Assembly (NCBI GenBank): GCA_018396865.1
Contig: JAGTRB010000001.1
Span: 62,001 to 126,000 of the forward strand
Reading direction: 5' to 3'
DNA: 64,000 nucleotides
Origin: Candidatus Bathyarchaeota archaeon
Lineage (GTDB): Archaea; Thermoproteota; Bathyarchaeia; TCS64
In this document: in pieces, positions 1 through 64,000 of the stretch
Position numbering within the stretch: position 1 is the stretch's first letter
Layout of the letters: each line of letters starts with the position of its first letter
Notes under the pieces: model-generated
What the model was told of the DNA's origin: nothing
Seen by the model: only the letters and a program-made list of their open reading frames with translations
Databases searched by the model: none
Translations under genes and position numbers: made by a program

Positions 1-240
1 AGCCGGGCGAACCTGGCCAGGACCGGGAGATGGAGTGTGTGTAGGGTGTGCTTAAGGTTGGAGAGGCTGTTGCCTGAGCGCTATACTTGAGTATGTAAAT
101 CGGAGAGATATGTTCCCCTCTCCACCCGAAGGAGCAACCTAAGTCCGGACGACCAGCGCTCAAGGGTAACAGGCTGGAGGAGAGCCATGCGGCCCTGCGG
201 CCTAATCGGCCCGCGAGCCCGAGGGGCTGCCGCCGCGTTA
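1..240 (+). ncRNA. ffs: SRP (7S) RNA, 3' part, intron-containing
   Basis: RNA scaffold of the signal recognition particle, which binds SRP54 and SRP19 and targets membrane and secreted proteins. The window opens inside helix 8: bases 3-8 (CCGGGC) pair with 143-148 (GTCCGG), and 15-16 (GG) pair with 138-139 (CC). The SRP54-binding loop is recognisable as GGCCAGGACCGG on the 5' side and GGAGCAACC on the 3' side. The two are separated by about 100 nt, which I read as an intron. Sequence after 148 to about 240 is GC-rich and would be the 3' strand of helix 5. The 5' half, helix 6 and helix 1 lie before the window, so the gene is partial. The 3' end is approximate. Confidence 0.82.
30..130 (+). 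other. Putative bulge-helix-bulge intron in the SRP RNA apical loop
   Basis: A canonical tRNA-splicing-endonuclease motif can be drawn. The central 4-bp helix is 24-27 (CGGG) with 125-128 (CCCG). The 3-nt bulges are 28-30 (AGA) and 129-131 (AAG). The inner helix is 31-35 (TGGAG) with 120-124 (CTCCA). The outer helix is weak, as the SRP loop stem is short. Cutting after the second base of each bulge removes 30-130 (101 nt) and joins ...GGACCGGGAG to GGAGCAACC. That restores the length and order of the universal SRP54-binding loop (E. coli: GGUCCGGAAGGAAGCAGCC). The intron holds a GGAGAG/CTCTCC hairpin and no ORF. Confidence 0.75.
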
Positions 241-365
241 CTCTAAAGAAAGTTATGGAGATGGGCTCTATTCGATGATGGAGGCTTGTGAAGATTTGCT
301 GTTCAGTTTTTCTCTTTACAGGTGTATGATGCTAATCTATTTGCGTAGTTAGATAATGTTAACCG

Positions 366-1754
366 GTGGACCTAATGGATGATGAAGGTGAAGGCAATGG
401 TGGGAGGGCGGCTCTACTCGCCGTCGCCCTATCCTCTTTTCTAACTCCATTCGCGGCCTCTTCTTTTAACTTGGCTCTCCCCTCCATGGGGAGGGACTTG
501 ATGCTTGATGCAACCTTCCTAGGATGGCTAGCCCTCTCATATCTCTTGGCCTCCGCGGTATTTCTTGTCCCCTTTGGTAAGATGGCCGACATTGTTGGTA
601 GGAAGCGGGTCTTCATATATGGAACCTTTACCTTCACTGCCTCCTCTCTGCTGCTGGCCGTCTCGATGTCACCTCCTACTCTCCTCCTCCTGAGGATCCT
701 ACAGGGGATTGGAAGCGCGATGCTCTTCGGAACAGGACCAGCCATACTCGTCTCCACATCGCCCATGGGGAGGAGGGGGAAGCTGCTAGGGCTGAATGTG
801 GCCTCGGTCTACCTAGGCCTCTCCCTAGGCCCCTTCCTCGGAGGGGTCCTAACCCAGAGGCTGGGCTGGAGGAGCACCTTCCTCGCTAATGTCGCGATAG
901 GTCTCTCCGTAATAGTCTTCACCCTGAAAAAGATGGGCGGGGAGTGGAGGGGGACTGCGGGGGAGAGGTTCGACGCCTTGGGATCCCTGCTATACGGACT
1001 AGCCCTTATCCTGCTCATATATGGGCTCTCATCCACCCCATCATCCCAGAGCCTACTCTTCATGGCCGGAGGAGGCCTATCGACCCTGCTCTTCCTGAAC
1101 TGGGAGCTGAGGGTTAATGATCCGATCTTAGAGGTTAGGCTGTTCATCAAAAACCGGGTGTTCGCCCTTTCAAGCCTCGCGGCCCTTCTCAACTATGGAG
1201 CCACCTCTGCCGTGGCCTTCCTAATGAGCCTATATCTCCAGTATCCAAGGGGCTTTGACCCCCAGACCTCTGGTTTGATCCTCCTCTCCCAGCCCTTGAT
1301 GCAGGCCCTCCTCTCCCCACTGGCTGGCACCCTCTCAGATAGAGTTGAGGCTAGGATAGTCGCCTCGACCGGGATGGCCCTCACGGCCCTGATCCTCTTC
1401 CTCCTCACCTTCCTCGATGAGGCGACACCTGTGCAGCTGGTGATCCTTGACCTACTAATTCTAGGGATGGGCTTCGCCCTCTTCTCCTCCCCGAACATGA
1501 ATGCGGTGATGAGCAGCGTCGATAGGGGCCTCTACGGAGTCGCCTCGGCCATCCTAGGAACGATGAGGCTTCTAGGTCAGATGCTCAGCATGAGCATAGC
1601 CACCATGGCCATCAACTACTCCATGGGCGGAGCCGCGATCGATCCCTCTACATTCCCCCTCCTAATCCGAGGGATTAAGACCTCCTTCTCCGCCTTCTCC
1701 ATCCTCTGCCTCATTGGAGCCCTCGCCTCCATGGTGAGGGGGAGAACAAGATGA
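366..1754 (+). CDS. MFS drug/solute exporter, DHA2 (EmrB/QacA) type
   Basis: Proton-coupled efflux permease of the major facilitator superfamily in the cytoplasmic membrane. About 462 residues with roughly 14 hydrophobic segments, the size of the 14-TM DHA2 exporters. Motif A lies in the loop after TM2 (GKMADIVGRKRVF, about residue 71) and the antiporter motif C in TM5 (GLSLGPFLGGVL, about residue 150). The GTG at 366 gives an acidic N-terminus; ATG 375 (MDDEGEGNGG) is an equally likely start. It stands alone, so its substrate cannot be inferred. The closest alternative is a sugar or siderophore exporter of the same fold. Confidence 0.88.
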   Translation: MDLMDDEGEGNGGRAALLAVALSSFLTPFAASSFNLALPSMGRDLMLDATFLGWLALSYLLASAVFLVPFGKMADIVGRKRVFIYGTFTFTASSLLLAVSMSPPTLLLLRILQGIGSAMLFGTGPAILVSTSPMGRRGKLLGLNVASVYLGLSLGPFLGGVLTQRLGWRSTFLANVAIGLSVIVFTLKKMGGEWRGTAGERFDALGSLLYGLALILLIYGLSSTPSSQSLLFMAGGGLSTLLFLNWELRVNDPILEVRLFIKNRVFALSSLAALLNYGATSAVAFLMSLYLQYPRGFDPQTSGLILLSQPLMQALLSPLAGTLSDRVEARIVASTGMALTALILFLLTFLDEATPVQLVILDLLILGMGFALFSSPNMNAVMSSVDRGLYGVASAILGTMRLLGQMLSMSIATMAINYSMGGAAIDPSTFPLLIRGIKTSFSAFSILCLIGALASMVRGRTR

Positions 1755-1968
1755 CCCCCTTATTCCCTGAAGGCTGATTCAACCTGTTTTTAGGCTCCAT
1801 GTAACAGATCCTTGAAACACCAGAGGGGCCTCTAACCCCGAGTAGAAGATGCCTCAACATCCACATTGAAGGTTACCCGTTATAATATAATCGGTCTATA
1901 TGGCTTGCCAGCTTTCCAGGGCTCGCATCCCTTGGTTGAAAATGCCTGTTTTAGGTGGGTTTTCATGC

Positions 1969-1982
1969 GAAGATTTAAATTG
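1969..1982 (+). promoter_or_regulatory. Probable Alba promoter (BRE/TATA)
   Basis: The purine-rich GAAG followed by ATTTAAAT (1973-1980) fits an archaeal BRE/TATA element. Transcription would start near 2004, leaving a leader of about 44 nt before the alba ATG. The leader contains a GGAG motif around 2012-2016. The rest of 1755-1968 shows no gene. Confidence 0.45.
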
Positions 1983-2047
1983 ATGATGCGTGGGAATATG
2001 AAAACAAAGAAAGGAGACATAGAACCAAAGGACAGGGTGTATTAGAG

Positions 2048-2323
2048 ATGGAAGGCAAGAACGTTATCTATGTGGGGCAGAAGCCGGTGATGAGCTACTG
2101 CCTCGCCGTCTTAACCGCCCTTAGGGGCGGGAACAACGAGGTCTCCCTCCTCGCAAGGGGTCGGGCCATAAGCAAGGCCGTCGACGTAGCCGAGGTTGTG
2201 AGGAACCAGTTCATGAAGGACCTGAAGGTGAAGAACATAAGCATAGGTACGGAGACCCTGGAGACGGAGGGGGGCTCCTCAAAGAACATCAGCAACATAG
2301 AGATAGTCCTAGCTAAAGGCTGA
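2048..2323 (+). CDS. albA: DNA/RNA-binding protein Alba
   Basis: Small, abundant chromatin protein that coats DNA and also binds RNA as a dimer. The 91-residue length is typical. The N-terminal strand-loop [17 protein letters not shown] matches the family signature, with a single Lys at the position where the Sulfolobus protein has its acetylated Lys pair. The centre ([20 protein letters not shown]) carries the RGRAIxKAVD motif, and the end ([23 protein letters not shown]) matches the C-terminal strands. It is monocistronic with its own TATA-like element. Acetylation control is known in the family and is not visible here. Confidence 0.97.
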
Positions 2324-2516
2324 AGACCAGAGAGCAAGGCTTCCCTGAAAAAAACAGAGGAACTACCTTTTTCTCCTCAACTCCCCTAGCATTAAAAAAT
2401 GGCTATATCAGTTTTCGTTATCTAAGATTGAAAGTTTTAGATGATTCGGCTTAAGTAATCAGTTAAGTTCGAAAAGTTAATAATGTTGTGGCATGACTTG
2501 TTCATGGGTATTTGGA

Positions 2517-3272
2517 ATGCCATATTGCCCTAAGTGTGGTGGGGAGGTCGCCGAGGGGGATAGGTTCTGCCCTCACTGCGGGGAGAGGCTTGAGAGGGGG
2601 GGAGAGGAAGGCGTAGCTCCTCCGAGCCCCGGGGCCCTGGAGCACCTATCCTTCGCCTTCAACCTGGCTTCGAGAAAACCCATGGTCTTCGCACCCGCAA
2701 TCCTGGGAGGCGTCATATCGATGGTCATCTCAGGCCTGGTATCCTTCACCGTCGGCCTCTACCCATGGGGGTTCACCCCCGGCCTCGGCTACCCCCCGAC
2801 GCCTAGGCTGGCTTCGATCATCATATTCGCGGGCCTGGCATCCATAGTAGGGGCTATAATATCCTATATCCTCTTCTTCGCCTCCCTGGACATGTCAAGG
2901 GATGCCTATCTGGATAGGCCTCTTGACCTTGGGAAGAGTGTGGGGTATGTCCTTCGTAGGTTGGGCACTATAGTCGTCGCCTCCATAGTGGGGGCCATCC
3001 TAATGGTGACCATCATACTGATCCCGGTGGCACTAATCATGTTCGTGATCCTAGTCTTCGACGAGACTGGGATTGGAGACTCAATCTCAAAGGCCTTCGG
3101 CGTCCTAAGAAGAGAGCTCGGCGACATCATCATACTCCTTATAATAGCCATCGCGGGCTCATTCATATTGGGGCTCATCCCGATGATAGGAAGCCTCCTC
3201 TCCTCCGCCTTCAACGTCATAATCTCCATAGCTTTCATAGACCTTTACTCCTACTACAAGAAGGCTATCTGA
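2517..3272 (+). CDS. Zinc-ribbon membrane protein
   Basis: Unassigned integral membrane protein. The N-terminus is a zinc ribbon (CPKCGG...CPHCGERL, residues 4-24), followed by a charged linker and about five or six hydrophobic helices from residue 50 to the end, rich in Ile, Gly and Ser. The layout of a cytosolic zinc ribbon joined to a polytopic domain with a SISKAFGVLRRELGDI-like linker resembles DUF4013-type archaeal proteins. I chose ATG 2517 because it opens directly on the zinc ribbon and an A/T-rich box lies near 2470-2482. ATG 2493 would add eight residues. No neighbour suggests a function. Confidence 0.75.
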   Translation: MPYCPKCGGEVAEGDRFCPHCGERLERGGEEGVAPPSPGALEHLSFAFNLASRKPMVFAPAILGGVISMVISGLVSFTVGLYPWGFTPGLGYPPTPRLASIIIFAGLASIVGAIISYILFFASLDMSRDAYLDRPLDLGKSVGYVLRRLGTIVVASIVGAILMVTIILIPVALIMFVILVFDETGIGDSISKAFGVLRRELGDIIILLIIAIAGSFILGLIPMIGSLLSSAFNVIISIAFIDLYSYYKKAI

Positions 3273-3456
3273 GAAATCCGGGTCCTTTACCCCCCATCCG
3301 TTAGGCCTTTTTTAGGCCGTGTTGAGATATCATCAATGCTTGAAACCTGTCCGCTCACTGACAGATGTCAAATAAACTGGGATGTCTTTTGCCAGAGCTT
3401 GGATGTTGAACTGGGGATACCCTGAAATTATCCTTTATAGTTTAGGTTGGATCGGT

Positions 3457-4206
3457 ATGGGACACCGCGGCTTTAGACGGTGGATTCTCCTCCTCTCTTT
3501 GATGGGCGTGTTCTTAGCGGTTTTTATGGTCTATTGGTGGCAGAGACCTGGCGGTAGCCAGGGGGAGAAGTTGGCGGCCATAGTTGACGGGCTGAGCGAG
3601 GAGTTCCCCAATCAGCTATTCATCTCAGAGGCTATAAGGATCCTTAGGGGGGGTGGATACAAAGTCGATGTCTTCAATGCATCCAGCCTGACCGTGGCTT
3701 TCTATCGGGGCCTGCCCTCTAAAGGATATGAGATCATAGTATTGAGGGTTCATAGCGCCCCGATGGATGAGGGGAAGATCCCTGGGGCCGCCCTCTTCAC
3801 CGCGGAGAAGGGGGAAGGTATGTATATGCTTGAGCAGCTCATGGGATGGGTCAGGATGGCTAGAACCCTCACCAGGGGTGAGAGGTTTTACGCCGTGACT
3901 CCGTCTTTCCTGGAGGAGGCCTTAGAGGGGAGCTTTAAGAACACCACCATCCTCCTGATGAGCTGCTATGGATCCATAGATGACACGTTGGGGAGTATCC
4001 TCACAAGAAGAGGGGCCTATGCCTTCGTCGGATGGACAGACCGAGTCACACCTGAGCACATGGATAGAGCTGCTATAATCCTCCTTGAGAAGCTGGTCGG
4101 GGAGCGGCTATCCCTGAAGGAGGCTGTGGAGCACACGTCGAAGACCCTAGGTCCAGACCCAGTGTATGGAGGAGAGCTGAGGGCCTACCTTAAGAGGGTG
4201 GAATGA
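3457..4206 (+). CDS. Membrane-anchored caspase-like (CHAT/clan CD-type) protein
   Basis: Predicted single-pass membrane protein with a caspase-like domain outside or at the membrane. Counting from ATG 3457 it has about 249 residues: an N-terminal transmembrane helix at 8-28, then an alternating alpha/beta domain. Two clan CD hallmarks sit at the expected spacing: a His after a hydrophobic strand (IIVLRVHSAP, H99) and a Cys after the next one (TILLMSCYG, C170). AYAFVGWTDRV then resembles the strand after the catalytic Cys. That makes a His-Cys protease plausible, as in gingipain, CHAT and metacaspase families. The nearest downstream gene is a cell-surface protein, a possible partner. Activity is inferred only. 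Confidence 0.6.
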   Translation: MGHRGFRRWILLLSLMGVFLAVFMVYWWQRPGGSQGEKLAAIVDGLSEEFPNQLFISEAIRILRGGGYKVDVFNASSLTVAFYRGLPSKGYEIIVLRVHSAPMDEGKIPGAALFTAEKGEGMYMLEQLMGWVRMARTLTRGERFYAVTPSFLEEALEGSFKNTTILLMSCYGSIDDTLGSILTRRGAYAFVGWTDRVTPEHMDRAAIILLEKLVGERLSLKEAVEHTSKTLGPDPVYGGELRAYLKRVE

Positions 4207-4284
4207 ATAGGCGATAAGATGCTCACCAAGGCGATTTGGGTCTCCTCAAAAGGCTTATGAGGAGCGTAATGGCTCTATCACCCT

Positions 4285-5682
4285 ATGTGCCGAGGATCTA
4301 GAAAGCAATATCGCCTAGTCATGGTGGCGGTCATTATATCGATTCTTTTCCCCCTAAAGGTCAGCTACGGCTCCGATGGTAAGCCCATAAGCATAGGATC
4401 CTTCTCGGACAGGGGGCGAGACATTGATGGCGATGGACTTTACGACTATCTAGAGATGAGGATAGACGTAAATATCACAGCTCCCGGGCTTTACATTGTC
4501 GAGGCTGGGAACCTCATAGATCGAGAGGGAAGGCCCATAGATGTAACAGCGTATAGCAGGCTTCTACTGGAGGCTGGGGAACACGTCATCACCATACTTA
4601 TGGACGGGAGGAGGATCCGCTCCTCGGGCTTAAACCCGAGCAAGGTATCATATTTAGGGGTTATAAGTGGGGACTATAGCGAGGCCGACTTCTTAAGCAA
4701 TGTATCCCTCTCTAGGGAGTATGGCTTCGAGGAGTTCGAGCCACCTCCGGAGTACAGCCTGGGCGTAGCCGAAGGGAGTTGGATGCTCTATAGGGTCCTC
4801 CTCGTCCGCTCCCCGGATGGGGAAGCTGAGCCTGGAAATCTTCCAAGGGAGATAATGGTCAGGGTTTCAGGGGTGAAGGGAGGGTTGATCTCACTGGAGA
4901 TGGTGTTCAACTTCGAGGGTGGAGCCACATCAAGCGAGGTGTTGGAGGGCTACTTGGAGAGGGAGAGCCAGATCTTCCCATTCATAATCCCCTCCAACCT
5001 CACCTCAGGAGATCCCTTCGGCCTCTCCCCTAGCTCTAGGCTGGGAGAAGGGGGCTCAGAGGAGGTGCTGGGGAAGAAACGGGAGGTGAACAGATTCAGG
5101 GGCGAGAACACCTTCATACAGGGAAACGTGGAGGTGAGGTATGTCGAGGACTATGTGTGGGATAGGGCGACCGGAATCCTTCTTAGGTCTTGGATAAACA
5201 TGACCCTAACCGATATGTTAACCGGCGAGACCGGGTACAGCAACGTCTCATTCACCATCCTTAAGACAAACCTAATACCCCAGAGGACAAGCATCAGGCT
5301 TGAGGCCCCACAGAGCGTCGAACTTGGAAAACCCTTAAACATAACAGCCACATTAACAAACTCCTTTAAAGAGGGGATGGAGGGAGAAGAGATAATTTTA
5401 AAGAGTATGAATGAAGATGCGGAGATCGGGAAGGCTAAAACAGACAGTAGGGGGGAGATAAGATTAGATTATACTCCAAAGGCCGCTGGAAGGCTGCTCA
5501 TAAAGGCGGTGTATAAGGGATCAGAGGAATACGAGGCCTCGGAGGAGGCGATTGAGATAGAGGTCAAATCTCCATTCACCCTTCTCACCCCAGCACTAAT
5601 AGCAATAGGAATAGCCTCATCTATCATCATCCTCTTCATATACCGGAAGAGGAGGACTCCAATCCCAGCTGGCAAGAGGTGA
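4285..5682 (+). CDS. Secreted/cell-surface protein with Ca-binding-like loop and Ig-like domain, C-terminal membrane anchor
   Basis: Exported protein of about 465 residues. A signal peptide (residues 11-30, ending near SYG) is followed by DIDGDGLYDYLE, a Ca-binding-type Asp-rich loop common in archaeal surface proteins. The middle is beta-rich. Residues about 350-430 (LEAPQSVELGKPLNITATL...) look like a bacterial Ig/Big domain ending in YKGSEEYEASE. A C-terminal helix (TPALIAIGIASSIIILFIY) with RKRR stop-transfer residues anchors it. It lies 78 nt after the caspase-like gene in the same direction. No enzymatic motif was seen. Confidence 0.75.
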   Translation: MCRGSRKQYRLVMVAVIISILFPLKVSYGSDGKPISIGSFSDRGRDIDGDGLYDYLEMRIDVNITAPGLYIVEAGNLIDREGRPIDVTAYSRLLLEAGEHVITILMDGRRIRSSGLNPSKVSYLGVISGDYSEADFLSNVSLSREYGFEEFEPPPEYSLGVAEGSWMLYRVLLVRSPDGEAEPGNLPREIMVRVSGVKGGLISLEMVFNFEGGATSSEVLEGYLERESQIFPFIIPSNLTSGDPFGLSPSSRLGEGGSEEVLGKKREVNRFRGENTFIQGNVEVRYVEDYVWDRATGILLRSWINMTLTDMLTGETGYSNVSFTILKTNLIPQRTSIRLEAPQSVELGKPLNITATLTNSFKEGMEGEEIILKSMNEDAEIGKAKTDSRGEIRLDYTPKAAGRLLIKAVYKGSEEYEASEEAIEIEVKSPFTLLTPALIAIGIASSIIILFIYRKRRTPIPAGKR

Positions 5683-5788
5683 GTAGCCCGGCCCAAAGCA
5701 GCTGATGGAGAAGAGCGTTAATAACAAAATGTTTTTAGATTGATATATTTTAACCACGTCATACATATTAATATTTTGTTTAATAGTT

Positions 5789-6163
5789 TCATTTTACTGC
5801 TATTATCTCTCCATTCTTCACTCTCCTGAAGATTTTTGGGTCTCCTTTAACCCTTCCGAAGACATTTACCGGGCTGTAGGCCCTAGGCTCAGTGCCCCTG
5901 CTGATGGGGGTCGGACCGAAGAATATGCATACGGCCCCTCCAGGAGGCCAGTATGCCACATCCCCAACCTCCACAACTTCCTGTGAGTTCTCCTCCCCAA
6001 TCCTAACCGGTACCTTGAAGTATATCTCCTCCCCCCACCTATTCGCAACCCCTTCAATGGGGAGAGCCTTCATGATGGCCTCCGCTGTCCTCGGGTTTCT
6101 CCCCTCGAGAACCTCGACCTCCACCTCTCCAATACTCCTCGAGATTATCTTGATTTGTGCCAT
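5789..6163 (-). CDS. Cyclophilin-like fold protein (TM1367/DUF3830 type)
   Basis: Small beta-rich cytosolic protein of the cyclophilin-like superfamily, function unknown. The pattern matches the family: VEVEVLEGRNPRTAEAIMKALP, then NRWGEEIYFKVPV, then VEVGDVAYWPPGGAVCIFFGPTP, and a C-terminal VNVFGRV. I chose the internal ATG at 6163 (MAQIKIISRS) because the upstream extension is hydrophobic and family members begin at this strand. An AT-rich tract precedes it on the minus strand. The peptidyl-prolyl isomerase active-site residues are not evident, so isomerase activity should not be assumed. Confidence 0.8.
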   Translation of the reverse strand: MAQIKIISRSIGEVEVEVLEGRNPRTAEAIMKALPIEGVANRWGEEIYFKVPVRIGEENSQEVVEVGDVAYWPPGGAVCIFFGPTPISRGTEPRAYSPVNVFGRVKGDPKIFRRVKNGEIIAVK

Positions 6164-6223
6164 AATACATAACCTTGTATAGCAACTAATTATTAACCCT
6201 ATAGAGCGTTTAAAAAGCTCCAT

Positions 6224-6896
6224 ATAAAAGAGTCCACTATGCTGGATTTCGGTTCAGGGCTGAAGTAGGCATAGTTACCTCCTAACTTATAACCTTGACT
6301 GATTAATTGTCAGGAAGGATCAGCGGGCTGCAGATATCCCTTGATAAGATTTCCTCAGGAAGACCTCCTAGTGAATTATCCTCCCCCCTTCCTCCTCAAC
6401 ACTTTAGAGGTATGCATTGGCTCCATTTTATCTCGCCTCCGATTAAGGCCCATGTATCAACAACCCCAGAGGTAGTCACTTCTCCTTAACTCTCTAATCC
6501 TAATATAATCCTCCTGAGGGGGAGGAGGTTCAACTCCTTAAAGGAATATTTTGTGAAGATGTTGGGCGAGGTCGTGAAAAGCTTCTGATAAGGAAGGATG
6601 GCGAGAATTGGAGACCTAGAAGATCAAGTTTTTATTAGGCGTGACGACCTTAGCCATCCGGGCCCATAAGCTGAACCGATTAGGGTAACCCTTGGGAGGC
6701 CTAACTAAATTTACTATAGCCCCTTTAAGCGGTTAACATCGAGGATCTAAAGACCAACCCTAACTAAATAAATAATTATTTATAAATGATCTTCAGCAAA
6801 TTTAATTCACTTTTAGCATTGCAAGTTGAGGTAGTATAAGGTTGACCAAAAAACTTATTAGTATAAAGAAAAATTATAATTGAAGGTGATAGATAG
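6224..6896. other. Non-coding stretch
   Basis: About 670 nt without a convincing gene. Short ORFs here have no coding character. The last 60 nt are AT-rich and contain a TATA-like element (TTATTAGTATAAAG, about 6856-6869) that probably serves the AhpD-like gene. Confidence 0.5.
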
Positions 6897-7226
6897 ATGG
6901 AGAGAGTTAATGAATTTCAGAGAGCCTTAGTACAGCTGAGGCGTCAAAACCCGGAAAAGGTCTCAGCGATCTTGGATCTTATAAGAAAGGTGGAGGAAAA
7001 AGGGGCTCTAGATGTAAAGACTAAAGAGTTGATTGCACTGGCAGCAGGGATCGTAAGGCATTGCGAATGGTGCATCGCATACCACGTGAAGGGGGCGAGG
7101 GATGCAGGGGCTACAAGAGACGAGATCCTAGAAGCCGCATGGGTAGCGGTTATGATGGATGGGACCCCTGGACTGGCACACCTGGTCCCAGTACTACAGG
7201 CGATGGAGGATTTCATAGTCGAATAG
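6897..7226 (+). CDS. Carboxymuconolactone decarboxylase/AhpD-like family protein
   Basis: All-helical AhpD-like protein of 109 residues. The core motif CEWCIAYH (C56, C59, H63) with an upstream Glu (KELIALAAGI) matches the CxxC-x3-H thiol relay of alkylhydroperoxidase AhpD. The following GARDAGATRDEILEAAWVAV segment is also typical. A thiol peroxidase or disulfide-reductase role in oxidative stress is therefore likely, though many family members are untested. It is a single gene with an AT-rich promoter, ending well before the HD gene. Confidence 0.9.
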   Translation: MERVNEFQRALVQLRRQNPEKVSAILDLIRKVEEKGALDVKTKELIALAAGIVRHCEWCIAYHVKGARDAGATRDEILEAAWVAVMMDGTPGLAHLVPVLQAMEDFIVE

Positions 7227-7505
7227 CAGGAAAGGGTTGGGTTTAGGAGAAAAACTCCCTGAATATTATTTGTATTTTTAAAATTCCAAGGCGGCTTAAG
7301 CCTTAGATGGGCTCAGCTAGGCTCTCTCAACCGGGCTTCAGCGTCGATCCTCCTCTGTCTACATGCGTTCTCTCTCGTGCCCTCTCATACCCTCATTAGC
7401 GCTAAAGAACTTAGATTTCTCGGAGTTTTTGTGAAAGCTAAAAGTATCTTCCACAGAGCCGAAAGGCTTTTTAAATAAGGAATATACAAAAGGTGTGATA
7501 ATTAT

Positions 7506-8384
7506 TTGTCTAAGGGCAAGTTCATCGAGGTGGAGTTGCCGGAAGATTACGGTTTTCTTCTTGAGAGATCAGAAAGAGAGATTTACACTTTGTTGATGGA
7601 TAAGCCTAAAGCTATGAAGATGTGGGAAATGCTTAAAGAAGATCCCGAGGTTAATGCTAATTGGGATATGGCTAACTATATAGCTGTGAAGAAATTGCAC
7701 TATAACGATCATGGAGAGACTCATGTAAAAATAGTTGCAGCTAATGCTTTGAAGATGCTCTCGATCCTTATGAAACGTTCAATTCAGCCGGATTTGATCA
7801 GGGATTATGGGGGAGATATAGAAGATGAGTATCTAGTGGTTTTATCGGCTGCATTGCTTCATGATATTGGAAACCAGGTTTTCAGGGATGAGCACTCGCT
7901 CCACAGCACCTATCTGGCTATCCCTATTCTAAACAGGCTCCTGCCCCATATATATGATGATGTCGAGCATATGGTAGAGCTTCGAGGTTTCATACTACAC
8001 GCCATATTCGCACATGGCTCTGAAGTTAGAGACCTGACGATGGAGGCGGCCCTGGTGGGCATCGCGGATGGGACGGATATGACCAAAGGTAGGGGGAGGC
8101 TCCCCTTCGACATGGGAGACGCCAACATCCACTCAGTCTCAGCCCTCTCCATAGATGATGTGAGGGTTATTGAGGGAGAAGAAAAGCCGATAAGGATAGA
8201 CATAGACATGTCCAACAGCGCGGGGATCTTCCAGATCCAAGAAACCCTGGGAGAAAAGATTAGGGGTAGCCCCATCGAAGGCCTTGTTGAGATAATTGCA
8301 ACAACGCTTCCAAGAGAGTCAGACACGGACAGAAGAATAGTTAGCAGGATAATTTTCGAAAAAGGAAAATATCTCGTAGCATAA
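7506..8384 (+). CDS. HD-domain phosphohydrolase
   Basis: Metal-dependent phosphohydrolase of the HD superfamily, 292 residues. The metal-binding pattern is present: H69/H73 in HYNDHGETHVK, the HD doublet in AALLHDIGNQ (H119-D120), further His residues in EHSLHSTY and ILHAIFAHG, and a late Asp in GIADGTDMT. It starts at TTG 7506, which opens directly on SKGKFIEVEL. A TATA-like element (TTTTTAAATAAGG) lies about 30-40 nt upstream. The substrate is unknown; nucleotides or cyclic dinucleotides are typical for such proteins. The C-terminal half is a less conserved alpha/beta extension. Confidence 0.87.
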   Translation: MSKGKFIEVELPEDYGFLLERSEREIYTLLMDKPKAMKMWEMLKEDPEVNANWDMANYIAVKKLHYNDHGETHVKIVAANALKMLSILMKRSIQPDLIRDYGGDIEDEYLVVLSAALLHDIGNQVFRDEHSLHSTYLAIPILNRLLPHIYDDVEHMVELRGFILHAIFAHGSEVRDLTMEAALVGIADGTDMTKGRGRLPFDMGDANIHSVSALSIDDVRVIEGEEKPIRIDIDMSNSAGIFQIQETLGEKIRGSPIEGLVEIIATTLPRESDTDRRIVSRIIFEKGKYLVA

Positions 8385-8620
8385 TCAAGACTGCATATTT
8401 ATAGTGAGTTGTTTTTGGAAAATTAAAGTGGAGATTTTCCTTAAGCTGATCCAACAAATAGAATACAATGTAACACATAAGATGGGGACACAACGCCATC
8501 GGAAGCTGGATCAACTCACGAGCTAGGATCATATATCGACATAAGGAAACCATTTCTGAAGCAAACCGCCTATATTACCCCTTAATTATCCCTTTAAGGA
8601 ACCCTCATTGGGTGATATAA

Positions 8621-8734
8621 CTGGGCGCTCAAGGTACTCCAGAAAGGAAGATAACCATCACGGTCGAGACAAGTGAGATTTTGGGGATAGAAGAGGGGGA
8701 TGCCTTAACCCAGGAGGCCCATCTGGGGTATTGA
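8621..8734 (+). pseudogene. Fragment resembling an AbrB/DUF-type small protein
   Basis: An open stretch of 37 codons after a TAA (8618-8620) encodes ERKITITVETSEILGIEEGD, which recalls the swapped-hairpin core of AbrB/SpoVT antitoxin-type proteins. It has no standard start codon and stops soon after, so I read it as a relic. It sits in an otherwise gene-free stretch (8385-8829). The family assignment is weak. Confidence 0.3.
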
Positions 8735-8829
8735 AATTTAAAAGGTGATTGGTAAGAGGAATTAAAACTAAAAACAACATTATATCGATCTTCTAAATAA
8801 ATAGAAATGACTAAATTATTATTTGTTGT

Positions 8830-9420
8830 TTAATATTTAATTTTTAAAACCTGTACGAATCCCACCTCAAGGACGGCTGCCAATAGGAATATCAGGTAAA
8901 TTTCAGCTAACGTCCTATTCGTCAGCTCTCTCTTTAAGGTTTTATATATAGCTCTATAAACTCCGTAAGCCTCCAAAATACCATGTGGTAGGCTTAATAG
9001 CATGATGATTTGAGTTAAATCCATTAATAAGAAAACATTTTGAAATCGGTAAACCCTTAATACGCTTACAGTGAGGATTATTATAGTGAATGCAACTGCG
9101 AATATGCGAGGATGATTAAGAACAACATGATCAAATCCTCTTTTAGGAAAGAATGTTGTAACAAACTCAACATAAAAACTCATTCCAATAATGATTAGAG
9201 AAACTGCGATTACATTATGAGTAAAAAACATGGTAACAGCAAAAGGAGGAATCAAAAGAACATAATTTATATATCTCACAAATGATATATTTTCAAAGTA
9301 AGCCAACGCAAGGAAAAGGGCAAAGACGCAGCCAAGAATCACAGCTCTAACTTTGTTGTTCAGTAACCCTCCGGCTTTAAAATCCCTCAACATATCACAC
9401 AAATGTGTTGAGCTACCCAT
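8830..9420 (-). CDS. Polytopic membrane protein, possibly SpoIIM/DUF95-like
   Basis: Integral membrane protein of 196 residues with about five hydrophobic helices. The motif LSLPHGILEAYGVYRA near residue 145 matches the PHGI/LxE signature of the SpoIIM (DUF95) membrane family. The rest is not obviously alignable, so the call is tentative. Base composition is more AT-rich than the flanking genes, which suggests recent acquisition or weak codon selection. No operon partner. Confidence 0.6.
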   Translation of the reverse strand: MGSSTHLCDMLRDFKAGGLLNNKVRAVILGCVFALFLALAYFENISFVRYINYVLLIPPFAVTMFFTHNVIAVSLIIIGMSFYVEFVTTFFPKRGFDHVVLNHPRIFAVAFTIIILTVSVLRVYRFQNVFLLMDLTQIIMLLSLPHGILEAYGVYRAIYKTLKRELTNRTLAEIYLIFLLAAVLEVGFVQVLKIKY

Positions 9421-9474
9421 TTTTACCTTTCGTAGACCTATGCCGGATATAAAACCTTAAGATATTTTTGATGC

Positions 9475-10566
9475 TTACTCTCTCCAGACCCTTCTGAAGA
9501 GGTTGAGGAAGTTCAGGCCTAGGATCTTCTTCACCTCCGTGTCCGAGTAGCCCCTAGCGATGAGGCCCTTGGTCAGGTTCGGCATATGCTCCAGCCACCC
9601 ATATCCCCACTCCTTGGTCATAGGGGTGTGATAGGTCCTGTCTATTCGGTCTGGGTAACGCTGGATGTAGGCCAGTCTCGTCACGGAGTTCCTGAAGTCC
9701 ACATCGGAGCCGAAGCCGACATGGTCCACCCCCACGAGATCTACCACATAGTCTATCTGGTCTAGGGTGTCATCGGTGAGGGTTGAGGGGCCAGCCTTCT
9801 TGGCGAAGAAGGGTGTGACCCCTATGACTCCCCCCTTCTCCGCGCAGGCCTTCAAAGCCTCATCGGTCTTCCCCCTCCTCCTCGCGTACTCGAGGAAGGC
9901 CTCCCCCCCTGCCCAGGTGGCGTAGGGGCTCAGCTCCATCGGGGTTGAGCTTCTAGGGCAGACGTGGGTGAAGGCTACGGGATCCTTTGAGAGTTCTATA
10001 GCCTCTAGGGTTGAGCGGTCTCCCACATGGCTCAGGTCTATGAGAACTCCCCTCCGGTTCATTGCCTCCACTAGAGCCGCGCCGAAGTTGCTGAGGCCAG
10101 CGTCGGTCCTCTCACCGCAGCCGTCCGCTGCCTCATTCCTCTCGTTGTAGCTGAGCTGGATTATCCTTATGCCCCAGTCCCAGGCCAGATCTAGAAACCT
10201 GAGGTTTCCCTCAAGGAAGCTGCTGTTCTGGGGTCCTAAGATTATCCCATGCCTCCCATCCCTCTTGGCCAGCTCTATGTCCGAGGCCCTCCTCACAAGC
10301 AGGGCCTTCTCACCATGCTTCTCTATCCAGTCGTGGTACTCGGAGAGCTCCCTCAAAGCCTCCCCTATACTCCTCTGCATGCATACTGTAGCGTTACTCG
10401 CGGTTACCCCACCCTTCAACACGTCATCTATCCAGATATCCTCACCTACGTGGTGAATGAAGGGGACTATGCTGGCATCAATGACTATGCTCTCCCTATG
10501 CAGGGCGAGGGCATGCTCCTCCTCATCCCTACTCAGCTGAAGATAGCTTCTCAACATTAACCCCAT
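9475..10566 (-). CDS. M19 (renal dipeptidase-like) membrane dipeptidase family amidohydrolase
   Basis: TIM-barrel zinc dipeptidase family, cytosolic, 363 residues. DLSHVGDRST, FTHVCPRSST and HVGFGSDVDF match the conserved M19 barrel motifs. The usual N-terminal H-x-D metal pair is absent (VIDASIVPF), and the bridging Glu appears as Gln (LGPQNSS). Both changes imply an altered metal centre. Comparable variants exist in a large M19 subgroup, so it need not be dead. It would hydrolyse dipeptides or D-amino-acid-containing substrates. Monocistronic, with an AT-rich region upstream. Confidence 0.88.
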   Translation of the reverse strand: MGLMLRSYLQLSRDEEEHALALHRESIVIDASIVPFIHHVGEDIWIDDVLKGGVTASNATVCMQRSIGEALRELSEYHDWIEKHGEKALLVRRASDIELAKRDGRHGIILGPQNSSFLEGNLRFLDLAWDWGIRIIQLSYNERNEAADGCGERTDAGLSNFGAALVEAMNRRGVLIDLSHVGDRSTLEAIELSKDPVAFTHVCPRSSTPMELSPYATWAGGEAFLEYARRRGKTDEALKACAEKGGVIGVTPFFAKKAGPSTLTDDTLDQIDYVVDLVGVDHVGFGSDVDFRNSVTRLAYIQRYPDRIDRTYHTPMTKEWGYGWLEHMPNLTKGLIARGYSDTEVKKILGLNFLNLFRRVWRE

Positions 10567-10769
10567 GAAACCATCACATAGCTCTTTAAATGTTTCTATA
10601 GGGTCTGACTACTTAGAAACACTTAAAGGGAGCTTCACCTCTATCACCTAGGCACCTACGACTGGGCCCTGGCCTTGGAGAGACTTCCTCACCACGCTAT
10701 TTCCCATAGGAATGAAAGGGGGCACCCTTGGCGTGGCGGAATGATCTATAAATTGGGAGGTGGGCCGTA

Positions 10770-10970
10770 GTGGGCCGTGTGCACCTCTATATCAATGATG
10801 AACTCCTCAAAAAGGCCAGAGAAATGGGACTGAATCTGTCAAGAAGCTTTGAATATTGTCTTTCGAGGATGATTGTGGCATTAGAGGAGGCCGATTTTGA
10901 AAAATTGGTAGCCCGGGGGAGATTCGAACTCCCGTCTGAGGGTCCAAAGCCCCCCATCCTTGTCCCCTAG
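10770..10970 (+). pseudogene. Truncated CcdA/ribbon-helix-helix antitoxin-like ORF running into tRNA-Gln
   Basis: Residues 4-45 (VHLYINDELLKKAREMGLNL and the helices after it) look like the RHH DNA-binding part of a CcdA-type antitoxin. The frame then enters the antisense of tRNA-Gln at the CCA end, so the last 20 codons are only tRNA complement. A TATA-like CTATAAATT (about 10744-10752) lies just upstream, so it may be transcribed. No toxin gene follows. I interpret it as a remnant left at a tRNA 3' end, a common integration site. Confidence 0.4.
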
Positions 10971-10981
10971 ACGACCGGGCT
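10906..10981 (-). tRNA. tRNA-Gln (anticodon TTG)
   Basis: Complete cloverleaf on the minus strand. The acceptor AGCCCGG (from 10981) pairs with CCGGGCT, the discriminator is A, and CCA is encoded (10906-10908). The T arm is GGGAG-TTCGAAT-CTCCC. The anticodon stem holds one G-U pair and the loop CTTTGGA gives UUG for Gln. No intron. A TATA-like element lies about 30 nt upstream. Confidence 0.95.
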
Positions 10982-11008
10982 TACATATTAATATCTTTTA
11001 GGACCCTG

Positions 11009-11021
11009 ATTATTTAAGCTT
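11009..11021 (-). promoter_or_regulatory. TATA element of tRNA-Gln
   Basis: On the minus strand, AGCTTAAATAATC (11009-11021) lies 28-40 nt before the tRNA 5' end, the spacing expected for an archaeal TATA box. Confidence 0.5.
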
Positions 11022-11071
11022 AGTAACGAGATCGAATCCTTATAAATTAGGTTATTTGGGTTAAGACTACA

Positions 11072-11197
11072 ATGATATGGGTGGCGACCTGCGGAGTCGT
11101 TTCATTCTACTGGTACTTTAGAGGATTGAGAGAGGAAAACGATGTCATCGAGCTTCTGAGGAAGTTATGTAGAGAGGGTTGGTTTATCGGATACTGA
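11072..11197 (+). CDS. Possible leaderless 41-residue small protein
   Basis: ATG 11072 opens a 41-codon frame (MIWVATCGVVSFYWYFRGL... ending GWFIGY). A TATA-like CTTATAAATT at about 11038-11047 lies at the distance expected for a leaderless transcript. The N-terminal half is hydrophobic and aromatic, the C-terminal half charged. No family recognised; it may be chance or a relic. Confidence 0.25.
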   Translation: MIWVATCGVVSFYWYFRGLREENDVIELLRKLCREGWFIGY

Positions 11198-11283
11198 CCA
11201 GTAGCTTGAGCAGATAATGAGGCTTGAGAAGCCTTCTTAAAGATGATGGAAAGCCCTCTTCTAGATCCTAGTATTCCGAAAGA

Positions 11284-11532
11284 TTATGAGATAAATCTAT
11301 GTGGGTAAGGTATGTAGCGGTCTTCAAATCTAAGGATGTGGCGAGGTGAAGGAGAGACTAGACTTTCTATGGAAGATATTGATATGTTCCGATCAACGTT
11401 CATAGGTGAGTTCAGGCTGAACTCTGCAAGCCGCCTATCGGTTTCATCCTTTGGAAGGGAGATTTGGAGATACACCCTATTATCATAACTCTCCTCCACG
11501 ACAAGTTTATGTTGGTTGAAGGTTATTTCCAT
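11284..11532 (-). CDS. Small hypothetical protein, doubtful
   Basis: An 82-codon ORF beginning MEITFNQHKLVVEESYDNRV and continuing as a beta-strand-like, charged sequence. It resembles a fragment of an all-beta domain but I recognise no family. It stands alone in the small accessory patch between tRNA-Gln and the retropepsin-like gene. A degraded gene end is possible. Confidence 0.3.
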   Translation of the reverse strand: MEITFNQHKLVVEESYDNRVYLQISLPKDETDRRLAEFSLNSPMNVDRNISISSIESLVSPSPRHILRFEDRYIPYPHRFIS

Positions 11533-11721
11533 TAAGTGTCGGGATGCGCTTATAGGTCGAGAGGTTCTGAATCGGCCATCCTAGAGGGTAAAGGACTGAG
11601 CTTCAGCCTAATAGACCCTAAGATGATCAAGGCCTGCAACCCTTAAAACAGTTTCATTATGATGGAAAGGCCATTACCCAGCAACTCTAAAGGTATAAAT
11701 TCATAGGCTTACTATTCAATT

Positions 11722-11785
11722 GGTAGGTAGCTTGTCATCTGGAGATGCAAAGATTCGTGTCGGTCGAATCTCCTTCAGAAGCTTG
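11722..11785 (+). ncRNA. Structured RNA element (leader hairpin) upstream of the retropepsin-like gene
   Basis: An imperfect hairpin spans 11730-11782. GCTT pairs with AAGC, CTG with CAG, and AGATTCG (11751-11757) with CGAATCT (11765-11771) around a 7-nt loop. A TATA-like GGTATAAAT (11692-11700) places the transcript start just before it, so it would form the 5' leader of the next gene or a separate small RNA. CATC-TGGA-GATG within it could form an alternative small hairpin. Confidence 0.4.
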
Positions 11786-11816
11786 GGTCGAGTAGGGAGG
11801 ATAAAGGTGCTCATCG

Positions 11817-12236
11817 ATGGCGGTAAGACTGAAGCTCAAGATTAGGGTGGGGGGAGTATCCACCGAGGCTGTGGCTCTCCTTAACAGTGGCTATGAGGCC
11901 CCAACCCCTCAGCTTCTCATTCCAGTCAATTTGGCAGCTGGGCTTGGGCTTTGGCCACCCGAACAAGCTTCTGAGGTGACCTTAGAGACCGCCGGAGGAC
12001 CTTTAAAGGCCTGGTTCTATCCTAGGGCCGCGATGATAAGTGTAATAGCTGAAGGCTCTAGGGAAAAGGAGGCCCTTGTCGATATAGTTGTTTCCCCCTT
12101 GGCTGATGAGCCTTTGATCAATGATAAGCTGGCGGATGAACTGGAAATTGCTGTGGAATCTTTCGGGAGGGGTCTATGGAGGTTCTCGTGGGAGCCCAAA
12201 GAAAAGCTTAGAAGAAGCGAAAAACGGGGCATATGA
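11817..12236 (+). CDS. Retropepsin-like (clan AA aspartic protease fold) archaeal protein
   Basis: Cytosolic beta-rich protein of 139 residues. The order VAVRLKLKIRVGG, then EAVALLNSGYEA, then LLIPVNLAAGLGL, then LADEPLINDKLADELEI follows the aspartic-protease-like fold seen in archaeal proteins. The usual D-T/S-G catalytic triplet is replaced by NSG, so proteolysis is doubtful. Such proteins occur near mobile or toxin-antitoxin loci, consistent with this patch beside tRNA-Gln. It follows the structured leader by about 35 nt. Confidence 0.55.
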   Translation: MAVRLKLKIRVGGVSTEAVALLNSGYEAPTPQLLIPVNLAAGLGLWPPEQASEVTLETAGGPLKAWFYPRAAMISVIAEGSREKEALVDIVVSPLADEPLINDKLADELEIAVESFGRGLWRFSWEPKEKLRRSEKRGI

Positions 12237-12244
12237 ATCTAGGC

Positions 12245-12850
12245 TCATCTTCTCTCCGCTTTGAGGATCCTATATCCTCCCCTCCTCGCTATGACCTCGA
12301 ATCCTCCATAGTGATGCTCAAGCAGCCTAGCCGCCTGTCTTCCCCCCTTGTTAGTCCTCACCACCATCTGGAGGCTTCCTCCTGGCCTTAGGTGCCTTAG
12401 GGAGCCCTCTACCAGCTGCTCCAGCACTTTAAACCCAGAGGATATTGGGGGGTTTGTTAGGATAGCGTCGAAGGGGATCCCTTCAAGGCCCTCATAAAGG
12501 AAGCCTCTCAAGACCCGAGCGTTCTGAACACTATTCCTTTTCACATTTTCATCCGCCAGAAGCAAGGCCCTCTCATTTACATCGGTCAACCAAACCTCCA
12601 GAGCTGGGTTTAGCCTCGCCGCCACGATCCCTATGACTCCATATCCGCATCCCAGATCCAGCACCCTTCCCCTCTCAGGGAGGATCATGGTCTCAACGAG
12701 GAGGCTGGTTCCAGCGTCGATGCTCCTATACGAGAAGACTCCTGAGGCTGTTAGGAACTCTAGCTCTAGGCCTCTTAGGGTGCACCTTATTAGCCCAAGC
12801 CTAGGGAGCGATGTCGGTCTCTCAGAGTAGTAGTGCTCCAAGCTCACCAC
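12245..12850 (-). CDS. RsmC-like class I SAM-dependent methyltransferase
   Basis: Predicted RNA N2-guanine methyltransferase, 201 residues. It has the SAM-binding motif VLDLGCGYGVIGI (about 61-73), the acidic end of strand 2 (WLTDVNERAL), and the catalytic NPPI motif (AILTNPPISSG), which is typical of base-amino methylases such as RsmC (COG2813). The start ATG overlaps the last codons of cbf5 by 7 nt, so the two are translationally coupled. The joint operon fits an rRNA-modification role. The exact target base is unknown. Confidence 0.88.
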   Translation of the reverse strand: MVSLEHYYSERPTSLPRLGLIRCTLRGLELEFLTASGVFSYRSIDAGTSLLVETMILPERGRVLDLGCGYGVIGIVAARLNPALEVWLTDVNERALLLADENVKRNSVQNARVLRGFLYEGLEGIPFDAILTNPPISSGFKVLEQLVEGSLRHLRPGGSLQMVVRTNKGGRQAARLLEHHYGGFEVIARRGGYRILKAERR

Positions 12851-13827
12851 ATTCTGGGGTATGTACCCCTTGGCATAAGCACCCTAAGGGGTGTGGCCGC
12901 TATGCCCCTCTCGGCCTCAACCATCTGCTCCTCCGACATCTCGGCCCTCATAAGGGCCACCCCTTCTCCCTTCTGGGTCAAAACCGCCACCGTTGACCCC
13001 TTAACTATCCCGGTCTCGAGCCTCAATATGCCAGGCACGGCCAGGGAGGCTCCTGAGCAGATGGCCTCGACGGCAGAGTCCCTGATCCAGATCTTCGGCA
13101 GCAGCCTCAGAGCCGACTCCATCGGCTTCACAACACGCCTTAGTGGCCTCTCGTCCTCATCCTCCCTGAGCAATCCCACAGCGTCAACTAGGTCATAGAC
13201 CGTGAAGAGCTCAGCCTCGTTGAAGGGCCCGCTCCTCACCCTCCTCAACTCATGCATATGAGCCCCTAGGCCCAGGATCTCCCCCACATCGAAACAGAGT
13301 TTTCTTATATAGGTTCCGCTCTCGCATGCTACCTTGAAGAGCCAGTTTCTTCCATCCCCTTCTAGGTACTCTATCCTGTATATGGTTCTTGTCCTGAGCC
13401 TCCTCTTAACCGATGCCCTTATTGGGGGCCTCTGGTAGATCCTCCCCTCGAAGAGCTTCAGAACCTCAACGACCCTCTCCTCTTTCTCCTCTCCATGGGT
13501 TCTCATGACGCATATGTACTCCTTCCCCGACTCCAACAATGCCTGTACCACTTTAGTTGCCTCTTCAAGGGTTATTGGTAGAACCCCTGTCACCTTGGGG
13601 TCCAGGGTCCCCCCATGGCCTGCCCTGTCCAGCTCCAGTATCCTCTTAACCCATGAGACCACCTCGTGGCTGGTCGGACCCGGTGGCTTGTCGAGGTTGA
13701 TCACCCCAAATCTTATGAACTCCACAATAGGCCGCTGTTCAGGTGGGCATCCAAAGCTCGGGTCGGTCTCCTCCTCAGCCCTGACGATGATGTTCCGGTC
13801 GATCTCCCATGGAGGCCTCAGGCTCAT
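12844..13827 (-). CDS. cbf5: tRNA/rRNA pseudouridine synthase Cbf5 (dyskerin/TruB family)
   Basis: Catalytic subunit of H/ACA guide RNPs and tRNA U55 pseudouridylase. Length (327) is normal. The TruB motif GHGGTLDPKVTGVLPI carries the catalytic Asp (D76), and NLDKPPGPTSHEV precedes it. VACESGTYIRKL and the LRRVRSGPF segment follow. A C-terminal PUA domain spans about 245-327 (KIWIRDSAVEAICSG...). The frame is uninterrupted, so the intron known in some crenarchaeal cbf5 genes is absent. It heads an operon with the RsmC-like methyltransferase; it is not in the usual rpl14e-cbf5 cluster. Confidence 0.97.
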   Translation of the reverse strand: MSLRPPWEIDRNIIVRAEEETDPSFGCPPEQRPIVEFIRFGVINLDKPPGPTSHEVVSWVKRILELDRAGHGGTLDPKVTGVLPITLEEATKVVQALLESGKEYICVMRTHGEEKEERVVEVLKLFEGRIYQRPPIRASVKRRLRTRTIYRIEYLEGDGRNWLFKVACESGTYIRKLCFDVGEILGLGAHMHELRRVRSGPFNEAELFTVYDLVDAVGLLREDEDERPLRRVVKPMESALRLLPKIWIRDSAVEAICSGASLAVPGILRLETGIVKGSTVAVLTQKGEGVALMRAEMSEEQMVEAERGIAATPLRVLMPRGTYPRMW

Positions 13828-14196
13828 ACCTGATTCGATTGGAATTTCAGACTTTAAAGGATATTGGGAGCTAAGCTGATGTTAGGTGTCAAGTTAGCCG
13901 TTGAATGATGTTTAAACGGAGATTCAAGCCAAACTTATTAGATATCCGTCTAATTTTTGTCGATTTTCCGGGTTATGTTATGCTTATATAAAGCAAATTA
14001 CACACCTTACCTATTAAATAATCATTGATTTATAATAATTGGGAAGTCTATAGAATTTCTAGTCCTATGAGAGGGTGATAAGATAGATTGACGGCCTATC
14101 AGCCTAGCTCTTCGATTAGCGCTAAAGTTTTCCCTCGGCTCCCTATCTATAGCAAGGTTGAAATGGAAGGAGTAGAAGTTTGAATTGGAATAGAGA
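13828..14196. other. Intergenic AT-rich stretch
   Basis: About 370 nt without a gene. It holds AT-rich sequence (13925-14050) near the cbf5 promoter side and nothing else I can assign. Confidence 0.5.
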
Positions 14197-14967
14197 CTAG
14201 TTACTTTTCCTCTTCTTTGAGGTTTCCAGTTTTTTGTAATCGCAGTCGGCCTCGCAGCCCTCGCAGCTCCTAGTCCTCGTCCTCACCGGGGGCTCTCCCT
14301 TTATGCTCGAGAGAAGCTCGTATGCGGCCGTCACCGACTTCTCATCCCCTTCTATGATGAAGGTTCTGGAGCCCTCCCCTCCATCAACCCCCCCTCCCCC
14401 TATTGGGGTGGCCACTGCTCCTGTGAGGATGTTGATCGCCTCCATCTCGGTTATGATGTCCCCCTCAACCACCATCATGCCGACCGGCATCCCTAGGGAT
14501 CGATCTATTGCCCTGACACCCGTCCTGCGGGCCACATCGGCCAGGGAGCAGGGGACGAGCTTCTCAAGCCCCGCGGCTATGATCATCCTGATTCCGAGGG
14601 AGGTTATGTATCCCCAGGAGGTTCCTATGGTTCCTCCCCCCGCCCCGCCCAGGAATATGGCTGCGGCTCCGAAGGGGTCTATCGCGTTGGCGCCCTTAAT
14701 GAATACATCCCCGGGGCCCATCCTGGAGAGGATCTTGGGTAGCTCGCTCGTCTGCGTCTCGCTGACTCTACCCTTCTCTATAACGTGGTGGAGGTATCTC
14801 CCCTTCGGATCGGTGGTGCAGCATCCCCTAGCCGTGATGACGCCGGCCGTGAACATCCCCTTCTCCTCTATCCTCTTTCCTATGAGTTCCTCCAATACGT
14901 AGCCCGTGGTGGTGCTCGTGGCCACCACTATGATCCCGTCTTTAAGGGCCTTCTGGACCACATCCAT
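14197..14967 (-). CDS. Conserved protein of unknown function, Gly-rich, Cys-containing tail
   Basis: Cytosolic protein of about 256 residues, unassigned. It has nucleotide-binding-like Gly motifs (VVATSTTTGYVLEEL, FLGGAGGGTIGTSWGY, PIGGGGVDGGEGSRT) and a Cys-rich C-terminus (CEGCEADCDYKK) that could bind metal. From ATG 14967 the protein starts abruptly. The same frame upstream reads VTLTPSEGKRLIGRAIARM, which looks like genuine N-terminus but has no ATG, GTG or TTG. A well-placed GGAGG-ATG at about 15039 is in another frame. A near-start frameshift or sequence error is likely. Confidence 0.7.
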   Translation of the reverse strand: MDVVQKALKDGIIVVATSTTTGYVLEELIGKRIEEKGMFTAGVITARGCCTTDPKGRYLHHVIEKGRVSETQTSELPKILSRMGPGDVFIKGANAIDPFGAAAIFLGGAGGGTIGTSWGYITSLGIRMIIAAGLEKLVPCSLADVARRTGVRAIDRSLGMPVGMMVVEGDIITEMEAINILTGAVATPIGGGGVDGGEGSRTFIIEGDEKSVTAAYELLSSIKGEPPVRTRTRSCEGCEADCDYKKLETSKKRKSN

Positions 14968-15266
14968 ACGGGCTATGGCTCGCCCGATGAGCCTCTTCCC
15001 CTCAGAGGGGGTTAATGTAACCTGAAATAGCAGACCTCATTCCTCCGTTGTGTACTTTATATAAGGGAGAAGAATAAAAGGATGCTTGAAGTTGAAAGGT
15101 GGCTTTCCACTGAACTCGCAGGAAGCTCGACGATGCAGTAATACTCCATATTATTGGTGGACTGTCTCCACGCTGCCTTGAACGGCGTCGAGAAAAAATA
15201 GGGCCTTATTAGGGTTTGGAAATTTAGATCCATAAGTCAAAAGACAAGGGGAGGCCTTGAATCAAG

Positions 15267-16064
15267 TTATACAGCTACCTCCTCTGAGAGAGCCTCAGAG
15301 AAGATCAATCCGAACTCCGTTAGTTTTATGGCCTTCATTTTTAGCCCCTTCTCGCTCTCGACCAATCCTTTCATCTCCAACCTAGAGACAACCCTACTAA
15401 ATCGGTTCCTTAGGGTTGAACTCGCAGCTTCATATCCGAACCAGCGTATTACATCACTTATGGAATCCGCGTAGCCGCCGTTCTTCCTCAACAGCACCAG
15501 GAGCCTCTTCTCAACCTCCCACTCCTCCTCATCGTGCTTGGAGTGAGGCTCAAGCCTATATCCAGGTAGCTTTATCTCGGTCGGCTCAAGGCTGGGCTGA
15601 TTCCTCGCGTTCTCAAACCACTCCTCGAACCTGCTATCTCCTACCCTGCCCTCAATATACCAGGCGGGCCTCTTTGAGGGGACGGTGTAAACCCTGGTAT
15701 TCCTGAACATTAAGGCGATGGTTAGGGCTACACCCTGAGCCACATCGGTCGTGGAGGTGACATCTATCAGGACCTCCTCCCCGCTCCTCCTTGCCTTTGA
15801 TATGATGCCATAGAGGGTCTTGAAGATATCCCTCTGGTTCATCGGATTGAAGCCCACCATGACTGGGTCCATAATCTCCAGCCTATTCCTCAGCTCCTCC
15901 GCGTTCCTCTTGGACATGTAGGAGAAGACCCCGCCATCCCCTTCGGACTCAACGTCGCTGTAGAGGAGGTAGAGCCTCGTTATCCCATGCCTCCTACTCC
16001 AGAACCTTATTCCATCGAACGCCCTGCGGAAGTACATACCGACGAGGCAGACTATGATGGTCAA
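15267..16064 (-). CDS. CARF-domain/winged-helix transcriptional regulator (HFX_2341/DUF6293-like)
   Basis: Probable ligand-responsive DNA-binding regulator. From TTG 16064 it has about 265 residues. The N-terminal Rossmann-like domain (IIVCLVGMYFRRAF, RLYLLYSD, VLIDVTSTTDVAQGVAL) has the CARF layout. The C-terminal winged helix (about 190-260) has RLLVLLRKNGGYADSISDVI and SRVVSRLEMKGLVE. CARF domains bind cyclic oligoadenylates or other nucleotides. The longer ORF would add a hydrophobic N-terminus from AT-rich DNA; a TATA box at about 16097-16107 supports the short start. No CRISPR array or cas gene is in the window. Confidence 0.72.
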   Translation of the reverse strand: MTIIVCLVGMYFRRAFDGIRFWSRRHGITRLYLLYSDVESEGDGGVFSYMSKRNAEELRNRLEIMDPVMVGFNPMNQRDIFKTLYGIISKARRSGEEVLIDVTSTTDVAQGVALTIALMFRNTRVYTVPSKRPAWYIEGRVGDSRFEEWFENARNQPSLEPTEIKLPGYRLEPHSKHDEEEWEVEKRLLVLLRKNGGYADSISDVIRWFGYEAASSTLRNRFSRVVSRLEMKGLVESEKGLKMKAIKLTEFGLIFSEALSEEVAV

Positions 16065-16282
16065 GAGACCCCATGACCCCCTGAATCTCACAGAACATAT
16101 ATATTTTTCCCATAAAATCCTGAAAAAGCGGATTGGTCTCAAATTTTTAGAACAAAACATAAAAATTAATAAAATTCTCAAAAATTTGTATCAAAACTAT
16201 TATGATATTATTGTGTTGACAATTATATTTTTAAGAAACCATTCCCCTTAAAATAAAAGAGTTCATTCATTGGAGGCTTTCG

Positions 16283-16552
16283 ATGAGTCAAGGTTCCCGC
16301 CTCATAGTCTATACTATCCCCCAGTGCCATCGCTGTGAGGAGCTTAAGAGGTGGCTCAGGGAGCAAGGGATAGATTTCGAGGAGAGGCTTATGGACACTG
16401 ATGCAAGGGTAGAGCTGATCATGAGAGACGTCTTCGGGGATCCTCCTATAATCGAGCTGGGAACGAGAACCGTCCCGTATGAGGCGTTCTTCAAGGATGA
16501 GGCCCTGGATGAGGAGAGGCTGATGGAGGTGCTCAGAGCTGAGGAAGCGTAG
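16283..16552 (+). CDS. Glutaredoxin-like (NrdH-type) thiol-disulfide protein
   Basis: Thioredoxin-fold redoxin of 89 residues. The active site is CHRC (C15, C18) after the first strand (RLIVYTIPQ). The cis-Pro motif TVPYEAFF near residue 66 matches the glutaredoxin TVP signature. It ends 64 nt before nrdD in the same direction, so it probably supplies electrons to, or maintains, the ribonucleotide reductase. It lacks the glutathione-binding features of classical glutaredoxins, closer to NrdH. The start ATG follows a GGAGG at about 16271-16275. Confidence 0.88.
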   Translation: MSQGSRLIVYTIPQCHRCEELKRWLREQGIDFEERLMDTDARVELIMRDVFGDPPIIELGTRTVPYEAFFKDEALDEERLMEVLRAEEA

Positions 16553-16616
16553 AAACTCCTCTGCCAAGCAGACAGTCCTAGACCAGTTCTACAAATCCGA
16601 GAGGGTTTACAGGGGG

Positions 16617-18791
16617 ATGCCGATGGTGAGAACGACAGACGGATACCTCGTCCCATGGGACAAGAATAGGATAGTGGAGCAGCTCTTGGAGGAGACCCAG
16701 CTAGCCAAGACCATGTTCAACCTGGAGCCGATGAGCCCAGAGTACGCGTCGAAGATAGCCGACGAGATAGAGCGCAGGATAAACATCATGAAACCAAAGT
16801 TCGTTAGCGGCCCCCTGATAAGGGAGGCGGTGAACAACCTCCTCCTAGAATGGTCCGACGAGGTCCCAGAGTTCCAGATATACCGCAACCTCCTCACAAG
16901 GGTGGGAGCCCCAGTATACGACGCATACCAGATAGACACAGGAGCCGGATGGGAGGCCCGGGAGAACGCAAACCTACAACCAAACCCGGAGACAGTCCAC
17001 AAGAAGAAGGCAGACCGCCTAAGCAAGGAGGAGTACCTCCTACTCCTACCACCAGAGCTCGCCACAGCCCACCACCAAGGAGACATCCACATCCACACCC
17101 TAGAATACTTCGGAACCCGACCGTTCTGTCAGGACTGGGATCTCCGATACTTCCTATATTATGGTCTCCTGCCCGATGGGACCGGGTTTAGGAGCAGCGC
17201 CGCTGGACCTGCTAAGCATCCGGAGGTCGCGTTGCTCCACAGCGTTAAGGTGCTGGCCGCTGGCCAGACAAACTTCAGCGGGGGGCAGGGATTCATGTAC
17301 TACACTATGTTCCTAGCTCCCTTCCTCAGGGGCCTTGACTACGTCCGGGTTAAGCAGCTCGCCCAGATGATGTTCTATGAACTCACCCAGACCTACGTCA
17401 CCAGGGGTGGGCAGCTCGTCTTCAGCAATATCCAGCTCCCGATGGGGGTCCCCGATATTTGGAAAGACGTTCCCGTGGTCATGAGGGGAAGGGTTGGACC
17501 AGATGTCTACGGAAACTATGAGGATGAGGTCCAAGCCTTCTTTAGGGCGATAACAGAGGTCGCCTATGAGGGAGACTACTGGGGGAAACCCTTCAACTTC
17601 CCTAAGAACGAGTACTACCTGAGCCCAGAGTTCTTCAAGTCTGAGTATGACGAATTATGGATGCTCGTCCACAGGTCCGTCTCGAAGTATGGGATCCCAT
17701 ACTTCGACAACATGCTCCCAGGATATAGGGGGTACGGGAAGGGGGTCTCATGCTATCAATGTTGTGCTTATAACTTTGTTGCAACGCCTGGGACAGATCC
17801 GAGCTTTAAAGAGAAGCTATACTTCGAGGGTGGACAGCACTTTAGCCTCGGGGGGTGGCAGGTGGTCAGCATAAATATGCCCCGCCTCGCATACAGGGCC
17901 AACGGCGATTATGACAAGCTCCTTGAGGCGGCCAGGGAGAATATGAGGTTGGCTGTTGAGGTTTTTAAGGCCAAGAGGATGTGGATGGACCGGGCCATCA
18001 ATAATAACCTGATCCCCTTCGCGACCCAGAGGCCGAGGGATCCAAGGACTGGGGAGAGGGGCCCCCCCGCCGTGGACTTCAACGAGCTCGTGTACGTTAT
18101 AGGGATCGTGGGCGTGAATGAGATGGTCCAGCACTTCACTGGGAGCCAGCTCCACGAGAGTCCGGACGCTGTCAGGCTGGCCCTCAGGCTGCTATTGGAC
18201 ATGGAGAAATATAGGAAGGGGCTGGAGTTCCAGACGGGTATGAGGATAGTATTGGCTAGAACCCCAGCTGAGAGCACAGCCCAGACCTTCGCCATCGCCG
18301 ACCTTCTATCACCTAAGTACAGGAAGTTCGCGAGGGGTGTGGTCAAGGGGGACGTCGAGCAGGCTACAGCCCTCTACAAGGGCAACAGGGACATACCGGT
18401 CTACTACAGCAATGGAACCCACACATATGTAGGGGCGAGAATCCCCTTGGGGCAGAAGATAGATATAGAGCACAAGTTCTTCCCCATCCTTAGCGGTGGC
18501 AACATCTTCCACGTGTGGCTGGGCGAGGCAGCCCCAGACCCGGAGGCCCTATACAAGGTGACCCAGAGAATAGCTAGGAACACCCAGATAGGATACTTCA
18601 GCTACACTAAGGATCTCACCATATGCAGCAGCTGTCAGAAAACCTCCTCCGGCTTACTTGAATCATGCCCAAACTGTGGCAGCAAAGAGGTGAGATGGTG
18701 GAGCAGAATAACAGGATACTACACCGATGTAACTGGATGGAATGAGGGGAAGAAGCAGGAGCTCAAGGACAGGTACCGCATATCAATATGA
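16617..18791 (+). CDS. nrdD: Anaerobic ribonucleoside-triphosphate reductase (class III)
   Basis: Glycyl-radical enzyme that makes dNTPs without oxygen. 724 residues. An N-terminal ATP-cone (VRTTDGYLVPWDKNRIVEQL, about 4-90) binds the allosteric nucleotide. The central barrel includes LVFSNIQLP and SCYQCCAYNF. A C-terminal zinc site (CSSC...CPNC) precedes the glycyl-radical motif RITGYYTDVTG, with the radical at G700. The frame is open upstream (SSAKQTVLDQFYKSERVYRG) but has no standard start, so ATG 16617 is used. No NrdG activase gene is in the window. Confidence 0.96.
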   Translation: MPMVRTTDGYLVPWDKNRIVEQLLEETQLAKTMFNLEPMSPEYASKIADEIERRINIMKPKFVSGPLIREAVNNLLLEWSDEVPEFQIYRNLLTRVGAPVYDAYQIDTGAGWEARENANLQPNPETVHKKKADRLSKEEYLLLLPPELATAHHQGDIHIHTLEYFGTRPFCQDWDLRYFLYYGLLPDGTGFRSSAAGPAKHPEVALLHSVKVLAAGQTNFSGGQGFMYYTMFLAPFLRGLDYVRVKQLAQMMFYELTQTYVTRGGQLVFSNIQLPMGVPDIWKDVPVVMRGRVGPDVYGNYEDEVQAFFRAITEVAYEGDYWGKPFNFPKNEYYLSPEFFKSEYDELWMLVHRSVSKYGIPYFDNMLPGYRGYGKGVSCYQCCAYNFVATPGTDPSFKEKLYFEGGQHFSLGGWQVVSINMPRLAYRANGDYDKLLEAARENMRLAVEVFKAKRMWMDRAINNNLIPFATQRPRDPRTGERGPPAVDFNELVYVIGIVGVNEMVQHFTGSQLHESPDAVRLALRLLLDMEKYRKGLEFQTGMRIVLARTPAESTAQTFAIADLLSPKYRKFARGVVKGDVEQATALYKGNRDIPVYYSNGTHTYVGARIPLGQKIDIEHKFFPILSGGNIFHVWLGEAAPDPEALYKVTQRIARNTQIGYFSYTKDLTICSSCQKTSSGLLESCPNCGSKEVRWWSRITGYYTDVTGWNEGKKQELKDRYRISI

Positions 18792-18930
18792 CGCGCGGCA
18801 CCTCAGAAACTTCATCTTACAATATATTATTTAAAATTATTTTTAAATATCGAAAAGCCTATTATCATGATGTAAATAACTTTTTTAAATTTTTATAAAT
18901 TATGATGGGAAAAAGGATCGTTTGGATGTA

Positions 18931-20586
18931 TTACTCCTCCGTCTCTTCCTCCTTCTTTGGCTTCTCTTTCTCTTCCTCCTTCGGCTTGGTGGCTGCTATG
19001 ACATCGTCGATCCTTATGATCATGGACGCCAGCTCAGTCGCCGTCTTTATCACCTGCTCCTTAACCCTTGCGGCGTCTAGAACCCCCTTCTCCCTCATAT
19101 CCACGATCTCCCCTGTTGGGATATCTATGCCCATGAACTGCCCTCCCTCCCTTTCGTGGGCAGCCCTTAGGGCCACCATCACGTCTAGGGGGTCGTGTCC
19201 CGCATTCTCAGCCAGGGTTCTCGGGATCACCTCTAGAGCGTCGCTGAATGCCTCTATGGCCAGCTGCTCCCTTCCTCCGATCTTTGGGGCGTAGGCCTTG
19301 AGCCTCCTTGCAATCTCAGCCTCGGCTGATCCTCCTCCCGCGACCACTCTCGGAGCCTGGATGACATCAGCGACGACGGCTATGGCGTCCTTCATGGCCC
19401 TCTCGGCCTCCTCCACCATCCTCTCCAGCCCAGCCCTTATCAGGATGGAGACAGCTGTTGGTGAGCTGCATCCCTCGACGAAGACCATCTTATCGTTCCC
19501 TATCTTCCTCTCCTCCACCAGCTCGGCGTACCCCAGATCCTCAGGTCTAAGGTCGTCGAAGCTCGTCACTATCTCGGCTCCCGTGGCCTTGGCGAGCTTC
19601 TCCATGTCTGACTCCTTCACCCTTCTCACAGCGAGGATGCCCGCCTTCGCGAGGAGGTGTTGGGCGACATCATCTATGCCCTTCTGGCATAGTAGTACGT
19701 TGGCTCCGGATGCCTTCACCCTATCAACCATCTTCTCCAGTAGCTTCGTCTCCTGGTCTAGGAAGGCCTTCACCTTTGAGGGGTCCCTTATCCTTATCTC
19801 CGCGCTGAATTCTGTCTTTTCCACCTCTAGGGGGGCGTTGACTAGGGCTATCTTGGCCTTCTCGATCCTCTTGGGCATCCCCGCGTGGACAACCTCCTTG
19901 TCCAGGATGACTCCCCTCACGAACTCCGTCTCGGCTAGGCTCTTCCCCTCCTTCTTAACTATCTGGATGTTGTCCCTGTCTACATATAGGGAATCACCCC
20001 TCTTCTCGGCCACCTGCTTGGCTGCGTCCACAGCTATCTTCGCGAAGAGCCTCGCCGCGTCCCCTATCGCCTTGTTGCTCATCGCGGTGAGGGCCACCTT
20101 CTCCAGGGTCTCCCTATCCTCCAACGAGGTGGGGATGCTCAGCTCCTTCAGCACCTCTAGGGCGTACTGTTCGGCCTTCCTGTAGCCGCTCACTACGACG
20201 GTCGGGTGGATCCCCTGATCCATAAGCTCCTCGGATTTTCTCAGCAGCTCCCCGGTCAGGAGGGTGGCTGAGGTGCAGCCGTCTCCAACTATGTCCTCTT
20301 GGGTCTTGGCGGCCTCCTTTATCATCTTCCCTATGGGGTGCTCAAGCTCCATCTCATCTAGTATCTTGGCCCCATCATTGGTTATCGTTATGTCCCCGAG
20401 GGAGTCGACAAGCATCTTATCCATCCCCTTTGGGCCTAGGGAGGTCTTGAGGGCCTCGGCTATTATAAGGGCCACCTCTATATTCCTGCTCCTGGCCTCT
20501 CTACCCCTGCTCCTCTGGGTTCCCTCCTTCAGGATGAGGATCGGCTGTCCTCCCGGTGTTGTGGCTAGGTACGCCACCTCTCTCAC
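18931..20586 (-). CDS. thsA: Thermosome subunit (group II chaperonin)
   Basis: Subunit of the double-ring ATP-dependent chaperonin that folds cytosolic proteins. 551 residues, normal length. [20 protein letters not shown] and the apical and intermediate domains follow the family throughout. The ATP motif reads VGDGCTSATLL where GDGTTS is usual, a Thr-to-Cys change beside the phosphate-binding Asp. The C-terminal tail is a short charged KEEEKEKPKKEEE stretch instead of GGM repeats. It lies 6 nt after the other thermosome gene, so the two form one operon making a hetero-oligomer. Symbol assignment to alpha or beta is arbitrary. Confidence 0.95.
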   Translation of the reverse strand: MREVAYLATTPGGQPILILKEGTQRSRGREARSRNIEVALIIAEALKTSLGPKGMDKMLVDSLGDITITNDGAKILDEMELEHPIGKMIKEAAKTQEDIVGDGCTSATLLTGELLRKSEELMDQGIHPTVVVSGYRKAEQYALEVLKELSIPTSLEDRETLEKVALTAMSNKAIGDAARLFAKIAVDAAKQVAEKRGDSLYVDRDNIQIVKKEGKSLAETEFVRGVILDKEVVHAGMPKRIEKAKIALVNAPLEVEKTEFSAEIRIRDPSKVKAFLDQETKLLEKMVDRVKASGANVLLCQKGIDDVAQHLLAKAGILAVRRVKESDMEKLAKATGAEIVTSFDDLRPEDLGYAELVEERKIGNDKMVFVEGCSSPTAVSILIRAGLERMVEEAERAMKDAIAVVADVIQAPRVVAGGGSAEAEIARRLKAYAPKIGGREQLAIEAFSDALEVIPRTLAENAGHDPLDVMVALRAAHEREGGQFMGIDIPTGEIVDMREKGVLDAARVKEQVIKTATELASMIIRIDDVIAATKPKEEEKEKPKKEEETEE

Positions 20587-20592
20587 CTCCTA

Positions 20593-22257
20593 TTAGAACT
20601 CCTCAGGGGGCTTCCACTTCTCCGGCATCCCCTCTTCTCCGCCTCCGGGCGGGGTCTTCGGGGGCTTCATCTTGGCGGCGGCTATCACATCGTCTATCTT
20701 CAGGATCATGGCTGCTGCCTCTGAGGCCGACTTGACTATCTGCTTCTTCACTGCTAGGGGCTCGATCACCTCGATCTCCTTCATGTCCCCCACGCATCCC
20801 CCAAGGACGTCCACCCCAACCCATATCTCCCCCTTCTCATGCTTGGCCTTGATCTCGGACAACGTGTCTATTGGGTCTAGCCCGGCGTTCTCAGCCAGGG
20901 TCATGGGTATGATCTCGAAGGCCTCTGCGAAGGCCTCAAGGGCCAACTGCTCCCTCCCCGGGAGGGTGACTGCGTACTCCCTGACCGCCCTTGAGACCTC
21001 CACTTCAGGCGCTCCACCTCCGGCCACCACCTTAGGCTCTTGGACCACGTCCCTCACAACGGAGAGGGCGTCGTGGATCGACCTCTCAGCCTCGTCAACG
21101 ATCCTCTCCGATCCCCCTCTTATGAGGATCGAGACGGCTTTCGGGTCCTTGCACCCCTCCACGAAGACCATCTTGTCATCTCCTATCTTCCTCTCCTCCA
21201 CCAGCTCGGCGTACCCCAGATCCTCAGCTCTAAGATCGTCATAGCTTGTGACCACCCTCCCCTCCGTGGCCTTGGCGAGCTTCTCCATGTCTGACTCCTT
21301 CACCTGCTTAACGGCCATTATCCCGCTCCTTGCCAGGAAGTGTTGGGCTACGTCATCTATACCCTTCTGGCAGAATAGGACGTTGGCCCCGGCCGCCTTA
21401 ACCTTCTCCACCATAGACCTGAGCATCTCCTCCTCCTGCATAAGGAAGGCCTCGATCTCCTCGGGTGACTCTATGTTTATCTTGGCGTCGAACTCGGTCT
21501 TCTTGACCTCCAAGGCCTTGTTTACCAGGGCTATCTTAGCCTTCTCAACCCTCTTGGGCATCCTCGGGTGGACAACCTCTTTGTCTATGATGACTCCATC
21601 TACCAGCCTTGTGTCTGTTAGGGATTCTCCAGGCTTTTTAATAACAGCGACGTCATCGAGGTCTGCCCTAAGGCGGTCACCCTCCTTCCTTGAGACCTTT
21701 AGGATGGCCTCCACAGCTATTTCGGCGAGCTGCTCCTTGTTCCCAGCCACGAGCTTGCTCGCCATGGAGGTCATCGCGACCTTCCTTAGGTACTCCCTAT
21801 CCCTTGGATCTACAGGTATCGCGATATCCTCAAGCCTCTGGAGGGCCTTCTCGGAAGCCTTCCTGTAGCCATCTAGGATGACTGAGGGGTGGACCTGCTT
21901 ATCCATGAGCATCTGAGCCCTGTTCAAAAGCTCTCCAGCTAGGACCACGACGCTCGTCGTCCCGTCTCCAACCTCCTGGTCTTGGGCCTTAGCCACCTCG
22001 ACCATCATCTTAGCTGCAGGGTGCTGGACATCCATCTCATCCAAGATGGTCCTTCCATCGCTCGTTATCGTCACGTCTCCGAAGCTGTCCACGAGCATCT
22101 TATCCATCCCCTTCGGCCCCAGAGAGCTCTTCAGGGCCTCTGCTATGGCCATAGCCGCCGCGATATTGTTCCTCTGGGCTCCCCTGCCCCTCTCCCTGGT
22201 AGAGCCCTCCTTAAGGATGAGGACGGGCGTTCCAGCCATCTGAGGTGCTGCAGACAA
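20593..22257 (-). CDS. thsB: Thermosome subunit (group II chaperonin), promoter-proximal paralogue
   Basis: First gene of the thermosome operon; 554 residues. The equatorial domain has [20 protein letters not shown] and the canonical ATP motif [16 protein letters not shown]. Apical-domain sequence such as [20 protein letters not shown] is present. The C-terminus ends in a Pro/Gly-rich tail with [14 protein letters not shown]. It is clearly paralogous to the downstream subunit, about half the positions being identical by eye. A strong TATA/BRE element precedes it, consistent with the abundance of this heat-shock chaperonin. Confidence 0.95.
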
Positions 22258-22288
22258 TTTTCACACCATCCAAATCCCCATAAGGGGG

Positions 22289-22307
22289 CTATTTTTAAAT
22301 CTTTCCC
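22289..22307 (-). promoter_or_regulatory. Thermosome operon promoter (BRE/TATA)
   Basis: Minus strand GGGAAAG-ATTTAAAAATAG (22289-22307) is a strong BRE plus TATA box. Its spacing predicts transcription start near 22265 and an almost leaderless mRNA for the gene starting at 22257. Heat-shock control is known for thermosomes; no extra operator is visible. Confidence 0.6.
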
Positions 22308-22375
22308 GGCAACCCCCAAGATCATAGGGATCCTGGACAATAAAACCTAAGGCCTCATAGATTTCAAGGAATGAT

Positions 22376-22669
22376 ATGCAGGTGAGCCTATTGGTTTTGA
22401 GGAGGGTTCATATGTTTGTCTCCGGAAGGGTTCAGGGAGTCTTCTACAGGAGCAACACCCAGAGGAAGGCCTTAGAGCTGGGCCTGAAGGGATGGGTTAG
22501 AAACCTCAGGGATGGCAGGGTCGAGATAGTCGCTGAGGGGGATGAGGAGCAGTTGGGGAGGCTTATCGAATGGTGTAGGAGGGGGCCTCCAATGGCGAGG
22601 GTGACGGGGCTCGAGGTGAGATGGGAGGATCCGACGGGCGAGTATGAGGATTTCGAGGTTAGGTACTGA
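22376..22669 (+). CDS. acyP: Acylphosphatase
   Basis: Small ferredoxin-fold enzyme that hydrolyses acyl phosphates such as acetyl phosphate or 1,3-bisphosphoglycerate. 97 residues. The substrate-binding loop GRVQGVFYRSNTQRKA has the catalytic Arg, and GLKGWVRNLRDGRVEIVAEG has the catalytic Asn. The start is ATG 22376; the second ATG (MFVSGRV) would give a shorter but still complete domain. It is divergent from the thermosome operon and followed by a small winged-helix gene. Confidence 0.95.
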   Translation: MQVSLLVLRRVHMFVSGRVQGVFYRSNTQRKALELGLKGWVRNLRDGRVEIVAEGDEEQLGRLIEWCRRGPPMARVTGLEVRWEDPTGEYEDFEVRY

Positions 22670-22751
22670 GAAAGGCCTCCAACCGTAAAGGGTCGTCACG
22701 CCCCTCTTCATCGTTCTTACCGAGGCGGCTCACGGGCGATAGGGATAAAGG

Positions 22752-23003
22752 GTGCCTTTTGCCCTCCATTGGATGATGGAGAAGAAGCTCGTGGAGGACG
22801 AGGCTATGGGCTTCGTCCTATCGGTTCTGAAGAGGGCTGGGAGGCCCCTTACCACTAGGGAGGTTCAGGAGGAGGCTGATAGGAGGCTCGTCCGCTGCCC
22901 CGACTCCACCCCCGTCTTCCTAAATAAGCTTCGGCTAAACGGCGTGATAAAGGGGGAGTACTCAAAAGAGAAGAAAGCCTGGCTCTGGTGGGTGGAGAGC
23001 TAA
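22752..23003 (+). CDS. Small winged-helix-like protein
   Basis: Protein of 75-83 residues of likely DNA-binding type. The centre (VLSVLKRAGRPLTTREVQEE, then FLNKLRLNGVIKGEYSKEKKAWLWWV) has the helix-turn-helix and wing pattern of a winged helix, with the wing ending in aromatic residues. GTG 22752 and ATG 22773 are both possible starts; the ATG is favoured by MEKKLVEDEA. It lies close to the acylphosphatase gene and converges with the Dsr-like trio. No regulated target is suggested. Confidence 0.6.
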   Translation: MPFALHWMMEKKLVEDEAMGFVLSVLKRAGRPLTTREVQEEADRRLVRCPDSTPVFLNKLRLNGVIKGEYSKEKKAWLWWVES

Positions 23004-23284
23004 ACCCAGGAGATAACCCTCTTACAGGACTCCATAATCTCTACCAACTCATCGGGGCTGATGGTCTTTGGATATATCCCCCGGCTGGGTTTGCTCCCAT
23101 CCCTAAGGACGTAGACTTCATCTGAGAAGCCTGTCTCATCCCCGAAGCGGGGGTGATCTATAAATCGAACCCCCTCCCCTCTGAAGACCAGGATCACCTT
23201 ACTACCCCTACCCTTTATCTCCCTGGCTATCTGGAAGACCATCTTCGATCCCATGATGCTGCCTATGATGAAGAGGGTTCTCAA
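23000..23284 (-). CDS. DsrE/F/H-superfamily protein, third gene of trio
   Basis: Small alpha/beta protein of about 95 residues. The core LRTLFIIGSIMGSKMVFQIA and KVILVFRGEGVRFIDHP follow the DsrE fold. The C-terminal ELVEIMESCKRVISWV has the Cys position used by DsrH-like members. I chose TTG 23284, which has an upstream AAGGGG and leaves 13 nt after the previous gene. An ATG at 23326 would overlap that gene by 29 nt. It lies in a tight run of three DsrE-family genes, so it probably acts in a sulfur-transfer complex like TusBCD or DsrEFH. Confidence 0.68.
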   Translation of the reverse strand: MRTLFIIGSIMGSKMVFQIAREIKGRGSKVILVFRGEGVRFIDHPRFGDETGFSDEVYVLRDGSKPSRGIYPKTISPDELVEIMESCKRVISWV

Positions 23285-23297
23285 CCCCTTAATCCTC

Positions 23298-23633
23298 CTA
23301 AAGAGCGATGACCGATTCGCATTCAAGGATCAGGTCGATCAGCCTTTCCATGTCGATGACCTCGACTTCAAGCTCCTGGTTAAGGGCTTTCTCCCCCTGG
23401 GGCCCGAGCGACTCCTTTAAGGCTTTAACTCCCGCAAGGCTCGATATGGCCTTAAGATAATCCAGGAGGTCCCCCTCGACTCCTCCGGGTAGAAGGAGAT
23501 CCACTCCCCGGTCAAGAAATATTATGGTTGGGAGCATGTCCATCCCCAACATGGCTGCGGCTAGGCGCAGCCCCTCAGCCGCTTGCGACCCCTCCCCCAA
23601 GCGGCTCTTGATGATGATCAACACCTTTCCCAA
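23298..23633 (-). CDS. DsrE/F-superfamily protein, second gene of trio
   Basis: Alpha/beta sulfur-relay family protein of 111 residues. VLIIIKSRLGEGSQAAEGLRLAAAMLG matches the first strand and helix of DsrE/F proteins, and LPTIIFLDRGVDLLLPGGVE the second. The loop that carries the active Cys in DsrE has none, as is common in DsrF-like partners. A single Cys lies near the end (ILECESVIAL). It is 12 nt after the first gene of the trio, so co-expression and complex formation are likely. Function inferred only. Confidence 0.72.
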   Translation of the reverse strand: MGKVLIIIKSRLGEGSQAAEGLRLAAAMLGMDMLPTIIFLDRGVDLLLPGGVEGDLLDYLKAISSLAGVKALKESLGPQGEKALNQELEVEVIDMERLIDLILECESVIAL

Positions 23634-23645
23634 TGGGTCATCGCC

Positions 23646-23957
23646 TCAAAGGAATAGGGCCCTGTCACAGGTCTCTAGGAGTTCAACGAGCATGCTTAGA
23701 CTACTTATCTCAACCACTTCTCGGAGGGTTCCTTCGAGGGCCACCTTCCTCTCCCTGGCACTGGTTCTGCAAGCTAAGAGCCTGACACCCATGGAGGAGA
23801 GCTTGTTCAGCATCCCCTCCTCCCTTAAATGATTTACACCATCTCCTGTGAAGAAGATGATCACCGAATGCCCTCTTTTAACCGACGCCGAAGATATGCC
23901 GCGGAGACCCCTGACCGCGTCAGGGTGGCCCGAGATGGAGACTATGAGGATCAGCAT
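23646..23957 (-). CDS. DsrE-like sulfur-relay protein, first gene of trio
   Basis: About 103 residues from ATG 23957 (MLILIVSISGHPDAVRGLRG). The fold pattern and the Cys in GVRLLACRTSARERKV, at the place of the persulfide-carrying Cys of DsrE/TusD, support a sulfur-carrier role. The longer ORF to 24059 overlaps the M20 gene and reads through non-coding composition, so it was trimmed. The three DsrE-family genes resemble the TusBCD/DsrEFH heterohexamer set, though no TusE/DsrC follows. It lies 67 nt downstream of the M20 amidohydrolase. Confidence 0.75.
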   Translation of the reverse strand: MLILIVSISGHPDAVRGLRGISSASVKRGHSVIIFFTGDGVNHLREEGMLNKLSSMGVRLLACRTSARERKVALEGTLREVVEISSLSMLVELLETCDRALFL

Positions 23958-24024
23958 CGAGCCCACTCGACCCAACCCGAAGTTTCGGGTGTCTTCTTGG
24001 ACCTGGCCCTTTATGAGATGTGGT

Positions 24025-25233
24025 TTAATGGGCTTGGAAGTATTTCCTCGCCCTCTCAAGGTTCTGGGGGTCAGCGAGGAGGTCCACAGCCGTCATGGCT
24101 AGAGCCTTCGCACCTATTATCATGGCCTCAAGCCCTGTCGGGGTTATGGATGCCTGGGCGAACTCCCTGCTGTGCCCTGGGATCCCCTCCTCCGCTATCT
24201 TAATATAGCCCTCTGCCGCGGGGGTCCTCCTAGAGACATCTCCGAAGTCCGTTGAGGCTAGGGGTATCCCCCTCATGGAGTCCTTGAGGTCCTCAACCTC
24301 CACGCCTAGGATTCTCAGATTGCCCCATAACAGCTCGGAGAGGGGCTCATTCTGCTTCTTAGCGCTGTAGAGCCTCCTCTTGGTCACCTTAACCTTCGCC
24401 CCCATGGCCAACGCTGCCCCCTCAGCACATCTCTCCACCTTCCTGACAATCTCCTCAAGGTACTCCTCGTCGCTGCTCCTCACCCCAAACTCGCACACAG
24501 CCCGCTCTGGTATGATGTTTGAGGCCACTCCACCCTCTGAGATTATCCCGTGGATGACCAGGTTCGCATCCCTCCTTGCCTCCTGCCTCAGCATATGGGT
24601 GGCTATATAGGCTAGGGTGGCCGCATTCAGGGCGTTGATCCCCTCGTGTGGGGAGGCCGCCGCGTGGGAGGGTCTGCCCTCGAACTCCATCCTAACCGTC
24701 CATATGCCTAAGGATGGGTTTCCGACGCTCCACCTCGTCGATGGGTGGACCATCAAGGCTGCGTCTACAGTATCCCAGAGGCCCCCCTCAGCCATTATCA
24801 CCTTGCTCCCTGCGCTGGGTCCATGCCCCTCCTCCGCCGGCGTCCCCACCACGAGGATCTCACCATCCAGCCTATCCATGACCCTTCTCAAGGCGAGTCC
24901 GGCCCCCAAGGCGGAGGCAGCTATAAGGTTGTGGCCGCATCCGTGGCCTATTCTTGGTAGGGCATCATACTCCGCTAAAATGGCGATCCTAGCCCCCTCA
25001 CCTCTGCCCTTGTATGAGGCGAGGAAGGCCGTGGGCATGCCCATGAGCCCTCTCTCAACCCTGAAGCCCTGACTCTCAAGTTCCCGCGTCAGAAGCTCCG
25101 CAGCCCTGAACTCCTCGCTCCCCAGCTCAGGGTTCTCATATAGCCAGAGGCTTATCTCGCAGAGCCTCCTCCTCTCCTCCTCAACCGCCTCTTGAACTAG
25201 GCGCTTCAAATCTTCCTTTCCGCTCAAGCCCAC
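24025..25233 (-). CDS. M20D-family amidohydrolase (AbgB-like)
   Basis: Metal-dependent amidase or peptidase of 402 residues. Metal ligands appear in YDALPRIGHGCGHNLIAA and PAEEGHGPSAGSK. The dimerisation insert (GRPSHAAASPHEGINALNA) and the C-terminal STDFGDVSRRTP follow. The family includes p-aminobenzoyl-glutamate hydrolase subunit B and N-acyl-amino-acid amidohydrolases, so it would release amino acids from N-acylated or peptide substrates. A paralogue lies at 28095-29303. Start ATG 25233 is supported by the family length. Confidence 0.9.
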   Translation of the reverse strand: MGLSGKEDLKRLVQEAVEEERRRLCEISLWLYENPELGSEEFRAAELLTRELESQGFRVERGLMGMPTAFLASYKGRGEGARIAILAEYDALPRIGHGCGHNLIAASALGAGLALRRVMDRLDGEILVVGTPAEEGHGPSAGSKVIMAEGGLWDTVDAALMVHPSTRWSVGNPSLGIWTVRMEFEGRPSHAAASPHEGINALNAATLAYIATHMLRQEARRDANLVIHGIISEGGVASNIIPERAVCEFGVRSSDEEYLEEIVRKVERCAEGAALAMGAKVKVTKRRLYSAKKQNEPLSELLWGNLRILGVEVEDLKDSMRGIPLASTDFGDVSRRTPAAEGYIKIAEEGIPGHSREFAQASITPTGLEAMIIGAKALAMTAVDLLADPQNLERARKYFQAH

Positions 25234-25317
25234 CTTGTAAGGATCAATGTGTTCTGGATAAGACCTTTTCTTATATCTTGGGGATTCTCAGCTCTCATTT
25301 CAATTGTTCCTATCTCT

Positions 25318-25833
25318 TTAGTAGATGGAGACCTTGGCGACACCCTTCACCCTTAGGAACTCCGGGATGAGTTCTCCCGGTATCTTTCTGTCTGCTATCA
25401 GGGTCAGCTTAGGTTCTGGGGAGAGTTCGGGGTCGTCGGTTATCGCCTGCCTTATGCTTATCCCCCTTTCTGCTAGGATCATGGCTGAGTTCGCCAGTAT
25501 TCCCGGGAGCCTCGCGTCGATGGGGGTTATCTCTACGACTCCCAGGCCGAGGTGCCTAGCTATCTCCTTCAGGGAGTGCCCCGCAGACCTCAACCCCTCG
25601 AATATGTCTCGGAGCTCCCTGTTTGCGGCTATGGTTGCTATGGTCTCGCTGACGGTTCTCCTGTCTACGCCCGCGGCCCTCGCTATCCTAACTGAGGGGA
25701 TCTCTATCTCGTTGAGGTAGATCTTCCCATTTCTCACGGTTAATCCCTTCTCCACCAGAACCCTAGCCACCTTCAACCTCTCGGGGTAGTCCTCCAGGTG
25801 CCTCCTTATGGATTCCCACAAGCCAGCTCTCAT
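25318..25833 (-). CDS. HTH/ACT-domain regulator of amino-acid metabolism
   Basis: Predicted regulator (COG2150-like), about 171 residues from ATG 25833. The N-terminal half has a helix-turn-helix (PSVRIARAAGVDRRTVSETI) and the C-terminal half an ACT domain (VEITPIDARLPGILANSAMI, ending KGVAKVSIY), which normally binds an amino acid. It is divergent from trpB2 across an 84-bp AT-rich region, so trpB2 is a natural target and tryptophan or serine a candidate ligand. The 5' extension of the ORF (MLVGTESYMN...) is AT-rich and probably untranslated. Confidence 0.82.
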   Translation of the reverse strand: MRAGLWESIRRHLEDYPERLKVARVLVEKGLTVRNGKIYLNEIEIPSVRIARAAGVDRRTVSETIATIAANRELRDIFEGLRSAGHSLKEIARHLGLGVVEITPIDARLPGILANSAMILAERGISIRQAITDDPELSPEPKLTLIADRKIPGELIPEFLRVKGVAKVSIY

Positions 25834-25917
25834 GTACTTTTTTGTACAGTAAAGCTTAAATATGTTCATGTAAGATTCTGTTCCTACAAGCACTAAAATG
25901 TACTAGAGTGGATTTAA

Positions 25918-27276
25918 ATGAGCATTAAGGCGACCATGAATGAGTACTTCACCCACCTTGACGCGGATGAGATCCCCACCTCATGGTACAACATCCAGGC
26001 GGATCTCCCTGAACCTCTACCCCCACCCCTAGATCCTACAACCCTTAAGCCGGTTGAGCCAAGGTTGCTGGAGAGGATCTTCGCCAGGGAGTTGATAAGG
26101 CAGGAGGTCTCCAAGGAGAGGTATGTTAGGATACCTGAAGAAGTTCTGGAGGCTTATCTTAGGCTTCCTAGGCCTACTCCCCTCTACAGGGCTAGGAGGC
26201 TTGAGAGGTTCCTGAAGACCCCGGCCAGGATCTACTTCAAATGTGAGAGCTTCAGCCCGACGGGGAGCCACAAGGCCAACACGGCCCTGGCCCAGGCCTA
26301 CTACAATAGGGAGGAGGGGATAAGGAGGCTCGTCACGGAGACAGGAGCGGGGCAGTGGGGGACTGCCTTGGCGTTTGCCTGCTCTATGTTCGGCTTGAGG
26401 TGCAGGATCTATATGGTCAGGGTGAGCTACCATCAGAAGCCCGGGAGGAGGATCATAGCCCAGCTATATGGAGCTGAGATGTTTCCCTCCCCGAGCGACC
26501 AGACCGATTTCGGGAGAAGGCTGCTGAAGGAGAATCCAGACCATCCCGGCAGCTTAGGCATAGCTATAAGCGAGGCTATAGAGGAGACGTTGAAGAACGA
26601 GGATACGAGATACTCCCTGGGCTCCGTGTTAAACCACGTCCTATTGCACCAGACCATTGTGGGGCTGGAGGCCAAAAAACAGTTCGAGATGATTGGAGAG
26701 TATCCTGATGTGGTCTGCGGCTGCATAGGAGGAGGCTCCAACTATGCGGGCTTCTCATACCCCTTCATGATGGATAGGTTGAAGGGCAAGGCCGAGACGG
26801 AGTTCGTGGCATGCGAGTCGAAAGCCGTCCCCCACACCACGCGGGGGATCTACGCCTACGATTATGGGGACACCGGAAAGATGACACCGCTCCTTAAGAT
26901 GCTAACCATAGGACATGGATACTCCTGCCCACCCATCCACGCGGGAGGACTCAGATACCACGGGATGGCCCCATCGATATCATACCTCATAAAGAGGGGA
27001 TACATGCGCTCAGTAGCATACCATCAGAACGAGGTCTTCGAGGCGGCGAGGATCCTAGCGCAGACAGAGGGGTTGATAACGGCCCCGGAGACAGCCCACA
27101 GCCTGAGGTTCGTGATAGATGAGGCCCTGAGATGCAGGGAGAGCGGGGAGGGGAAGGTCATAGCGATGAACTACAGCGGGCATGGATTACTCGACCTCGG
27201 GGCCTACGAACAGTTCCTTATGGGAAAGCTTGTAGACTACGAACCTGAAAAGATAGAGGTCTCCCCACCAGTATAA
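25918..27276 (+). CDS. trpB2: Tryptophan synthase beta chain-like, TrpB2 type
   Basis: PLP enzyme making Trp from indole and Ser, or acting as a serine deaminase. 452 residues, the longer TrpB2 form with an N-terminal extension. The Schiff-base Lys is K119 ([12 protein letters not shown]). The phosphate loop is [12 protein letters not shown], and [15 protein letters not shown] is the substrate loop. No trpA or other trp genes lie nearby, typical for stand-alone TrpB2. It probably salvages indole, perhaps produced by indolepyruvate metabolism; iorAB lie elsewhere in this window. It heads a run with serK. Confidence 0.95.
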
Positions 27277-27288
27277 AGGGATAGGAAA

Positions 27289-27927
27289 GTGATGGTGGAG
27301 GATGAAGTGAGGCCAGAGGAGAAGGATGAATCTGGATACAAGATACTACTCATGCCTATAGGAGAGCTGAGGCCCCACGAGAAAGGCTCCCCCCTATACC
27401 TAGAACTCCTGAAAAGGGAACTCGTTAAGGATGGCATCTTGAAATACCCGATAATAGCCGACGAGGAGACCCATGTCATATTAGACGGGATGCACAGATG
27501 GCTCGCCCTCCTGAGCCTAGGATACACAAAGATACCCACGCTCCTCTTGAACGCTCAGAAAAACCCAGGATTAAGGGTGGGATGCAGGAGGATACACCGA
27601 TACATAGAGGAGCCGGGCAAGAGCATAAGCCCAAGAGAGGTGATCTCCTCCGGGCTGAGCGGAAGCCTCATGAGCCCTCGGACCACGAGGCACTTCTTCC
27701 CCTTCATGAGACCGCCGAGGATAGATTGCCCACTAGACTCCCTTGGTAAGGGAACCCCAAAGGATATATCTCAATATCTCGAAAAAATGACGATTGAAGA
27801 ATGCAAAACAAAAATAAAAGAATGGCTTGAAGAAATATCAGAAGAAATAGATTTTCTAAGAAAAAGAATTTACGAGTTAGAAAAAGAAAGAGAGGAGTTT
27901 ATCATTAGAATAAAAGAAATAATATGA
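27289..27927 (+). CDS. serK: SerK-like ParB-fold kinase (ADP-dependent serine kinase family) with coiled-coil tail
   Basis: ParB/SerK-family protein, 212 residues. Motifs: LRPHEKGSP (Glu following PH, as in SerK), LDGMHRWLALLSLGY (D66-H69-R70), and SPRTTRHFFPFMRPPR near 160. These fit archaeal free L-serine kinase, which makes O-phosphoserine for Cys synthesis and is next to a serine-using TrpB2. It is 12 nt after trpB2, so an operon is likely. From about 27770 the DNA turns AT-rich and encodes a coiled-coil tail (EEISEEIDFLRKRIYELEKE) not expected in SerK. Confidence 0.72.
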   Translation: MMVEDEVRPEEKDESGYKILLMPIGELRPHEKGSPLYLELLKRELVKDGILKYPIIADEETHVILDGMHRWLALLSLGYTKIPTLLLNAQKNPGLRVGCRRIHRYIEEPGKSISPREVISSGLSGSLMSPRTTRHFFPFMRPPRIDCPLDSLGKGTPKDISQYLEKMTIEECKTKIKEWLEEISEEIDFLRKRIYELEKEREEFIIRIKEII

Positions 27928-28094
27928 AAATTTAAAAAAACAACATTCAATAAAACTAATAATCTAACCTAAAAAGTTGGTAATAGATATATTTTTGCTT
28001 AAAATTTTTACTTCTTTCGTTAAATCACCCGGAGTAGATATAAAAATTTCTTAACGTGAAAAGTTTTTAAACCTTAAACAACGAACAATTGATC

Positions 28095-29303
28095 ATGACG
28101 AATCTAGATCACCTTAAGAGATTGGTTTCATCCGAGGTTGATAAATTAAGGGACAGGATAATATGGATGGCTGACACGATACATGAGAACCCTGAGATAG
28201 GTCATCAGGAGTTCAAGGCCTCGGAGATACTGACCTCCGCCCTAGAGGAGGGCGGATTCGAGGTGAGGCTGGGGGTGGCGGGTATGAGGACCGCCTTCAC
28301 CGCCTCTAAAAGGGGTAGGTCCGATAGGCCCGTGGTAGGCATTTTATGCGAGTATGATGCCCTCAAGGGTTTGGGGCACGCGTGTGGCCACAACCTGATC
28401 GGAGCCGGTGGTGTCGGGGCCGCCTTAGCATTGAGTAGAGTGCTACAAGATATAGATGGGTCCCTGATGGTCTTCGGAACCCCCGCGGAGGAGGGTGGGG
28501 TGGAGAACGCTGGGGGTAAGGTGATAATGGTGGAGGAGTTCAGGGCCGCTGATGCCTGCCTCATATGGCATCCAGGGTCAAGGAATATGGCGAGCCGTCA
28601 GAGTTCCTATGCTAGGGAGGCGATACAGTTTGAGTTCTATGGGAAGGCCGCCCACGCTGGGGCGTCCCCTTGGGAGGGGGTGAACGCCCTCAACGCGCTC
28701 CTATTGATGTTCAGGGCCATTGACGCCCTACGCCAGCACGTCAGGCCTGACGTCAGGATCCATGGGATAATAGAGAAGGGCGGAGAGGCCCCGAACATAG
28801 TCCCAGACTACGCATCCGCTAAGTTCTATGTCAGAGCCGCGGACATAAACTATCTCAACGAGGTCTCGGAGAAGGTGAAGAACTGCGCTCGCGGTGCCGC
28901 CCTGGCCACAGGAGCGGAAGTGAAGTTCTGGAACTATGCCAACACTTACGCCAATACCATAGTGAACCTAACTCTCGCAGACGCTATTGAGGAGAACATG
29001 AAGGCCCTAGGGGTCGAGGTCTACAAACCCGAGGAGGGGAGAATGCCTCCGGGTGGGGGTTCTACAGATGTGGGAAACGTCAGCCAGGTGACCCCAATCT
29101 GCAACTTCTACCTGGCTATAGGCCCGGAGACCCTGGTGGGGCACACCCCTGAGTTCAGGGATGCAGCGAGATCGGAGAAAGGGCACGAGGCTGTCATAAT
29201 GGCTGCAAAGATCCTCGCCATGACCGCCCTAGACCTCTATCTTAAGCCGGGGTTCCTGCTTAGGGTTAGGGAGGAGTGGATGAGGGCTAAAGGCCTTCTC
29301 TAA
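28095..29303 (+). CDS. M20D-family amidohydrolase (AbgB-like), second copy
   Basis: Paralogue of the gene at 24025-25233; about 402 residues. Metal-binding YDALKGLGHACGHNLIGAGG, TPAEEGGVENAGGK and the dimerisation insert (GKAAHAGASPWEGVNALNA) are conserved, as is GGGSTDVGNVSQ near the end. Likely hydrolyses N-acyl or aminobenzoyl amino acids. It starts at ATG 28095; a TTG at 28089 adds two residues. A TATA-like TTTTTAAACC (about 28063-28072) precedes it at leaderless distance. Confidence 0.9.
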   Translation: MTNLDHLKRLVSSEVDKLRDRIIWMADTIHENPEIGHQEFKASEILTSALEEGGFEVRLGVAGMRTAFTASKRGRSDRPVVGILCEYDALKGLGHACGHNLIGAGGVGAALALSRVLQDIDGSLMVFGTPAEEGGVENAGGKVIMVEEFRAADACLIWHPGSRNMASRQSSYAREAIQFEFYGKAAHAGASPWEGVNALNALLLMFRAIDALRQHVRPDVRIHGIIEKGGEAPNIVPDYASAKFYVRAADINYLNEVSEKVKNCARGAALATGAEVKFWNYANTYANTIVNLTLADAIEENMKALGVEVYKPEEGRMPPGGGSTDVGNVSQVTPICNFYLAIGPETLVGHTPEFRDAARSEKGHEAVIMAAKILAMTALDLYLKPGFLLRVREEWMRAKGLL

Positions 29304-29382
29304 AGGAAACGCCCCTCAGTAACCATCTTCCACCCGGGAACAAAGGGTTCCAATCCTTTACTTGGATGCGGTCAAAATTCCT

Positions 29383-29398
29383 TCTCCCGAAAGGGAGA
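29383..29398. other. Stem-loop, TCTCCC-GAAA-GGGAGA
   Basis: A 6-bp stem closed by a GAAA tetraloop lies 80 nt after the M20 amidohydrolase and about 90 nt before korD. It may be in the 3' UTR of the former or the leader of the latter. A second, weaker hairpin (ATCC/GGAT) lies at about 29353-29367. No terminator T-run follows directly. Confidence 0.3.
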
Positions 29399-29490
29399 TA
29401 GCAGGAACTAGGGAGAAACGGATTGAAGCCTAGTTTAGATGTTGTGGTCTCAACACTTAATAGATCCCGAAATCAAGGGATCTGATTAAA

Positions 29491-29736
29491 GTGAGGTTGA
29501 TGGGTACAACTGCTCAGAAGAGGAAGGGCTTTCGCGTCGAGGTCGAGGAGGGTCTATGCAAGGGGTGTCTGATCTGCGTCTATGCCTGTAACAAGCTGGG
29601 TGGGAAGGTCCTACGTAAATCGGAGAGGAGGACACTCCTTGGGGGTTTCTATCCTATCCTCGCCGGAGATTGCATAGGATGTAGGTGGTGTGAGCGCCTT
29701 TGCCCAGACCTGAGCATAAGCGTTGAGGAGGAGTAG
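29491..29736 (+). CDS. korD: 2-oxoacid:ferredoxin oxidoreductase, delta (ferredoxin-like) subunit
   Basis: Two [4Fe-4S] electron-transfer subunit of 81 residues. Cluster motifs are CKGCLICVYAC and CIGCRWCERLCP. It is the first gene of a four-gene operon in the order delta-alpha-beta-gamma, which is usual for 2-oxoglutarate- or 2-oxoisovalerate-type enzymes. GTG 29491 and ATG 29500 are both possible starts. Electrons pass from the beta-subunit TPP centre via these clusters to ferredoxin. Confidence 0.92.
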   Translation: MRLMGTTAQKRKGFRVEVEEGLCKGCLICVYACNKLGGKVLRKSERRTLLGGFYPILAGDCIGCRWCERLCPDLSISVEEE

Positions 29737-29738
29737 CC

Positions 29739-30869
29739 TTGCTCAGCCCTGGAAGACACCTGGTCTTGGGTAATGTGGCCTGTGGGGAGGGGGCCATAAG
29801 GGCAGGATGTAGGTTCTTCGCGGGTTATCCCATAACCCCGGCGAACGAGATCTCCCAGTACATGGCCTCGGAGCTTCCAAAGGTGGGAGGGTTCTTCCTA
29901 CAGATGGAGGATGAGATAGCCTCTATCGCGGCCGTTATAGGGGCCTCTTGGGCCGGGGCTAAGGCCATGACGGCCACCTCGGGCCCCGGCTTCAGCCTGA
30001 TGCAGGAGAACATCGGGTACGCCTACATGACCGAGACCCCCTGCGTAATTGTCGATGTCCAGAGGAGCGGCCCATCAACGGGCCAGCCCACAATGCCCTC
30101 CCAGCAGGATGTCTACCAAGCTAGGTATGGAGCCCACGGAGACTATGAGGCCATCGCCCTCTCACCCTGGTCTGTGCAGGAGATGTTCGACCTGACCGTG
30201 AGGGCCTTCAACCTGGCCGAGAGGTTCAGGACCCCGGTTCTCCTCATGGCTGACGGGGCCATAGCCCACATAAAGGAGAGGCTTGTGGTGCCGGAGAAGG
30301 TCGAGATAATGGAGAGAAGGAGGCCTAAGGGGCCTGATTGCACCCCCTTCGGAACCGACGACCCCTTAGGGGTTCCCGAGATGCCCCTACTGGGAGAGGG
30401 TTATAGGCTTCTGATAACGGGCTCCTCACACAGGCCGACAGGCAGGAGGGATGACAGCCCTAGGTACATGCAGATGAAGGTGGAGAGGATAAATGAGAAG
30501 ATAAGGAGGGCGAGGAGGGAGATCACGGACACAGTGCCCCTCCAACTCGAGGACGCCGAGCTTGCGGTCGTCTCCTATGGGGCCTCCGCTAGGCCGAGCT
30601 GCAGCGCTGTGTTGAGGGCCAGATCCATGGGGATAAGGGTGGGCCTGCTAAGGTTGAGGACCCTCTGGCCCTTCCCAGACGAGGAGGTCTCAGCCCTCTC
30701 AGAGATGGTGCGAGCCATCCTCGTGGTCGAGATGAACATGGGGAAGATGGTCAGGGAGGTGGAGAGGGCGGCGAAGGGCAGAGCTCGAGTGGCCCCCCTT
30801 CCCAAGGTTGGAGGGGTTCTCCCCACCTCGGATGAGATCCTTGAGGGAATCAGGAGGTTGCAACGTTGA
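29739..30869 (+). CDS. korA: 2-oxoacid:ferredoxin oxidoreductase, alpha subunit
   Basis: Pyrimidine-binding and transketolase C-domain subunit, 376 residues. It opens on LVLGNVACGEGAIRAGCRFFAGYPITPANEI, and DEIASIAAVIGASWAGAKAMTATSGPGFSLMQE follows, both conserved in KorA/VorB-type subunits. A C-terminal Rossmann-like part (AVVSYGASARPS, LRLRTLWPFPDEE) matches. Its start is 3 nt after korD and its end overlaps korB by 4 nt. The enzyme oxidatively decarboxylates a 2-oxoacid to an acyl-CoA. The exact substrate cannot be read from sequence; 2-oxoglutarate is favoured by operon order. Confidence 0.92.
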   Translation: MLSPGRHLVLGNVACGEGAIRAGCRFFAGYPITPANEISQYMASELPKVGGFFLQMEDEIASIAAVIGASWAGAKAMTATSGPGFSLMQENIGYAYMTETPCVIVDVQRSGPSTGQPTMPSQQDVYQARYGAHGDYEAIALSPWSVQEMFDLTVRAFNLAERFRTPVLLMADGAIAHIKERLVVPEKVEIMERRRPKGPDCTPFGTDDPLGVPEMPLLGEGYRLLITGSSHRPTGRRDDSPRYMQMKVERINEKIRRARREITDTVPLQLEDAELAVVSYGASARPSCSAVLRARSMGIRVGLLRLRTLWPFPDEEVSALSEMVRAILVVEMNMGKMVREVERAAKGRARVAPLPKVGGVLPTSDEILEGIRRLQR

Positions 30870-31897
30870 GCCTTAGAAGCTTAAGGTATCTTAGGGAGAG
30901 GTATGCGAGGGAGCTCCCAACCCTATTCTGCCCTGGATGCGGGAATGGTATCATCCTCAACTCCTTCATCAGGGCTGTAGACCAGCTCGGAATACCCCAG
31001 GATAGGATCCTCTGCGTCTCGGGGATAGGTTGCTCAGCCTGGATACCGAGCCCATACTTCAAGGGGGACACCCTCCACACTACCCATGGGAGGGCCCTGG
31101 CCTTCGCGACTGGAGCCAAGGTCTACAGGCGAGACCTGGTCACAGTGATCTTCACGGGGGATGGGGATGGAGCGGGGATAGGGGGGAACCACCTGATCCA
31201 CGCGGCCCGCCGCAACATAGATATGACCACCATCCTCGTCAACAACATGAACTATGGGATGACTGGAGGCCAGCTAGCCCCCACAACCCCGTATGGAGGC
31301 CCGACGGACACCTCTCCATATGGGAACCCCGAGCATCCATTCAACCTTGTCGAGCTCGTCTCAGGGGCGGGCGCCACATATGTCGCCAGGTGGACGACCT
31401 ACCACGCCGTCGAGCTCACCCGGAGCATAATGGAGGCCATCCAGCATAAGGGCTTCTCCTTCATAGAGGTCCTAAGCCAATGCCCCACAAATCAGAGGCA
31501 CATATTCAGGATCAGGGCGCCTATAGAGGAGCTGCCGACCCGGATACTTGAGATGTTCGCGGAGAGCACATATATCCGTGGCAGGCCAAGCAGGATGGAC
31601 TACTTCTACATCCTCCCCAAAATCCCGGCCGAGGAGGCATTAAGGGATGTGAAGGAGGCTTTGGGGGGCCTTAAGGCCGAGGCTAGATTGGTGGATCACA
31701 TCACCTATGGGAGGTTGATAAGGGTTAACTCCGGAGAGTTGGAGAGGGCTAGAGGTATACTTGAGGGGCTGGAGGTCACTGAGAGGGTTTTAGGACCGTT
31801 GGAGGGGAAGGTTGAGCTGGGGGTCTTCGTCAAGAAGGATGAACCCGAGTTCACCGAATCCCTGACGAACATAATAAAGAGGGCTCAGGAGGGCTGA
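30866..31897 (+). CDS. korB: 2-oxoacid:ferredoxin oxidoreductase, beta (TPP-binding) subunit
   Basis: TPP-binding catalytic subunit of 343 residues. TVIFTGDGDGAGIGGNHLIH, followed by TTILVNNMNYGMTGGQ, is the GDG-NN TPP motif. TLFCPGCGNG and ILCVSGIGCSAW carry Cys for a [4Fe-4S] cluster. GVFVKKDEPEFTESL is the C-terminal segment. Translation is coupled to korA by a 4-nt overlap. Confidence 0.94.
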   Translation: MSLRSLRYLRERYARELPTLFCPGCGNGIILNSFIRAVDQLGIPQDRILCVSGIGCSAWIPSPYFKGDTLHTTHGRALAFATGAKVYRRDLVTVIFTGDGDGAGIGGNHLIHAARRNIDMTTILVNNMNYGMTGGQLAPTTPYGGPTDTSPYGNPEHPFNLVELVSGAGATYVARWTTYHAVELTRSIMEAIQHKGFSFIEVLSQCPTNQRHIFRIRAPIEELPTRILEMFAESTYIRGRPSRMDYFYILPKIPAEEALRDVKEALGGLKAEARLVDHITYGRLIRVNSGELERARGILEGLEVTERVLGPLEGKVELGVFVKKDEPEFTESLTNIIKRAQEG

Positions 31898-31899
31898 AG

Positions 31900-32433
31900 A
31901 TGGATGTCAAGATCCTACTCTCCGGAACAGGAGGCCAAGGGATAATCTCAGCTGGAGAATTCCTATCCGAAGCCCTATTCAATGCGGGCTATGAGGTCGT
32001 CAACACAAGGAGCTACGGGACGGAGGCCAGGGGAGGAAGCAGCAGATCCGAGATACTAGTATCGGATGGGGAGATCTACGAGATAGAGGTTGGCGAGACC
32101 GACATACTTGTGGCCATGTCAACCCCAGCCTACAGGAGATACATAAACAGGGCTAAGAGGGGGAGCCTGGTACTCGTTGAGGAGGATGTACTAGCAGATA
32201 TCGGAGAAAAGGAACTGAGGGGAGACGTCGAACTGATCTCAATTCCAGCTAACAAGACGGCATCAAGCTTGGGGAACCCCATCGTCGCGAACATGGTGAT
32301 GCTTGGAGCCCTATCTAAAAGGACCAACCTCATCACCCTCGAGGGCCTCAAGGAGGCTGTCAACACCCTGATGCGCCCCCACCTAAGGGAGATAAACATC
32401 AAGGCCTTAGAACTTGGATATCAAAAGGCCTAA
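31900..32433 (+). CDS. korC: 2-oxoacid:ferredoxin oxidoreductase, gamma subunit
   Basis: CoA-domain gamma subunit, 177 residues. The hallmark GTGGQGIISAGEFLSEALF near the N-terminus and YGTEARGGSSRSEILVSD (about 45) are conserved. The C-terminal PHLREINIKALELGYQ is also typical. The start follows korB by 2 nt. It completes the korDABC enzyme, which links amino-acid-derived 2-oxoacids to reduced ferredoxin. Confidence 0.94.
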   Translation: MDVKILLSGTGGQGIISAGEFLSEALFNAGYEVVNTRSYGTEARGGSSRSEILVSDGEIYEIEVGETDILVAMSTPAYRRYINRAKRGSLVLVEEDVLADIGEKELRGDVELISIPANKTASSLGNPIVANMVMLGALSKRTNLITLEGLKEAVNTLMRPHLREINIKALELGYQKA

Positions 32434-32689
32434 CAACCATGACATATTCGACCATGAGCACCGAAGGTGCTCCTCACATCCCTACCACCATCACCTAATA
32501 ATTCATAAGAGGGACATGTTAACATATTATAGCACTGACCTGCACCTCATATAAACTCTTAAAAAGAATCTAAAATAAATTTCCAGCTTGATGGCTGATA
32601 ATACTGTATAAGATAATCCAAAATCTCAATTTTTCATAGATTTTTAAGAATAAAAATATGAAATTGAAATTAAAATCCTTTTTGGTATT

Positions 32690-33403
32690 TCATGGAAAAC
32701 CTATTTTGCGAAACTCATTCAATGCAAAGAAGGTTTGCTCTCCTTCTTTAGTGTAAACATGAATTATCAATTGTAGATTCAAAGGAAGTATTATAACATC
32801 TTTTTTATTCCATATGACTCCCGGAATATCCCTTCCACCATCTATTGATACTGGGCCGGCGATACTAACTGTATACCAGCCCCTTTCTTTTAAAGTAATC
32901 TTTAGAGAAGTACTTTTATTCACCTGATCCCACCATATTACAGGAGCTCGAAGTGTGAAATTATCTATCTCCTCCGTGGCATAATTAGGGTCAAATGCGT
33001 CACCTTTTTGAACACTTAAATTAATAGAAAGTCTTTCATCACTCTCATATATAATAAGATCTAATCCTAAAGTTAAATTATCTTGGTATACATAAACCAC
33101 AACTACAGGATCACCTAAATCTAGAGGAGGATATCGTTGAATCCACCGAATATACTTAAGAATAGCCATCTTTCGAATTGAGCATTCTGGTTTATTTATT
33201 GTAATATTGAGGATTTCGCTAAGATGTACATTTTCCTCTTTTAACTTATTGTGATGTTGGTATAATTCACTATAAAGCTGGTATGTTTTATAATATTCAT
33301 CTGAAATCATTTTAAGGCTCATATATTGAAAAAAAATCGAAGAAGTTAAAATGATCATACCAAAAATCGAGGCATATAAATAGATCTTTAAAGTGGAAGA
33401 CAT
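32690..33403 (-). CDS. Membrane-anchored hypothetical protein, AT-rich
   Basis: Unrecognised protein of about 237 residues. An N-terminal signal-anchor (YLYASIFGMIILTSSIFFQY) is followed by a helical, possibly coiled-coil stretch (YYKTYQLYSELYQHHNKLKE) and then a beta-rich C-terminal domain, presumably extracellular. Codon use is strongly AT-rich, unlike the flanking kor and pgi genes, so it probably came by transfer. It is preceded at 82 nt by another AT-rich secreted-type gene that carries an in-frame stop, in the same direction. Confidence 0.6.
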   Translation of the reverse strand: MSSTLKIYLYASIFGMIILTSSIFFQYMSLKMISDEYYKTYQLYSELYQHHNKLKEENVHLSEILNITINKPECSIRKMAILKYIRWIQRYPPLDLGDPVVVVYVYQDNLTLGLDLIIYESDERLSINLSVQKGDAFDPNYATEEIDNFTLRAPVIWWDQVNKSTSLKITLKERGWYTVSIAGPVSIDGGRDIPGVIWNKKDVIILPLNLQLIIHVYTKEGEQTFFALNEFRKIGFP

Positions 33404-33484
33404 CCTATGCAACACCTCCTATTAAACTTAGATCATTCAAAAGAATTTCATCATAATTTAAAAGAAATTTTAATAGAAACATGA

Positions 33485-33868
33485 TCATCCATCATAATAA
33501 TAAATGGTAAAAGTAGAATAGTATTGTGTGTCGCCAACCATATAAATATCAACCCAAGTCATCTTTCCACCTGGATAAACTGATGGTGTTGACTGTCCTT
33601 CTAATATCCTCCAGGTTTGATCAAATCCTTCATATCGAATTCTAACATCCATTTGACGGCCAGATGGATTAGTACCATCGAGTCGTACATATAGACTTAG
33701 AGGATATTATATATATGGACCATAATGCGGATCAAAAGGAGCTGGATCGAAGCATACTGTACGCGTTTCTGACTGCCATGCCTCTATCTCAACAGCTTTA
33801 ACAATCCCCCCAATTATCATCGAATATAATAGGTGTAAAAGAATCACTGGAACAATGTTTTTATTCAT
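33485..33868 (-). pseudogene. Secreted protein gene interrupted by an in-frame TAA
   Basis: From ATG 33868 a signal-peptide-like start (MNKNIVPVILLHLLYSMIIG) and 53 codons lead to a TAA at 33707-33709. The same frame then continues cleanly for 73 codons (YPLSLYVRLDGTNPSGRQMD and on) to TGA 33485-33487. Both halves have the same AT-rich codon use, and the joined product would be a 126-residue exported beta-rich protein. One point mutation or sequencing error would explain it. It may have been co-transcribed with the AT-rich gene downstream. Confidence 0.65.
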
Positions 33869-34467
33869 CCTTTTCATTTAATATTTTTTGAAAATCCTAT
33901 TTATAAGGATTTCTATTTTGTAAAATTTATATGTACTTTTTCCATAGTTGTTTATGGGTTGGGTGTGGGGTTAGAGTACTTCTCCTGACAAGGTTGGTGA
34001 GCTTGATAGGCTTTCGAAGGGGTAAAGGCGTTGTGGTCAGGGCTAGGGATAGATCACGCCCTCAGCCATGAGGGGTTTAGGTTGTATTATGTGAGGCACA
34101 CACTGGGAGTACGCATGAACACTGTAATAAATTTGATTAGGAGGTTCAACGTTGAGGATACGTAGAGTAGTTGAAGGCTAGATTCAAAGAGAAAGTTGAG
34201 GATCGAAGGTAGATACACATTAGAATGAAAATATTTGCAGATACTTATTGCCCGGCCATTTCACTTAAACTCCATTGAATTCCACTGGTTCGCTCCGATG
34301 ATGAGTCCCACTCTTCATCGGTGTCTAAGGTTGTGCTCCTTCTTAATTTCCACCTTGAAGGGATTCAAGGCTCCCCAGGATGGAGGAAAAAGAAAGCCTG
34401 CTTGGCATGAGACATATTCGATTCAATGTGATGGGTATTGGATGAAGTGTTGAAATGATGTTGTGCT
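33869..34467. other. Gene-poor stretch with degraded coding traces
   Basis: About 600 nt. Short frames such as EGFRLYYVRHTLGVRMNTVI (around 34070-34130) look like worn coding sequence, interrupted by stops and frameshifts. I could not assign them to a family, and no inverted-repeat ends of an insertion sequence were found. Confidence 0.35.
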
Positions 34468-35517
34468 CTACAGCTCTTTAAGGGTCTTTATGGAGTCTGT
34501 TGAGCTTGGATCTAAGCCATAGATGAGTCCGAGGTAGACCGATGCATAGTCGCCGATATATATTACCGAGAGGATTCGGGAGAGCTTTCCACTTCCTGAG
34601 GTGGATATCTCAACGATCCTGCTCACCCTCTCCTCGAGGAGGTTTTTGAAGGCATCAATCTTCCTCTCCACCCTCCTCTCTCCCTTAGGGTCCCTGATCA
34701 ATACGAGGCTTAAGGGTCTCCTGAGTTCCTCCCTCGCCTCGCGGATCATGACCTCGTTATGGAACCCCTCGGGGAATGAGCCTGAGGAGGCCGGAGCCTT
34801 GCTGTTCTCATTGATTTGAGTTCTAAACCTGTATGCGACCCCTTCGAAGATCCTCGGGCCGTAAATGAACGGTATCGTGCCCTTCAAGGCGAGGGCCAAC
34901 TCCTTAGCCCTGTTAAGCCTCGTAGGAGTCTCGGGGACGAGTTCATTCCTCAGGGCATAGATAACCTCTAATGCCTCTTCGAACTCCTCCTCCACGCTTG
35001 GGGATAGGCCCATCCTTCCAGCCAATATTATCATGGCGGAGAACTGCCACGGGAAGGAAGCCCTCGGCTGCATTCCACTTGGGATTTTTATCATGGGTAT
35101 CCCATTCTCCACTGATAGCCTCTCCATGGCCCCTCCAGAAGTTATGGCCACGACCTGGCAGCCCCTCCTGAGCCCCTCCTCTAGGGCTGTGAGAGTCTCC
35201 TCCGTGTTACCTGAGTAGCTGACGGCTATTAGGAGGGTCTTCTCATCCACGAACCCGGGGAGATGGTACCCCCTTGAGACTTGGACCGGGATGGGGGAGT
35301 CCTCTAGGAGCCAGTCGCTGAGGATCTGGCCACCTATCGCTGAGCCTCCCATCCCAGTCACCACGAGAGCTCTATAGCCTCTTTTGAAGCTTATATCGAG
35401 CCCCTCGGCGGCCTTAGATCCCTCCCCTAAACCCTGAGGGAATAGGCTGAGGGCTTTCAGCATTCCCCCCTTATCTAGGGCGTAAAGCTTCTCCGCCTTG
35501 TCGAGAGCGGTCTCCAT
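34468..35517 (-). CDS. Bifunctional phosphoglucose/phosphomannose isomerase
   Basis: SIS-domain aldose-ketose isomerase of gluconeogenesis/glycolysis and mannose metabolism, 349 residues. Sugar-phosphate loops: VVTGMGGSAIGGQILSDW and IAVSYSGNTEETLTALEEG. The C-terminal half carries NENSKAPASSGSFPEGFHNE, with the conserved Glu and His of the archaeal PGI/PMI family. ATG 35517 gives normal length. It is isolated, with gene-poor DNA on both sides. Confidence 0.94.
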   Translation of the reverse strand: METALDKAEKLYALDKGGMLKALSLFPQGLGEGSKAAEGLDISFKRGYRALVVTGMGGSAIGGQILSDWLLEDSPIPVQVSRGYHLPGFVDEKTLLIAVSYSGNTEETLTALEEGLRRGCQVVAITSGGAMERLSVENGIPMIKIPSGMQPRASFPWQFSAMIILAGRMGLSPSVEEEFEEALEVIYALRNELVPETPTRLNRAKELALALKGTIPFIYGPRIFEGVAYRFRTQINENSKAPASSGSFPEGFHNEVMIREAREELRRPLSLVLIRDPKGERRVERKIDAFKNLLEERVSRIVEISTSGSGKLSRILSVIYIGDYASVYLGLIYGLDPSSTDSIKTLKEL

Positions 35518-35698
35518 CAGAATAAATTTTATAGCTTAAAGAGAAGGCCTTTTTCAGTCTTTCCAGAGGGGTGGCTTAGACCTCGCCAAAACTGATGGTT
35601 AATGATTAGACGTTAAAGAACTCTACATCTAAATATTTTTAAACTATCCACATAAAAAGAAAGTTTAATTTGCATTTATATTTTATAATTAGATTGTT

Positions 35699-35977
35699 TT
35701 AAACCTCAACTATTTTTGTGAGTTCGGTTAGTAACCTCTTAGAGTGTTCTAGGGCCTCCTCGACGAAGCTGTATCCCCTATAAGGGGCAGCCATAGATTC
35801 GATGTTAGATAATCCTTCCATAATCTGTCTTATCCTATCTTTATCCATCCTGTTTAAGGCATCTTTCAGGTCCCTTAGGGCTGCCAACACCCTCTCGGCG
35901 TCGTATGAGTAGTATGCGTAGGGTGAGATGAGCCCTTCTATAGCCTCTATCTCACGAATAGCCTCACTAACACTCAT
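35699..35977 (-). CDS. Small helical protein with an internal duplication
   Basis: 92 residues, no family recognised. Two halves resemble each other: IEGLISPYAYYSYDAERVLA and IESMAAPYRGYSFVEEALEH, each followed by a Leu-rich helix. That suggests a tandem helical-hairpin duplication. Charged and soluble, with AT-rich DNA upstream and no partner. Confidence 0.6.
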   Translation of the reverse strand: MSVSEAIREIEAIEGLISPYAYYSYDAERVLAALRDLKDALNRMDKDRIRQIMEGLSNIESMAAPYRGYSFVEEALEHSKRLLTELTKIVEV

Positions 35978-36147
35978 ATTACAACCCAGATGATGATCGA
36001 ATTAGTTAAAATATAAAAAAATTATTTTTGATATGGGCATATCCTATATCAGATGGCCTCCAGGCCCGGAATATCAAGAGGGATGAGGAGATCTTACCTC
36101 TTTTGAGGCCTTCTTATTATGTAATGTGGGATTCTTCCTCATCTCCT

Positions 36148-37239
36148 CTATTTCTCTATATAGCCGCAGAATCTGCAGGCGAGGTAGGCATAGGCCTTTA
36201 TTGCTGTGAGGTAGTCTTGAACCCTTATGTGTTCAATGTCTGTGTGGGCGAGCCTCTCCTCTCCAGGTCCGAGGCCTATGACGGGTATATCCAGCCAGGA
36301 GTAAAACCTTCCATCCGTGGCGAACCTCCATGTGGTGAGCCTGGGCTGTCTGCCCAGGGCCTCAGCTATGATCGACCTTGCCTCCTCCACGACTGGGTAT
36401 ATCTCCGGATCCGTATAGAATCCGGTGAACCCCCTTAGGCCCCTAACTATGCTTGAGGGGATGATCTGGGCTTCTAGTTCTGGATCCTCCCCCCTCATAT
36501 CTGATATCAACCCCTCCAATGTGCTCTTTAGGGCCTCGGCAGGATAGTCGGGGCCATTCCTGCAGTCTATGTATATCTCACACTCATCTGGGATCACGTT
36601 TGAGACATTAGGTTTAACCTGCAGCCTAGTCACCGCTATGGTGGTTCTCCCGAAGATCGGGTGCTCTGGGAGGCTTGGCTCCACCTCCTTCCTCAGCCTG
36701 TCTATTAGGTTCACGGCCTTGTAGAGGGCGTTTACCCCCCTCTCCGGGGTGCTGGCGTGGCAGCTCCTCCCTTTGATGTGGATGGTTACCCCTGAGGTGC
36801 CCCTATGGCCTAAGGCTATTTCTAGGTTGGTCGACTCGCCGATGACCACCAGGTCCCCTAGGAAGCGGCTCTCCTGGATGGTCGCTAGGGTTCCAGCTCC
36901 TCCAGTCTCCTCTTGGACAACCGCTGCGACCTTGAAGTCCCCCTTCAACCTTATTGGGAGCCTCTTTATGACCGCCCCTGCCATGGCCATCGCGGCTACC
37001 GCCCCCTTCATGTCGGAGGCCCCCCTTCCATAGATCACCTCCCCCTCAACCCCAAGGGGGTGGCCGTCCATGAGCCTCCCTGAGTAGGGTTCTATCATCC
37101 CTCCGGGTGGGACGTGGTCGAGGTGGCCGTTTAGGAGGAGTTTTCTACCTCCACCTATGCCCCTTATTGTCGCCATCACGTCATTAATCTCGTCTACCCT
37201 GACAGTGTCGAAACCGAGGCCCCACATCTCCTTCTCCAA
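36148..37239 (-). CDS. M20-family ArgE/DapE-type deacylase/peptidase, N-terminus uncertain
   Basis: Zinc/cobalt amidohydrolase, at least 363 residues. Metal and catalytic motifs are LLNGHLDHVPPG, IYGRGASDMKGAVAAM and VVQEETGGAGT. The dimerisation domain begins near GRSCHASTPERGVNALYKA. The first ATG (37239) lies inside the conserved fold. The same frame is open to 37413 and reads LLRRLINTPSPSGHEEEAAR upstream, clearly coding, but without ATG, GTG or TTG there except a TTG at 37251. An ATA at 37371 follows a GGAGGGAAGGG tract and would give about 407 residues, the family length. It follows the ferredoxin gene. Confidence 0.85.
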   Translation of the reverse strand: MEKEMWGLGFDTVRVDEINDVMATIRGIGGGRKLLLNGHLDHVPPGGMIEPYSGRLMDGHPLGVEGEVIYGRGASDMKGAVAAMAMAGAVIKRLPIRLKGDFKVAAVVQEETGGAGTLATIQESRFLGDLVVIGESTNLEIALGHRGTSGVTIHIKGRSCHASTPERGVNALYKAVNLIDRLRKEVEPSLPEHPIFGRTTIAVTRLQVKPNVSNVIPDECEIYIDCRNGPDYPAEALKSTLEGLISDMRGEDPELEAQIIPSSIVRGLRGFTGFYTDPEIYPVVEEARSIIAEALGRQPRLTTWRFATDGRFYSWLDIPVIGLGPGEERLAHTDIEHIRVQDYLTAIKAYAYLACRFCGYIEK

Positions 37240-37399
37240 GAGCCTTGCGGCTTCCTCCTCATGGCCGCTGGGGCTGGGTGTATTGATAAGCCTCCTGAGG
37301 AGGTTTAGAGCGTCTTCCCTGATCTCATCGACCGCCTCGTGTATCCTCTTTAAAAGGCTTTGGAGCTCTATTTTCTCCCTTCCCTCCGTTACTTTGGGC

Positions 37400-37588
37400 T
37401 TATCCCTCGATCGTTATGGCCTCCACTGGGCACGCGGCCTCACAGGCTCTGCACACCAGGCATAGATCCACGTTTACTGGTGTGACCTTTCCCTCCTTGA
37501 TCTCGTAGACTCCCATGGGGCAGAGGCTTAGGCATGTCTGGCATAGGGTGCACCTCTCGTGGTCCACCGTTATGCTCTTCATGACCAA
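37400..37588 (-). CDS. Two-cluster [4Fe-4S] ferredoxin
   Basis: Low-potential electron carrier of 62 residues. Cluster motifs CTLCQTCLSLCPMG and CLVCRACEAACPVE have the standard CxxCxxCxxxCP spacing, with Thr or Val at the third position of each. The start is ATG 37588. It ends just before the M20 gene, with which it may be co-transcribed. Likely acceptor for the Kor and Ior oxidoreductases. Confidence 0.92.
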   Translation of the reverse strand: MVMKSITVDHERCTLCQTCLSLCPMGVYEIKEGKVTPVNVDLCLVCRACEAACPVEAITIEG

Positions 37589-37650
37589 CCGATCGCTCCT
37601 TGAAATCCACAGGTCTATTAAACTAATTAAACTATTTTTATGGTTTCGGC

Positions 37651-39351
37651 CTATAGGGCGTTCACATCTCCCTCAAGCCTTATCCTCGCCTGCCTTATCC
37701 GCCTGATCAGCTCTCTCCTCCTCCTCTCGAACTCCCCGCGGCTTATCCTCCTGCTCCTGAGGTGGGCCTCTAGAGCCCTGAGGTCGGATTCCACCTTCCT
37801 CAGCTCCTCCTCATCCATGTCTATTGCCTCAAGCTTCTTGGTGAGGCCCGGCTCCTTCTCCTCTAGCCTAGACCTGAGTCTTCTCAGATCCCTCAGGAGT
37901 TCTCCCTGCCTCCTAGTTATCTCCCCAAACCTCCTCTCATAGTGCTCCCTCCCCACCTCTTTCCTCTCGAACTTCTCCTGGAGCTCCTCAAGCTCTGCTA
38001 GGAGGGCTATCCTATCGAGGTAGATATCCCTGTAGCTCTCGAGCTCCCTAGGCTTTTCCTCTCTTCCCCTCTCCTCGGCCCTTCTCCTCCTGGAGATGTA
38101 TATGGGGACTATCACGCACGCGGCTATGATGAGCCACTGGGCTACCCTTAGGGCTGAGTAGAGGATGGGCCAGTTGTACTCGACCACCACCTCGAGGCTC
38201 TCTCCCGGTATTAGGCCTCCCAACTCGAAGCCCGCTTCCTGGGAGAGCATCGAGACAGGCTTAATGAAGTCTGGTTCTGGAGAGGAGCCTATTAGGCTTC
38301 CCCCCTCTGGGAGGATGATTCTAAGGGCGCCTCTCTTCAAGTAGCTGGTAGGGGCGTCGACCCTATATCTCAACATATGCCTCTCCCATCCGCCCTCCAC
38401 CCTGCCCCCCGTTGGGAGGGAGTACTTGACCCATAGGCTCATCCTCATCCCCTCGCCTATCGAGATCCTGGGGAAGACCTGAAGCTCCTTGTGGTCTTCA
38501 TTATCCCTGTATGAGAGGGTGAGGGGACCGGTTACATCCCTGGCCTCGATGTTCGTTGAGTCCCTGGGAATCCTTAGTTTGATGTAGTTTACGGTCGGCC
38601 CTCTGTTGTTTATGACGTAGTTATCCTCTATCTCAAGATTCCACCTAGATATCCTTATGCTCCTCACAAGCTCGTAATCGAGGATCTGCTCATCGCCTGA
38701 AGCTGGTTGATAGCTCACCATCGCGGTCTCGTCCCTCAAGGGGGCTAGGGACTCCCCCTGATGGCTCAGGGTCCAGACTCCCCCCTCCGTGGAGTTGGTG
38801 ATTGGAACGGGCGAGAATACCTCGGCTAGGCTTGCGCCCCTGGGGAGGACCATGCTGAAGTTGAAGCTTGTGATATTGTGGGGTAGCAGTGGGTAAACCG
38901 GGATGAGCGCCCTGTGGAGGTTTCCTAAGGAGGTGATCCACCCATATGAGATGTATTGAGCCCTTATGGTGAGATTCGCCTCACCATCTATCGTGAATGG
39001 TCTGGGTAGCTTCAGAGATATCCATCGAGCATCCATGATGGTATTCCCTGTCCCCTCCTCATACTCCAAGGTTCTCCACTCCCCCTCCACCAACATGGAG
39101 AAGGAGCACCTCTCAAACTCGAACCCCTTGAGGGCTCCGATATCAAATCTCTCGATTATGACCCTAGAGCCCTCTGGGGCCCTTAAGGTGAAGGTATCGT
39201 TCATGGTTATTAGGCCAGAGCCGATCACCTCCACCCTTCTATCGACCTCTATGTATAGAGGGGCCATCTCCTGAGAGTTGGCTGGCTGAACTGTCTGTAG
39301 GATGATCAACATGAAGAGGAGGGTCGGCTTCCACCTCATCCCTTCCACCAT
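37651..39351 (-). CDS. Exported membrane protein with large extracytoplasmic domain and cytoplasmic coiled coil
   Basis: 566 residues. A signal peptide (about 8-27, ending near NSQ) precedes a beta-rich extracytoplasmic domain (about 30-390). A transmembrane helix (VAQWLIIAACVIVPIYI, near 400) and a long charged coiled coil follow, full of Glu and Arg heptads to the C-terminus. No enzyme motif. The N-terminal domain order vaguely recalls ribophorin I, but I would not press that. A role in surface assembly or mechanosensing is possible. Monocistronic, 113 nt from divergent gcvPA. Confidence 0.72.
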   Translation of the reverse strand: MVEGMRWKPTLLFMLIILQTVQPANSQEMAPLYIEVDRRVEVIGSGLITMNDTFTLRAPEGSRVIIERFDIGALKGFEFERCSFSMLVEGEWRTLEYEEGTGNTIMDARWISLKLPRPFTIDGEANLTIRAQYISYGWITSLGNLHRALIPVYPLLPHNITSFNFSMVLPRGASLAEVFSPVPITNSTEGGVWTLSHQGESLAPLRDETAMVSYQPASGDEQILDYELVRSIRISRWNLEIEDNYVINNRGPTVNYIKLRIPRDSTNIEARDVTGPLTLSYRDNEDHKELQVFPRISIGEGMRMSLWVKYSLPTGGRVEGGWERHMLRYRVDAPTSYLKRGALRIILPEGGSLIGSSPEPDFIKPVSMLSQEAGFELGGLIPGESLEVVVEYNWPILYSALRVAQWLIIAACVIVPIYISRRRRAEERGREEKPRELESYRDIYLDRIALLAELEELQEKFERKEVGREHYERRFGEITRRQGELLRDLRRLRSRLEEKEPGLTKKLEAIDMDEEELRKVESDLRALEAHLRSRRISRGEFERRRRELIRRIRQARIRLEGDVNAL

Positions 39352-39464
39352 GGGAGATTATAACTGCAGACCCCAAATTTAAATAATGAGGAGGATGATC
39401 TCCTCTCCCCGTGCGCTGGTGAGGTGGAGGCCTTGAGAGATGAAGGGGGAGGAGGTTTTTCGAG

Positions 39465-40847
39465 TTGAGTAGGACCAACCCATACCTTCCAAACTCCGTC
39501 CAGGAGATCAAGGAGAGGATGATGGAGAGGATGGGGATCCGCTCAATAGATGAACTATACTCGGATATCCCTGAGGAGCTGAGGTTTAAGGATGAGCTGA
39601 GGATCCCGGGGCCACACTCAGAGGAGGAGGTCAGGAGAATGGTCACGGCGCTTCTTGAGAGGAACTGGAGGTTCAGGTGCCCACCCTTCCTCGGTGGAGG
39701 TGTCTACCCCCATTATGTGCCTGCCGCAGTCGACGAGATAGTTGGAAGAGCCGAGTTCCTTACCAGCTATACGCCATATCAGCCCGAGGTCAGCCAGGGG
39801 ATGCTCCAAGCGATCTTCGAATATCAGAGCCTCATCTGCGAGCTCGTGGGCCTCGATGTGGCCTGCGCCTCCCTCTACGACTGGTCCTCAGCCCTCGGGG
39901 AGGCCGCGAGGATGGCCAATAGGCTCAACCACAGGAGTACTATCCTCGTCCCGTACCTCATGAGTCCACGAAGGCTAGCGGTTCTTAAGACCTACACAGA
40001 GCCCGTAGGCATGAAGGTACGTGGCGTGGATTATGACAGGGAGACTGGCCTTCTGGATCTGGATGACCTGACGGTGAAGGTTAACGGAAGGGTTGCAGCC
40101 ATATATCTGGAGAACCCCTCCTACCTCGGATTCGTGGAGGAGGAGGCCGAGGCAGTTGGAGAGATAGCCCACGAATCTGGCGCCTTATTCATAGTCGGAG
40201 TGGATCCGATCTCACTAGGGCTTCTCAAGGCTCCAGGAGACTATGGAGCGGATATAGTGATAGGGGAGGGGCAACCGCTTGGGAATCACATGAACTATGG
40301 TGGACCCCTCCTTGGCATCTTCGCATGCAGAGATGACCCCCAGATGATCAGGCAGATTCCGGGGAGGCTGATAGGAATGACAGAGACCCTTGATGGATCT
40401 AGGAGGGGTTATGTCATGGCCCTGCAGGCCAGGGAGCAGCACATAAGGAGGGAGAAGGCCACCTCGAACATCTGCACGAATGAGGCCCTCTGCGCCCTGG
40501 CGGGCGCCGCCTACCTCTCCCTACTTGGGCCGACGGGCCTGAGGGAGCTCTGCGAGGTTGTTGTGAGCAGGGCTCGCTACGCCATGAGGAGGATCTGTGA
40601 GCTCCCAGGGGCCCGCGCCCCGATCTTCAGCAGCTTCCACTTCAAGGAGTTCACGGTCTCCCTCCTGAATAAGCCGGTTAATGAGGTTCATAAGAGGCTC
40701 TTGGAGAGGGGGATCCACGGTGGGAAACCCCTCGTCGAGGAGTTTCCTGAGCTCGGCGAGGCAGCCCTCTACTGCGTAACAGAGATGCATACAAAGGAGG
40801 ACATCGATCTCCTGGTCTCGGCCTTAGGGGAGGCATTGGAGGGATGA
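39465..40847 (+). CDS. gcvPA: Glycine dehydrogenase (decarboxylating) subunit 1
   Basis: N-terminal half of the P-protein of the glycine cleavage system, 460 residues. FLGGGVYPHYVPAAVDEI, TPYQPEVSQGMLQAIFEYQS and IVIGEGQPLGNHMNYGGPLL are characteristic. It forms the PLP enzyme with subunit 2. Start TTG 39465; the 3' end overlaps gcvPB by 4 nt (ATGA). No gcvT, gcvH or lpd gene is in the window, so the remaining components must lie elsewhere. Confidence 0.96.
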   Translation: MSRTNPYLPNSVQEIKERMMERMGIRSIDELYSDIPEELRFKDELRIPGPHSEEEVRRMVTALLERNWRFRCPPFLGGGVYPHYVPAAVDEIVGRAEFLTSYTPYQPEVSQGMLQAIFEYQSLICELVGLDVACASLYDWSSALGEAARMANRLNHRSTILVPYLMSPRRLAVLKTYTEPVGMKVRGVDYDRETGLLDLDDLTVKVNGRVAAIYLENPSYLGFVEEEAEAVGEIAHESGALFIVGVDPISLGLLKAPGDYGADIVIGEGQPLGNHMNYGGPLLGIFACRDDPQMIRQIPGRLIGMTETLDGSRRGYVMALQAREQHIRREKATSNICTNEALCALAGAAYLSLLGPTGLRELCEVVVSRARYAMRRICELPGARAPIFSSFHFKEFTVSLLNKPVNEVHKRLLERGIHGGKPLVEEFPELGEAALYCVTEMHTKEDIDLLVSALGEALEG

Positions 40848-42376
40848 GGTTGAGGAGGTTCAGGCAGGCCGACTGGGATGAGCCGCTTATATTTGAGCTG
40901 GGATGTGAGGGGAGGGTGGGCTCCTCGGTCCCGGCGGTGGAGCCCGAGGTGAGGGATGAGGTTGGCGAGATCGAGGATCTCATACCTGCAAACATGCTGA
41001 GGGAGGAGCCACCGAGGCTTCCGGAGGCCTCGGAGGTTGAGGTTCTACGCCATTACATCCACCTATCCCAGATGAACTATGGGGTCAACTCCAGTGGAAT
41101 GTATCCGCTGGGGAGCTGCACGATGAAGTATAATCCCGTGATCAATGAGGCCTTGGCCTCCAACCCAGCCTTAACCGAGGTCCACCCAGACCAGGATGAT
41201 GTGACCGTCCAGGGGATCCTAGAGCTGCTATATAGGTTGAAGATCTGGCTCCAGGAGCTGACGGGCATGGATGATGGGAGCCTGGAGCCCGCCGCGGGGG
41301 CTCAGGGGGAGTTTCTTGGAAACCTGATCATGAGGGCCTATCACGCAGATAGGGGTGAGCTGGAGAGGAGGAGGGAGGTGATAATACCTGACTCTGCCCA
41401 TGGAACAAACCCCGCCAGCGCCGCTATGGCAGGCTTCAAGGTAGTAGAGGTTCCCTCGGGGGAGGACGGATGTGTGGACCTCGAAGCCCTAGAGAGCGTT
41501 GTCGGGGAGGAGACGGCCGGCCTCATGCTGACCAACCCAAACACCCTTGGCATATTCGAGTCGAGGATCTCGGAGATCTCGGAGATAGTCCACAGGGCTG
41601 GAGGGTTGATGTACTATGATGGCGCAAACCTCAACGCGCTCATGGGGAGATGCAGGCCTGGAGATATGGGCTTCGACATCGTTCACCTCAACCTCCACAA
41701 GACCTTCTCCACCCCGCATGGAGGGGGAGGCCCCGGATCAGGCCCAGTCCTCGTGAAGGCCTTCCTATCAGACTATCTCCCCGTTCCAGTGGTGGTCTAT
41801 AGGGATGGGCTCTACAGGCTGAGCTACGATAGGCCCAAGACGGTCGGCAAGGTCCACGGATATTATGGGAACATCTCCCCCATCCTCAAGGCCTACGCCT
41901 ACATCCTCTCCATGGGCGGGGAAGGACTGAGGGAGGCCTCGGAGATAGCGGTCCTCAACTCAAACTACCTAGCCCAAAGGCTGAAGGATGTCAGAGGCCT
42001 ATCCCTCCCCTATGCCCCTGGTGTACCGAGGAAGCACGAGTTCGTATTAAGCGCCTCCAAGATGGCTGAGGAGACTGGGGTTAGAGCCCTCCACATAGCC
42101 AAGAGGCTCCTCGATTACGGCATCCACGCACCTACCATCTACTTCCCCCTTATAGTCCCTGAGGCCCTTATGATAGAGCCCACTGAGACGGAGCCTCTCG
42201 AGGCCCTAGACCACCTGGTTGAGGCCTTTGAGGAGATCTCCAGCCTAGCCTACTCTAAGCCCGGGGAGGTCCAGGCATCGCCTAGGAACACCACGGTCGG
42301 CCGCCTAGATGATGTGAAAGCCAGTCATCCTAGAACCATGTGCCTGAGCTATAGGATGCTTAGAAAAACCCGATGA
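40844..42376 (+). CDS. gcvPB: Glycine dehydrogenase (decarboxylating) subunit 2
   Basis: PLP-binding half of the P-protein, 510 residues. The Schiff-base Lys is K286 in HLNLHKTFSTPHGGGGPGSG. SSGMYPLGSCTMKYNP and PAAGAQGEFLGNL are conserved. It decarboxylates glycine and passes the aminomethyl group to lipoylated GcvH. Translationally coupled to gcvPA by an ATGA overlap. Confidence 0.96.
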   Translation: MRLRRFRQADWDEPLIFELGCEGRVGSSVPAVEPEVRDEVGEIEDLIPANMLREEPPRLPEASEVEVLRHYIHLSQMNYGVNSSGMYPLGSCTMKYNPVINEALASNPALTEVHPDQDDVTVQGILELLYRLKIWLQELTGMDDGSLEPAAGAQGEFLGNLIMRAYHADRGELERRREVIIPDSAHGTNPASAAMAGFKVVEVPSGEDGCVDLEALESVVGEETAGLMLTNPNTLGIFESRISEISEIVHRAGGLMYYDGANLNALMGRCRPGDMGFDIVHLNLHKTFSTPHGGGGPGSGPVLVKAFLSDYLPVPVVVYRDGLYRLSYDRPKTVGKVHGYYGNISPILKAYAYILSMGGEGLREASEIAVLNSNYLAQRLKDVRGLSLPYAPGVPRKHEFVLSASKMAEETGVRALHIAKRLLDYGIHAPTIYFPLIVPEALMIEPTETEPLEALDHLVEAFEEISSLAYSKPGEVQASPRNTTVGRLDDVKASHPRTMCLSYRMLRKTR

Positions 42377-42436
42377 CCCCTGGTTAATTCACATACTTTT
42401 TATACAACTCGTATCGAACTCGTCTAGGGAGGAGCA

Positions 42437-42946
42437 TTGCTGGGAGCCGCGCTTAGCCATCTGATAATGCAGGAGTTTAACTACCTCCAGAGGCCGCCGA
42501 TATCCACCCTCCTCATCCTCCTCATATCCGCCCTGATAAGCCTGGTAACAGCCCTCGCAAACAGGAAGGTGATGAACCTTGAGGAGTATAGGAGGCTGAC
42601 TATCCAGTCCCATGAGGCGAGGAGGGAGCTCATGGAGGCTATGAGGAGCGGGAGCCAGAGGAGGATAGCTAAGGCCCAGAAGCAGCAGCAGGAGATGATG
42701 AAGGCCCAGCAGAAGATGATGATGGACAGGATGAAGATAACCCTCCTCTTCATAATCCCCTTCCTCATCATATGGCAGGCCCTCGTGAACTTTTTCAGGG
42801 GGGTGGTTGCCTACATGCCCTTCGACGCCCCCTTCATAGGCAGGGAGCTGACCGTCACCCACTGGTATATAATCTGCTCCATATCAACAAACATCATAAT
42901 ATCAAGGATCCTCGGTTTGACCTTCGAGGTTGAGCCCACAGGCTGA
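42437..42946 (+). CDS. EMC3/TMCO1-family membrane insertase (DUF106)
   Basis: Oxa1-superfamily insertase homologue, 169 residues. Three transmembrane helices lie at about 24-42, 98-120 and 140-160, with a long charged cytosolic coiled coil between the first two (EARRELMEAMRSGSQRRIAK...). It ends 12 nt before cmk and belongs to the ancient archaeal DUF106-cmk-rpl14e string. Expected role: insertion of membrane proteins alongside SecYE and SRP. ATG/TTG start 42437 with GGAGG at about 42429-42433. Confidence 0.9.
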   Translation: MLGAALSHLIMQEFNYLQRPPISTLLILLISALISLVTALANRKVMNLEEYRRLTIQSHEARRELMEAMRSGSQRRIAKAQKQQQEMMKAQQKMMMDRMKITLLFIIPFLIIWQALVNFFRGVVAYMPFDAPFIGRELTVTHWYIICSISTNIIISRILGLTFEVEPTG

Positions 42947-42958
42947 AGGGGAATCTGA

Positions 42959-43519
42959 ATGGCTGAGAAGAAGGCCCGAAGGGGAAGCCTCGTGATAGCC
43001 ATAGGGGGCCTCCACGGAACTGGAAAGTCTACCCATGCTAGAAGGCTGGCGAGGGCCCTTGGCCTGAGATATGTATCGGCCGGCCTCCTCTTCAGAAGAT
43101 TGGCTGAGGAGAGGGGGGTCAGCCTAGAGGAACTATCCAGATCCGCGGAGGAAGACCCCGACATAGACAGGCTCATAGACGGGATGACTAGGGAGGAGGC
43201 CAGGAGAGGGGGGGTCGTCATCGATGGAGCCCTATCCGCCTGGATGGCTGAGGAAGCAGACATAAAGATACTCCTAACATCCCCCTTGGAGGCAAGAATA
43301 GAGAGGATAGCGGCAAGGGATGGCCTCACCATTGAGGAGGCGAGGAGGAGGACTCTATCTAGGGAGGAGATGGAGAGAGGCCGATTCAAGAAGCTCTACG
43401 GCATAGACGTCCTAGACACATCAATCTACGACATAGTCATCAACACCGAACTCTTTGACGCGGAGGGAACAGCGAGAATCCTTAAAAAGATCGTCCATGA
43501 ATACTGCTCAAAAAGGTGA
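42959..43519 (+). CDS. cmk: Cytidylate kinase
   Basis: P-loop nucleoside monophosphate kinase of 186 residues. Walker A is GLHGTGKST (about 18-26). LRYVSAGLLFRRLAEE, VVIDGALSAWM and DTSIYDIVINTELF fit archaeal Cmk (AdoK-like fold). It phosphorylates CMP/dCMP to the diphosphates. Placed between EMC3 and L14e as in many archaea, with spacings of 12 and 6 nt, so one transcript. Confidence 0.94.
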   Translation: MAEKKARRGSLVIAIGGLHGTGKSTHARRLARALGLRYVSAGLLFRRLAEERGVSLEELSRSAEEDPDIDRLIDGMTREEARRGGVVIDGALSAWMAEEADIKILLTSPLEARIERIAARDGLTIEEARRRTLSREEMERGRFKKLYGIDVLDTSIYDIVINTELFDAEGTARILKKIVHEYCSKR

Positions 43520-43525
43520 GTTGAG

Positions 43526-43795
43526 TTGGTAATGGAACCGGGCAGGATCTGCGTCAAGCTGACGGGTCGAGAAAGAGGTAGGAGATGCGTTATAGTGGAG
43601 ATTATAGACAGGAACTTCGCCCTCGTGACGGGGCCCAAGGATGTCACCGGGGTCAGAAGGAGGAGGGTTAACATGAACCATCTCAAGCCTCTCAACCTTA
43701 AGATAGATATAGGGAGGGGGGCCTCGGACGAGGAGGTGAAGGCTGCGCTAGGAAGGGCTGGCTTAAACCTTGAGAAGCCTTTAGAGGGGTCTTAA
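43526..43795 (+). CDS. rpl14e: Ribosomal protein L14e (eL14)
   Basis: Large-subunit protein of 89 residues. PGRICVKLTGRERGRRCVIVEI is the KOW-like N-terminus, and RRRRVNMNHLKPLNLKIDI the basic C-terminal part. In many archaea it is followed by cbf5; here cbf5 is about 30 kb away. It is the last gene of the DUF106-cmk-rpl14e string. Confidence 0.95.
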   Translation: MVMEPGRICVKLTGRERGRRCVIVEIIDRNFALVTGPKDVTGVRRRRVNMNHLKPLNLKIDIGRGASDEEVKAALGRAGLNLEKPLEGS

Positions 43796-43920
43796 AGGAT
43801 CCCTAGGCCTAGTAAGCACCATTGAGAAATCCTAAAGCGAGGGCCGGAAGCCGAAGATCAGATGTTTATTGAATTTCGCCACCATATCACCGTATCTGAA
43901 CAAACCTATATCTATATCCC

Positions 43921-43937
43921 TCGCCTGGAACAGGCGA
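43921..43937. terminator. Stem-loop between convergent genes
   Basis: TCGCCTG-GAA-CAGGCGA forms a perfect 7-bp hairpin with a 3-nt loop, located between rpl14e and the oppositely oriented DUF131 gene. It may stabilise or end transcripts. No long T-run follows directly. Confidence 0.35.
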
Positions 43938-43981
43938 TCATCTTACTTCTAATGTCCATTTCATAAAAAGAATAAAACGAT

Positions 43982-44254
43982 CTAGGCTTCGGGGTGGAAT
44001 CTGAGACGGAATAGAATTATGGTTATTGCGAGGAAGATGAACATTAAGAAGAGGAAGGCCAGGATGTGGGAGCTCTCAGGCCCGGCCCCTATGATTATGG
44101 GTATAGGGCCTATGAGGATGAACCCCCCATAGGAGGCTGAGGTGGCCGGGGCCTTCGAAATAAGCCCTATTATGGTGACAATTATGCCTATGAACATCAG
44201 GATGAAGCCCAATAAGAATATCTTCATCCCTAGGCTTACACCGGCCTCAGGCAT
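43982..44254 (-). CDS. DUF131 (TIGR00304) small membrane protein
   Basis: 90 residues, two transmembrane helices (LLGFILMFIGIIVTIIGLI and ILAFLFLMFIFLAITIILF) separated by the DUF131 signature GGFILIGPIPIIIGAG. Start ATG 44254; the longer ORF only reads the neighbouring gene out of frame. It lies 5 nt after a second DUF131 gene, so the pair is co-transcribed and probably heterodimeric. Function unknown in archaea. Confidence 0.85.
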   Translation of the reverse strand: MPEAGVSLGMKIFLLGFILMFIGIIVTIIGLISKAPATSASYGGFILIGPIPIIIGAGPESSHILAFLFLMFIFLAITIILFRLRFHPEA

Positions 44255-44259
44255 CCTTC

Positions 44260-44499
44260 TCACCCCAGGTGGAGTATGAGGGAGAAGATTATGAGGAAGA
44301 GTGCGATGGCCAACGCCGGTAGGATCCACCTCGAGCCCTTCCCGAAGATGAGGGGTATTGGCCCGACCATGATTATGCCTCCTCCCTCCACCTCTCCTCC
44401 CTCCCTCCTCATCGAGCCCGATATGGATATGATTATCCCAAGGAATGCTATGATGAAACCCGCGAAGATTAGGATGATGCCCCATGAAGCCGCGTCCAT
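44260..44499 (-). CDS. DUF131 (TIGR00304) small membrane protein, first of pair
   Basis: 79 residues. The helix GIILIFAGFIIAFLGIIISI, the signature GGGIIMVGPIPLIFGKG and the helix LPALAIALFLIIFSLILHL match DUF131. It is the promoter-proximal member of the tandem pair. Function unknown; the arrangement suggests duplication. Confidence 0.85.
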   Translation of the reverse strand: MDAASWGIILIFAGFIIAFLGIIISISGSMRREGGEVEGGGIIMVGPIPLIFGKGSRWILPALAIALFLIIFSLILHLG

Positions 44500-44664
44500 A
44501 TCTCAGCAAGAGATCCGAAGGGAGGGAAGATATACCTTTTCCTGTTCCATGCGTCCAAGTGAGGAGCTGAAGCTTGTGTTAGGGTTTTATAAAGATGGCT
44601 TTTTTACGGTTTTAACGGTTTAAGCCCTTACCTCAACCATTCGCCGACTGTATTTCCCTCTAGT

Positions 44665-45477
44665 TTAGGATCCGGGAAATCGTTGGATGAATGAGCGGAT
44701 GCATCGCTCAAACTCGCTGGGCTTGTCCTGGGGCACCATGTGGGTTGCCCCTTCTACCACTGCCACCTCGAGGTTTGGGATGGCCCTTCTCATCCTATCG
44801 ACAGCCTCCCCCGAGACTAGGTCGCTCTCGCTTCCTATGACGAGGAGGGTGGGCGCCTTTATCCTCTCGACGTACGGCCATAGGTCTATGGTCAGGCTTG
44901 GTCTTATGGCGTTTCCGGTTCCCTTCAGCCTGAGCCTTCCTCCCTCATCCTTGATGAAGGCGTACTTCATCCTGTTCTCCAATGCCTCAGGGGTGAACTT
45001 TGGGTACCGCTGGATGAGGTAGCTCCTCGCCTCCTCCTCATCCTTGAAGTATTCTGGTGGGGGAGGCCTGGGGGGCCTCTTCCCGGGCTCGAAGGGGGCT
45101 ATGTCAACGAGCACCAGCCCTCTGATCTCGTCCGGGTGTTCCGCCGCTAGGATCATGCCCATCATCCCCCCTATGCTGTGGCCTATCAGTATGTTCGGGT
45201 AGAATCCCAGCTGTCTATAGCCCCCCCTCATAACCTCGGTGTGTTCTATGAGGCCTATGGGCTCCTTGGGCTTCTCGGAGTCTCCGTGGTCGAGGATGTC
45301 GAAGGCTAGGAGTTGATATTCGTCCTTTAGGGCCTCTGATAGCTGGTCGAAGGCGTGGGCGTCCATCCCCATACTGTGAAGGAGAACAAGTTTTGGGCCT
45401 CTACCTCCCCATAGGAGGTAGTGGAGCTTGTAGCCCCCGCTCCTCAGATAACCCTCTCTAGGATACATACTAATCAT
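44665..45477 (-). CDS. Alpha/beta hydrolase
   Basis: Serine hydrolase fold of 270 residues. Oxyanion region LVLLHSMGMDAHAFDQLSE, nucleophile elbow GHSIGG (Ser catalytic), Asp candidate in VIGSESDLVSGEAV, and His in VEGATHMVPQDKP. The PRPPPPEYFKDEEEA segment is a lid insertion. Likely an esterase or ring-cleavage type C-C hydrolase; the substrate is unknown. Monocistronic, with DUF131 genes downstream in the same direction. Confidence 0.9.
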   Translation of the reverse strand: MISMYPREGYLRSGGYKLHYLLWGGRGPKLVLLHSMGMDAHAFDQLSEALKDEYQLLAFDILDHGDSEKPKEPIGLIEHTEVMRGGYRQLGFYPNILIGHSIGGMMGMILAAEHPDEIRGLVLVDIAPFEPGKRPPRPPPPEYFKDEEEARSYLIQRYPKFTPEALENRMKYAFIKDEGGRLRLKGTGNAIRPSLTIDLWPYVERIKAPTLLVIGSESDLVSGEAVDRMRRAIPNLEVAVVEGATHMVPQDKPSEFERCIRSFIQRFPGS

Positions 45478-45749
45478 ATGACTATTAGGCTCAGGCTTTA
45501 AGGGTATCGGGTCAACTCATGACATGCAGATAAAACCCACGCCATTAAATCTTGAATCCCCTTTATCCCTACGGAGCTCCTTCATCTCCCTGGCTTCTGT
45601 GATCAACCGACATCCACCTGAAGGTATGAGATCACATCAAGTTAAAACTGGCCAGCCCGGCAGAGCTAAGGGTTTAGGCTTCCCAGTGAGTTGAGATAAT
45701 CTTTAAATCCTCGAAACTAGCCTTCTCCGAGTTAAACTCTGATGGTGGT

Positions 45750-46934
45750 TTGAGGTTGGAGGGAAAGGAGAGAAGGGCTTTCAACGCTATCTTCTCCGCC
45801 AACTTCATCTCCACCTTCGGGGAGACGGTACCTCAGCCCTTCCTCTCGATCTTCCTCACCGGGCTGGGTATCCCAGCCCCTGTCGTCGGGCTGCTCTATA
45901 ACGTTAGGAACCTAGTGCAGGCCCTTGTCCGCGTCCCCATCGGGGTTATGAGTGATAGGCTTGGAAGGAGGAGGCTGATGCTTCTAGGTTTAATCATCCT
46001 CTCGATGGTCCCCCTCCTCTACTATGCAAGCGAGGGCCTTTCGCTACCATTCATCGCTATGATGATGGGTGGATTGGGCATCTCCCTTTATTATCCGCCC
46101 GCGGAGGCTTATGCCTCGAAGCTCTTCCCCCCTGAGAGGGTTGGGGAGGCCATGGGGAGGTTCCACCTGGGCTGGGCGGTGAGCTCCATCATAGGCCCAT
46201 CTGTTGGGGGGTTCCTCTCCCTCCACTTCCCCACATATAGGCCCATCTTCATAGTTGCCTCCGCCGTCACCCTCATCAGCGTCCCAGTGCTCTGGCTCAA
46301 CACCGAAGATGACTCCACCCACCCAGACCTGGATGGTGGTCTGAAGGCCTCCCTATTGGGTCTTCCATCCCTTCTGGCCGGGTTCCTGAGGAACAGGAGG
46401 GTGTTGGCGGCCTCCATAACAACCTTCATCCACTCCTTCTGCAACTGGGTTGTTCCAGCCTTCTTCCCCCTCCTAGCCCACGGCCTCGGCTTCAGCGAGG
46501 TTATCATAGGGCTCTCCCTAACGGCGAACGCCCTCGTGATGGCCCTCTCCCTACCCCTCATAGGGAGGCTCTCAGATAGGGTTGGCCGCTTCCTCCCCAT
46601 AGCTTTAGGCCTCTCCATCAGCGTGGTGGGATTCGGCGTCCTCCCAATGGCCGGTGAGGCCTGGGAGCTACTAGTGTTAATGGCCCTTATAGGGCTCGGG
46701 GGCTCCCTAGTGTTTCCTGTGTCCCAGGCAGCCATAATGGAGGCGCTCCCAGAAGGGGAGAGAGGCGCGGGAGCAGGCCTCTGGGGGGCAACATTATCCC
46801 TCGGTGGAGCCTTAGGCCTCCTCGCCACGAGCATTGTGGTCTCCATCTCCTCCCTGGAACTTGCTTTCCAATTCCTAGCTGCCTCAACCCTCATAGGCGT
46901 GGCCATAGTGGCCCTTATGAGGAGACACCTCTAA
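45750..46934 (+). CDS. MFS transporter, 12-TM
   Basis: Major facilitator permease of 394 residues with about 12 hydrophobic helices. Motif A occurs twice: GVMSDRLGRRRLMLL (loop 2-3) and GRLSDRVGRFLPI (loop 8-9). The start is TTG 45750; a TATA-like ATCTTTAAATCC (about 45699-45710) lies roughly 40 nt upstream. Substrate unknown; multidrug or sugar efflux types are most similar in layout. Confidence 0.88.
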   Translation: MRLEGKERRAFNAIFSANFISTFGETVPQPFLSIFLTGLGIPAPVVGLLYNVRNLVQALVRVPIGVMSDRLGRRRLMLLGLIILSMVPLLYYASEGLSLPFIAMMMGGLGISLYYPPAEAYASKLFPPERVGEAMGRFHLGWAVSSIIGPSVGGFLSLHFPTYRPIFIVASAVTLISVPVLWLNTEDDSTHPDLDGGLKASLLGLPSLLAGFLRNRRVLAASITTFIHSFCNWVVPAFFPLLAHGLGFSEVIIGLSLTANALVMALSLPLIGRLSDRVGRFLPIALGLSISVVGFGVLPMAGEAWELLVLMALIGLGGSLVFPVSQAAIMEALPEGERGAGAGLWGATLSLGGALGLLATSIVVSISSLELAFQFLAASTLIGVAIVALMRRHL

Positions 46935-47046
46935 AGGGATCCGTGTCAGGCTCCTATTCAACAATAGGATCAAACGAGTGTAACGGAACTCCAATAAACA
47001 TCACAAGCTTCTACGAATCCTTATATTTACCCACGTTGAATAATAA

Positions 47047-47826
47047 GTGGAAATGTCTTTAAAAGAGGAGTTCTTGGAACTACTAGAGAGGGATAGAGTT
47101 TTTCGGCGTACGGTTGCTGGCCTAATAGGTTACAGAGACATTATGGAGAGGTTTGAGGAACATGATAAAAAGTTTAATGATATACTGGCTGAATTAAGGG
47201 AGCATAAGAAGATACTTGAGGAACATTCTAAGAGGTTTGAGGAACATGATAAAAAGTTTAATGATATACTGGCTGAATTAAGGGAGCATAGAAAAATATT
47301 GGAGGATCATTCGAAAAGGCTTGAGGAACATTCTAAGAGGTTTGAGGAACATGATAAAAAGTTCAATGAGATAATTGGAGAGATACATGCTCTTAGGAAG
47401 GATTTTGAGTTGCTGGGTGATAGGGTTGAGGTTACTATTGGCAGGATGGGGAGGAGGTGGGGTATCGACTTGGAGAGGACGGTTTTGAGGATCTTTAAGG
47501 AAGCTCTAGAGGCCAGGGGGATAGAGCCCGGAAAGGTCGAGAAGTTCAGGTTCAAGGATGTCGATGGCAAGGTTACAGGGGTCCGGGGGAAGATCATCGA
47601 TGTTGATGTCCTAATCAGGGACGATAAGCTCTACGTCGTCGAGGTGAAGTCCATGGCTGAGATTGAGCATGTCGAGAGCCTCCCAGAAAAGGCCGGCCAT
47701 TTGGAGAAGATTCTCGGAAGACCTGTGGAGAAAACCCTACTAGTCGCTGTACACATAGATAGAGAGGCCTACGAAAGAGCTAGGGAACTCAACATAGAAG
47801 TCATCTACAGCCATATAATTGAATAG
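47047..47826 (+). CDS. DUF3782-type PD-(D/E)XK nuclease-like protein with repeat-built coiled coil
   Basis: 259 residues. The N-terminal half is a coiled coil built from near-exact repeats (FEEHDKKFNDILAELREHKK, EEHSKRFEEHDKKF). The C-terminal half (about 140-259) has VRGKIIDVDVLIRDDKLYVVEVKS, where DVDV...EVK fits a PD-(D/E)XK nuclease core. Such proteins are frequent in thermophilic archaea and are thought to be mobile or defence-associated, without experimental function known to me. Promoter: AT-rich TTATATTTACC just upstream. Confidence 0.82.
   Translation: MEMSLKEEFLELLERDRVFRRTVAGLIGYRDIMERFEEHDKKFNDILAELREHKKILEEHSKRFEEHDKKFNDILAELREHRKILEDHSKRLEEHSKRFEEHDKKFNEIIGEIHALRKDFELLGDRVEVTIGRMGRRWGIDLERTVLRIFKEALEARGIEPGKVEKFRFKDVDGKVTGVRGKIIDVDVLIRDDKLYVVEVKSMAEIEHVESLPEKAGHLEKILGRPVEKTLLVAVHIDREAYERARELNIEVIYSHIIE
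47147..47290 (+). repeat. 60-nt direct repeat within the coiled-coil gene
   Basis: 47147-47206 and 47231-47290 are identical by eye over 60 nt at an 84-nt offset. A third, partial copy begins at about 47336. A second repeat (CTTGAGGAACATTCTAAGAG) occurs at 47215 and 47320. The period of 28 residues is four heptads, so repeat expansion would lengthen the coil in phase. Confidence 0.85.
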
Positions 47827-48102
47827 ATCAAACTCTGAAAATTATGTTTCAATACAAACTGTGTTCTTATCATAACTCCATTTTAGCTATTTAAATTAGC
47901 CTCAGGGCATTTACCTTTACATATCTTTTATCTCTTCAATCTTATGGGGGGTCTGAGTAAGCATTATGGGATAAGGTTGTTAGTCGCTGGCATAGCGTCG
48001 TGGTGTCCATACTCTAGATGTCGGTATGTACATCAAAAAGACGAACGAAAGGTAGTTTTAAATCGAGGGTACGGAGTTAATCATGAGGATGTTTTTTTGG
48101 GT

Positions 48103-48568
48103 GTGAGGCTCATTTTAAGGAAGGCCCTTGAGAGAGATCTGAAGGCTATAAACGATCTTACCGATGAGCTGCATAGATATCTTGCTGGGATGTATGATCT
48201 GGAACTCTCTGCTGAGGAGTTGGAGGAAGAGCACTTCGTGAGGGAGGAGCTGGGGAATGTTTACGTCGCTGAGGATACTGAGACGGGCATCGTTGGCTAC
48301 ATATCCTTCTCACCTGCGAGGGATGAGTGGGCGGGTCAGCACTATGAATTGGAACACCTCGTTGTTCGTGAAGATTTCAGGGGCTCCGGCGTTGCAGAGA
48401 TGCTCTTCAGCATCCTTCTTGAGAGGGCTAAGCTTGAGAGATTTAACATAAAGACGGGGACGCTTCTAAGAAACGAGGGGGGCTTTGAGGTTCTACAGGA
48501 GGATGGGGTTTAAACCCCTCACCGTCGGCCTCCTCCTCGATTTAAATAGAAGAATATCGGGACTATGA
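48103..48568 (+). pseudogene. GNAT acetyltransferase, frameshifted at a G6 run
   Basis: N-acetyltransferase, about 155 residues when repaired. VRLILRKALERDLKAIND begins the domain (GTG 48103) and EHLVVREDFRGSGVAEML is the acetyl-CoA motif (R/Q-x-x-G-x-G/A). As sequenced the frame ends at 48513 in FEVLQEDGV. Removing one G from the six at 48477-48482 continues it as NEGALRFYRRMGFKPLTVGL and ends at TGA 48568. This is the expected GNAT C-terminus. It may be a true frameshift, a slippage site or a base-calling error. The upstream extension of the ORF from 47944 looks non-coding. Confidence 0.78.
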
Positions 48569-48679
48569 AAGGAAGGGTGGAACGATAGATCATATTCATA
48601 TTAATTCTATAAAAATCGAGACTTGAGATTTAAAAGAGATCTTGTTTGAGGGACCTCTATGAGGGTTTTGATGGGATCC

Positions 48680-49153
48680 TCAAATCTTTCCTCTGGCCTC
48701 CGCCGCCTCCCTTCCGAAGCTCCTGCAATTCTCTAGGGCTCTATCAGGCCTGTATCTGACCGAGTCCGCGGTCTCCACACAGACCTTCTCATAGACTTTA
48801 TAACCTAGATTCTCAAGCATCCTCTTCATCCTCTCCTCCATTATCCAGGCCCCGTCGAATCCGTAGCTGCCGAAGACCGCTGCTATCTTCCCCTTCATGC
48901 TTATCCTCCCGTCCTCTACCAGCCTCTTTAGATGCTCTAGGAAGCTCCTAAATCCATCAGTGACATCGGCATATATTACCGGGGAGCCGTAGAAGGCGAG
49001 GTCGGCATCGGCCAGTATGGAAAGGGGAAAGGCCTCCCCGATCTTCTTCACCTCGACGGAGACCCCCTTCACAGAGGATGCTCCCTCGGCTATCGCCCTG
49101 GCCATCTTCTCTGTGTTTCCAGTTCTGCTATCATAGATAACTAAGGCTTTCAA
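48680..49153 (-). CDS. Flavodoxin-domain protein
   Basis: FMN-binding electron carrier or NAD(P)H-quinone-type flavoprotein, 157 residues. The phosphate loop is ALVIYDSRTGNTEKMARAIAEG. AFYGSPVIYADVTDG and AAVFGSYGFDGAW are the loops around the isoalloxazine. The length is typical of short-chain flavodoxins. Monocistronic. It lies next to a degraded flavin-oxidoreductase relic, which may or may not be related. Confidence 0.9.
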   Translation of the reverse strand: MKALVIYDSRTGNTEKMARAIAEGASSVKGVSVEVKKIGEAFPLSILADADLAFYGSPVIYADVTDGFRSFLEHLKRLVEDGRISMKGKIAAVFGSYGFDGAWIMEERMKRMLENLGYKVYEKVCVETADSVRYRPDRALENCRSFGREAAEARGKI

Positions 49154-49257
49154 CCCTCATAACCACCATATGCTGGATTTAAATGAACCTCAGGATCATA
49201 ATAAACATATCCGTTAGCATCAGGATTCTCTCGATAACATCTCGTCTAAAGCAAATT

Positions 49258-49511
49258 TCGGAGGCCTCCTAAGCAGATATGGGGTGAAGGTCTACACTTC
49301 GGCCACTGTTGTTAGGGTGGAGAAGAACGGAGTAGAGGTGGTGAGGCCCCGCTTGAGAGGTTCTTCATAGAAGGAGACACCGCAGTCCTGGCTGCGGGGA
49401 GGTCTTCAAACCTCGACTCCACACCCTTGGACTCCGAAGAAGATCGTTATGGAGACCTATATCATAGGCGACGCTAGGAGCCCGAGGAAGGTTATGGACG
49501 CCGTACATTAG
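49258..49511 (+). pseudogene. Relic of the C-terminal part of an enoate-reductase/NADH-flavin oxidoreductase
   Basis: Three frames give connected pieces of the FAD/NAD(P)-binding end of a 2,4-dienoyl-CoA reductase-type enzyme: SRYGVKVYTSATVVRVEKNG, then FIEGDTAVLAAGRSSN, then ETYIIGDARSPRKVMDAVH and a stop at 49509-49511. Two frameshifts separate them, and the N-terminal barrel is missing. It is therefore a decayed pseudogene. Confidence 0.7.
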
Positions 49512-49861
49512 GTCTTCTTCACAACTTTGAACATCTAAAAACTATGGTGATTAGGCCAAGATCCTTTTTAACATGATTCAATTAACATCATTTCATCATT
49601 TTCCTATAAAACCACATTGCCTTTAACCCTTTCTAAATTCAACATCATTCTATAATATTTTTTATGATATTAGCTCACGACTTTAATATTTCGCTAGAAC
49701 AAGGTTATTTTCAAGACAATTCATTCCCTATTCTACCTCCTAAGTAAGAGCTTTATGAAGATATGTACTTTATATTCTGTGAAGTTTCACTGTTAGATTT
49801 TTGCAGGAGGAGCTAGAAGATTGATGTTTGAAGGCAATCTTAAATGTGAAATATGATAAGC
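49512..49861. other. AT-rich stretch without genes
   Basis: About 350 nt after the relic, AT-rich, with no ORF or structured element I can support. Confidence 0.45.
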
Positions 49862-50377
49862 TCATAATTCTTCTATTGCCTTTAAGGCATCTCGGTAGAT
49901 TTTTGCACTCACATAGAAATTTTTTTCTATCAACATTTCAAGTATTTGTTTAGCTTCGGTCTTTGTCAATATCTTTCTTTTTGCCGCTGAAAGAACTACA
50001 TAGATTGTGCCTCTGGGGGTTAATCCAAGCTGTCGGGCTGCCTCTCTTGCATTGCTCTGGTCTATGAGAACTATCTTCTGGTTCTTCTGTCTTGCTATAA
50101 ATATGGTCTGGGCCTCACCGATATCTATCCCGGCAATTAGGGCTAAGGCCTTACATCTCTCCATACTCTCCTCTGTTAAGCTTGACTCGACTATCCAACC
50201 CTCCTTTAAGGCCTCTTCGATTATATAGGCGTCTATGTAACCCTTCTCCTTCCCCTTGTCTATGGCTTCTCTCTTCACCTCTGGTGTTACCTGTATCTCT
50301 GTAAAAATCTCTTTTAATAGGTGGAGTTTGTTTAGCTTTGCCATATAGATGAGCGGAGTGGCGTCTGAAGCCGTCAA
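49862..50377 (-). CDS. PIN-like toxin of DUF3368 type
   Basis: Predicted metal-dependent RNase toxin of 171 residues. SDATPLIYMAKLNKLHLLKE gives the first acidic residue and the PIN fold start. GIDIGEAQTIFIARQKNQKI contains the second acidic site and VLIDQSNARE the third. It lies 10 nt after the UPF0175 gene in the same direction, the usual antitoxin-then-toxin order. It would cut RNA in the cytosol when the antitoxin is lost. Confidence 0.87.
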   Translation of the reverse strand: MTASDATPLIYMAKLNKLHLLKEIFTEIQVTPEVKREAIDKGKEKGYIDAYIIEEALKEGWIVESSLTEESMERCKALALIAGIDIGEAQTIFIARQKNQKIVLIDQSNAREAARQLGLTPRGTIYVVLSAAKRKILTKTEAKQILEMLIEKNFYVSAKIYRDALKAIEEL

Positions 50378-50387
50378 GATGCTCCGC

Positions 50388-50693
50388 CTACTCCCTTAAA
50401 GCGGCTTCAATGTCCTCCTCAAGATCTTTTTGAGAGTATTGGAATTGCACTCCCTCCCTCGCTGCGTACTCCATCATCTCCCTGAGGGTTAGGTCTGCGA
50501 TTCTGGCGGCGCGCCAGAGAGTTACCTTACCCTCACGGTAGAGCCTTAAGGCCTTTTCTGCCTTCCAAAGTTTGACAGCCCTCGCCAGAAGCCTTCTGAC
50601 GACTGTAGCCCTATCTGCCTTCTCTTCCTCTTCTATCTCTTTCAGATCTCTGAGGATCTCTTCAGGCAGGCGGGTTGATATAACCTCACCCAT
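50388..50693 (-). CDS. UPF0175/RHH-type antitoxin
   Basis: 101 residues. STRLPEEILRDLKEIEEEEKADRATVVRRLL is the ribbon-helix-helix-like N-terminus. The following VTLWRAARIADLTLREMMEY is the UPF0175 signature. It is the first gene of a two-gene toxin-antitoxin unit; its product should bind the PIN protein and repress the shared promoter. Confidence 0.87.
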   Translation of the reverse strand: MGEVISTRLPEEILRDLKEIEEEEKADRATVVRRLLARAVKLWKAEKALRLYREGKVTLWRAARIADLTLREMMEYAAREGVQFQYSQKDLEEDIEAALRE

Positions 50694-51518
50694 TTAAGCT
50701 TCACAGCTCATTATTGTTGTAAACGATAAATATAAATGTATACAAAAGTTTAGGTGGCCAGAATGGGGAGGGATGGATCCCTTTATGCCCAAATTAGGCC
50801 ATAAAGGGATCCCATGGCAGACTGAGCTGAGTTAAAGGAGATTTAAGGCCAACCCTCCTCCAGACTCATCCAAGGCTTTAAGATGTATTTACCATAGAGT
50901 TGGGGGAGGGGGTAGTCCATTCGTGCCTAAATTCAAAAGGGTGATTGTCCTATGGAACCTATGTCCATTCTTTGAATCGTTTTTAGCACTTCTCGCGGGA
51001 TGGGGTTATGTATGAGTCCTACAAGTTTGCATAGTTTTCGGAGGAGGATCCGGTTATCCTCGGTCTTCGAGACGGGCAATCCCGACCTAGCCATCTTCGA
51101 TCACGAGGGCCTCATCTCGATTTAGCCTATAATTAGGCATCTCATCTTTTGATGGGCGTTACACTTGGAGAGCCATTATGACTATTATCTCTTAGAACTT
51201 GTTGGAACCGAGGATGAATATGGGGCTAGAGGATGTATAAAGAAGATCTGCAGGAGCATACCATACTGGAAGAAGCCTGAGAGAAATCATTCTTACTGGT
51301 AAGCTCAAGGAGAAGGGGGTTCGGTAGAGACCTAATGCTCAACTTGCCATTCAGCGTCATGCTCTCTGGAAGGAGCAGAAAGTCTAAGGTGCGTCTGGAA
51401 TAACAGGTTTTAGATATTAAAGGCAGTCTCTGAATGGTCTGAGTTTCAGATTATAAGAGATTTCATTAAATAAAATCGTTCCTATAACTAGAGAGGTTAA
51501 TATCAGGATAATTAGTAT
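50694..51518. other. Gene-free stretch with inverted repeat and worn coding traces
   Basis: About 825 nt. Besides the inverted repeat at 50775-50812 it contains short frames such as YDYYLLELVGTEDEYGARGC and CRSIPYWKKPERNHSYW (around 51178-51302) that look like a decayed gene. I cannot name the family. Confidence 0.4.
50775..50812. repeat. 13-bp perfect inverted repeat
   Basis: GGATCCCTTTATG (50775-50787) and CATAAAGGGATCC (50800-50812) are exact reverse complements around a 12-nt loop. The repeat is upstream of the toxin-antitoxin promoter and could be a transcript end, an operator or a mobile-element relic. Confidence 0.6.
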
Positions 51519-52214
51519 TTAAATAGATGTTTCCATTAACCCTATTTTAGCCTTTATTATGGCTATATCTCTTTCAATCCTGTCAAGCCTCTCCTCCATA
51601 AAGCTTCTTAGATCTCCCCTCAATGCCCTTATTTCAATTATTATTTCATCTTGTTTTTTCAATAGTGAATATTGCCCACCCAACATTTCATCCTGTTTTC
51701 CAATCATTTCATCCTGTTTTCCAATCATTTCATCCTGTTTTCCAATCATTTCATCTTGTTTTTTGAGCATTTGATCTTGTTTATTAAGCGACTGATCTTG
51801 CTTAATAAGCATTTGATCTTGCTTAGTGATCATTTCATCTTGTTTTTTGAGCATTTGATCTTGTTTATTAAGCATTTCATCCTGTTTTCCAAGCATATTG
51901 ACTCCAATTTCAACCATTTTCACCAACTGGTCAATGCTAAATCTATGGTAAAATCTATCTATACTTATGACTTCACCCTCATAATCCTTTTCATATATCT
52001 CACTTACTTTAGCGAATGAGGGATAATTTTCTTTAGCAAAACTTAGAAAACTGGAAACTTTTTCATCATCACCTTCAACGATAAACTCAACATAATCCTT
52101 TATATTCCTAGCTTGAAAACCGGTTAATCCTAACTCTTCTGCAACATCTAAGAGGAATAACCTATAACCAACGTCCTGAACCTTCTCTCCTTTGATGATG
52201 AGCTTCTTCTTCAT
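51519..52214 (-). CDS. Acylphosphatase-like domain fused to a heptad-repeat coiled coil
   Basis: 231 residues. The N-terminal 95 residues are acylphosphatase-like: KVQDVGYRLFLLDVAEELGL retains the catalytic Arg and GFQARNIKDYVEFIVEGDD the Asn. A coiled coil of about 12 heptads of the type KQDEMIG or KQDQMLK (about 110-195) follows, then a more ordinary helix to the end. Function unknown; the pattern recalls the DUF3782 protein upstream, where an enzyme-like domain is joined to a repeat coil. AT-rich promoter region. Confidence 0.72.
   Translation of the reverse strand: MKKKLIIKGEKVQDVGYRLFLLDVAEELGLTGFQARNIKDYVEFIVEGDDEKVSSFLSFAKENYPSFAKVSEIYEKDYEGEVISIDRFYHRFSIDQLVKMVEIGVNMLGKQDEMLNKQDQMLKKQDEMITKQDQMLIKQDQSLNKQDQMLKKQDEMIGKQDEMIGKQDEMIGKQDEMLGGQYSLLKKQDEIIIEIRALRGDLRSFMEERLDRIERDIAIIKAKIGLMETSI
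51681..51897. repeat. 21-nt tandem repeats encoding KQDxM heptads
   Basis: About ten units of 21 nt, three of them identical (51697-51770 region), encode the heptads of the coiled coil on the minus strand. Units drift by single-base changes, mostly at third positions and at the Ile/Leu and Asn/Thr/Gly positions. Confidence 0.8.
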
Positions 52215-52700
52215 CTATTAAAGTTGAAGAGTATATAATATTTAAACTTTGCCTAGATTATTTAAAGAGATTGTTAAGTATAAATTAAATTTTGTGTTGT
52301 TATAAAGATCTTCGGATTGAAGTGAAAATCGGAATAAGATGTGATTATATGGAATTTAAACTCAAAGGAAGTAATTAAGAATTAAGAAAAAGGTGGATCT
52401 CATATTAGAATGTATTAATGATGAAGAGTTAGAAGATTATTCAAGAATGAAGTAAGGATATGGTAAGAAGCCTCATTTCAGAGATCTCGGCGATTTTATT
52501 TCCTAGAGGTTCGCTTCGGGGGTGCATATACTCATTAAGAGCAGGTGCGAGTCCACTGTGAACTTCCCGTGCTGAAATCAGTCCTCTTTAGAACCAGTGA
52601 ACGGGCTGCGGATATCATGGTTATAGGGTGAATGGGCTGGATGAGGGTATCGAACCTGGGCCTCTTTTGAATATTGTTAAGAGCTGATATATTTCTAGGT
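52215..52700. other. Gene-free stretch, possible mobile-element relic
   Basis: About 490 nt without a gene. Around 52500-52620 the sequence has a GC-richer segment (GGGGGTGCATATACTC... to GGGCTGCGGATATC) unlike its AT-rich surroundings. It looks transferred but is too worn to assign. Confidence 0.35.
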
Positions 52701-53213
52701 TCAGCCCCCGGTCTTCATCCTCTCCACCCTTCTCTCCAGGACCTCCAGTAGCTTTTCCTCCTCTAAGGCCTGCCTCTCCTCTGGCGTGAACTCCTTTGGA
52801 AGCCATTCGGGCTGGGGCCTGTCCTTGTAGTAGGCCCTTATCGCCCTCCTCATGGCCCCGATGGCTAGGACTCCGCAGTGGAACTTGACGAAGGGGAGCC
52901 CGCCCAGCTCTTCTGAGATGTCCTTCCAGGAGAGCCTCCATGCCTCCATTAGTGTTTTGCCCTTCACCATCTCTGTGAGGGTGCTCGCCGCTGCTATGTT
53001 GGCTGCGCAGCCGTAGCTCTCGAACTTGGCGTTGAGGATCCTCTCGGTTCCATCCTCGACCTTGAGGTATATGGCGATCATGTCTCCGCATGCTAGGCTT
53101 CCGGCCATGGCCTCCGCCGAGGCGTCCTCCATCCTTCCAAGGTTCTTCGGGTTCCTGAAGAGCTCCAACACCTTCCTGCTATATGTCATGGGTACACGGC
53201 TTGACATATCCAA
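52701..53213 (-). CDS. iscU: Fe-S cluster assembly scaffold IscU/NifU-like
   Basis: Scaffold on which IscS builds [2Fe-2S]/[4Fe-4S] clusters; 170 residues. Ligands are C42 with D44 (SLACGDMI), C69 (SYGCAANIAAAS) and C113 (FHCGVLAIGA). A longer C-terminal helix region (QPEWLPKEFTPEERQA...) extends past the usual IscU. It is the last gene of the dsrE-tusA-iscS-iscU operon, 9 nt after iscS. Confidence 0.93.
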   Translation of the reverse strand: MDMSSRVPMTYSRKVLELFRNPKNLGRMEDASAEAMAGSLACGDMIAIYLKVEDGTERILNAKFESYGCAANIAAASTLTEMVKGKTLMEAWRLSWKDISEELGGLPFVKFHCGVLAIGAMRRAIRAYYKDRPQPEWLPKEFTPEERQALEEEKLLEVLERRVERMKTGG

Positions 53214-53222
53214 TTCACCTCC

Positions 53223-54452
53223 TTAGGGTTTGATGGGGCTCAGCGACCTTATCCTCTCGACGGCGCTGGGTAGAGCCTCAAGAACGTAGTCTATCTCCTT
53301 TTCGTGGTTGAGGGGGGAGACCTTCATCAGGAGGCTTCCGTGGGCCTCCTCATACCTTCTCCCTATGGCCGAGAGGACGTGGCTTGGCTCCAGGACCCTG
53401 CTCGTGCAGGCGCTCCCGCTGGATACGTAGATCCCCCTCATGCTCAGCTCCACCGTTAGGGCCTCCCCCTCGCAGTATAGGAAGCTCATGTTCACGTTAT
53501 CCGGGGACCTCCTCTCCCCCCTCGGGCCGTTCAGCATGACGTGGCTTACCCTCTCCATTATCCCGTCGATCAATCTGTCCCTGAGCCTCGTCATCCTCAT
53601 GGTGTACTCTTCGAGGTGTTTATGCATTACCTCCACAGCCTTCGAGAACCCCACTATCCCTGGGACATTCTCCACGCCTGGCCAGAGCTTCTGGGTGCTC
53701 AGCTGGCCTTGGAGGACCGGCTCTAGCTTAACCCCCTCCCTGACATAGAGGGTTCCCACCCCTTTAGGGCCGTAGACCTTGTGGCTGCTGAAGGATGCGA
53801 GGTCCACCCCAAGCCTCTTCAGGTCTACGGGTATCCTTCCAAGGGCGTCGCAGGCATCGGTGTGGATGAGCACCCCCTCATCCTTATCCTTAACTATATC
53901 GCTCACAGCCTTCAGATCCTGTATTGTTCCTATCTCGTGGTTCACCGCCGCTACACTAACCATAAGCGTATCCCTGTCAACCTCTCTGGATAGTAGGTCT
54001 AGGTCTATGAAGCCCTCCTGGTCCACTGGTATCTTTATCACCTTGAACCCGTATCTTCCAAGCCACTCGGCTGGGAATATGACGCTGAGGTGCTCTATGC
54101 TGGAGAGGAGGATCTTCCTCTTACCATGAGGCTCCATCATCGCCGATCCCATTATGGCCAGGTTGTTCGCCTCAGTCCCCCCATGGGTGTGGACGAGCTC
54201 ATCCGTATCGCAGTTCACCGCCATGGAGATGGCGGATGTAGCCTCATAAAGGGACTGGTAGGATATCCATCCCATCATGTGGGTTATCGATGGGTGCCCC
54301 CTCCCCTCCTCCCTATAGGCCCGGATCATCGCCTCCAGGGCCTCTGGGATTATGAGGCCCGAGTTCTCATGGTCCAGGTATACCTCCCTCTCAGGCCTCC
54401 CATGGGATTCTATCAGCTCCCTCATGGATCTCGATAGGTCGCTATAGGTCAA
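53223..54452 (-). CDS. iscS: Cysteine desulfurase (NifS/IscS)
   Basis: PLP enzyme that transfers sulfur from Cys to IscU or TusA. The start is TTG 54452, whose TTGA overlaps the tusA stop codon; the longer ORF to 54683 only reads tusA out of frame. VYLDHENSGLIIPEALEAM replaces the usual YLDNAATT, a divergence in the cofactor/substrate-binding N-terminal loop. The Lys is in FSSHKVYGPKGVGTLYV and the persulfide Cys in VSSGSACTSRVLEP. About 409 residues. Operon with tusA and iscU. Confidence 0.93.
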   Translation of the reverse strand: MTYSDLSRSMRELIESHGRPEREVYLDHENSGLIIPEALEAMIRAYREEGRGHPSITHMMGWISYQSLYEATSAISMAVNCDTDELVHTHGGTEANNLAIMGSAMMEPHGKRKILLSSIEHLSVIFPAEWLGRYGFKVIKIPVDQEGFIDLDLLSREVDRDTLMVSVAAVNHEIGTIQDLKAVSDIVKDKDEGVLIHTDACDALGRIPVDLKRLGVDLASFSSHKVYGPKGVGTLYVREGVKLEPVLQGQLSTQKLWPGVENVPGIVGFSKAVEVMHKHLEEYTMRMTRLRDRLIDGIMERVSHVMLNGPRGERRSPDNVNMSFLYCEGEALTVELSMRGIYVSSGSACTSRVLEPSHVLSAIGRRYEEAHGSLLMKVSPLNHEKEIDYVLEALPSAVERIRSLSPIKP

Positions 54453-54688
54453 CCCGAGACCTCCACATATATCCTGTAAACCTCCTCGGCCCTCTCCACG
54501 CCTAGGAGCTTGTGCCCCACGTGGGAGGCCCATACCTCTATGTCCTTTGGTGCCCCCGGGTCTGTGGCAAGGAGCATGATCACCTGGCCTGGGCTTGCCC
54601 TCCTGACGGCCTCGGCTAGGGCTAGGAGGGGGCCGGGACAGGACTTGTAGCGTGCATCCACCGTTATGTCGGCCTCCAAGCATCTCAC
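54449..54688 (-). CDS. tusA: Sulfur carrier TusA
   Basis: Small sulfur-carrier protein of 79 residues. DARYKSCPGPLLALAEAV has the persulfide-carrying Cys (C17) in CPGP, and VIMLLATDPGAPKDIEVWAS is the second strand/helix. Accepts sulfur from IscS and passes it to tRNA thiolation or cofactor synthesis. It overlaps the iscS start by 4 nt (TTGA), so the two are translationally coupled. Confidence 0.94.
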   Translation of the reverse strand: MRCLEADITVDARYKSCPGPLLALAEAVRRASPGQVIMLLATDPGAPKDIEVWASHVGHKLLGVERAEEVYRIYVEVSG

Positions 54689-54692
54689 CGGC

Positions 54693-55142
54693 CTAGGATA
54701 TGAAGAGGTTAACCTCGGATTCTTTAGCCCTTCCTAGGAAGTAGGCGGCCCCTACAACATCATCCACGATCTCTACCAGATCTCCTGGATTCAAGTTGAA
54801 GAGCCCCATCGTGGTGGAGCAGGCATAGACCCTAAGCCTTCCGGTCTTCTTCCCCTCCTCGAGTACCTCCCTCCAGCCCGGCATCGAGCCTGAGATGAGG
54901 GCCCTCCTCAGCTCCTCCTCGTGGATCTTGTAGTCTGAGCTGACCTCAGAGGACTCATGCCCCCTCCTCAGGGCTAGGAGCCCCCACGTGGTGAAGAAGA
55001 GCTCAGCCTCCCAGTTCATCACCGCGGCCGTGCTCGCCAGGGTAACTGCGGGGAACAGCTTATCCACCCTGTCCGAGGCCACTATTATGGATATCCTGGG
55101 AGTCTTATCGCCTTCTGCGGTATTGGGCTGCTCTCTAATCAT
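54693..55142 (-). CDS. DsrE/DsrF-like peroxiredoxin-family protein
   Basis: 149 residues. ISIIVASDRVDKLFPAVTLA starts the DsrE fold, WEAELFFTTWGLLALRRG follows, and the Cys at C108 in LRVYACSTTMGLFNL is the conserved sulfur carrier. It is the first gene of the sulfur-relay/Fe-S operon, 4 nt before tusA. TusA-DsrE pairs are known to exchange sulfur. Its promoter is shared with the divergent regulator gene. Confidence 0.88.
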   Translation of the reverse strand: MIREQPNTAEGDKTPRISIIVASDRVDKLFPAVTLASTAAVMNWEAELFFTTWGLLALRRGHESSEVSSDYKIHEEELRRALISGSMPGWREVLEEGKKTGRLRVYACSTTMGLFNLNPGDLVEIVDDVVGAAYFLGRAKESEVNLFIS

Positions 55143-55155
55143 CTCCGGCCTTGAA

Positions 55156-55176
55156 TATTTAACATCGTTAAATATA
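55156..55176. promoter_or_regulatory. Palindromic operator in the shared divergent promoter
   Basis: ATATTTAAC-ATC-GTTAAATAT is a perfect 9-bp inverted repeat with a 3-nt spacer. It lies between the dsrE start (55142, minus) and the regulator start (55211, plus). Each arm overlaps a TATA-like TTAAATAT for one of the two genes, so a bound dimer would block both promoters. Confidence 0.65.
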
Positions 55177-55210
55177 TAAACTTAACCCCAACATAAATAA
55201 TCTGACCTAG

Positions 55211-55606
55211 ATGAAGCCCCCCTGCACCGTCGTGGTCCTATACCTCCTCCCCACCCTCAGGATGCTGATAATGAGAGACCTCGTCGAGAGGCATGGCCTG
55301 AGGAAGATAGAAGCCTCTAAGAGGGTGGAGCTCACCCCCGCGGCCATCACCCAGTACCTGAAGGGCAAGAGGGGGATGGCCCTCTTAGAAGAGATATCCA
55401 GATCAGATAGGGCCATGGCGATGATCTCAGAAATGGCCGAAGCCCTAGCAAGGGAAGAAATGCATTCGGAAGATCTGATCGAGAAAATATGTATGGCGTG
55501 TAACGAAATAAGATCTAAAGGAGTTATTTGTCAAACACATAAGAAAGAATATAAAACTATAAAGGAATGTAGAATATGCTTAGACCGAAATTTATGTGAA
55601 AATTAA
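55211..55606 (+). CDS. HTH transcriptional regulator with C-terminal Cys cluster
   Basis: 131 residues. The DNA-binding part is a helix-turn-helix at about 33-50 (KRVELTPAAITQYLKGKRG). The C-terminus carries six Cys (C94, C97, C107, C120, C123, C129), which could bind an Fe-S cluster or zinc. It is divergent from the dsrE-tusA-iscS-iscU operon over a 68-bp region with a palindrome. A regulator of sulfur or Fe-S supply, sensing the cluster it controls, is the obvious reading, like IscR in bacteria but unrelated in sequence. The last 40 codons are AT-rich. Start ATG is leaderless. Confidence 0.78.
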   Translation: MKPPCTVVVLYLLPTLRMLIMRDLVERHGLRKIEASKRVELTPAAITQYLKGKRGMALLEEISRSDRAMAMISEMAEALAREEMHSEDLIEKICMACNEIRSKGVICQTHKKEYKTIKECRICLDRNLCEN

Positions 55607-55705
55607 AAAATGACATTATTGCCTAATTAAAGAATATTGAGAAAATATAATAATTGCCTTCCAGATAGATAAAAATTTATAAATTTATTGTTAAGATCCT
55701 ATGTC

Positions 55706-56272
55706 ATGAGCGGAGTCGAGCCCTTCCTATTATATGTTAGCAAGAGGTTCCTAGATAAGGCCTCAAAGAGCTTCAAGTTGGGCCTTATAGTCAGGAGGCC
55801 CTTGGTGGAGATCCTGAAGAAGATCGATGTGGACTTCAAGGAGCTCGACAGGGATGAGGCGAGGTCGGCCCTTGAGGGGATAGCAGAGGCGAAGGGCCTG
55901 ACCGTCACCGCCAGCCAGCTCGTTAAGTCCCTCGCACTGGCTTTCCTCCTACCCACAGGCCTCTTCTACGCCACCCTTAAGAAGGTCTACTACAGGGCCG
56001 GAATAGAGACCGAGGGCTTCATAATCCTAGAGTTCCTAGCCGAGATACCCCGGGCCCTGAGAGCCTCCCTCTTCTACGACCTCTGGCTTGTCGTTCCAAA
56101 AACTCCAGAGGGGGCCGGGGATGCGAAGAGGTTGGTAAAGGCCGTGGTGGAGATGGTCGAGGCCCCGCCGATAACCGCTGAGGAGTGGAGGGAGGCGGAG
56201 CCCATAAGGGAGAAGCTGGCTGGGAGGCTTGATGTCAAGGGCCTCAATGAGAATCTATGGACATCACTATGA
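55706..56272 (+). CDS. Conserved-looking hypothetical protein
   Basis: About 188 residues from ATG 55706. Mostly helical, with two mildly hydrophobic stretches (LVKSLALAFLLPTGLFYATL, RALRASLFYDLWLVV) and charged ends. It may associate with membrane or form a helical bundle. Codon use matches the chromosome core, so it looks genuine. I recognise no family. TTG 55688 would add six residues. No operon partner. Confidence 0.55.
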   Translation: MSGVEPFLLYVSKRFLDKASKSFKLGLIVRRPLVEILKKIDVDFKELDRDEARSALEGIAEAKGLTVTASQLVKSLALAFLLPTGLFYATLKKVYYRAGIETEGFIILEFLAEIPRALRASLFYDLWLVVPKTPEGAGDAKRLVKAVVEMVEAPPITAEEWREAEPIREKLAGRLDVKGLNENLWTSL

Positions 56273-56407
56273 CATTAACGAGGTGGAATGGATTTTTCAA
56301 CATCACCGGGGATAATGCCGACTGGGGGCTGAGGTTTTTTAGGAAGGAGGTAAGATTAGGGTAAATCCTCCCCCCTACTTTTAAATTTTCTATGAGTTTA
56401 GGTTACC

Positions 56408-57508
56408 GTGGTGAAGATGTTGATCGGACATTCAAGTCTGGCGTCTCTCCCCATTTTAAGAGAGTATAGGAGCCGGCGGATCTCAAGCTATGATAGGACA
56501 GGGGGGAATATGGATCTATGGATCATTAAGGGTGGGGAGAGAAAGGTTCTAGCAGATATTGAGGGGCCTGCCTGCATCAAGCACATATGGATGACCCTGG
56601 GGCTGCCACAGGAAGACTACCTTCGAAGGATAGTATTGAGGTTTTACTGGGATGGAGCTGGTGAGCCCAGCGTGGAATGCCCTATCGGCGACTTCTTCGG
56701 GTTGGGACATGGGATCAGGAAAAACTTCGTCTCCCTCCCCCTCCAGATGAGCCCTCAGGAGGGTAAGGGGTTCAACTCCTGGTGGCCCATGCCCTTCCGC
56801 AGAAGGGCGATCATAGAGGTTGAGAATCAGGGGGATCATGACTACGGGCACTATTTCTACATAGACTATGAGCATTACGGGTCGGAGAGGATGGTTGAGG
56901 GGTTGGCCTACTTCCACGCCCAGTGGAGGCGTGAATTGGATACGGACGGATGGGCCTACAGGGATAGGCTGAGCCTCCACTCGATGAGGGAGGATCCGAG
57001 ATGGTACAATGTGGATGGTAGAGACAACTACATCATCCTCGAGGCTGAGGGGGATGGGATCTACTGCGGAGCACACCTGGACATAGACTGCTTCTGCAGA
57101 AACCCAGATGACTGGTATGGAGAGGGCGATGACATGGTCTTCATAGATGGGGAGGAGTGGCCCCCCTCAATACACGGAACAGGGACTGAGGACTGGTTCA
57201 ACTGCGCCTACTGCCCGAGGGAGGAGTACCAGGCGCCATACCATGGGGTCATCCTCTACAGCGGCACAAGAACATGGCCGTGGAGGAGGAAACAGACCGT
57301 ATATCGGTACTACATCGAGGACCCCATAAGGTTCCATAAAAGCATAAGGGCTACGATAGAGCATGGACACGCAAACACCCTGAGCCTAGACATATCCAGC
57401 ACAGCCTACTACTATCTCAAGGAGCCGAGGAGGGGCGGACCCCCACTCGCACCGGCTGCTGAGAGGCTTCCAAGGCCCGATGAGGAGGAATACAAACCAG
57501 AGAGATAA
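56408..57508 (+). CDS. DUF2961/GH172-family protein
   Basis: 366 residues resembling DUF2961, now glycoside hydrolase family 172 (difructose dianhydride/arabinofuranosidase type). Motifs in order: KHIWMTLGLP (about 58), VECPIGDFFGLGHG (about 95), PFRRRAIIEVENQG (about 135), and GTGTEDWFNCAYCPREEYQA (about 255). There is no signal peptide, so a cytosolic role in sugar turnover is likely. The start could be ATG 56408 or 56417. Monocistronic, with a TATA-like TTTTAAATTTTC upstream. Confidence 0.85.
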   Translation: MVKMLIGHSSLASLPILREYRSRRISSYDRTGGNMDLWIIKGGERKVLADIEGPACIKHIWMTLGLPQEDYLRRIVLRFYWDGAGEPSVECPIGDFFGLGHGIRKNFVSLPLQMSPQEGKGFNSWWPMPFRRRAIIEVENQGDHDYGHYFYIDYEHYGSERMVEGLAYFHAQWRRELDTDGWAYRDRLSLHSMREDPRWYNVDGRDNYIILEAEGDGIYCGAHLDIDCFCRNPDDWYGEGDDMVFIDGEEWPPSIHGTGTEDWFNCAYCPREEYQAPYHGVILYSGTRTWPWRRKQTVYRYYIEDPIRFHKSIRATIEHGHANTLSLDISSTAYYYLKEPRRGGPPLAPAAERLPRPDEEEYKPER

Positions 57509-57558
57509 AAATTATAAGCATACTTGAAAGGTCTCTCGCAAGAATAGAATAAAATAAT

Positions 57559-58608
57559 TCAATTTTTTCCTCTCCTAAGCTTCACCTGTGTTATATCCTC
57601 AACGGGATCTATGAATCTAACCCTCAACCTCTTATCCGGGGGGACTATCAATCTAGGTCTCCCCAAAACCTCGAATCTATATAGAGTCGATTTATACCAG
57701 TTTATCCCCTCATTCCCCTTCACAGTTATCCCAAGGTCTTCAACGATCCTGTGGATATGATCCTCATAGTTGACCTCACCATAACTCATGGGGTATATGG
57801 AGAACCCCCTTATCACATCCGTCAATAGGCAGTTCATCCTCGAGAGCATCCTCTGAGCCTCAAACCATTTCCTAGGAGAGGCCTCCAGATAGGTCAAACC
57901 TATGTAGCCAGCCCCATCCTCGTGAAGGCAGGCAACCCCCCTGGAGATGAAGGCCCTGAGGCCGCTGAAGGTCTCAAGCGGCTCGGAGGAAAACACGTCA
58001 AACCCCCCGACAAGGTCATCCGGCAGTGGGTCAGCTACGTTGTACTTCCTGAACTCTATGTCGAGGCCATGCCTGGCAGAGACGCTCGTTATGAAGGAGC
58101 CGAGCCTCTCATCGATATCCAAAACTGTTATCCTGGATGGGAGGCCTGTGAGGGATAGGGCTACGCTGAGAAGGTCGTCGTCGCCTAAGAGTATAAAGCT
58201 CCTATCCCTGAGGTCCCCGTAGAGGCTCATGAGGGCGATCCTGGCGACCACCTCCTCCTCCAGCATGTATCCCTGGAAATATCCGGGGTTCGGGGTGGGC
58301 CTATCCTTCACGATGGCTTTGAACTCCTCCACCAAACGCCTGAGCTCCCCATCAAAGAGGATCCCCTTCCCCAGACATCTGGGGCATATCTCCACCCAGG
58401 GTCTGAGGCCTCCCCCACCTATCTCCCTGCGACCCTTCTCGGTGAGGTATAATCCCTCCTCATCAGCCTCAACCATCCCTTCCCGGATCAGTTTCCTGAG
58501 GATCTCGATGAAATCCTTCAATGGAAAGTTTATAGCGTCCAGAAGCTCCCATATGGTTCTCTTCGAGACCGCAAGCTCATCCAGTATTTTTCGCTCCCAC
58601 CTTCTCAT
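57559..58608 (-). CDS. bpsA: N4-bis(aminopropyl)spermidine synthase (branched-chain polyamine synthase)
   Basis: Aminopropyl transferase making branched polyamines that stabilise DNA and RNA at high temperature; 349 residues. An N-terminal winged-helix-like part (about 1-70) and CPRCLGKG (zinc-like) precede the Rossmann core with ILLGDDDLLSVALSLTG (about 140), TVLDIDERLGSF and GGFDVFSSEPLETFSGL. These match BpsA (COG1568/DUF43). It overlaps speD, which supplies decarboxylated SAM, by 32 nt, so the two are an operon. Confidence 0.94.
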   Translation of the reverse strand: MRRWERKILDELAVSKRTIWELLDAINFPLKDFIEILRKLIREGMVEADEEGLYLTEKGRREIGGGGLRPWVEICPRCLGKGILFDGELRRLVEEFKAIVKDRPTPNPGYFQGYMLEEEVVARIALMSLYGDLRDRSFILLGDDDLLSVALSLTGLPSRITVLDIDERLGSFITSVSARHGLDIEFRKYNVADPLPDDLVGGFDVFSSEPLETFSGLRAFISRGVACLHEDGAGYIGLTYLEASPRKWFEAQRMLSRMNCLLTDVIRGFSIYPMSYGEVNYEDHIHRIVEDLGITVKGNEGINWYKSTLYRFEVLGRPRLIVPPDKRLRVRFIDPVEDITQVKLRRGKN

Positions 58609-58951
58609 AGAGGTTCCTCCTGATTACCCTCCTCTCCGCCACCTTGGGCTGAAACTCCTCTACGAGAAGCTCATAGGCTATATGGGCAGGCTCTTCACCC
58701 CCACAGGAGAAGATGTCTAGGGCGACATACCCATACTCAGGCCATGTATGGACGCTGAGATGAGATTCAGCTAGGAGGTATACGGCGGAGACACCGTAGG
58801 GCTCGAACTGGTGGAAGCTTGAGGAGATGGCCCTAAAGCCGGATCTGGAGACAACTCTATCCAGTATCTCCCGGGTCCTCTCCACCCGGGAGATCTTCTC
58901 CTGGTCCACGCCGAGGAACTCGGCGAGGATGTGGATGCCCATATCGAACAC
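58577..58951 (-). CDS. speD: S-adenosylmethionine decarboxylase proenzyme (pyruvoyl)
   Basis: Self-cleaving pyruvoyl decarboxylase that makes the aminopropyl donor for polyamines; 124 residues. The cleavage site is E62-S63 in YLLAESHLSVHTWPEYGY, and C83 lies in LDIFSCGG. Cleavage yields alpha and beta chains with a pyruvoyl group on the new alpha N-terminus. Some crenarchaeal paralogues decarboxylate arginine, which cannot be excluded by eye. Overlaps bpsA; leader carries a hairpin. Confidence 0.93.
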   Translation of the reverse strand: MFDMGIHILAEFLGVDQEKISRVERTREILDRVVSRSGFRAISSSFHQFEPYGVSAVYLLAESHLSVHTWPEYGYVALDIFSCGGEEPAHIAYELLVEEFQPKVAERRVIRRNLYEKVGAKNTG

Positions 58952-58988
58952 CCACCCTACTCCTCAGGCTTAGGGAGGCCCATTGAAG

Positions 58989-59013
58989 GTCTATATGCCG
59001 CAGGGGCATAGAC
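58989..59013 (-). promoter_or_regulatory. Leader hairpin of speD-bpsA
   Basis: In the speD leader, GTCTATGCC pairs with GGC-AT-ATAGAC around a 5-nt loop, giving 9 bp with a 2-nt bulge. A minus-strand TATA element TTTAAAAATAATT (59051-59063) places the transcript start near 59030, so the hairpin sits mid-leader (leader about 79 nt). Confidence 0.4.
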
Positions 59014-59246
59014 AGCCTATCCTCTATCCTCATGAACCGATTCGATGAGAAATTATTTTTAAATTTTTTGGTTAAGATGGAAATTATTAGAATGGTAATG
59101 TCATATAAGAATGATGTGAAAAGGCTTAGAGTCGAATATTTCAACAAAATTAGATATATTCATTAATTTATTATTTATTTTGTTCTATCTATCTTTCAGT
59201 CAAATGATTGGAAAAAATTTAAGCGTGTTTTTAAAGCTCTTTGGAT

Positions 59247-59540
59247 ATGACTTCTAAGCCAAACGGATTTATGGGGAAGATTCTCAAGGTAGATCTCTCA
59301 ACTGGAAGATTAAAGGTAGAATCTCTGTCCAAGGAGGTCGCAAAGAAATACCTTGGGGGAAAGGGATACTCCGTATACCTACTCTATAGGTATTTGAAGG
59401 AATTTATCTCCATGGGTATCCATCCTGCTGAGATAGATCTCCTGGGCCCAGAGAATGTTCTAATCTTCTCCACAGGCACGGGCACGGGGATCTCCGTACG
59501 GGGGCATCATGTGATGGCTTTGAGGTATCCCTTAACCCTT
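59247..59540 (+). pseudogene. Aldehyde:ferredoxin oxidoreductase, N-terminal fragment
   Basis: FMGKILKVDLSTGRLKVESL, KKYLGGKGYSVYLLYRYL and LGPENVLIFSTGTGTGISVR are the first ~95 residues of the tungsten AOR family (normally ~600). After MALRYPLTLS the sequence stops matching and passes into the end of the opposite-strand DUF5320-like gene. The rest of the gene, including the W-pterin and Fe-S sites, is absent. It is a truncation relic made by a rearrangement at about 59,540. Confidence 0.75.
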
Positions 59541-59804
59541 TCCAAGCATAGATCTCAGTTCCCTTATTCTCGCCTCTACGTCGCTGATCTCCCTCTCCAG
59601 CCCAGCCCTCTCCTCTTCCAACATCTTCTTATAGTCCTCTAGGGCCGCCAACTCCTCCTCAGGAGATTGAGGCGGAGCCGGTGGACCCATCGGAGGGAGG
59701 TAGATGTAGGGATAGGTATATGGTGGAGGGTAGGCGTACATGCCAGGATAAGGGGGATAGAGATACCAGTATTGGTATCTCCTCATCCTCCTTGGCCAAG
59801 ACAT
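59532..59804 (-). CDS. DUF5320-like small Tyr/Pro-rich protein with coiled coil
   Basis: 90 residues. The N-terminal half is Tyr/Pro-rich (YWYLYPPYPGMYAYPPPYTY) and the C-terminal half is a coiled coil (EELAALEDYKKMLEEERAGL and on to VEARIRELRSML). That is the layout of DUF5320 proteins that occur with DUF134 regulators. The last codons (LGKG and stop) are antisense to the AOR fragment, so the native 3' end may have been replaced. It is the last gene of the minus-strand run. Confidence 0.7.
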   Translation of the reverse strand: MSWPRRMRRYQYWYLYPPYPGMYAYPPPYTYPYIYLPPMGPPAPPQSPEEELAALEDYKKMLEEERAGLEREISDVEARIRELRSMLGKG

Positions 59805-59822
59805 CCTCAGCTCACCTCACCA

Positions 59823-60017
59823 CTATCCCATGTAGGGTATTGGTGGAGCTGGGTAGCTCGGCCAGAGGTATGGGGCATAGGCTCCACCGTAGAGGGGGAG
59901 GCCGTACCCTGGACGGGCCCACCACCACCTCGGCAGCCATGGGAACCTGGCGCAGGCCCATTGGCTGGTCGGATATCCCCGGGGCCATCCGCCATATCCC
60001 GCTCCCCTCCCTAGCAT
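59823..60017 (-). CDS. Small Gly/Trp/Tyr-rich protein
   Basis: 64 residues rich in Gly, Trp, Pro and Tyr (GAGYGGWPRGYPTSQWACAR, PRWWWARPGYGLPLYGG). It starts at an ATG directly after the TAG of the upstream small ORF, in the same frame, so the two could once have been one gene. It lies 18 nt before the DUF5320-like gene. Composition fits surface or metal-handling proteins of the DUF5320 type; function unknown. Confidence 0.55.
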   Translation of the reverse strand: MLGRGAGYGGWPRGYPTSQWACARFPWLPRWWWARPGYGLPLYGGAYAPYLWPSYPAPPIPYMG

Positions 60018-60134
60018 CTAACCCGGCCTCTGCCATGGGGGCAGATGGCTGAATGGGCCTCTTCCGGGCCATGCTCCGCTCCAGCCGGTCCATCCTCGGC
60101 CTCTGCCTCTCCAACCCCATGCCATTCCTCTCAT
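60018..60134 (-). CDS. Small Gly/Arg/Trp-rich protein, first of run
   Basis: 38 residues (MRGMAWGWRGRGRGWTGWSG and GPFSHLPPWQRPG). The PFSHLPPWQRPG end is typical of the small proteins accompanying DUF134/DUF5320 loci. Starts at ATG 60134 after a GAGGTGA ribosome-binding site. Too short for most gene callers. It ends in TAG, followed immediately in frame by the next ORF's ATG. Confidence 0.5.
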   Translation of the reverse strand: MRGMAWGWRGRGRGWTGWSGAWPGRGPFSHLPPWQRPG

Positions 60135-60142
60135 TCACCTCA

Positions 60143-60188
60143 ATTTTGTGCTTATTCACGTTTTCAATTATGTGAAAAAACACAAAAT
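60143..60188. promoter_or_regulatory. Paired GTG-N6-CAC operators in a nested inverted repeat
   Basis: ATTTTGTG (60143-60150) and CACAAAAT (60181-60188) enclose TTCAC (60155-60159) and GTGAA (60172-60176), with 4-nt spacers on both sides and 12 nt in the centre: a fully symmetric 46-bp element. It can also be read as two palindromes, GTGCTTATTCAC (60148-60159) and GTGAAAAAACAC (60172-60183), 24 nt apart. It adjoins the shared TATA ATATTTAAA between the small-protein run and the DUF134 gene. Confidence 0.65.
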
Positions 60189-60220
60189 ATTTAAACCTTA
60201 CTCATAAACCCGATAAGGGG

Positions 60221-60550
60221 ATGTGGAGGCACAGGAGGAGGTGCGGAGGGAGAGGCAGAACACCGAAGCCGGTTATGGTAGGGATGGCGCCATCCATCGA
60301 GGGCCTCCAGCCCATCCCGGTGAGAAACCCCGAGCCGATACAGCTGGATATGGCTGAGCTTGAGGCCTTCAGGCTGGTCGACCTAGAGGGACTATCACAG
60401 GAGGAGGCGGGCATGAGGATGGGGATCTCAAGGGGGACCGTTTGGAGGCTGGTTCAGAGCGCGAGGAGGAAGGCGGCACAGGCCCTAAGCGAGGGGAGAC
60501 CCATAGTCATCACCCCTCCAAACTCACAGGTAAACCGCCCCTCTCAATGA
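60221..60550 (+). CDS. DUF134-family DNA-binding regulator
   Basis: 109 residues. RRRCGGRGRTPKPV opens the family. The helix-turn-helix DLEGLSQEEAGMRMGISRGTVWRLVQSARRK (about 64-95) is the sigma-70 region-4-like motif of DUF134 (COG1342). Members are linked to DUF5320 and dinitrogenase iron-molybdenum-type small proteins in archaea and clostridia, suggesting control of metal or Fe-S handling. Here it is divergent from three small DUF5320-type genes, with paired palindromes between. Leaderless start. Confidence 0.88.
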   Translation: MWRHRRRCGGRGRTPKPVMVGMAPSIEGLQPIPVRNPEPIQLDMAELEAFRLVDLEGLSQEEAGMRMGISRGTVWRLVQSARRKAAQALSEGRPIVITPPNSQVNRPSQ

Positions 60551-61448
60551 CCAAGTAAACGGGCTAAAAGAAAAAGATCAATTATAATATGTCAATAAAG
60601 AACCGATCATAAGAACCTCAACTCTAAAAGTTCAATGTTTTTATAAACAGTTAATCATATGCTTGAAAAAAGGTTCCATCTCAGGATAATATAATTAACC
60701 TTAATTCAGTAAGATCTATAAAAGATGTTCAAGAGACTTGTTTAAATGGAAAATAAGATTATCCACTTTGAGGGTCCCCAGGTGTGTCAACTACTGCTGT
60801 GACCTGGACATCCATTTGGATCCAAGGTCAAAACCCCTCCTCACTCCAATCCGCTATCCCAGAATCCTCAGCCTTTAACTCTCCAGGAGCAGAAAAATTT
60901 TTGAAATACCCAACCATTGGGACGCCTGATCCGCTTAAGAAACAGGCCTATTTCAAGAAACAGGTTAAGAATCAAGCCTTTTTCACCGCCCCAACCGTTG
61001 GGATGGTCAAGATGAGAGGCTACATATTCACCCAGAGGGAGCGAAAGCTCCTTCAAAATATCTCAAAGAAGAGTTCCAAGATGTAAGAAGAGGTTCTATA
61101 AATCTTTCTATTGAACACTATGGATATATGTGTTATGCGATAACTGTCCTATTCAACAAAAGGCTGCTTTTTATATAAAACCAATGAAATTGATGTTACT
61201 TCTAAATGATGCTGCGTTCACAGATCTACTAGGTCGCAAAAACTTATATTTTATGATGTGGAAATATTGTGATACCCTTTGTCCAAATAGTATATTGAAT
61301 TTAGTTTCATGCAAGCATATTGGTAGGGTATAATGGTCTAGATGTCCTTAGAGGGACCGATTGAGCGGAATGAAAGTAATACCGATTTACATGGCATTTA
61401 AAATAGAGATGGAGACCATCTCGCTTCGCCTTTTAGATGTGGAACTCA
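60551..61448. other. Gene-poor stretch
   Basis: About 900 nt. A 100-codon ORF (60784-61086) ends in MRGYIFTQRERKLLQNISKK, which resembles the 'YIFTxRER' C-terminus seen in some archaeal proteins. Its first half is low in coding character and holds imperfect repeats (CAACCATTGGGA, CAACCGTTGGGA). I regard it as a possible relic. The rest is AT-rich without features. Confidence 0.4.
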
Positions 61449-62060
61449 CTACTGTGACCTAGATTTTTCGAACCCCAGCTCAAAGGCCTTTAGATTCAGC
61501 TCCAGCAGTGGCCCTGCGAGCCTGTCAGTTATGACCTGCCTGATGGCTTCGGTCGAAATCGGTAGGAGGCCCGACCCAGCTGCTGCGCCCAACATTATCA
61601 TGTTCATCACAATAGCCATCCCGAGCCTCTCGGCTTCAGAGGTGGCATCGAAGTATATGATCCTCTCAGCTCCTATCCTCCTAAGGGCCTCCAGTATCTC
61701 CTCCAGCGATGGGTACTTCTGTAGGCCCATGCTCACCTCCACGGGCACTATGGGCCTGGTGTTCATCACGATGCCTCCCCCAGGCCTGAGGAACCTGAGG
61801 GTGTTCCTTAGGGTCTCGACGGGCTCCAGGCCTACGATCAGATCAGCCCTCCCGGGGTCTAGGATTGGGCTGTAAACCTCCGACCCTATCCTGATGTAGC
61901 TGGCTACTGGGCCACCTCTCTGGGCGGCGCCGAAGGTCTCCCCAACCCTCACCCTGCGCCCCTCCCTGACCGCGGCGCTGGCTATTATCTCCGAGGCTAG
62001 GAGGTTCCCCTGCCCCCCTATGCCGGCTATAATGAGGTTAAACTCCTTGAGGTTGGCCAT
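61449..62060 (-). CDS. iorB: Indolepyruvate:ferredoxin oxidoreductase, beta subunit
   Basis: Gamma/CoA-type subunit of about 203 residues from ATG 62060. IIAGIGGQGNLLASEIIASA is the signature, and FGAAQRGGPVASYIRIGSEV follows. It forms the Ior heterodimer with iorA, from which it is separated by 5 nt. Oxidises arylpyruvates from Trp, Phe and Tyr transamination to aryl-acetyl-CoA with ferredoxin. Confidence 0.94.
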   Translation of the reverse strand: MANLKEFNLIIAGIGGQGNLLASEIIASAAVREGRRVRVGETFGAAQRGGPVASYIRIGSEVYSPILDPGRADLIVGLEPVETLRNTLRFLRPGGGIVMNTRPIVPVEVSMGLQKYPSLEEILEALRRIGAERIIYFDATSEAERLGMAIVMNMIMLGAAAGSGLLPISTEAIRQVITDRLAGPLLELNLKAFELGFEKSRSQ

Positions 62061-62065
62061 CTTCT

Positions 62066-63985
62066 TCACTCCCCCTCTATTATTGCTTGGAACGGGCATA
62101 TCTGGGAGCAAACCCCACAGCCCATGCAGAGGGTGGTATCGATCCAGGCCTTACTCTTGGAGGGATCGTAGACGAGGGCTGGGCAGCCGAAGGTGTTGAT
62201 GCATGTCCTGCATCCTGTGCACTTCTCGGGATCCACGAAGTACGGCTTGAGCCTGACTCCTTGGCGCCTCGCAAGCCTAACCGCCTCTGTGGCGCAGATC
62301 CTCCTGGAGATCACCACAGCTGGGCCGTCGAACTCAAGAGCCCTAGTGAAGGCCTCCACCGACTCTGAGACCTTGTAGGGGTCTATGATCTCGAGGCATG
62401 GGATGCCTATGCCCCTCACGACGTTCTCTATCTCGACCTTGTTCCCCTGTCTCCTCATGGCGGTGACTCCGGTTCCTGGGTGGGGCTGGAAGCCGGTCAT
62501 CGCCGTCGCCATGTTGTCGCATATGACCAGCTTGATCTTCGTGTTGTTCCAGACGGCGCTTATGAGGCCAGGGATCCCCGCGTGGAGGAATGTTGAGTCC
62601 CCTATTATCCCAATGGCCATACCCCCCGTCGCCCTGGCGCACCCTTGGGATACCCCGACGCTCGATCCCATCCCAAGATACGTATCGATCATCCTAAGAG
62701 GCGGGTAGGAGAGCATCCCATAGCACCCTATGTCGCCTATTATGATGTAGTCCTCCACCTTCAGCCTCCTGAGGGCCTGCTTCAACTCGTATCCAGTCGC
62801 CCTGTGGGGACACCCGGCGCACATGGTGAGCCCCCTCGGGGTCACCATCCTCCCCACCTCCCCGAGTTCAGCTCCCTGGCCTGGTGGGACGGGCTTGGGG
62901 ACGCCTGCGAACTCGGCGAGGGCGTTGGAGACGATGAAGGTGTTGAGCTCGAACTCCCTCGGGATCAGCTTTCTAGCCGGGTCGAGCTTCCCGTAGATCT
63001 CGATCTTCGGGTTCGCCTCCTTTGAGATGGCCTTCACCTGAAGCTCGACGAAGGGCTCGAGCTCCTCAACCACGAGCAGCCTGTCTAGTTCGCTTAGGAA
63101 GTTGGAGATGAGCTTCTCTGGCAGCGGATAGGTTATGCCCAGCTTCAGCAGGGCCACCTTCCCCTCTAATCCCAACCTGCCTATGGCTTCTCTGGCGTAG
63201 TTGTAGGAGACGCCGCTGGCGATGACCCCTAGGCGCTCCCCTCCATTTGCCTCCACCCTGTTCCACTCTAGGCTCTCCGCGGCCTCCCTCAGCTTCTCCT
63301 CCTTATCGTGGAGTGGCTTTTGGGGTGGGATCCTCTCCAAGCCGGTCAATCTTGGGGTCTTCCTCCAGCTTATGTCGTCGGCCATCTTCCCCTTCCTCCT
63401 CTCCATCCGTATCGGTCCCAGGACCACATCCCCCCTCACGTGGCAGAGCCTTGTGGTGACCCTCAGCATAACTGGGAGCCTATAGGCCTCTGAGATCTCG
63501 AAGAGCTTCACAGTCATCTCCTTCGCCTCCGCCGGGTCTGAGGGCTCATAGCAGGGTATGCAGGCAGCCCTGGCCAGGAACCTGTTATCCTGCTCGTTAG
63601 CCGAGCTGTGCTGGCTCGGGTCGTCCCCCGAGACCAGGATGAAGCCTCCCGTGGGGTTCCTGAGGACGACATGCATCAATGGGTCCATGGCCCAGTTCAC
63701 CCCTATGTGCTTCATCGAGCACATGGTTCTTAGGCCGCACATGGCCGCGCCGGAGCAGACCTCGAAGGCCACGCGCTCGTTGTCCGCCCACTCCGCATAT
63801 ATCCCATACATCTCAGCGAAGTCCGCTATGGTCTCGAGGATCTCTGAGGCTGGTGTACCAGGATATGAGGAAGCAACCTGGCCCCCGCCCTCCAAGAAGC
63901 CCCTGGCGATGGCCTGATTTCCCAATAGTAGGACCCGTCTCCCTGGCTCATCGAGGGCGTAGGGTGGAATCCATCTTCTAGACAT
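62066..63985 (-). CDS. iorA: Indolepyruvate:ferredoxin oxidoreductase, alpha subunit
   Basis: TPP and Fe-S subunit, 639 residues. The N-terminal domain opens with VLLLGNQAIARGFLEGGGQ, then ASSYPGTPASEIL. The TPP domain has GDIGCYGMLSYPPL and IIGDSTFLHAGIPGLISAVW. A C-terminal two-cluster ferredoxin domain has CTGCRTCINTFGCPAL and CMGCGVCSQICPFQ; the first lacks the normal spacing of the fourth Cys, as is known in IorA. Start ATG 63985 is 15 nt from the window edge. Confidence 0.95.
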   Translation of the reverse strand: MSRRWIPPYALDEPGRRVLLLGNQAIARGFLEGGGQVASSYPGTPASEILETIADFAEMYGIYAEWADNERVAFEVCSGAAMCGLRTMCSMKHIGVNWAMDPLMHVVLRNPTGGFILVSGDDPSQHSSANEQDNRFLARAACIPCYEPSDPAEAKEMTVKLFEISEAYRLPVMLRVTTRLCHVRGDVVLGPIRMERRKGKMADDISWRKTPRLTGLERIPPQKPLHDKEEKLREAAESLEWNRVEANGGERLGVIASGVSYNYAREAIGRLGLEGKVALLKLGITYPLPEKLISNFLSELDRLLVVEELEPFVELQVKAISKEANPKIEIYGKLDPARKLIPREFELNTFIVSNALAEFAGVPKPVPPGQGAELGEVGRMVTPRGLTMCAGCPHRATGYELKQALRRLKVEDYIIIGDIGCYGMLSYPPLRMIDTYLGMGSSVGVSQGCARATGGMAIGIIGDSTFLHAGIPGLISAVWNNTKIKLVICDNMATAMTGFQPHPGTGVTAMRRQGNKVEIENVVRGIGIPCLEIIDPYKVSESVEAFTRALEFDGPAVVISRRICATEAVRLARRQGVRLKPYFVDPEKCTGCRTCINTFGCPALVYDPSKSKAWIDTTLCMGCGVCSQICPFQAIIEGE

Positions 63986-64000
63986 CTTAAAAAGATAATT

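Follow-up and report, generated by a model that had tools for sequence, protein, structure and literature searches.

A palindrome pair between the DUF134 and DUF5320-type genes

Two GTG-N6-CAC palindromes lie between a DUF134 gene and a divergent DUF5320-type gene in an archaeal genome, and we consider it quite probable, from their placement and conservation, that this element is an operator at which DUF134 would repress its own gene and control DUF5320/NifX-type genes of an Fe-S module. The window, the whole 64-kb stretch of DNA that was analysed, is part of a 1.83-Mb metagenome-assembled genome (MAG; G000), to which Candidatus Bathyarchaeota MAGs are the nearest named relatives. Its intergenic element, ATTTTGTGCTTATTCACGTTTTCAATTATGTGAAAAAACACAAAAT, is laid out as ATTTTGTG-CTTA-TTCAC-(12)-GTGAA-AAAA-CACAAAAT and contains both boxes, 24 nt apart (Table 1). 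A preliminary description of this DNA had reported the two boxes and the nested repeat in which they sit, and both are borne out: the 8-nt and 5-nt arms pair exactly, the overall pairing is not equalled by any dinucleotide shuffle of the 99-bp intergenic region, and the pair of boxes is absent from all 20,000 shuffles of that region. The window boxes are slightly degenerate copies, reading ATTCAC and AAACAC where the family consensus has ATGCAC.

Table 1. Features of the intergenic element and its flanking genes, in window coordinates
Feature	Position	Strand	Basis or remark
Second DUF5320-like ORF, aromatic/proline-rich, C-terminal coiled coil	59532..59804	-	PF17253 E 0.023
Divergent DUF5320-type gene, TAG-interrupted at 60018-60020	59823..60125	-	frame open there in L003/L259
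46-bp imperfect inverted repeat with both boxes, 8-4-5-12-5-4-8	60143..60188	.	17/23 pairs; equalled in 0/3000 shuffles
Box 1, GTGCTTATTCAC; family consensus GTGNTTATGCAC	60148..60159	.	same place in relatives
12-bp spacer GTTTTCAATTAT, conserved as NATTCAATTAT	60160..60171	-	column conservation among relatives
Box 2, GTGAAAAAACAC; family consensus GTGATAATGCAC	60172..60183	.	abuts BRE/TATA of DUF134 gene
TATA-like element ATATTTAAA, DUF134 promoter	60187..60195	+	aligns with ATATATAAA in relatives
DUF134 gene, 109 aa, sigma-region-4-like helix-turn-helix (HTH) SQEEAGMRMGISRGTVWRL, basic RGRTPKP arm	60221..60550	+	PF02001

Chance symmetry in intergenic DNA rich in A/T is a highly improbable account of the element, and so is an RNA hairpin or terminator between the divergent genes. 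The base composition would favour chance, as would a second inverted repeat in the window, centred at 50793 (GGATCCCTTTATG ... CATAAAGGGATCC), whose 46-bp span also pairs at 17/23, but the pair of boxes does not arise by shuffling, occurs only once in the window and in the whole genome, and is strongly conserved at orthologous loci, and an element that precedes both divergent genes rather than standing behind a gene is misplaced for a terminator. Further targets within this genome were considered and rejected: the remaining single TGTG-N6-CACA sites, scanned as TGTGNNNANNCACA, all fall within open frames, and no trans copy of the unique pair was found there. Where the preliminary description had seen a single TATA element, the minus strand of the spacer, ATAATTGAA, offers by its position a second candidate, which would serve the divergent gene and leave box 1 between itself and the DUF5320-type gene.

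Conservation at Thermoproteota DUF134 genes

DUF134 genes were located with a local HMM among 61 relatives, 251 genomes of the class and 250 of the phylum, and their upstream regions were then read; the family occurs in 107/251 of the class genomes and 100/250 of those of the window's phylum. The related Thermoproteota proteins, with an SQEEAG..SRGT HTH and an RRGRxPKP arm, are here called clade I. A GTG-N6-CAC box stands within 125 bp upstream of 72 of the 94 clade-I genes and of 12 of 351 other ORFs from the same loci that served as controls, and a pair precedes 29/94 clade-I genes but none of the 351 controls. Recurrence at other DUF134 loci was the test that the preliminary description had set in advance, and the site is conserved with the gene at its own promoter, as would be expected of an autoregulatory operator. 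The consensus is TTTTGTGCTTATGCACA-N11-GTGATAATGCACAGAAATATATAAA, with box 2 adjoining the TATA element, and 35 gap-free operators yield TTTTGTGCTTATGCACATATTCAATTATGTGATAATGCACAGAAATATATAAA. In 45 of 69 relatives the TATA-like element begins 2 nt past box 2; box 1 lies shortly upstream of the divergent gene's ribosome-binding sequence, and at some loci (L018, L019, L024, L025) a third box is found between TATA and start codon.

The spacing of the boxes is 24 nt at 36 loci, 25 at 20, 26 at seven, 23 at three and 28 at three. Since it varies between 23 and 28 nt, neither strict phasing nor symmetry over 46 bp is a conserved property, and the unit that the relatives retain is two 12-bp palindromes. 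The earlier picture of a symmetric 46-bp operator with palindromes about two turns apart thus holds in part: the repeat and the 24-nt distance are present here, whereas the symmetry is not a conserved feature and strict helical phasing is not supported, 24 bp amounting to about 2.3 turns.

Clade-specific spelling of the boxes

On a tree of 141 DUF134 proteins, the sister clade (clade II; SFEEAG..SRNT, with SRN in place of SRG in the recognition helix) carries GTGATATATCAC, often flanking TATA, and a GTG-N6-CAC box is present in 14 of its 23 genes; no such box was found at the 25 genes of clade III, whose arm is GPGRPMKPR. With SRG helices 117 of 126 boxes are GTGC-type, and with SRN helices 18 of 19 are GTGA-type. 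This switch is one evolutionary event on the tree, and it therefore fits direct recognition of the box by the helix without proving it.

Across phyla, the helix was not found to predict the operator in general. Permutation tests over all helix classes, asking for equal operators with equal helix pentapeptides, were negative overall because SRG-type proteins are accompanied by several types of operator, or by none, and we therefore claim no helix-operator code. The only agreeing classes are SQPTF, with GAATATATATTC at three Thermoplasmatota loci (L362, L368, L391) and in two Desulfobacterota, and part of S/ARTTV, with TGACATATGTCA in Thermoplasmatota (L396) and Bacillota. Just upstream of three clade-III DUF134 genes (L086, L087, L053) stands TTTGTGCNTTTGAACAAA / TTTTGTTCGAATGAACA, which may be an alternative site of some members of that clade. 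Four DUF134 genes with an SRKTL helix (L363, L358, L360, L366) have GTTCTCATATGAGTAATATATAGGAA in common, which lies roughly 20-35 bp upstream and may represent yet another type of operator.

Bacterial and other archaeal loci

DUF134 is found in 68/198 Desulfobacterota, in 69/243 genomes of the phylum to which the Methanomassiliicoccales locus L041 belongs, taken as Thermoplasmatota, and in about 190 plasmid records; a scan of viral contigs for bacterial DUF134 and a phage search gave no matches. Related palindromes, TGACATATGTCA and GAGCATATGCTT, overlie or adjoin the promoters of bacterial DUF134 genes. All 12 plasmid-borne loci, from Bacillota, Spirochaetota, Bacteroidota and Pseudomonadota, have a CATATG-centred imperfect palindrome upstream by a criterion shaped on these same loci, with 20 sites in total against a mean of 2.0 and a maximum of 7 in shuffled sequence. 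Applied unchanged and out of sample to Desulfobacterota, this criterion recovers 35 of 72 loci, where shuffled sequences give 5.8 (at most 15), and palindromes accompany 36/73 DUF134 genes of that phylum as compared with 12/177 control ORFs; the tested motif is absent from about half of the Desulfobacterota genes. In a typical case, TTGACAAGTTATGAGCATATGCTTATAAT, the palindrome sits between -35 and -10 and extends to the -10, in Bacillota the -35 itself is part of TTGACATATGTCAA, and several bacterial copies embed a TTGACA -35 or adjoin TATAAT. On Aeromonas and Klebsiella plasmids (L272, L273), DUF134 is paired with a NifX gene, joined in L273 by a PaaI-type thioesterase, and each promoter has two GCATATGC-type sites.

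Copies away from DUF134

A stringent single box, TTGTGNWTATGCACA, has 52 matches in the 251 class genomes and a reversed-pattern control has one. The majority belong to DUF134 genes. Five lie in genomes without a DUF134 match, have neither a DUF134 nor a DUF5320-type gene at the site, are in several cases within frames, and look incidental. Most of the remaining ones stand in front of DUF5320-type genes or Gly/Cys-rich genes resembling them (G232, G062, G045), and for one, in G004, no such target is evident. Box pairs number 56 in the same genomes, and 31 of them have a DUF134 gene no more than 800 bp away. Among the remainder, one pair led to a detached DUF5320-type gene in G022 (G022:C406) at which three boxes flank the TATA element; the others are, as judged from their sequences only, mostly G+C-rich and unlike the consensus. 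The same site is therefore present at DUF5320-type or Gly-rich genes in G022, G232, G045 and G062, and because these further copies precede detached DUF5320-type genes, the site would act in trans. At L205:1960-2048, the TATA of a detached DUF5320-type gene is flanked by three boxes, TTTTGTGCCATTGCACAATACTTATATATTTTTGTGCGATAACAC...GTGCATAAACAC. A 146-aa Cys/Gly-rich protein without an NCBIfam match is encoded right behind a consensus box at L247:2128-2568, and its gene is a possible further member of the regulon.

That the sites also serve DUF5320-type genes with no DUF134 gene nearby is what would be expected if the palindromes were the operator of another, unlinked transcription factor, for which DUF134 is merely a target. 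We regard this as improbable: the sites follow DUF134 genes through several phyla of archaea and bacteria, in spellings that depend on the clade, no convincing sites were found in the examined genomes that lack a DUF134 match, and DUF134 is itself an HTH protein. The preliminary description's proposal of a DUF134 operator with autoregulation is supported by the conservation of the boxes, by the way they follow the clades, by the copies at DUF5320-type genes and by the bacterial counterparts, and DUF134 remains our candidate for the protein that binds them.

The DUF134 protein

The window regulator belongs to the DUF134 / UPF0251 / PRK04217 family, matching PF02001 over residues 10-98 (E 1.5e-21; 77.2 bits, cut-off 27), while its score against NF003257 (99.3 bits) is below the cut-off of 115. 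Its AlphaFold model has a pLDDT of 82 overall and a mean above 90 over the HTH (residues ~40-91), with the basic arm less certain, and R71 and R76 of the recognition helix are among the invariant residues. The HTH fold is sigma-region-4-like, the nearest solved folds being sigma region 4 domains and the DeoR DNA-binding domain at weak Foldseek E-values of 0.05 or worse; a sequence search of solved structures returned no DUF134 member and only sigma/DeoR HTH similarity. From its RGRxPKP or GPGRPMKPR sequence, we infer that the arm resembles an AT-hook. The window protein has its nearest folds in sigma-70 region 4 and ECF sigma domains, to which it also shows weak sequence similarity, but it has only 109 aa, lacks region 2 and resides in an archaeal host. 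Its putative site, moreover, is not a single -35 hexamer but a 12-bp palindrome, which implies a dimer. The open-access literature searched yielded neither an operator nor a regulon of the family, no paper on its function was evident by title or abstract, and the matches listed for the motif strings included no regulatory paper on DUF134 or DUF5320 genes.

DUF5320-type genes and the Fe-S gene neighbourhood

The divergent gene most likely starts at 60125 on the minus strand. Its TAG, at a place where the frame is open in same-genus relatives, points to a gene that has decayed or else to an error of assembly; pyrrolysine read-through was rejected, since the genome has no PylS and only a sub-cut-off aminoacyl-tRNA-synthetase match. 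The portion at 59823-60017 has no match to PF17253 and the second ORF reaches 16.3 bits, under the cut-off of 27, whereas the equivalently placed gene of a relative (L255:7415-7684) clears it at 30.1 bits; the ORFs of the window are therefore named no more than DUF5320-type.

Related genomes have a NifX-type gene after DUF5320 and, nearby, genes for an Mrp/NUBPL NTPase, NifU_N, NifX and a MinD/ferredoxin ATPase, and among bacteria DUF134 genes adjoin NifX-type or Mrp genes or form fusions with them. DUF134 and DUF5320 genes thus travel with NifX-type, Mrp/NBP35, NifU-type and MinD/ferredoxin ATPase genes, and because of this NifX/Mrp/MinD context the regulated process is probably Fe-S or metallocluster handling. 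The window itself cannot be aligned at 59083-59553 with same-genus L259, which has a NifX-type gene there (L259:5978-6319); that gene is replaced in the window by an ORF at 59241-59642 with an AFOR_N match (aldehyde ferredoxin oxidoreductase N-terminal). Further along, at 57559-58951 (minus strand), an S-adenosylmethionine decarboxylase gene lies beside a branched-chain polyamine synthase (BpsA) gene, plausibly a polyamine operon.

With its Mrp/NUBPL P-loop NTPase, NifX-type domain and MinD-type ATPases with ferredoxin domains, the neighbourhood recalls the MrpORP/orange-protein (Orp) Fe-S module, for which a link to the biogenesis of Fe-S clusters in anaerobes has been described (PMC6345978). 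The genes here are separate, unlike MrpORP, and the match of 347 bits is below the MrpORP cut-off of 450. No DUF134 regulator for MrpORP was found in the literature search.

Proposed mechanism

A DUF134 dimer would most likely sit on each 12-bp palindrome through its sigma-region-4-like HTH, with the basic RGRxPKP arm possibly reaching into the flanking A/T minor groove. Because box 2 abuts the BRE/TATA of DUF134, its occupancy should block TBP/TFB and repress the DUF134 gene; because box 1 separates the DUF5320-type gene from its candidate TATA element, occupancy there should repress that gene as well. Given that DUF134 and DUF5320 travel with Fe-S genes, a metal, Fe-S or redox signal would presumably relieve the repression.

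It is possible, though unlikely, that DUF134 acts from the boxes as an activator, recruiting TBP/TFB in archaea or RNA polymerase in bacteria. The position of box 2 just upstream of BRE/TATA is one that archaeal activators also use, but activation does not sit well with third boxes placed downstream of TATA and ahead of the start codon in some relatives, or with bacterial boxes over the -35 or beside the -10, both of which point to repression. Provided that DUF134 binds, repression is thus the probable outcome judging by this geometry. Archaeal autorepressors of the Lrp/AsnC, MarR and TrmB types act at BRE/TATA, with palindromes that abut or flank their own and divergent promoters. The palindromes described here resemble theirs in abutting or flanking the BRE/TATA of DUF134 and of the divergent gene, but DUF134 is of an unrelated family and has a different site, pairs of GTG-N6-CAC. 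In kind, the candidate is an ordinary autoregulatory operator, and it is new for the DUF134 family within the literature searched.

A wider scenario, to which we give an even chance, is that DUF134 proteins are bacterial-archaeal, stand-alone, sigma-region-4-like autorepressors that read 12-bp palindromes at core promoters, often with a CATATG core and with outer triplets varying by clade, and that place a conserved NifX/Mrp/DUF5320 metallocluster module under an Fe-S or redox signal. DUF134 is widespread and, within the literature searched, uncharacterised, and a concrete candidate operator makes its DNA binding, its regulon and its signal directly testable. The reach of the candidate over archaea and bacteria makes it worth testing, as it would connect DUF134 with Fe-S/metallocluster genes in anaerobes, and the related 12-bp sites with their clade-specific outer bases offer a natural set in which to trace how an HTH of the sigma-region-4 kind became a reader of palindromes.
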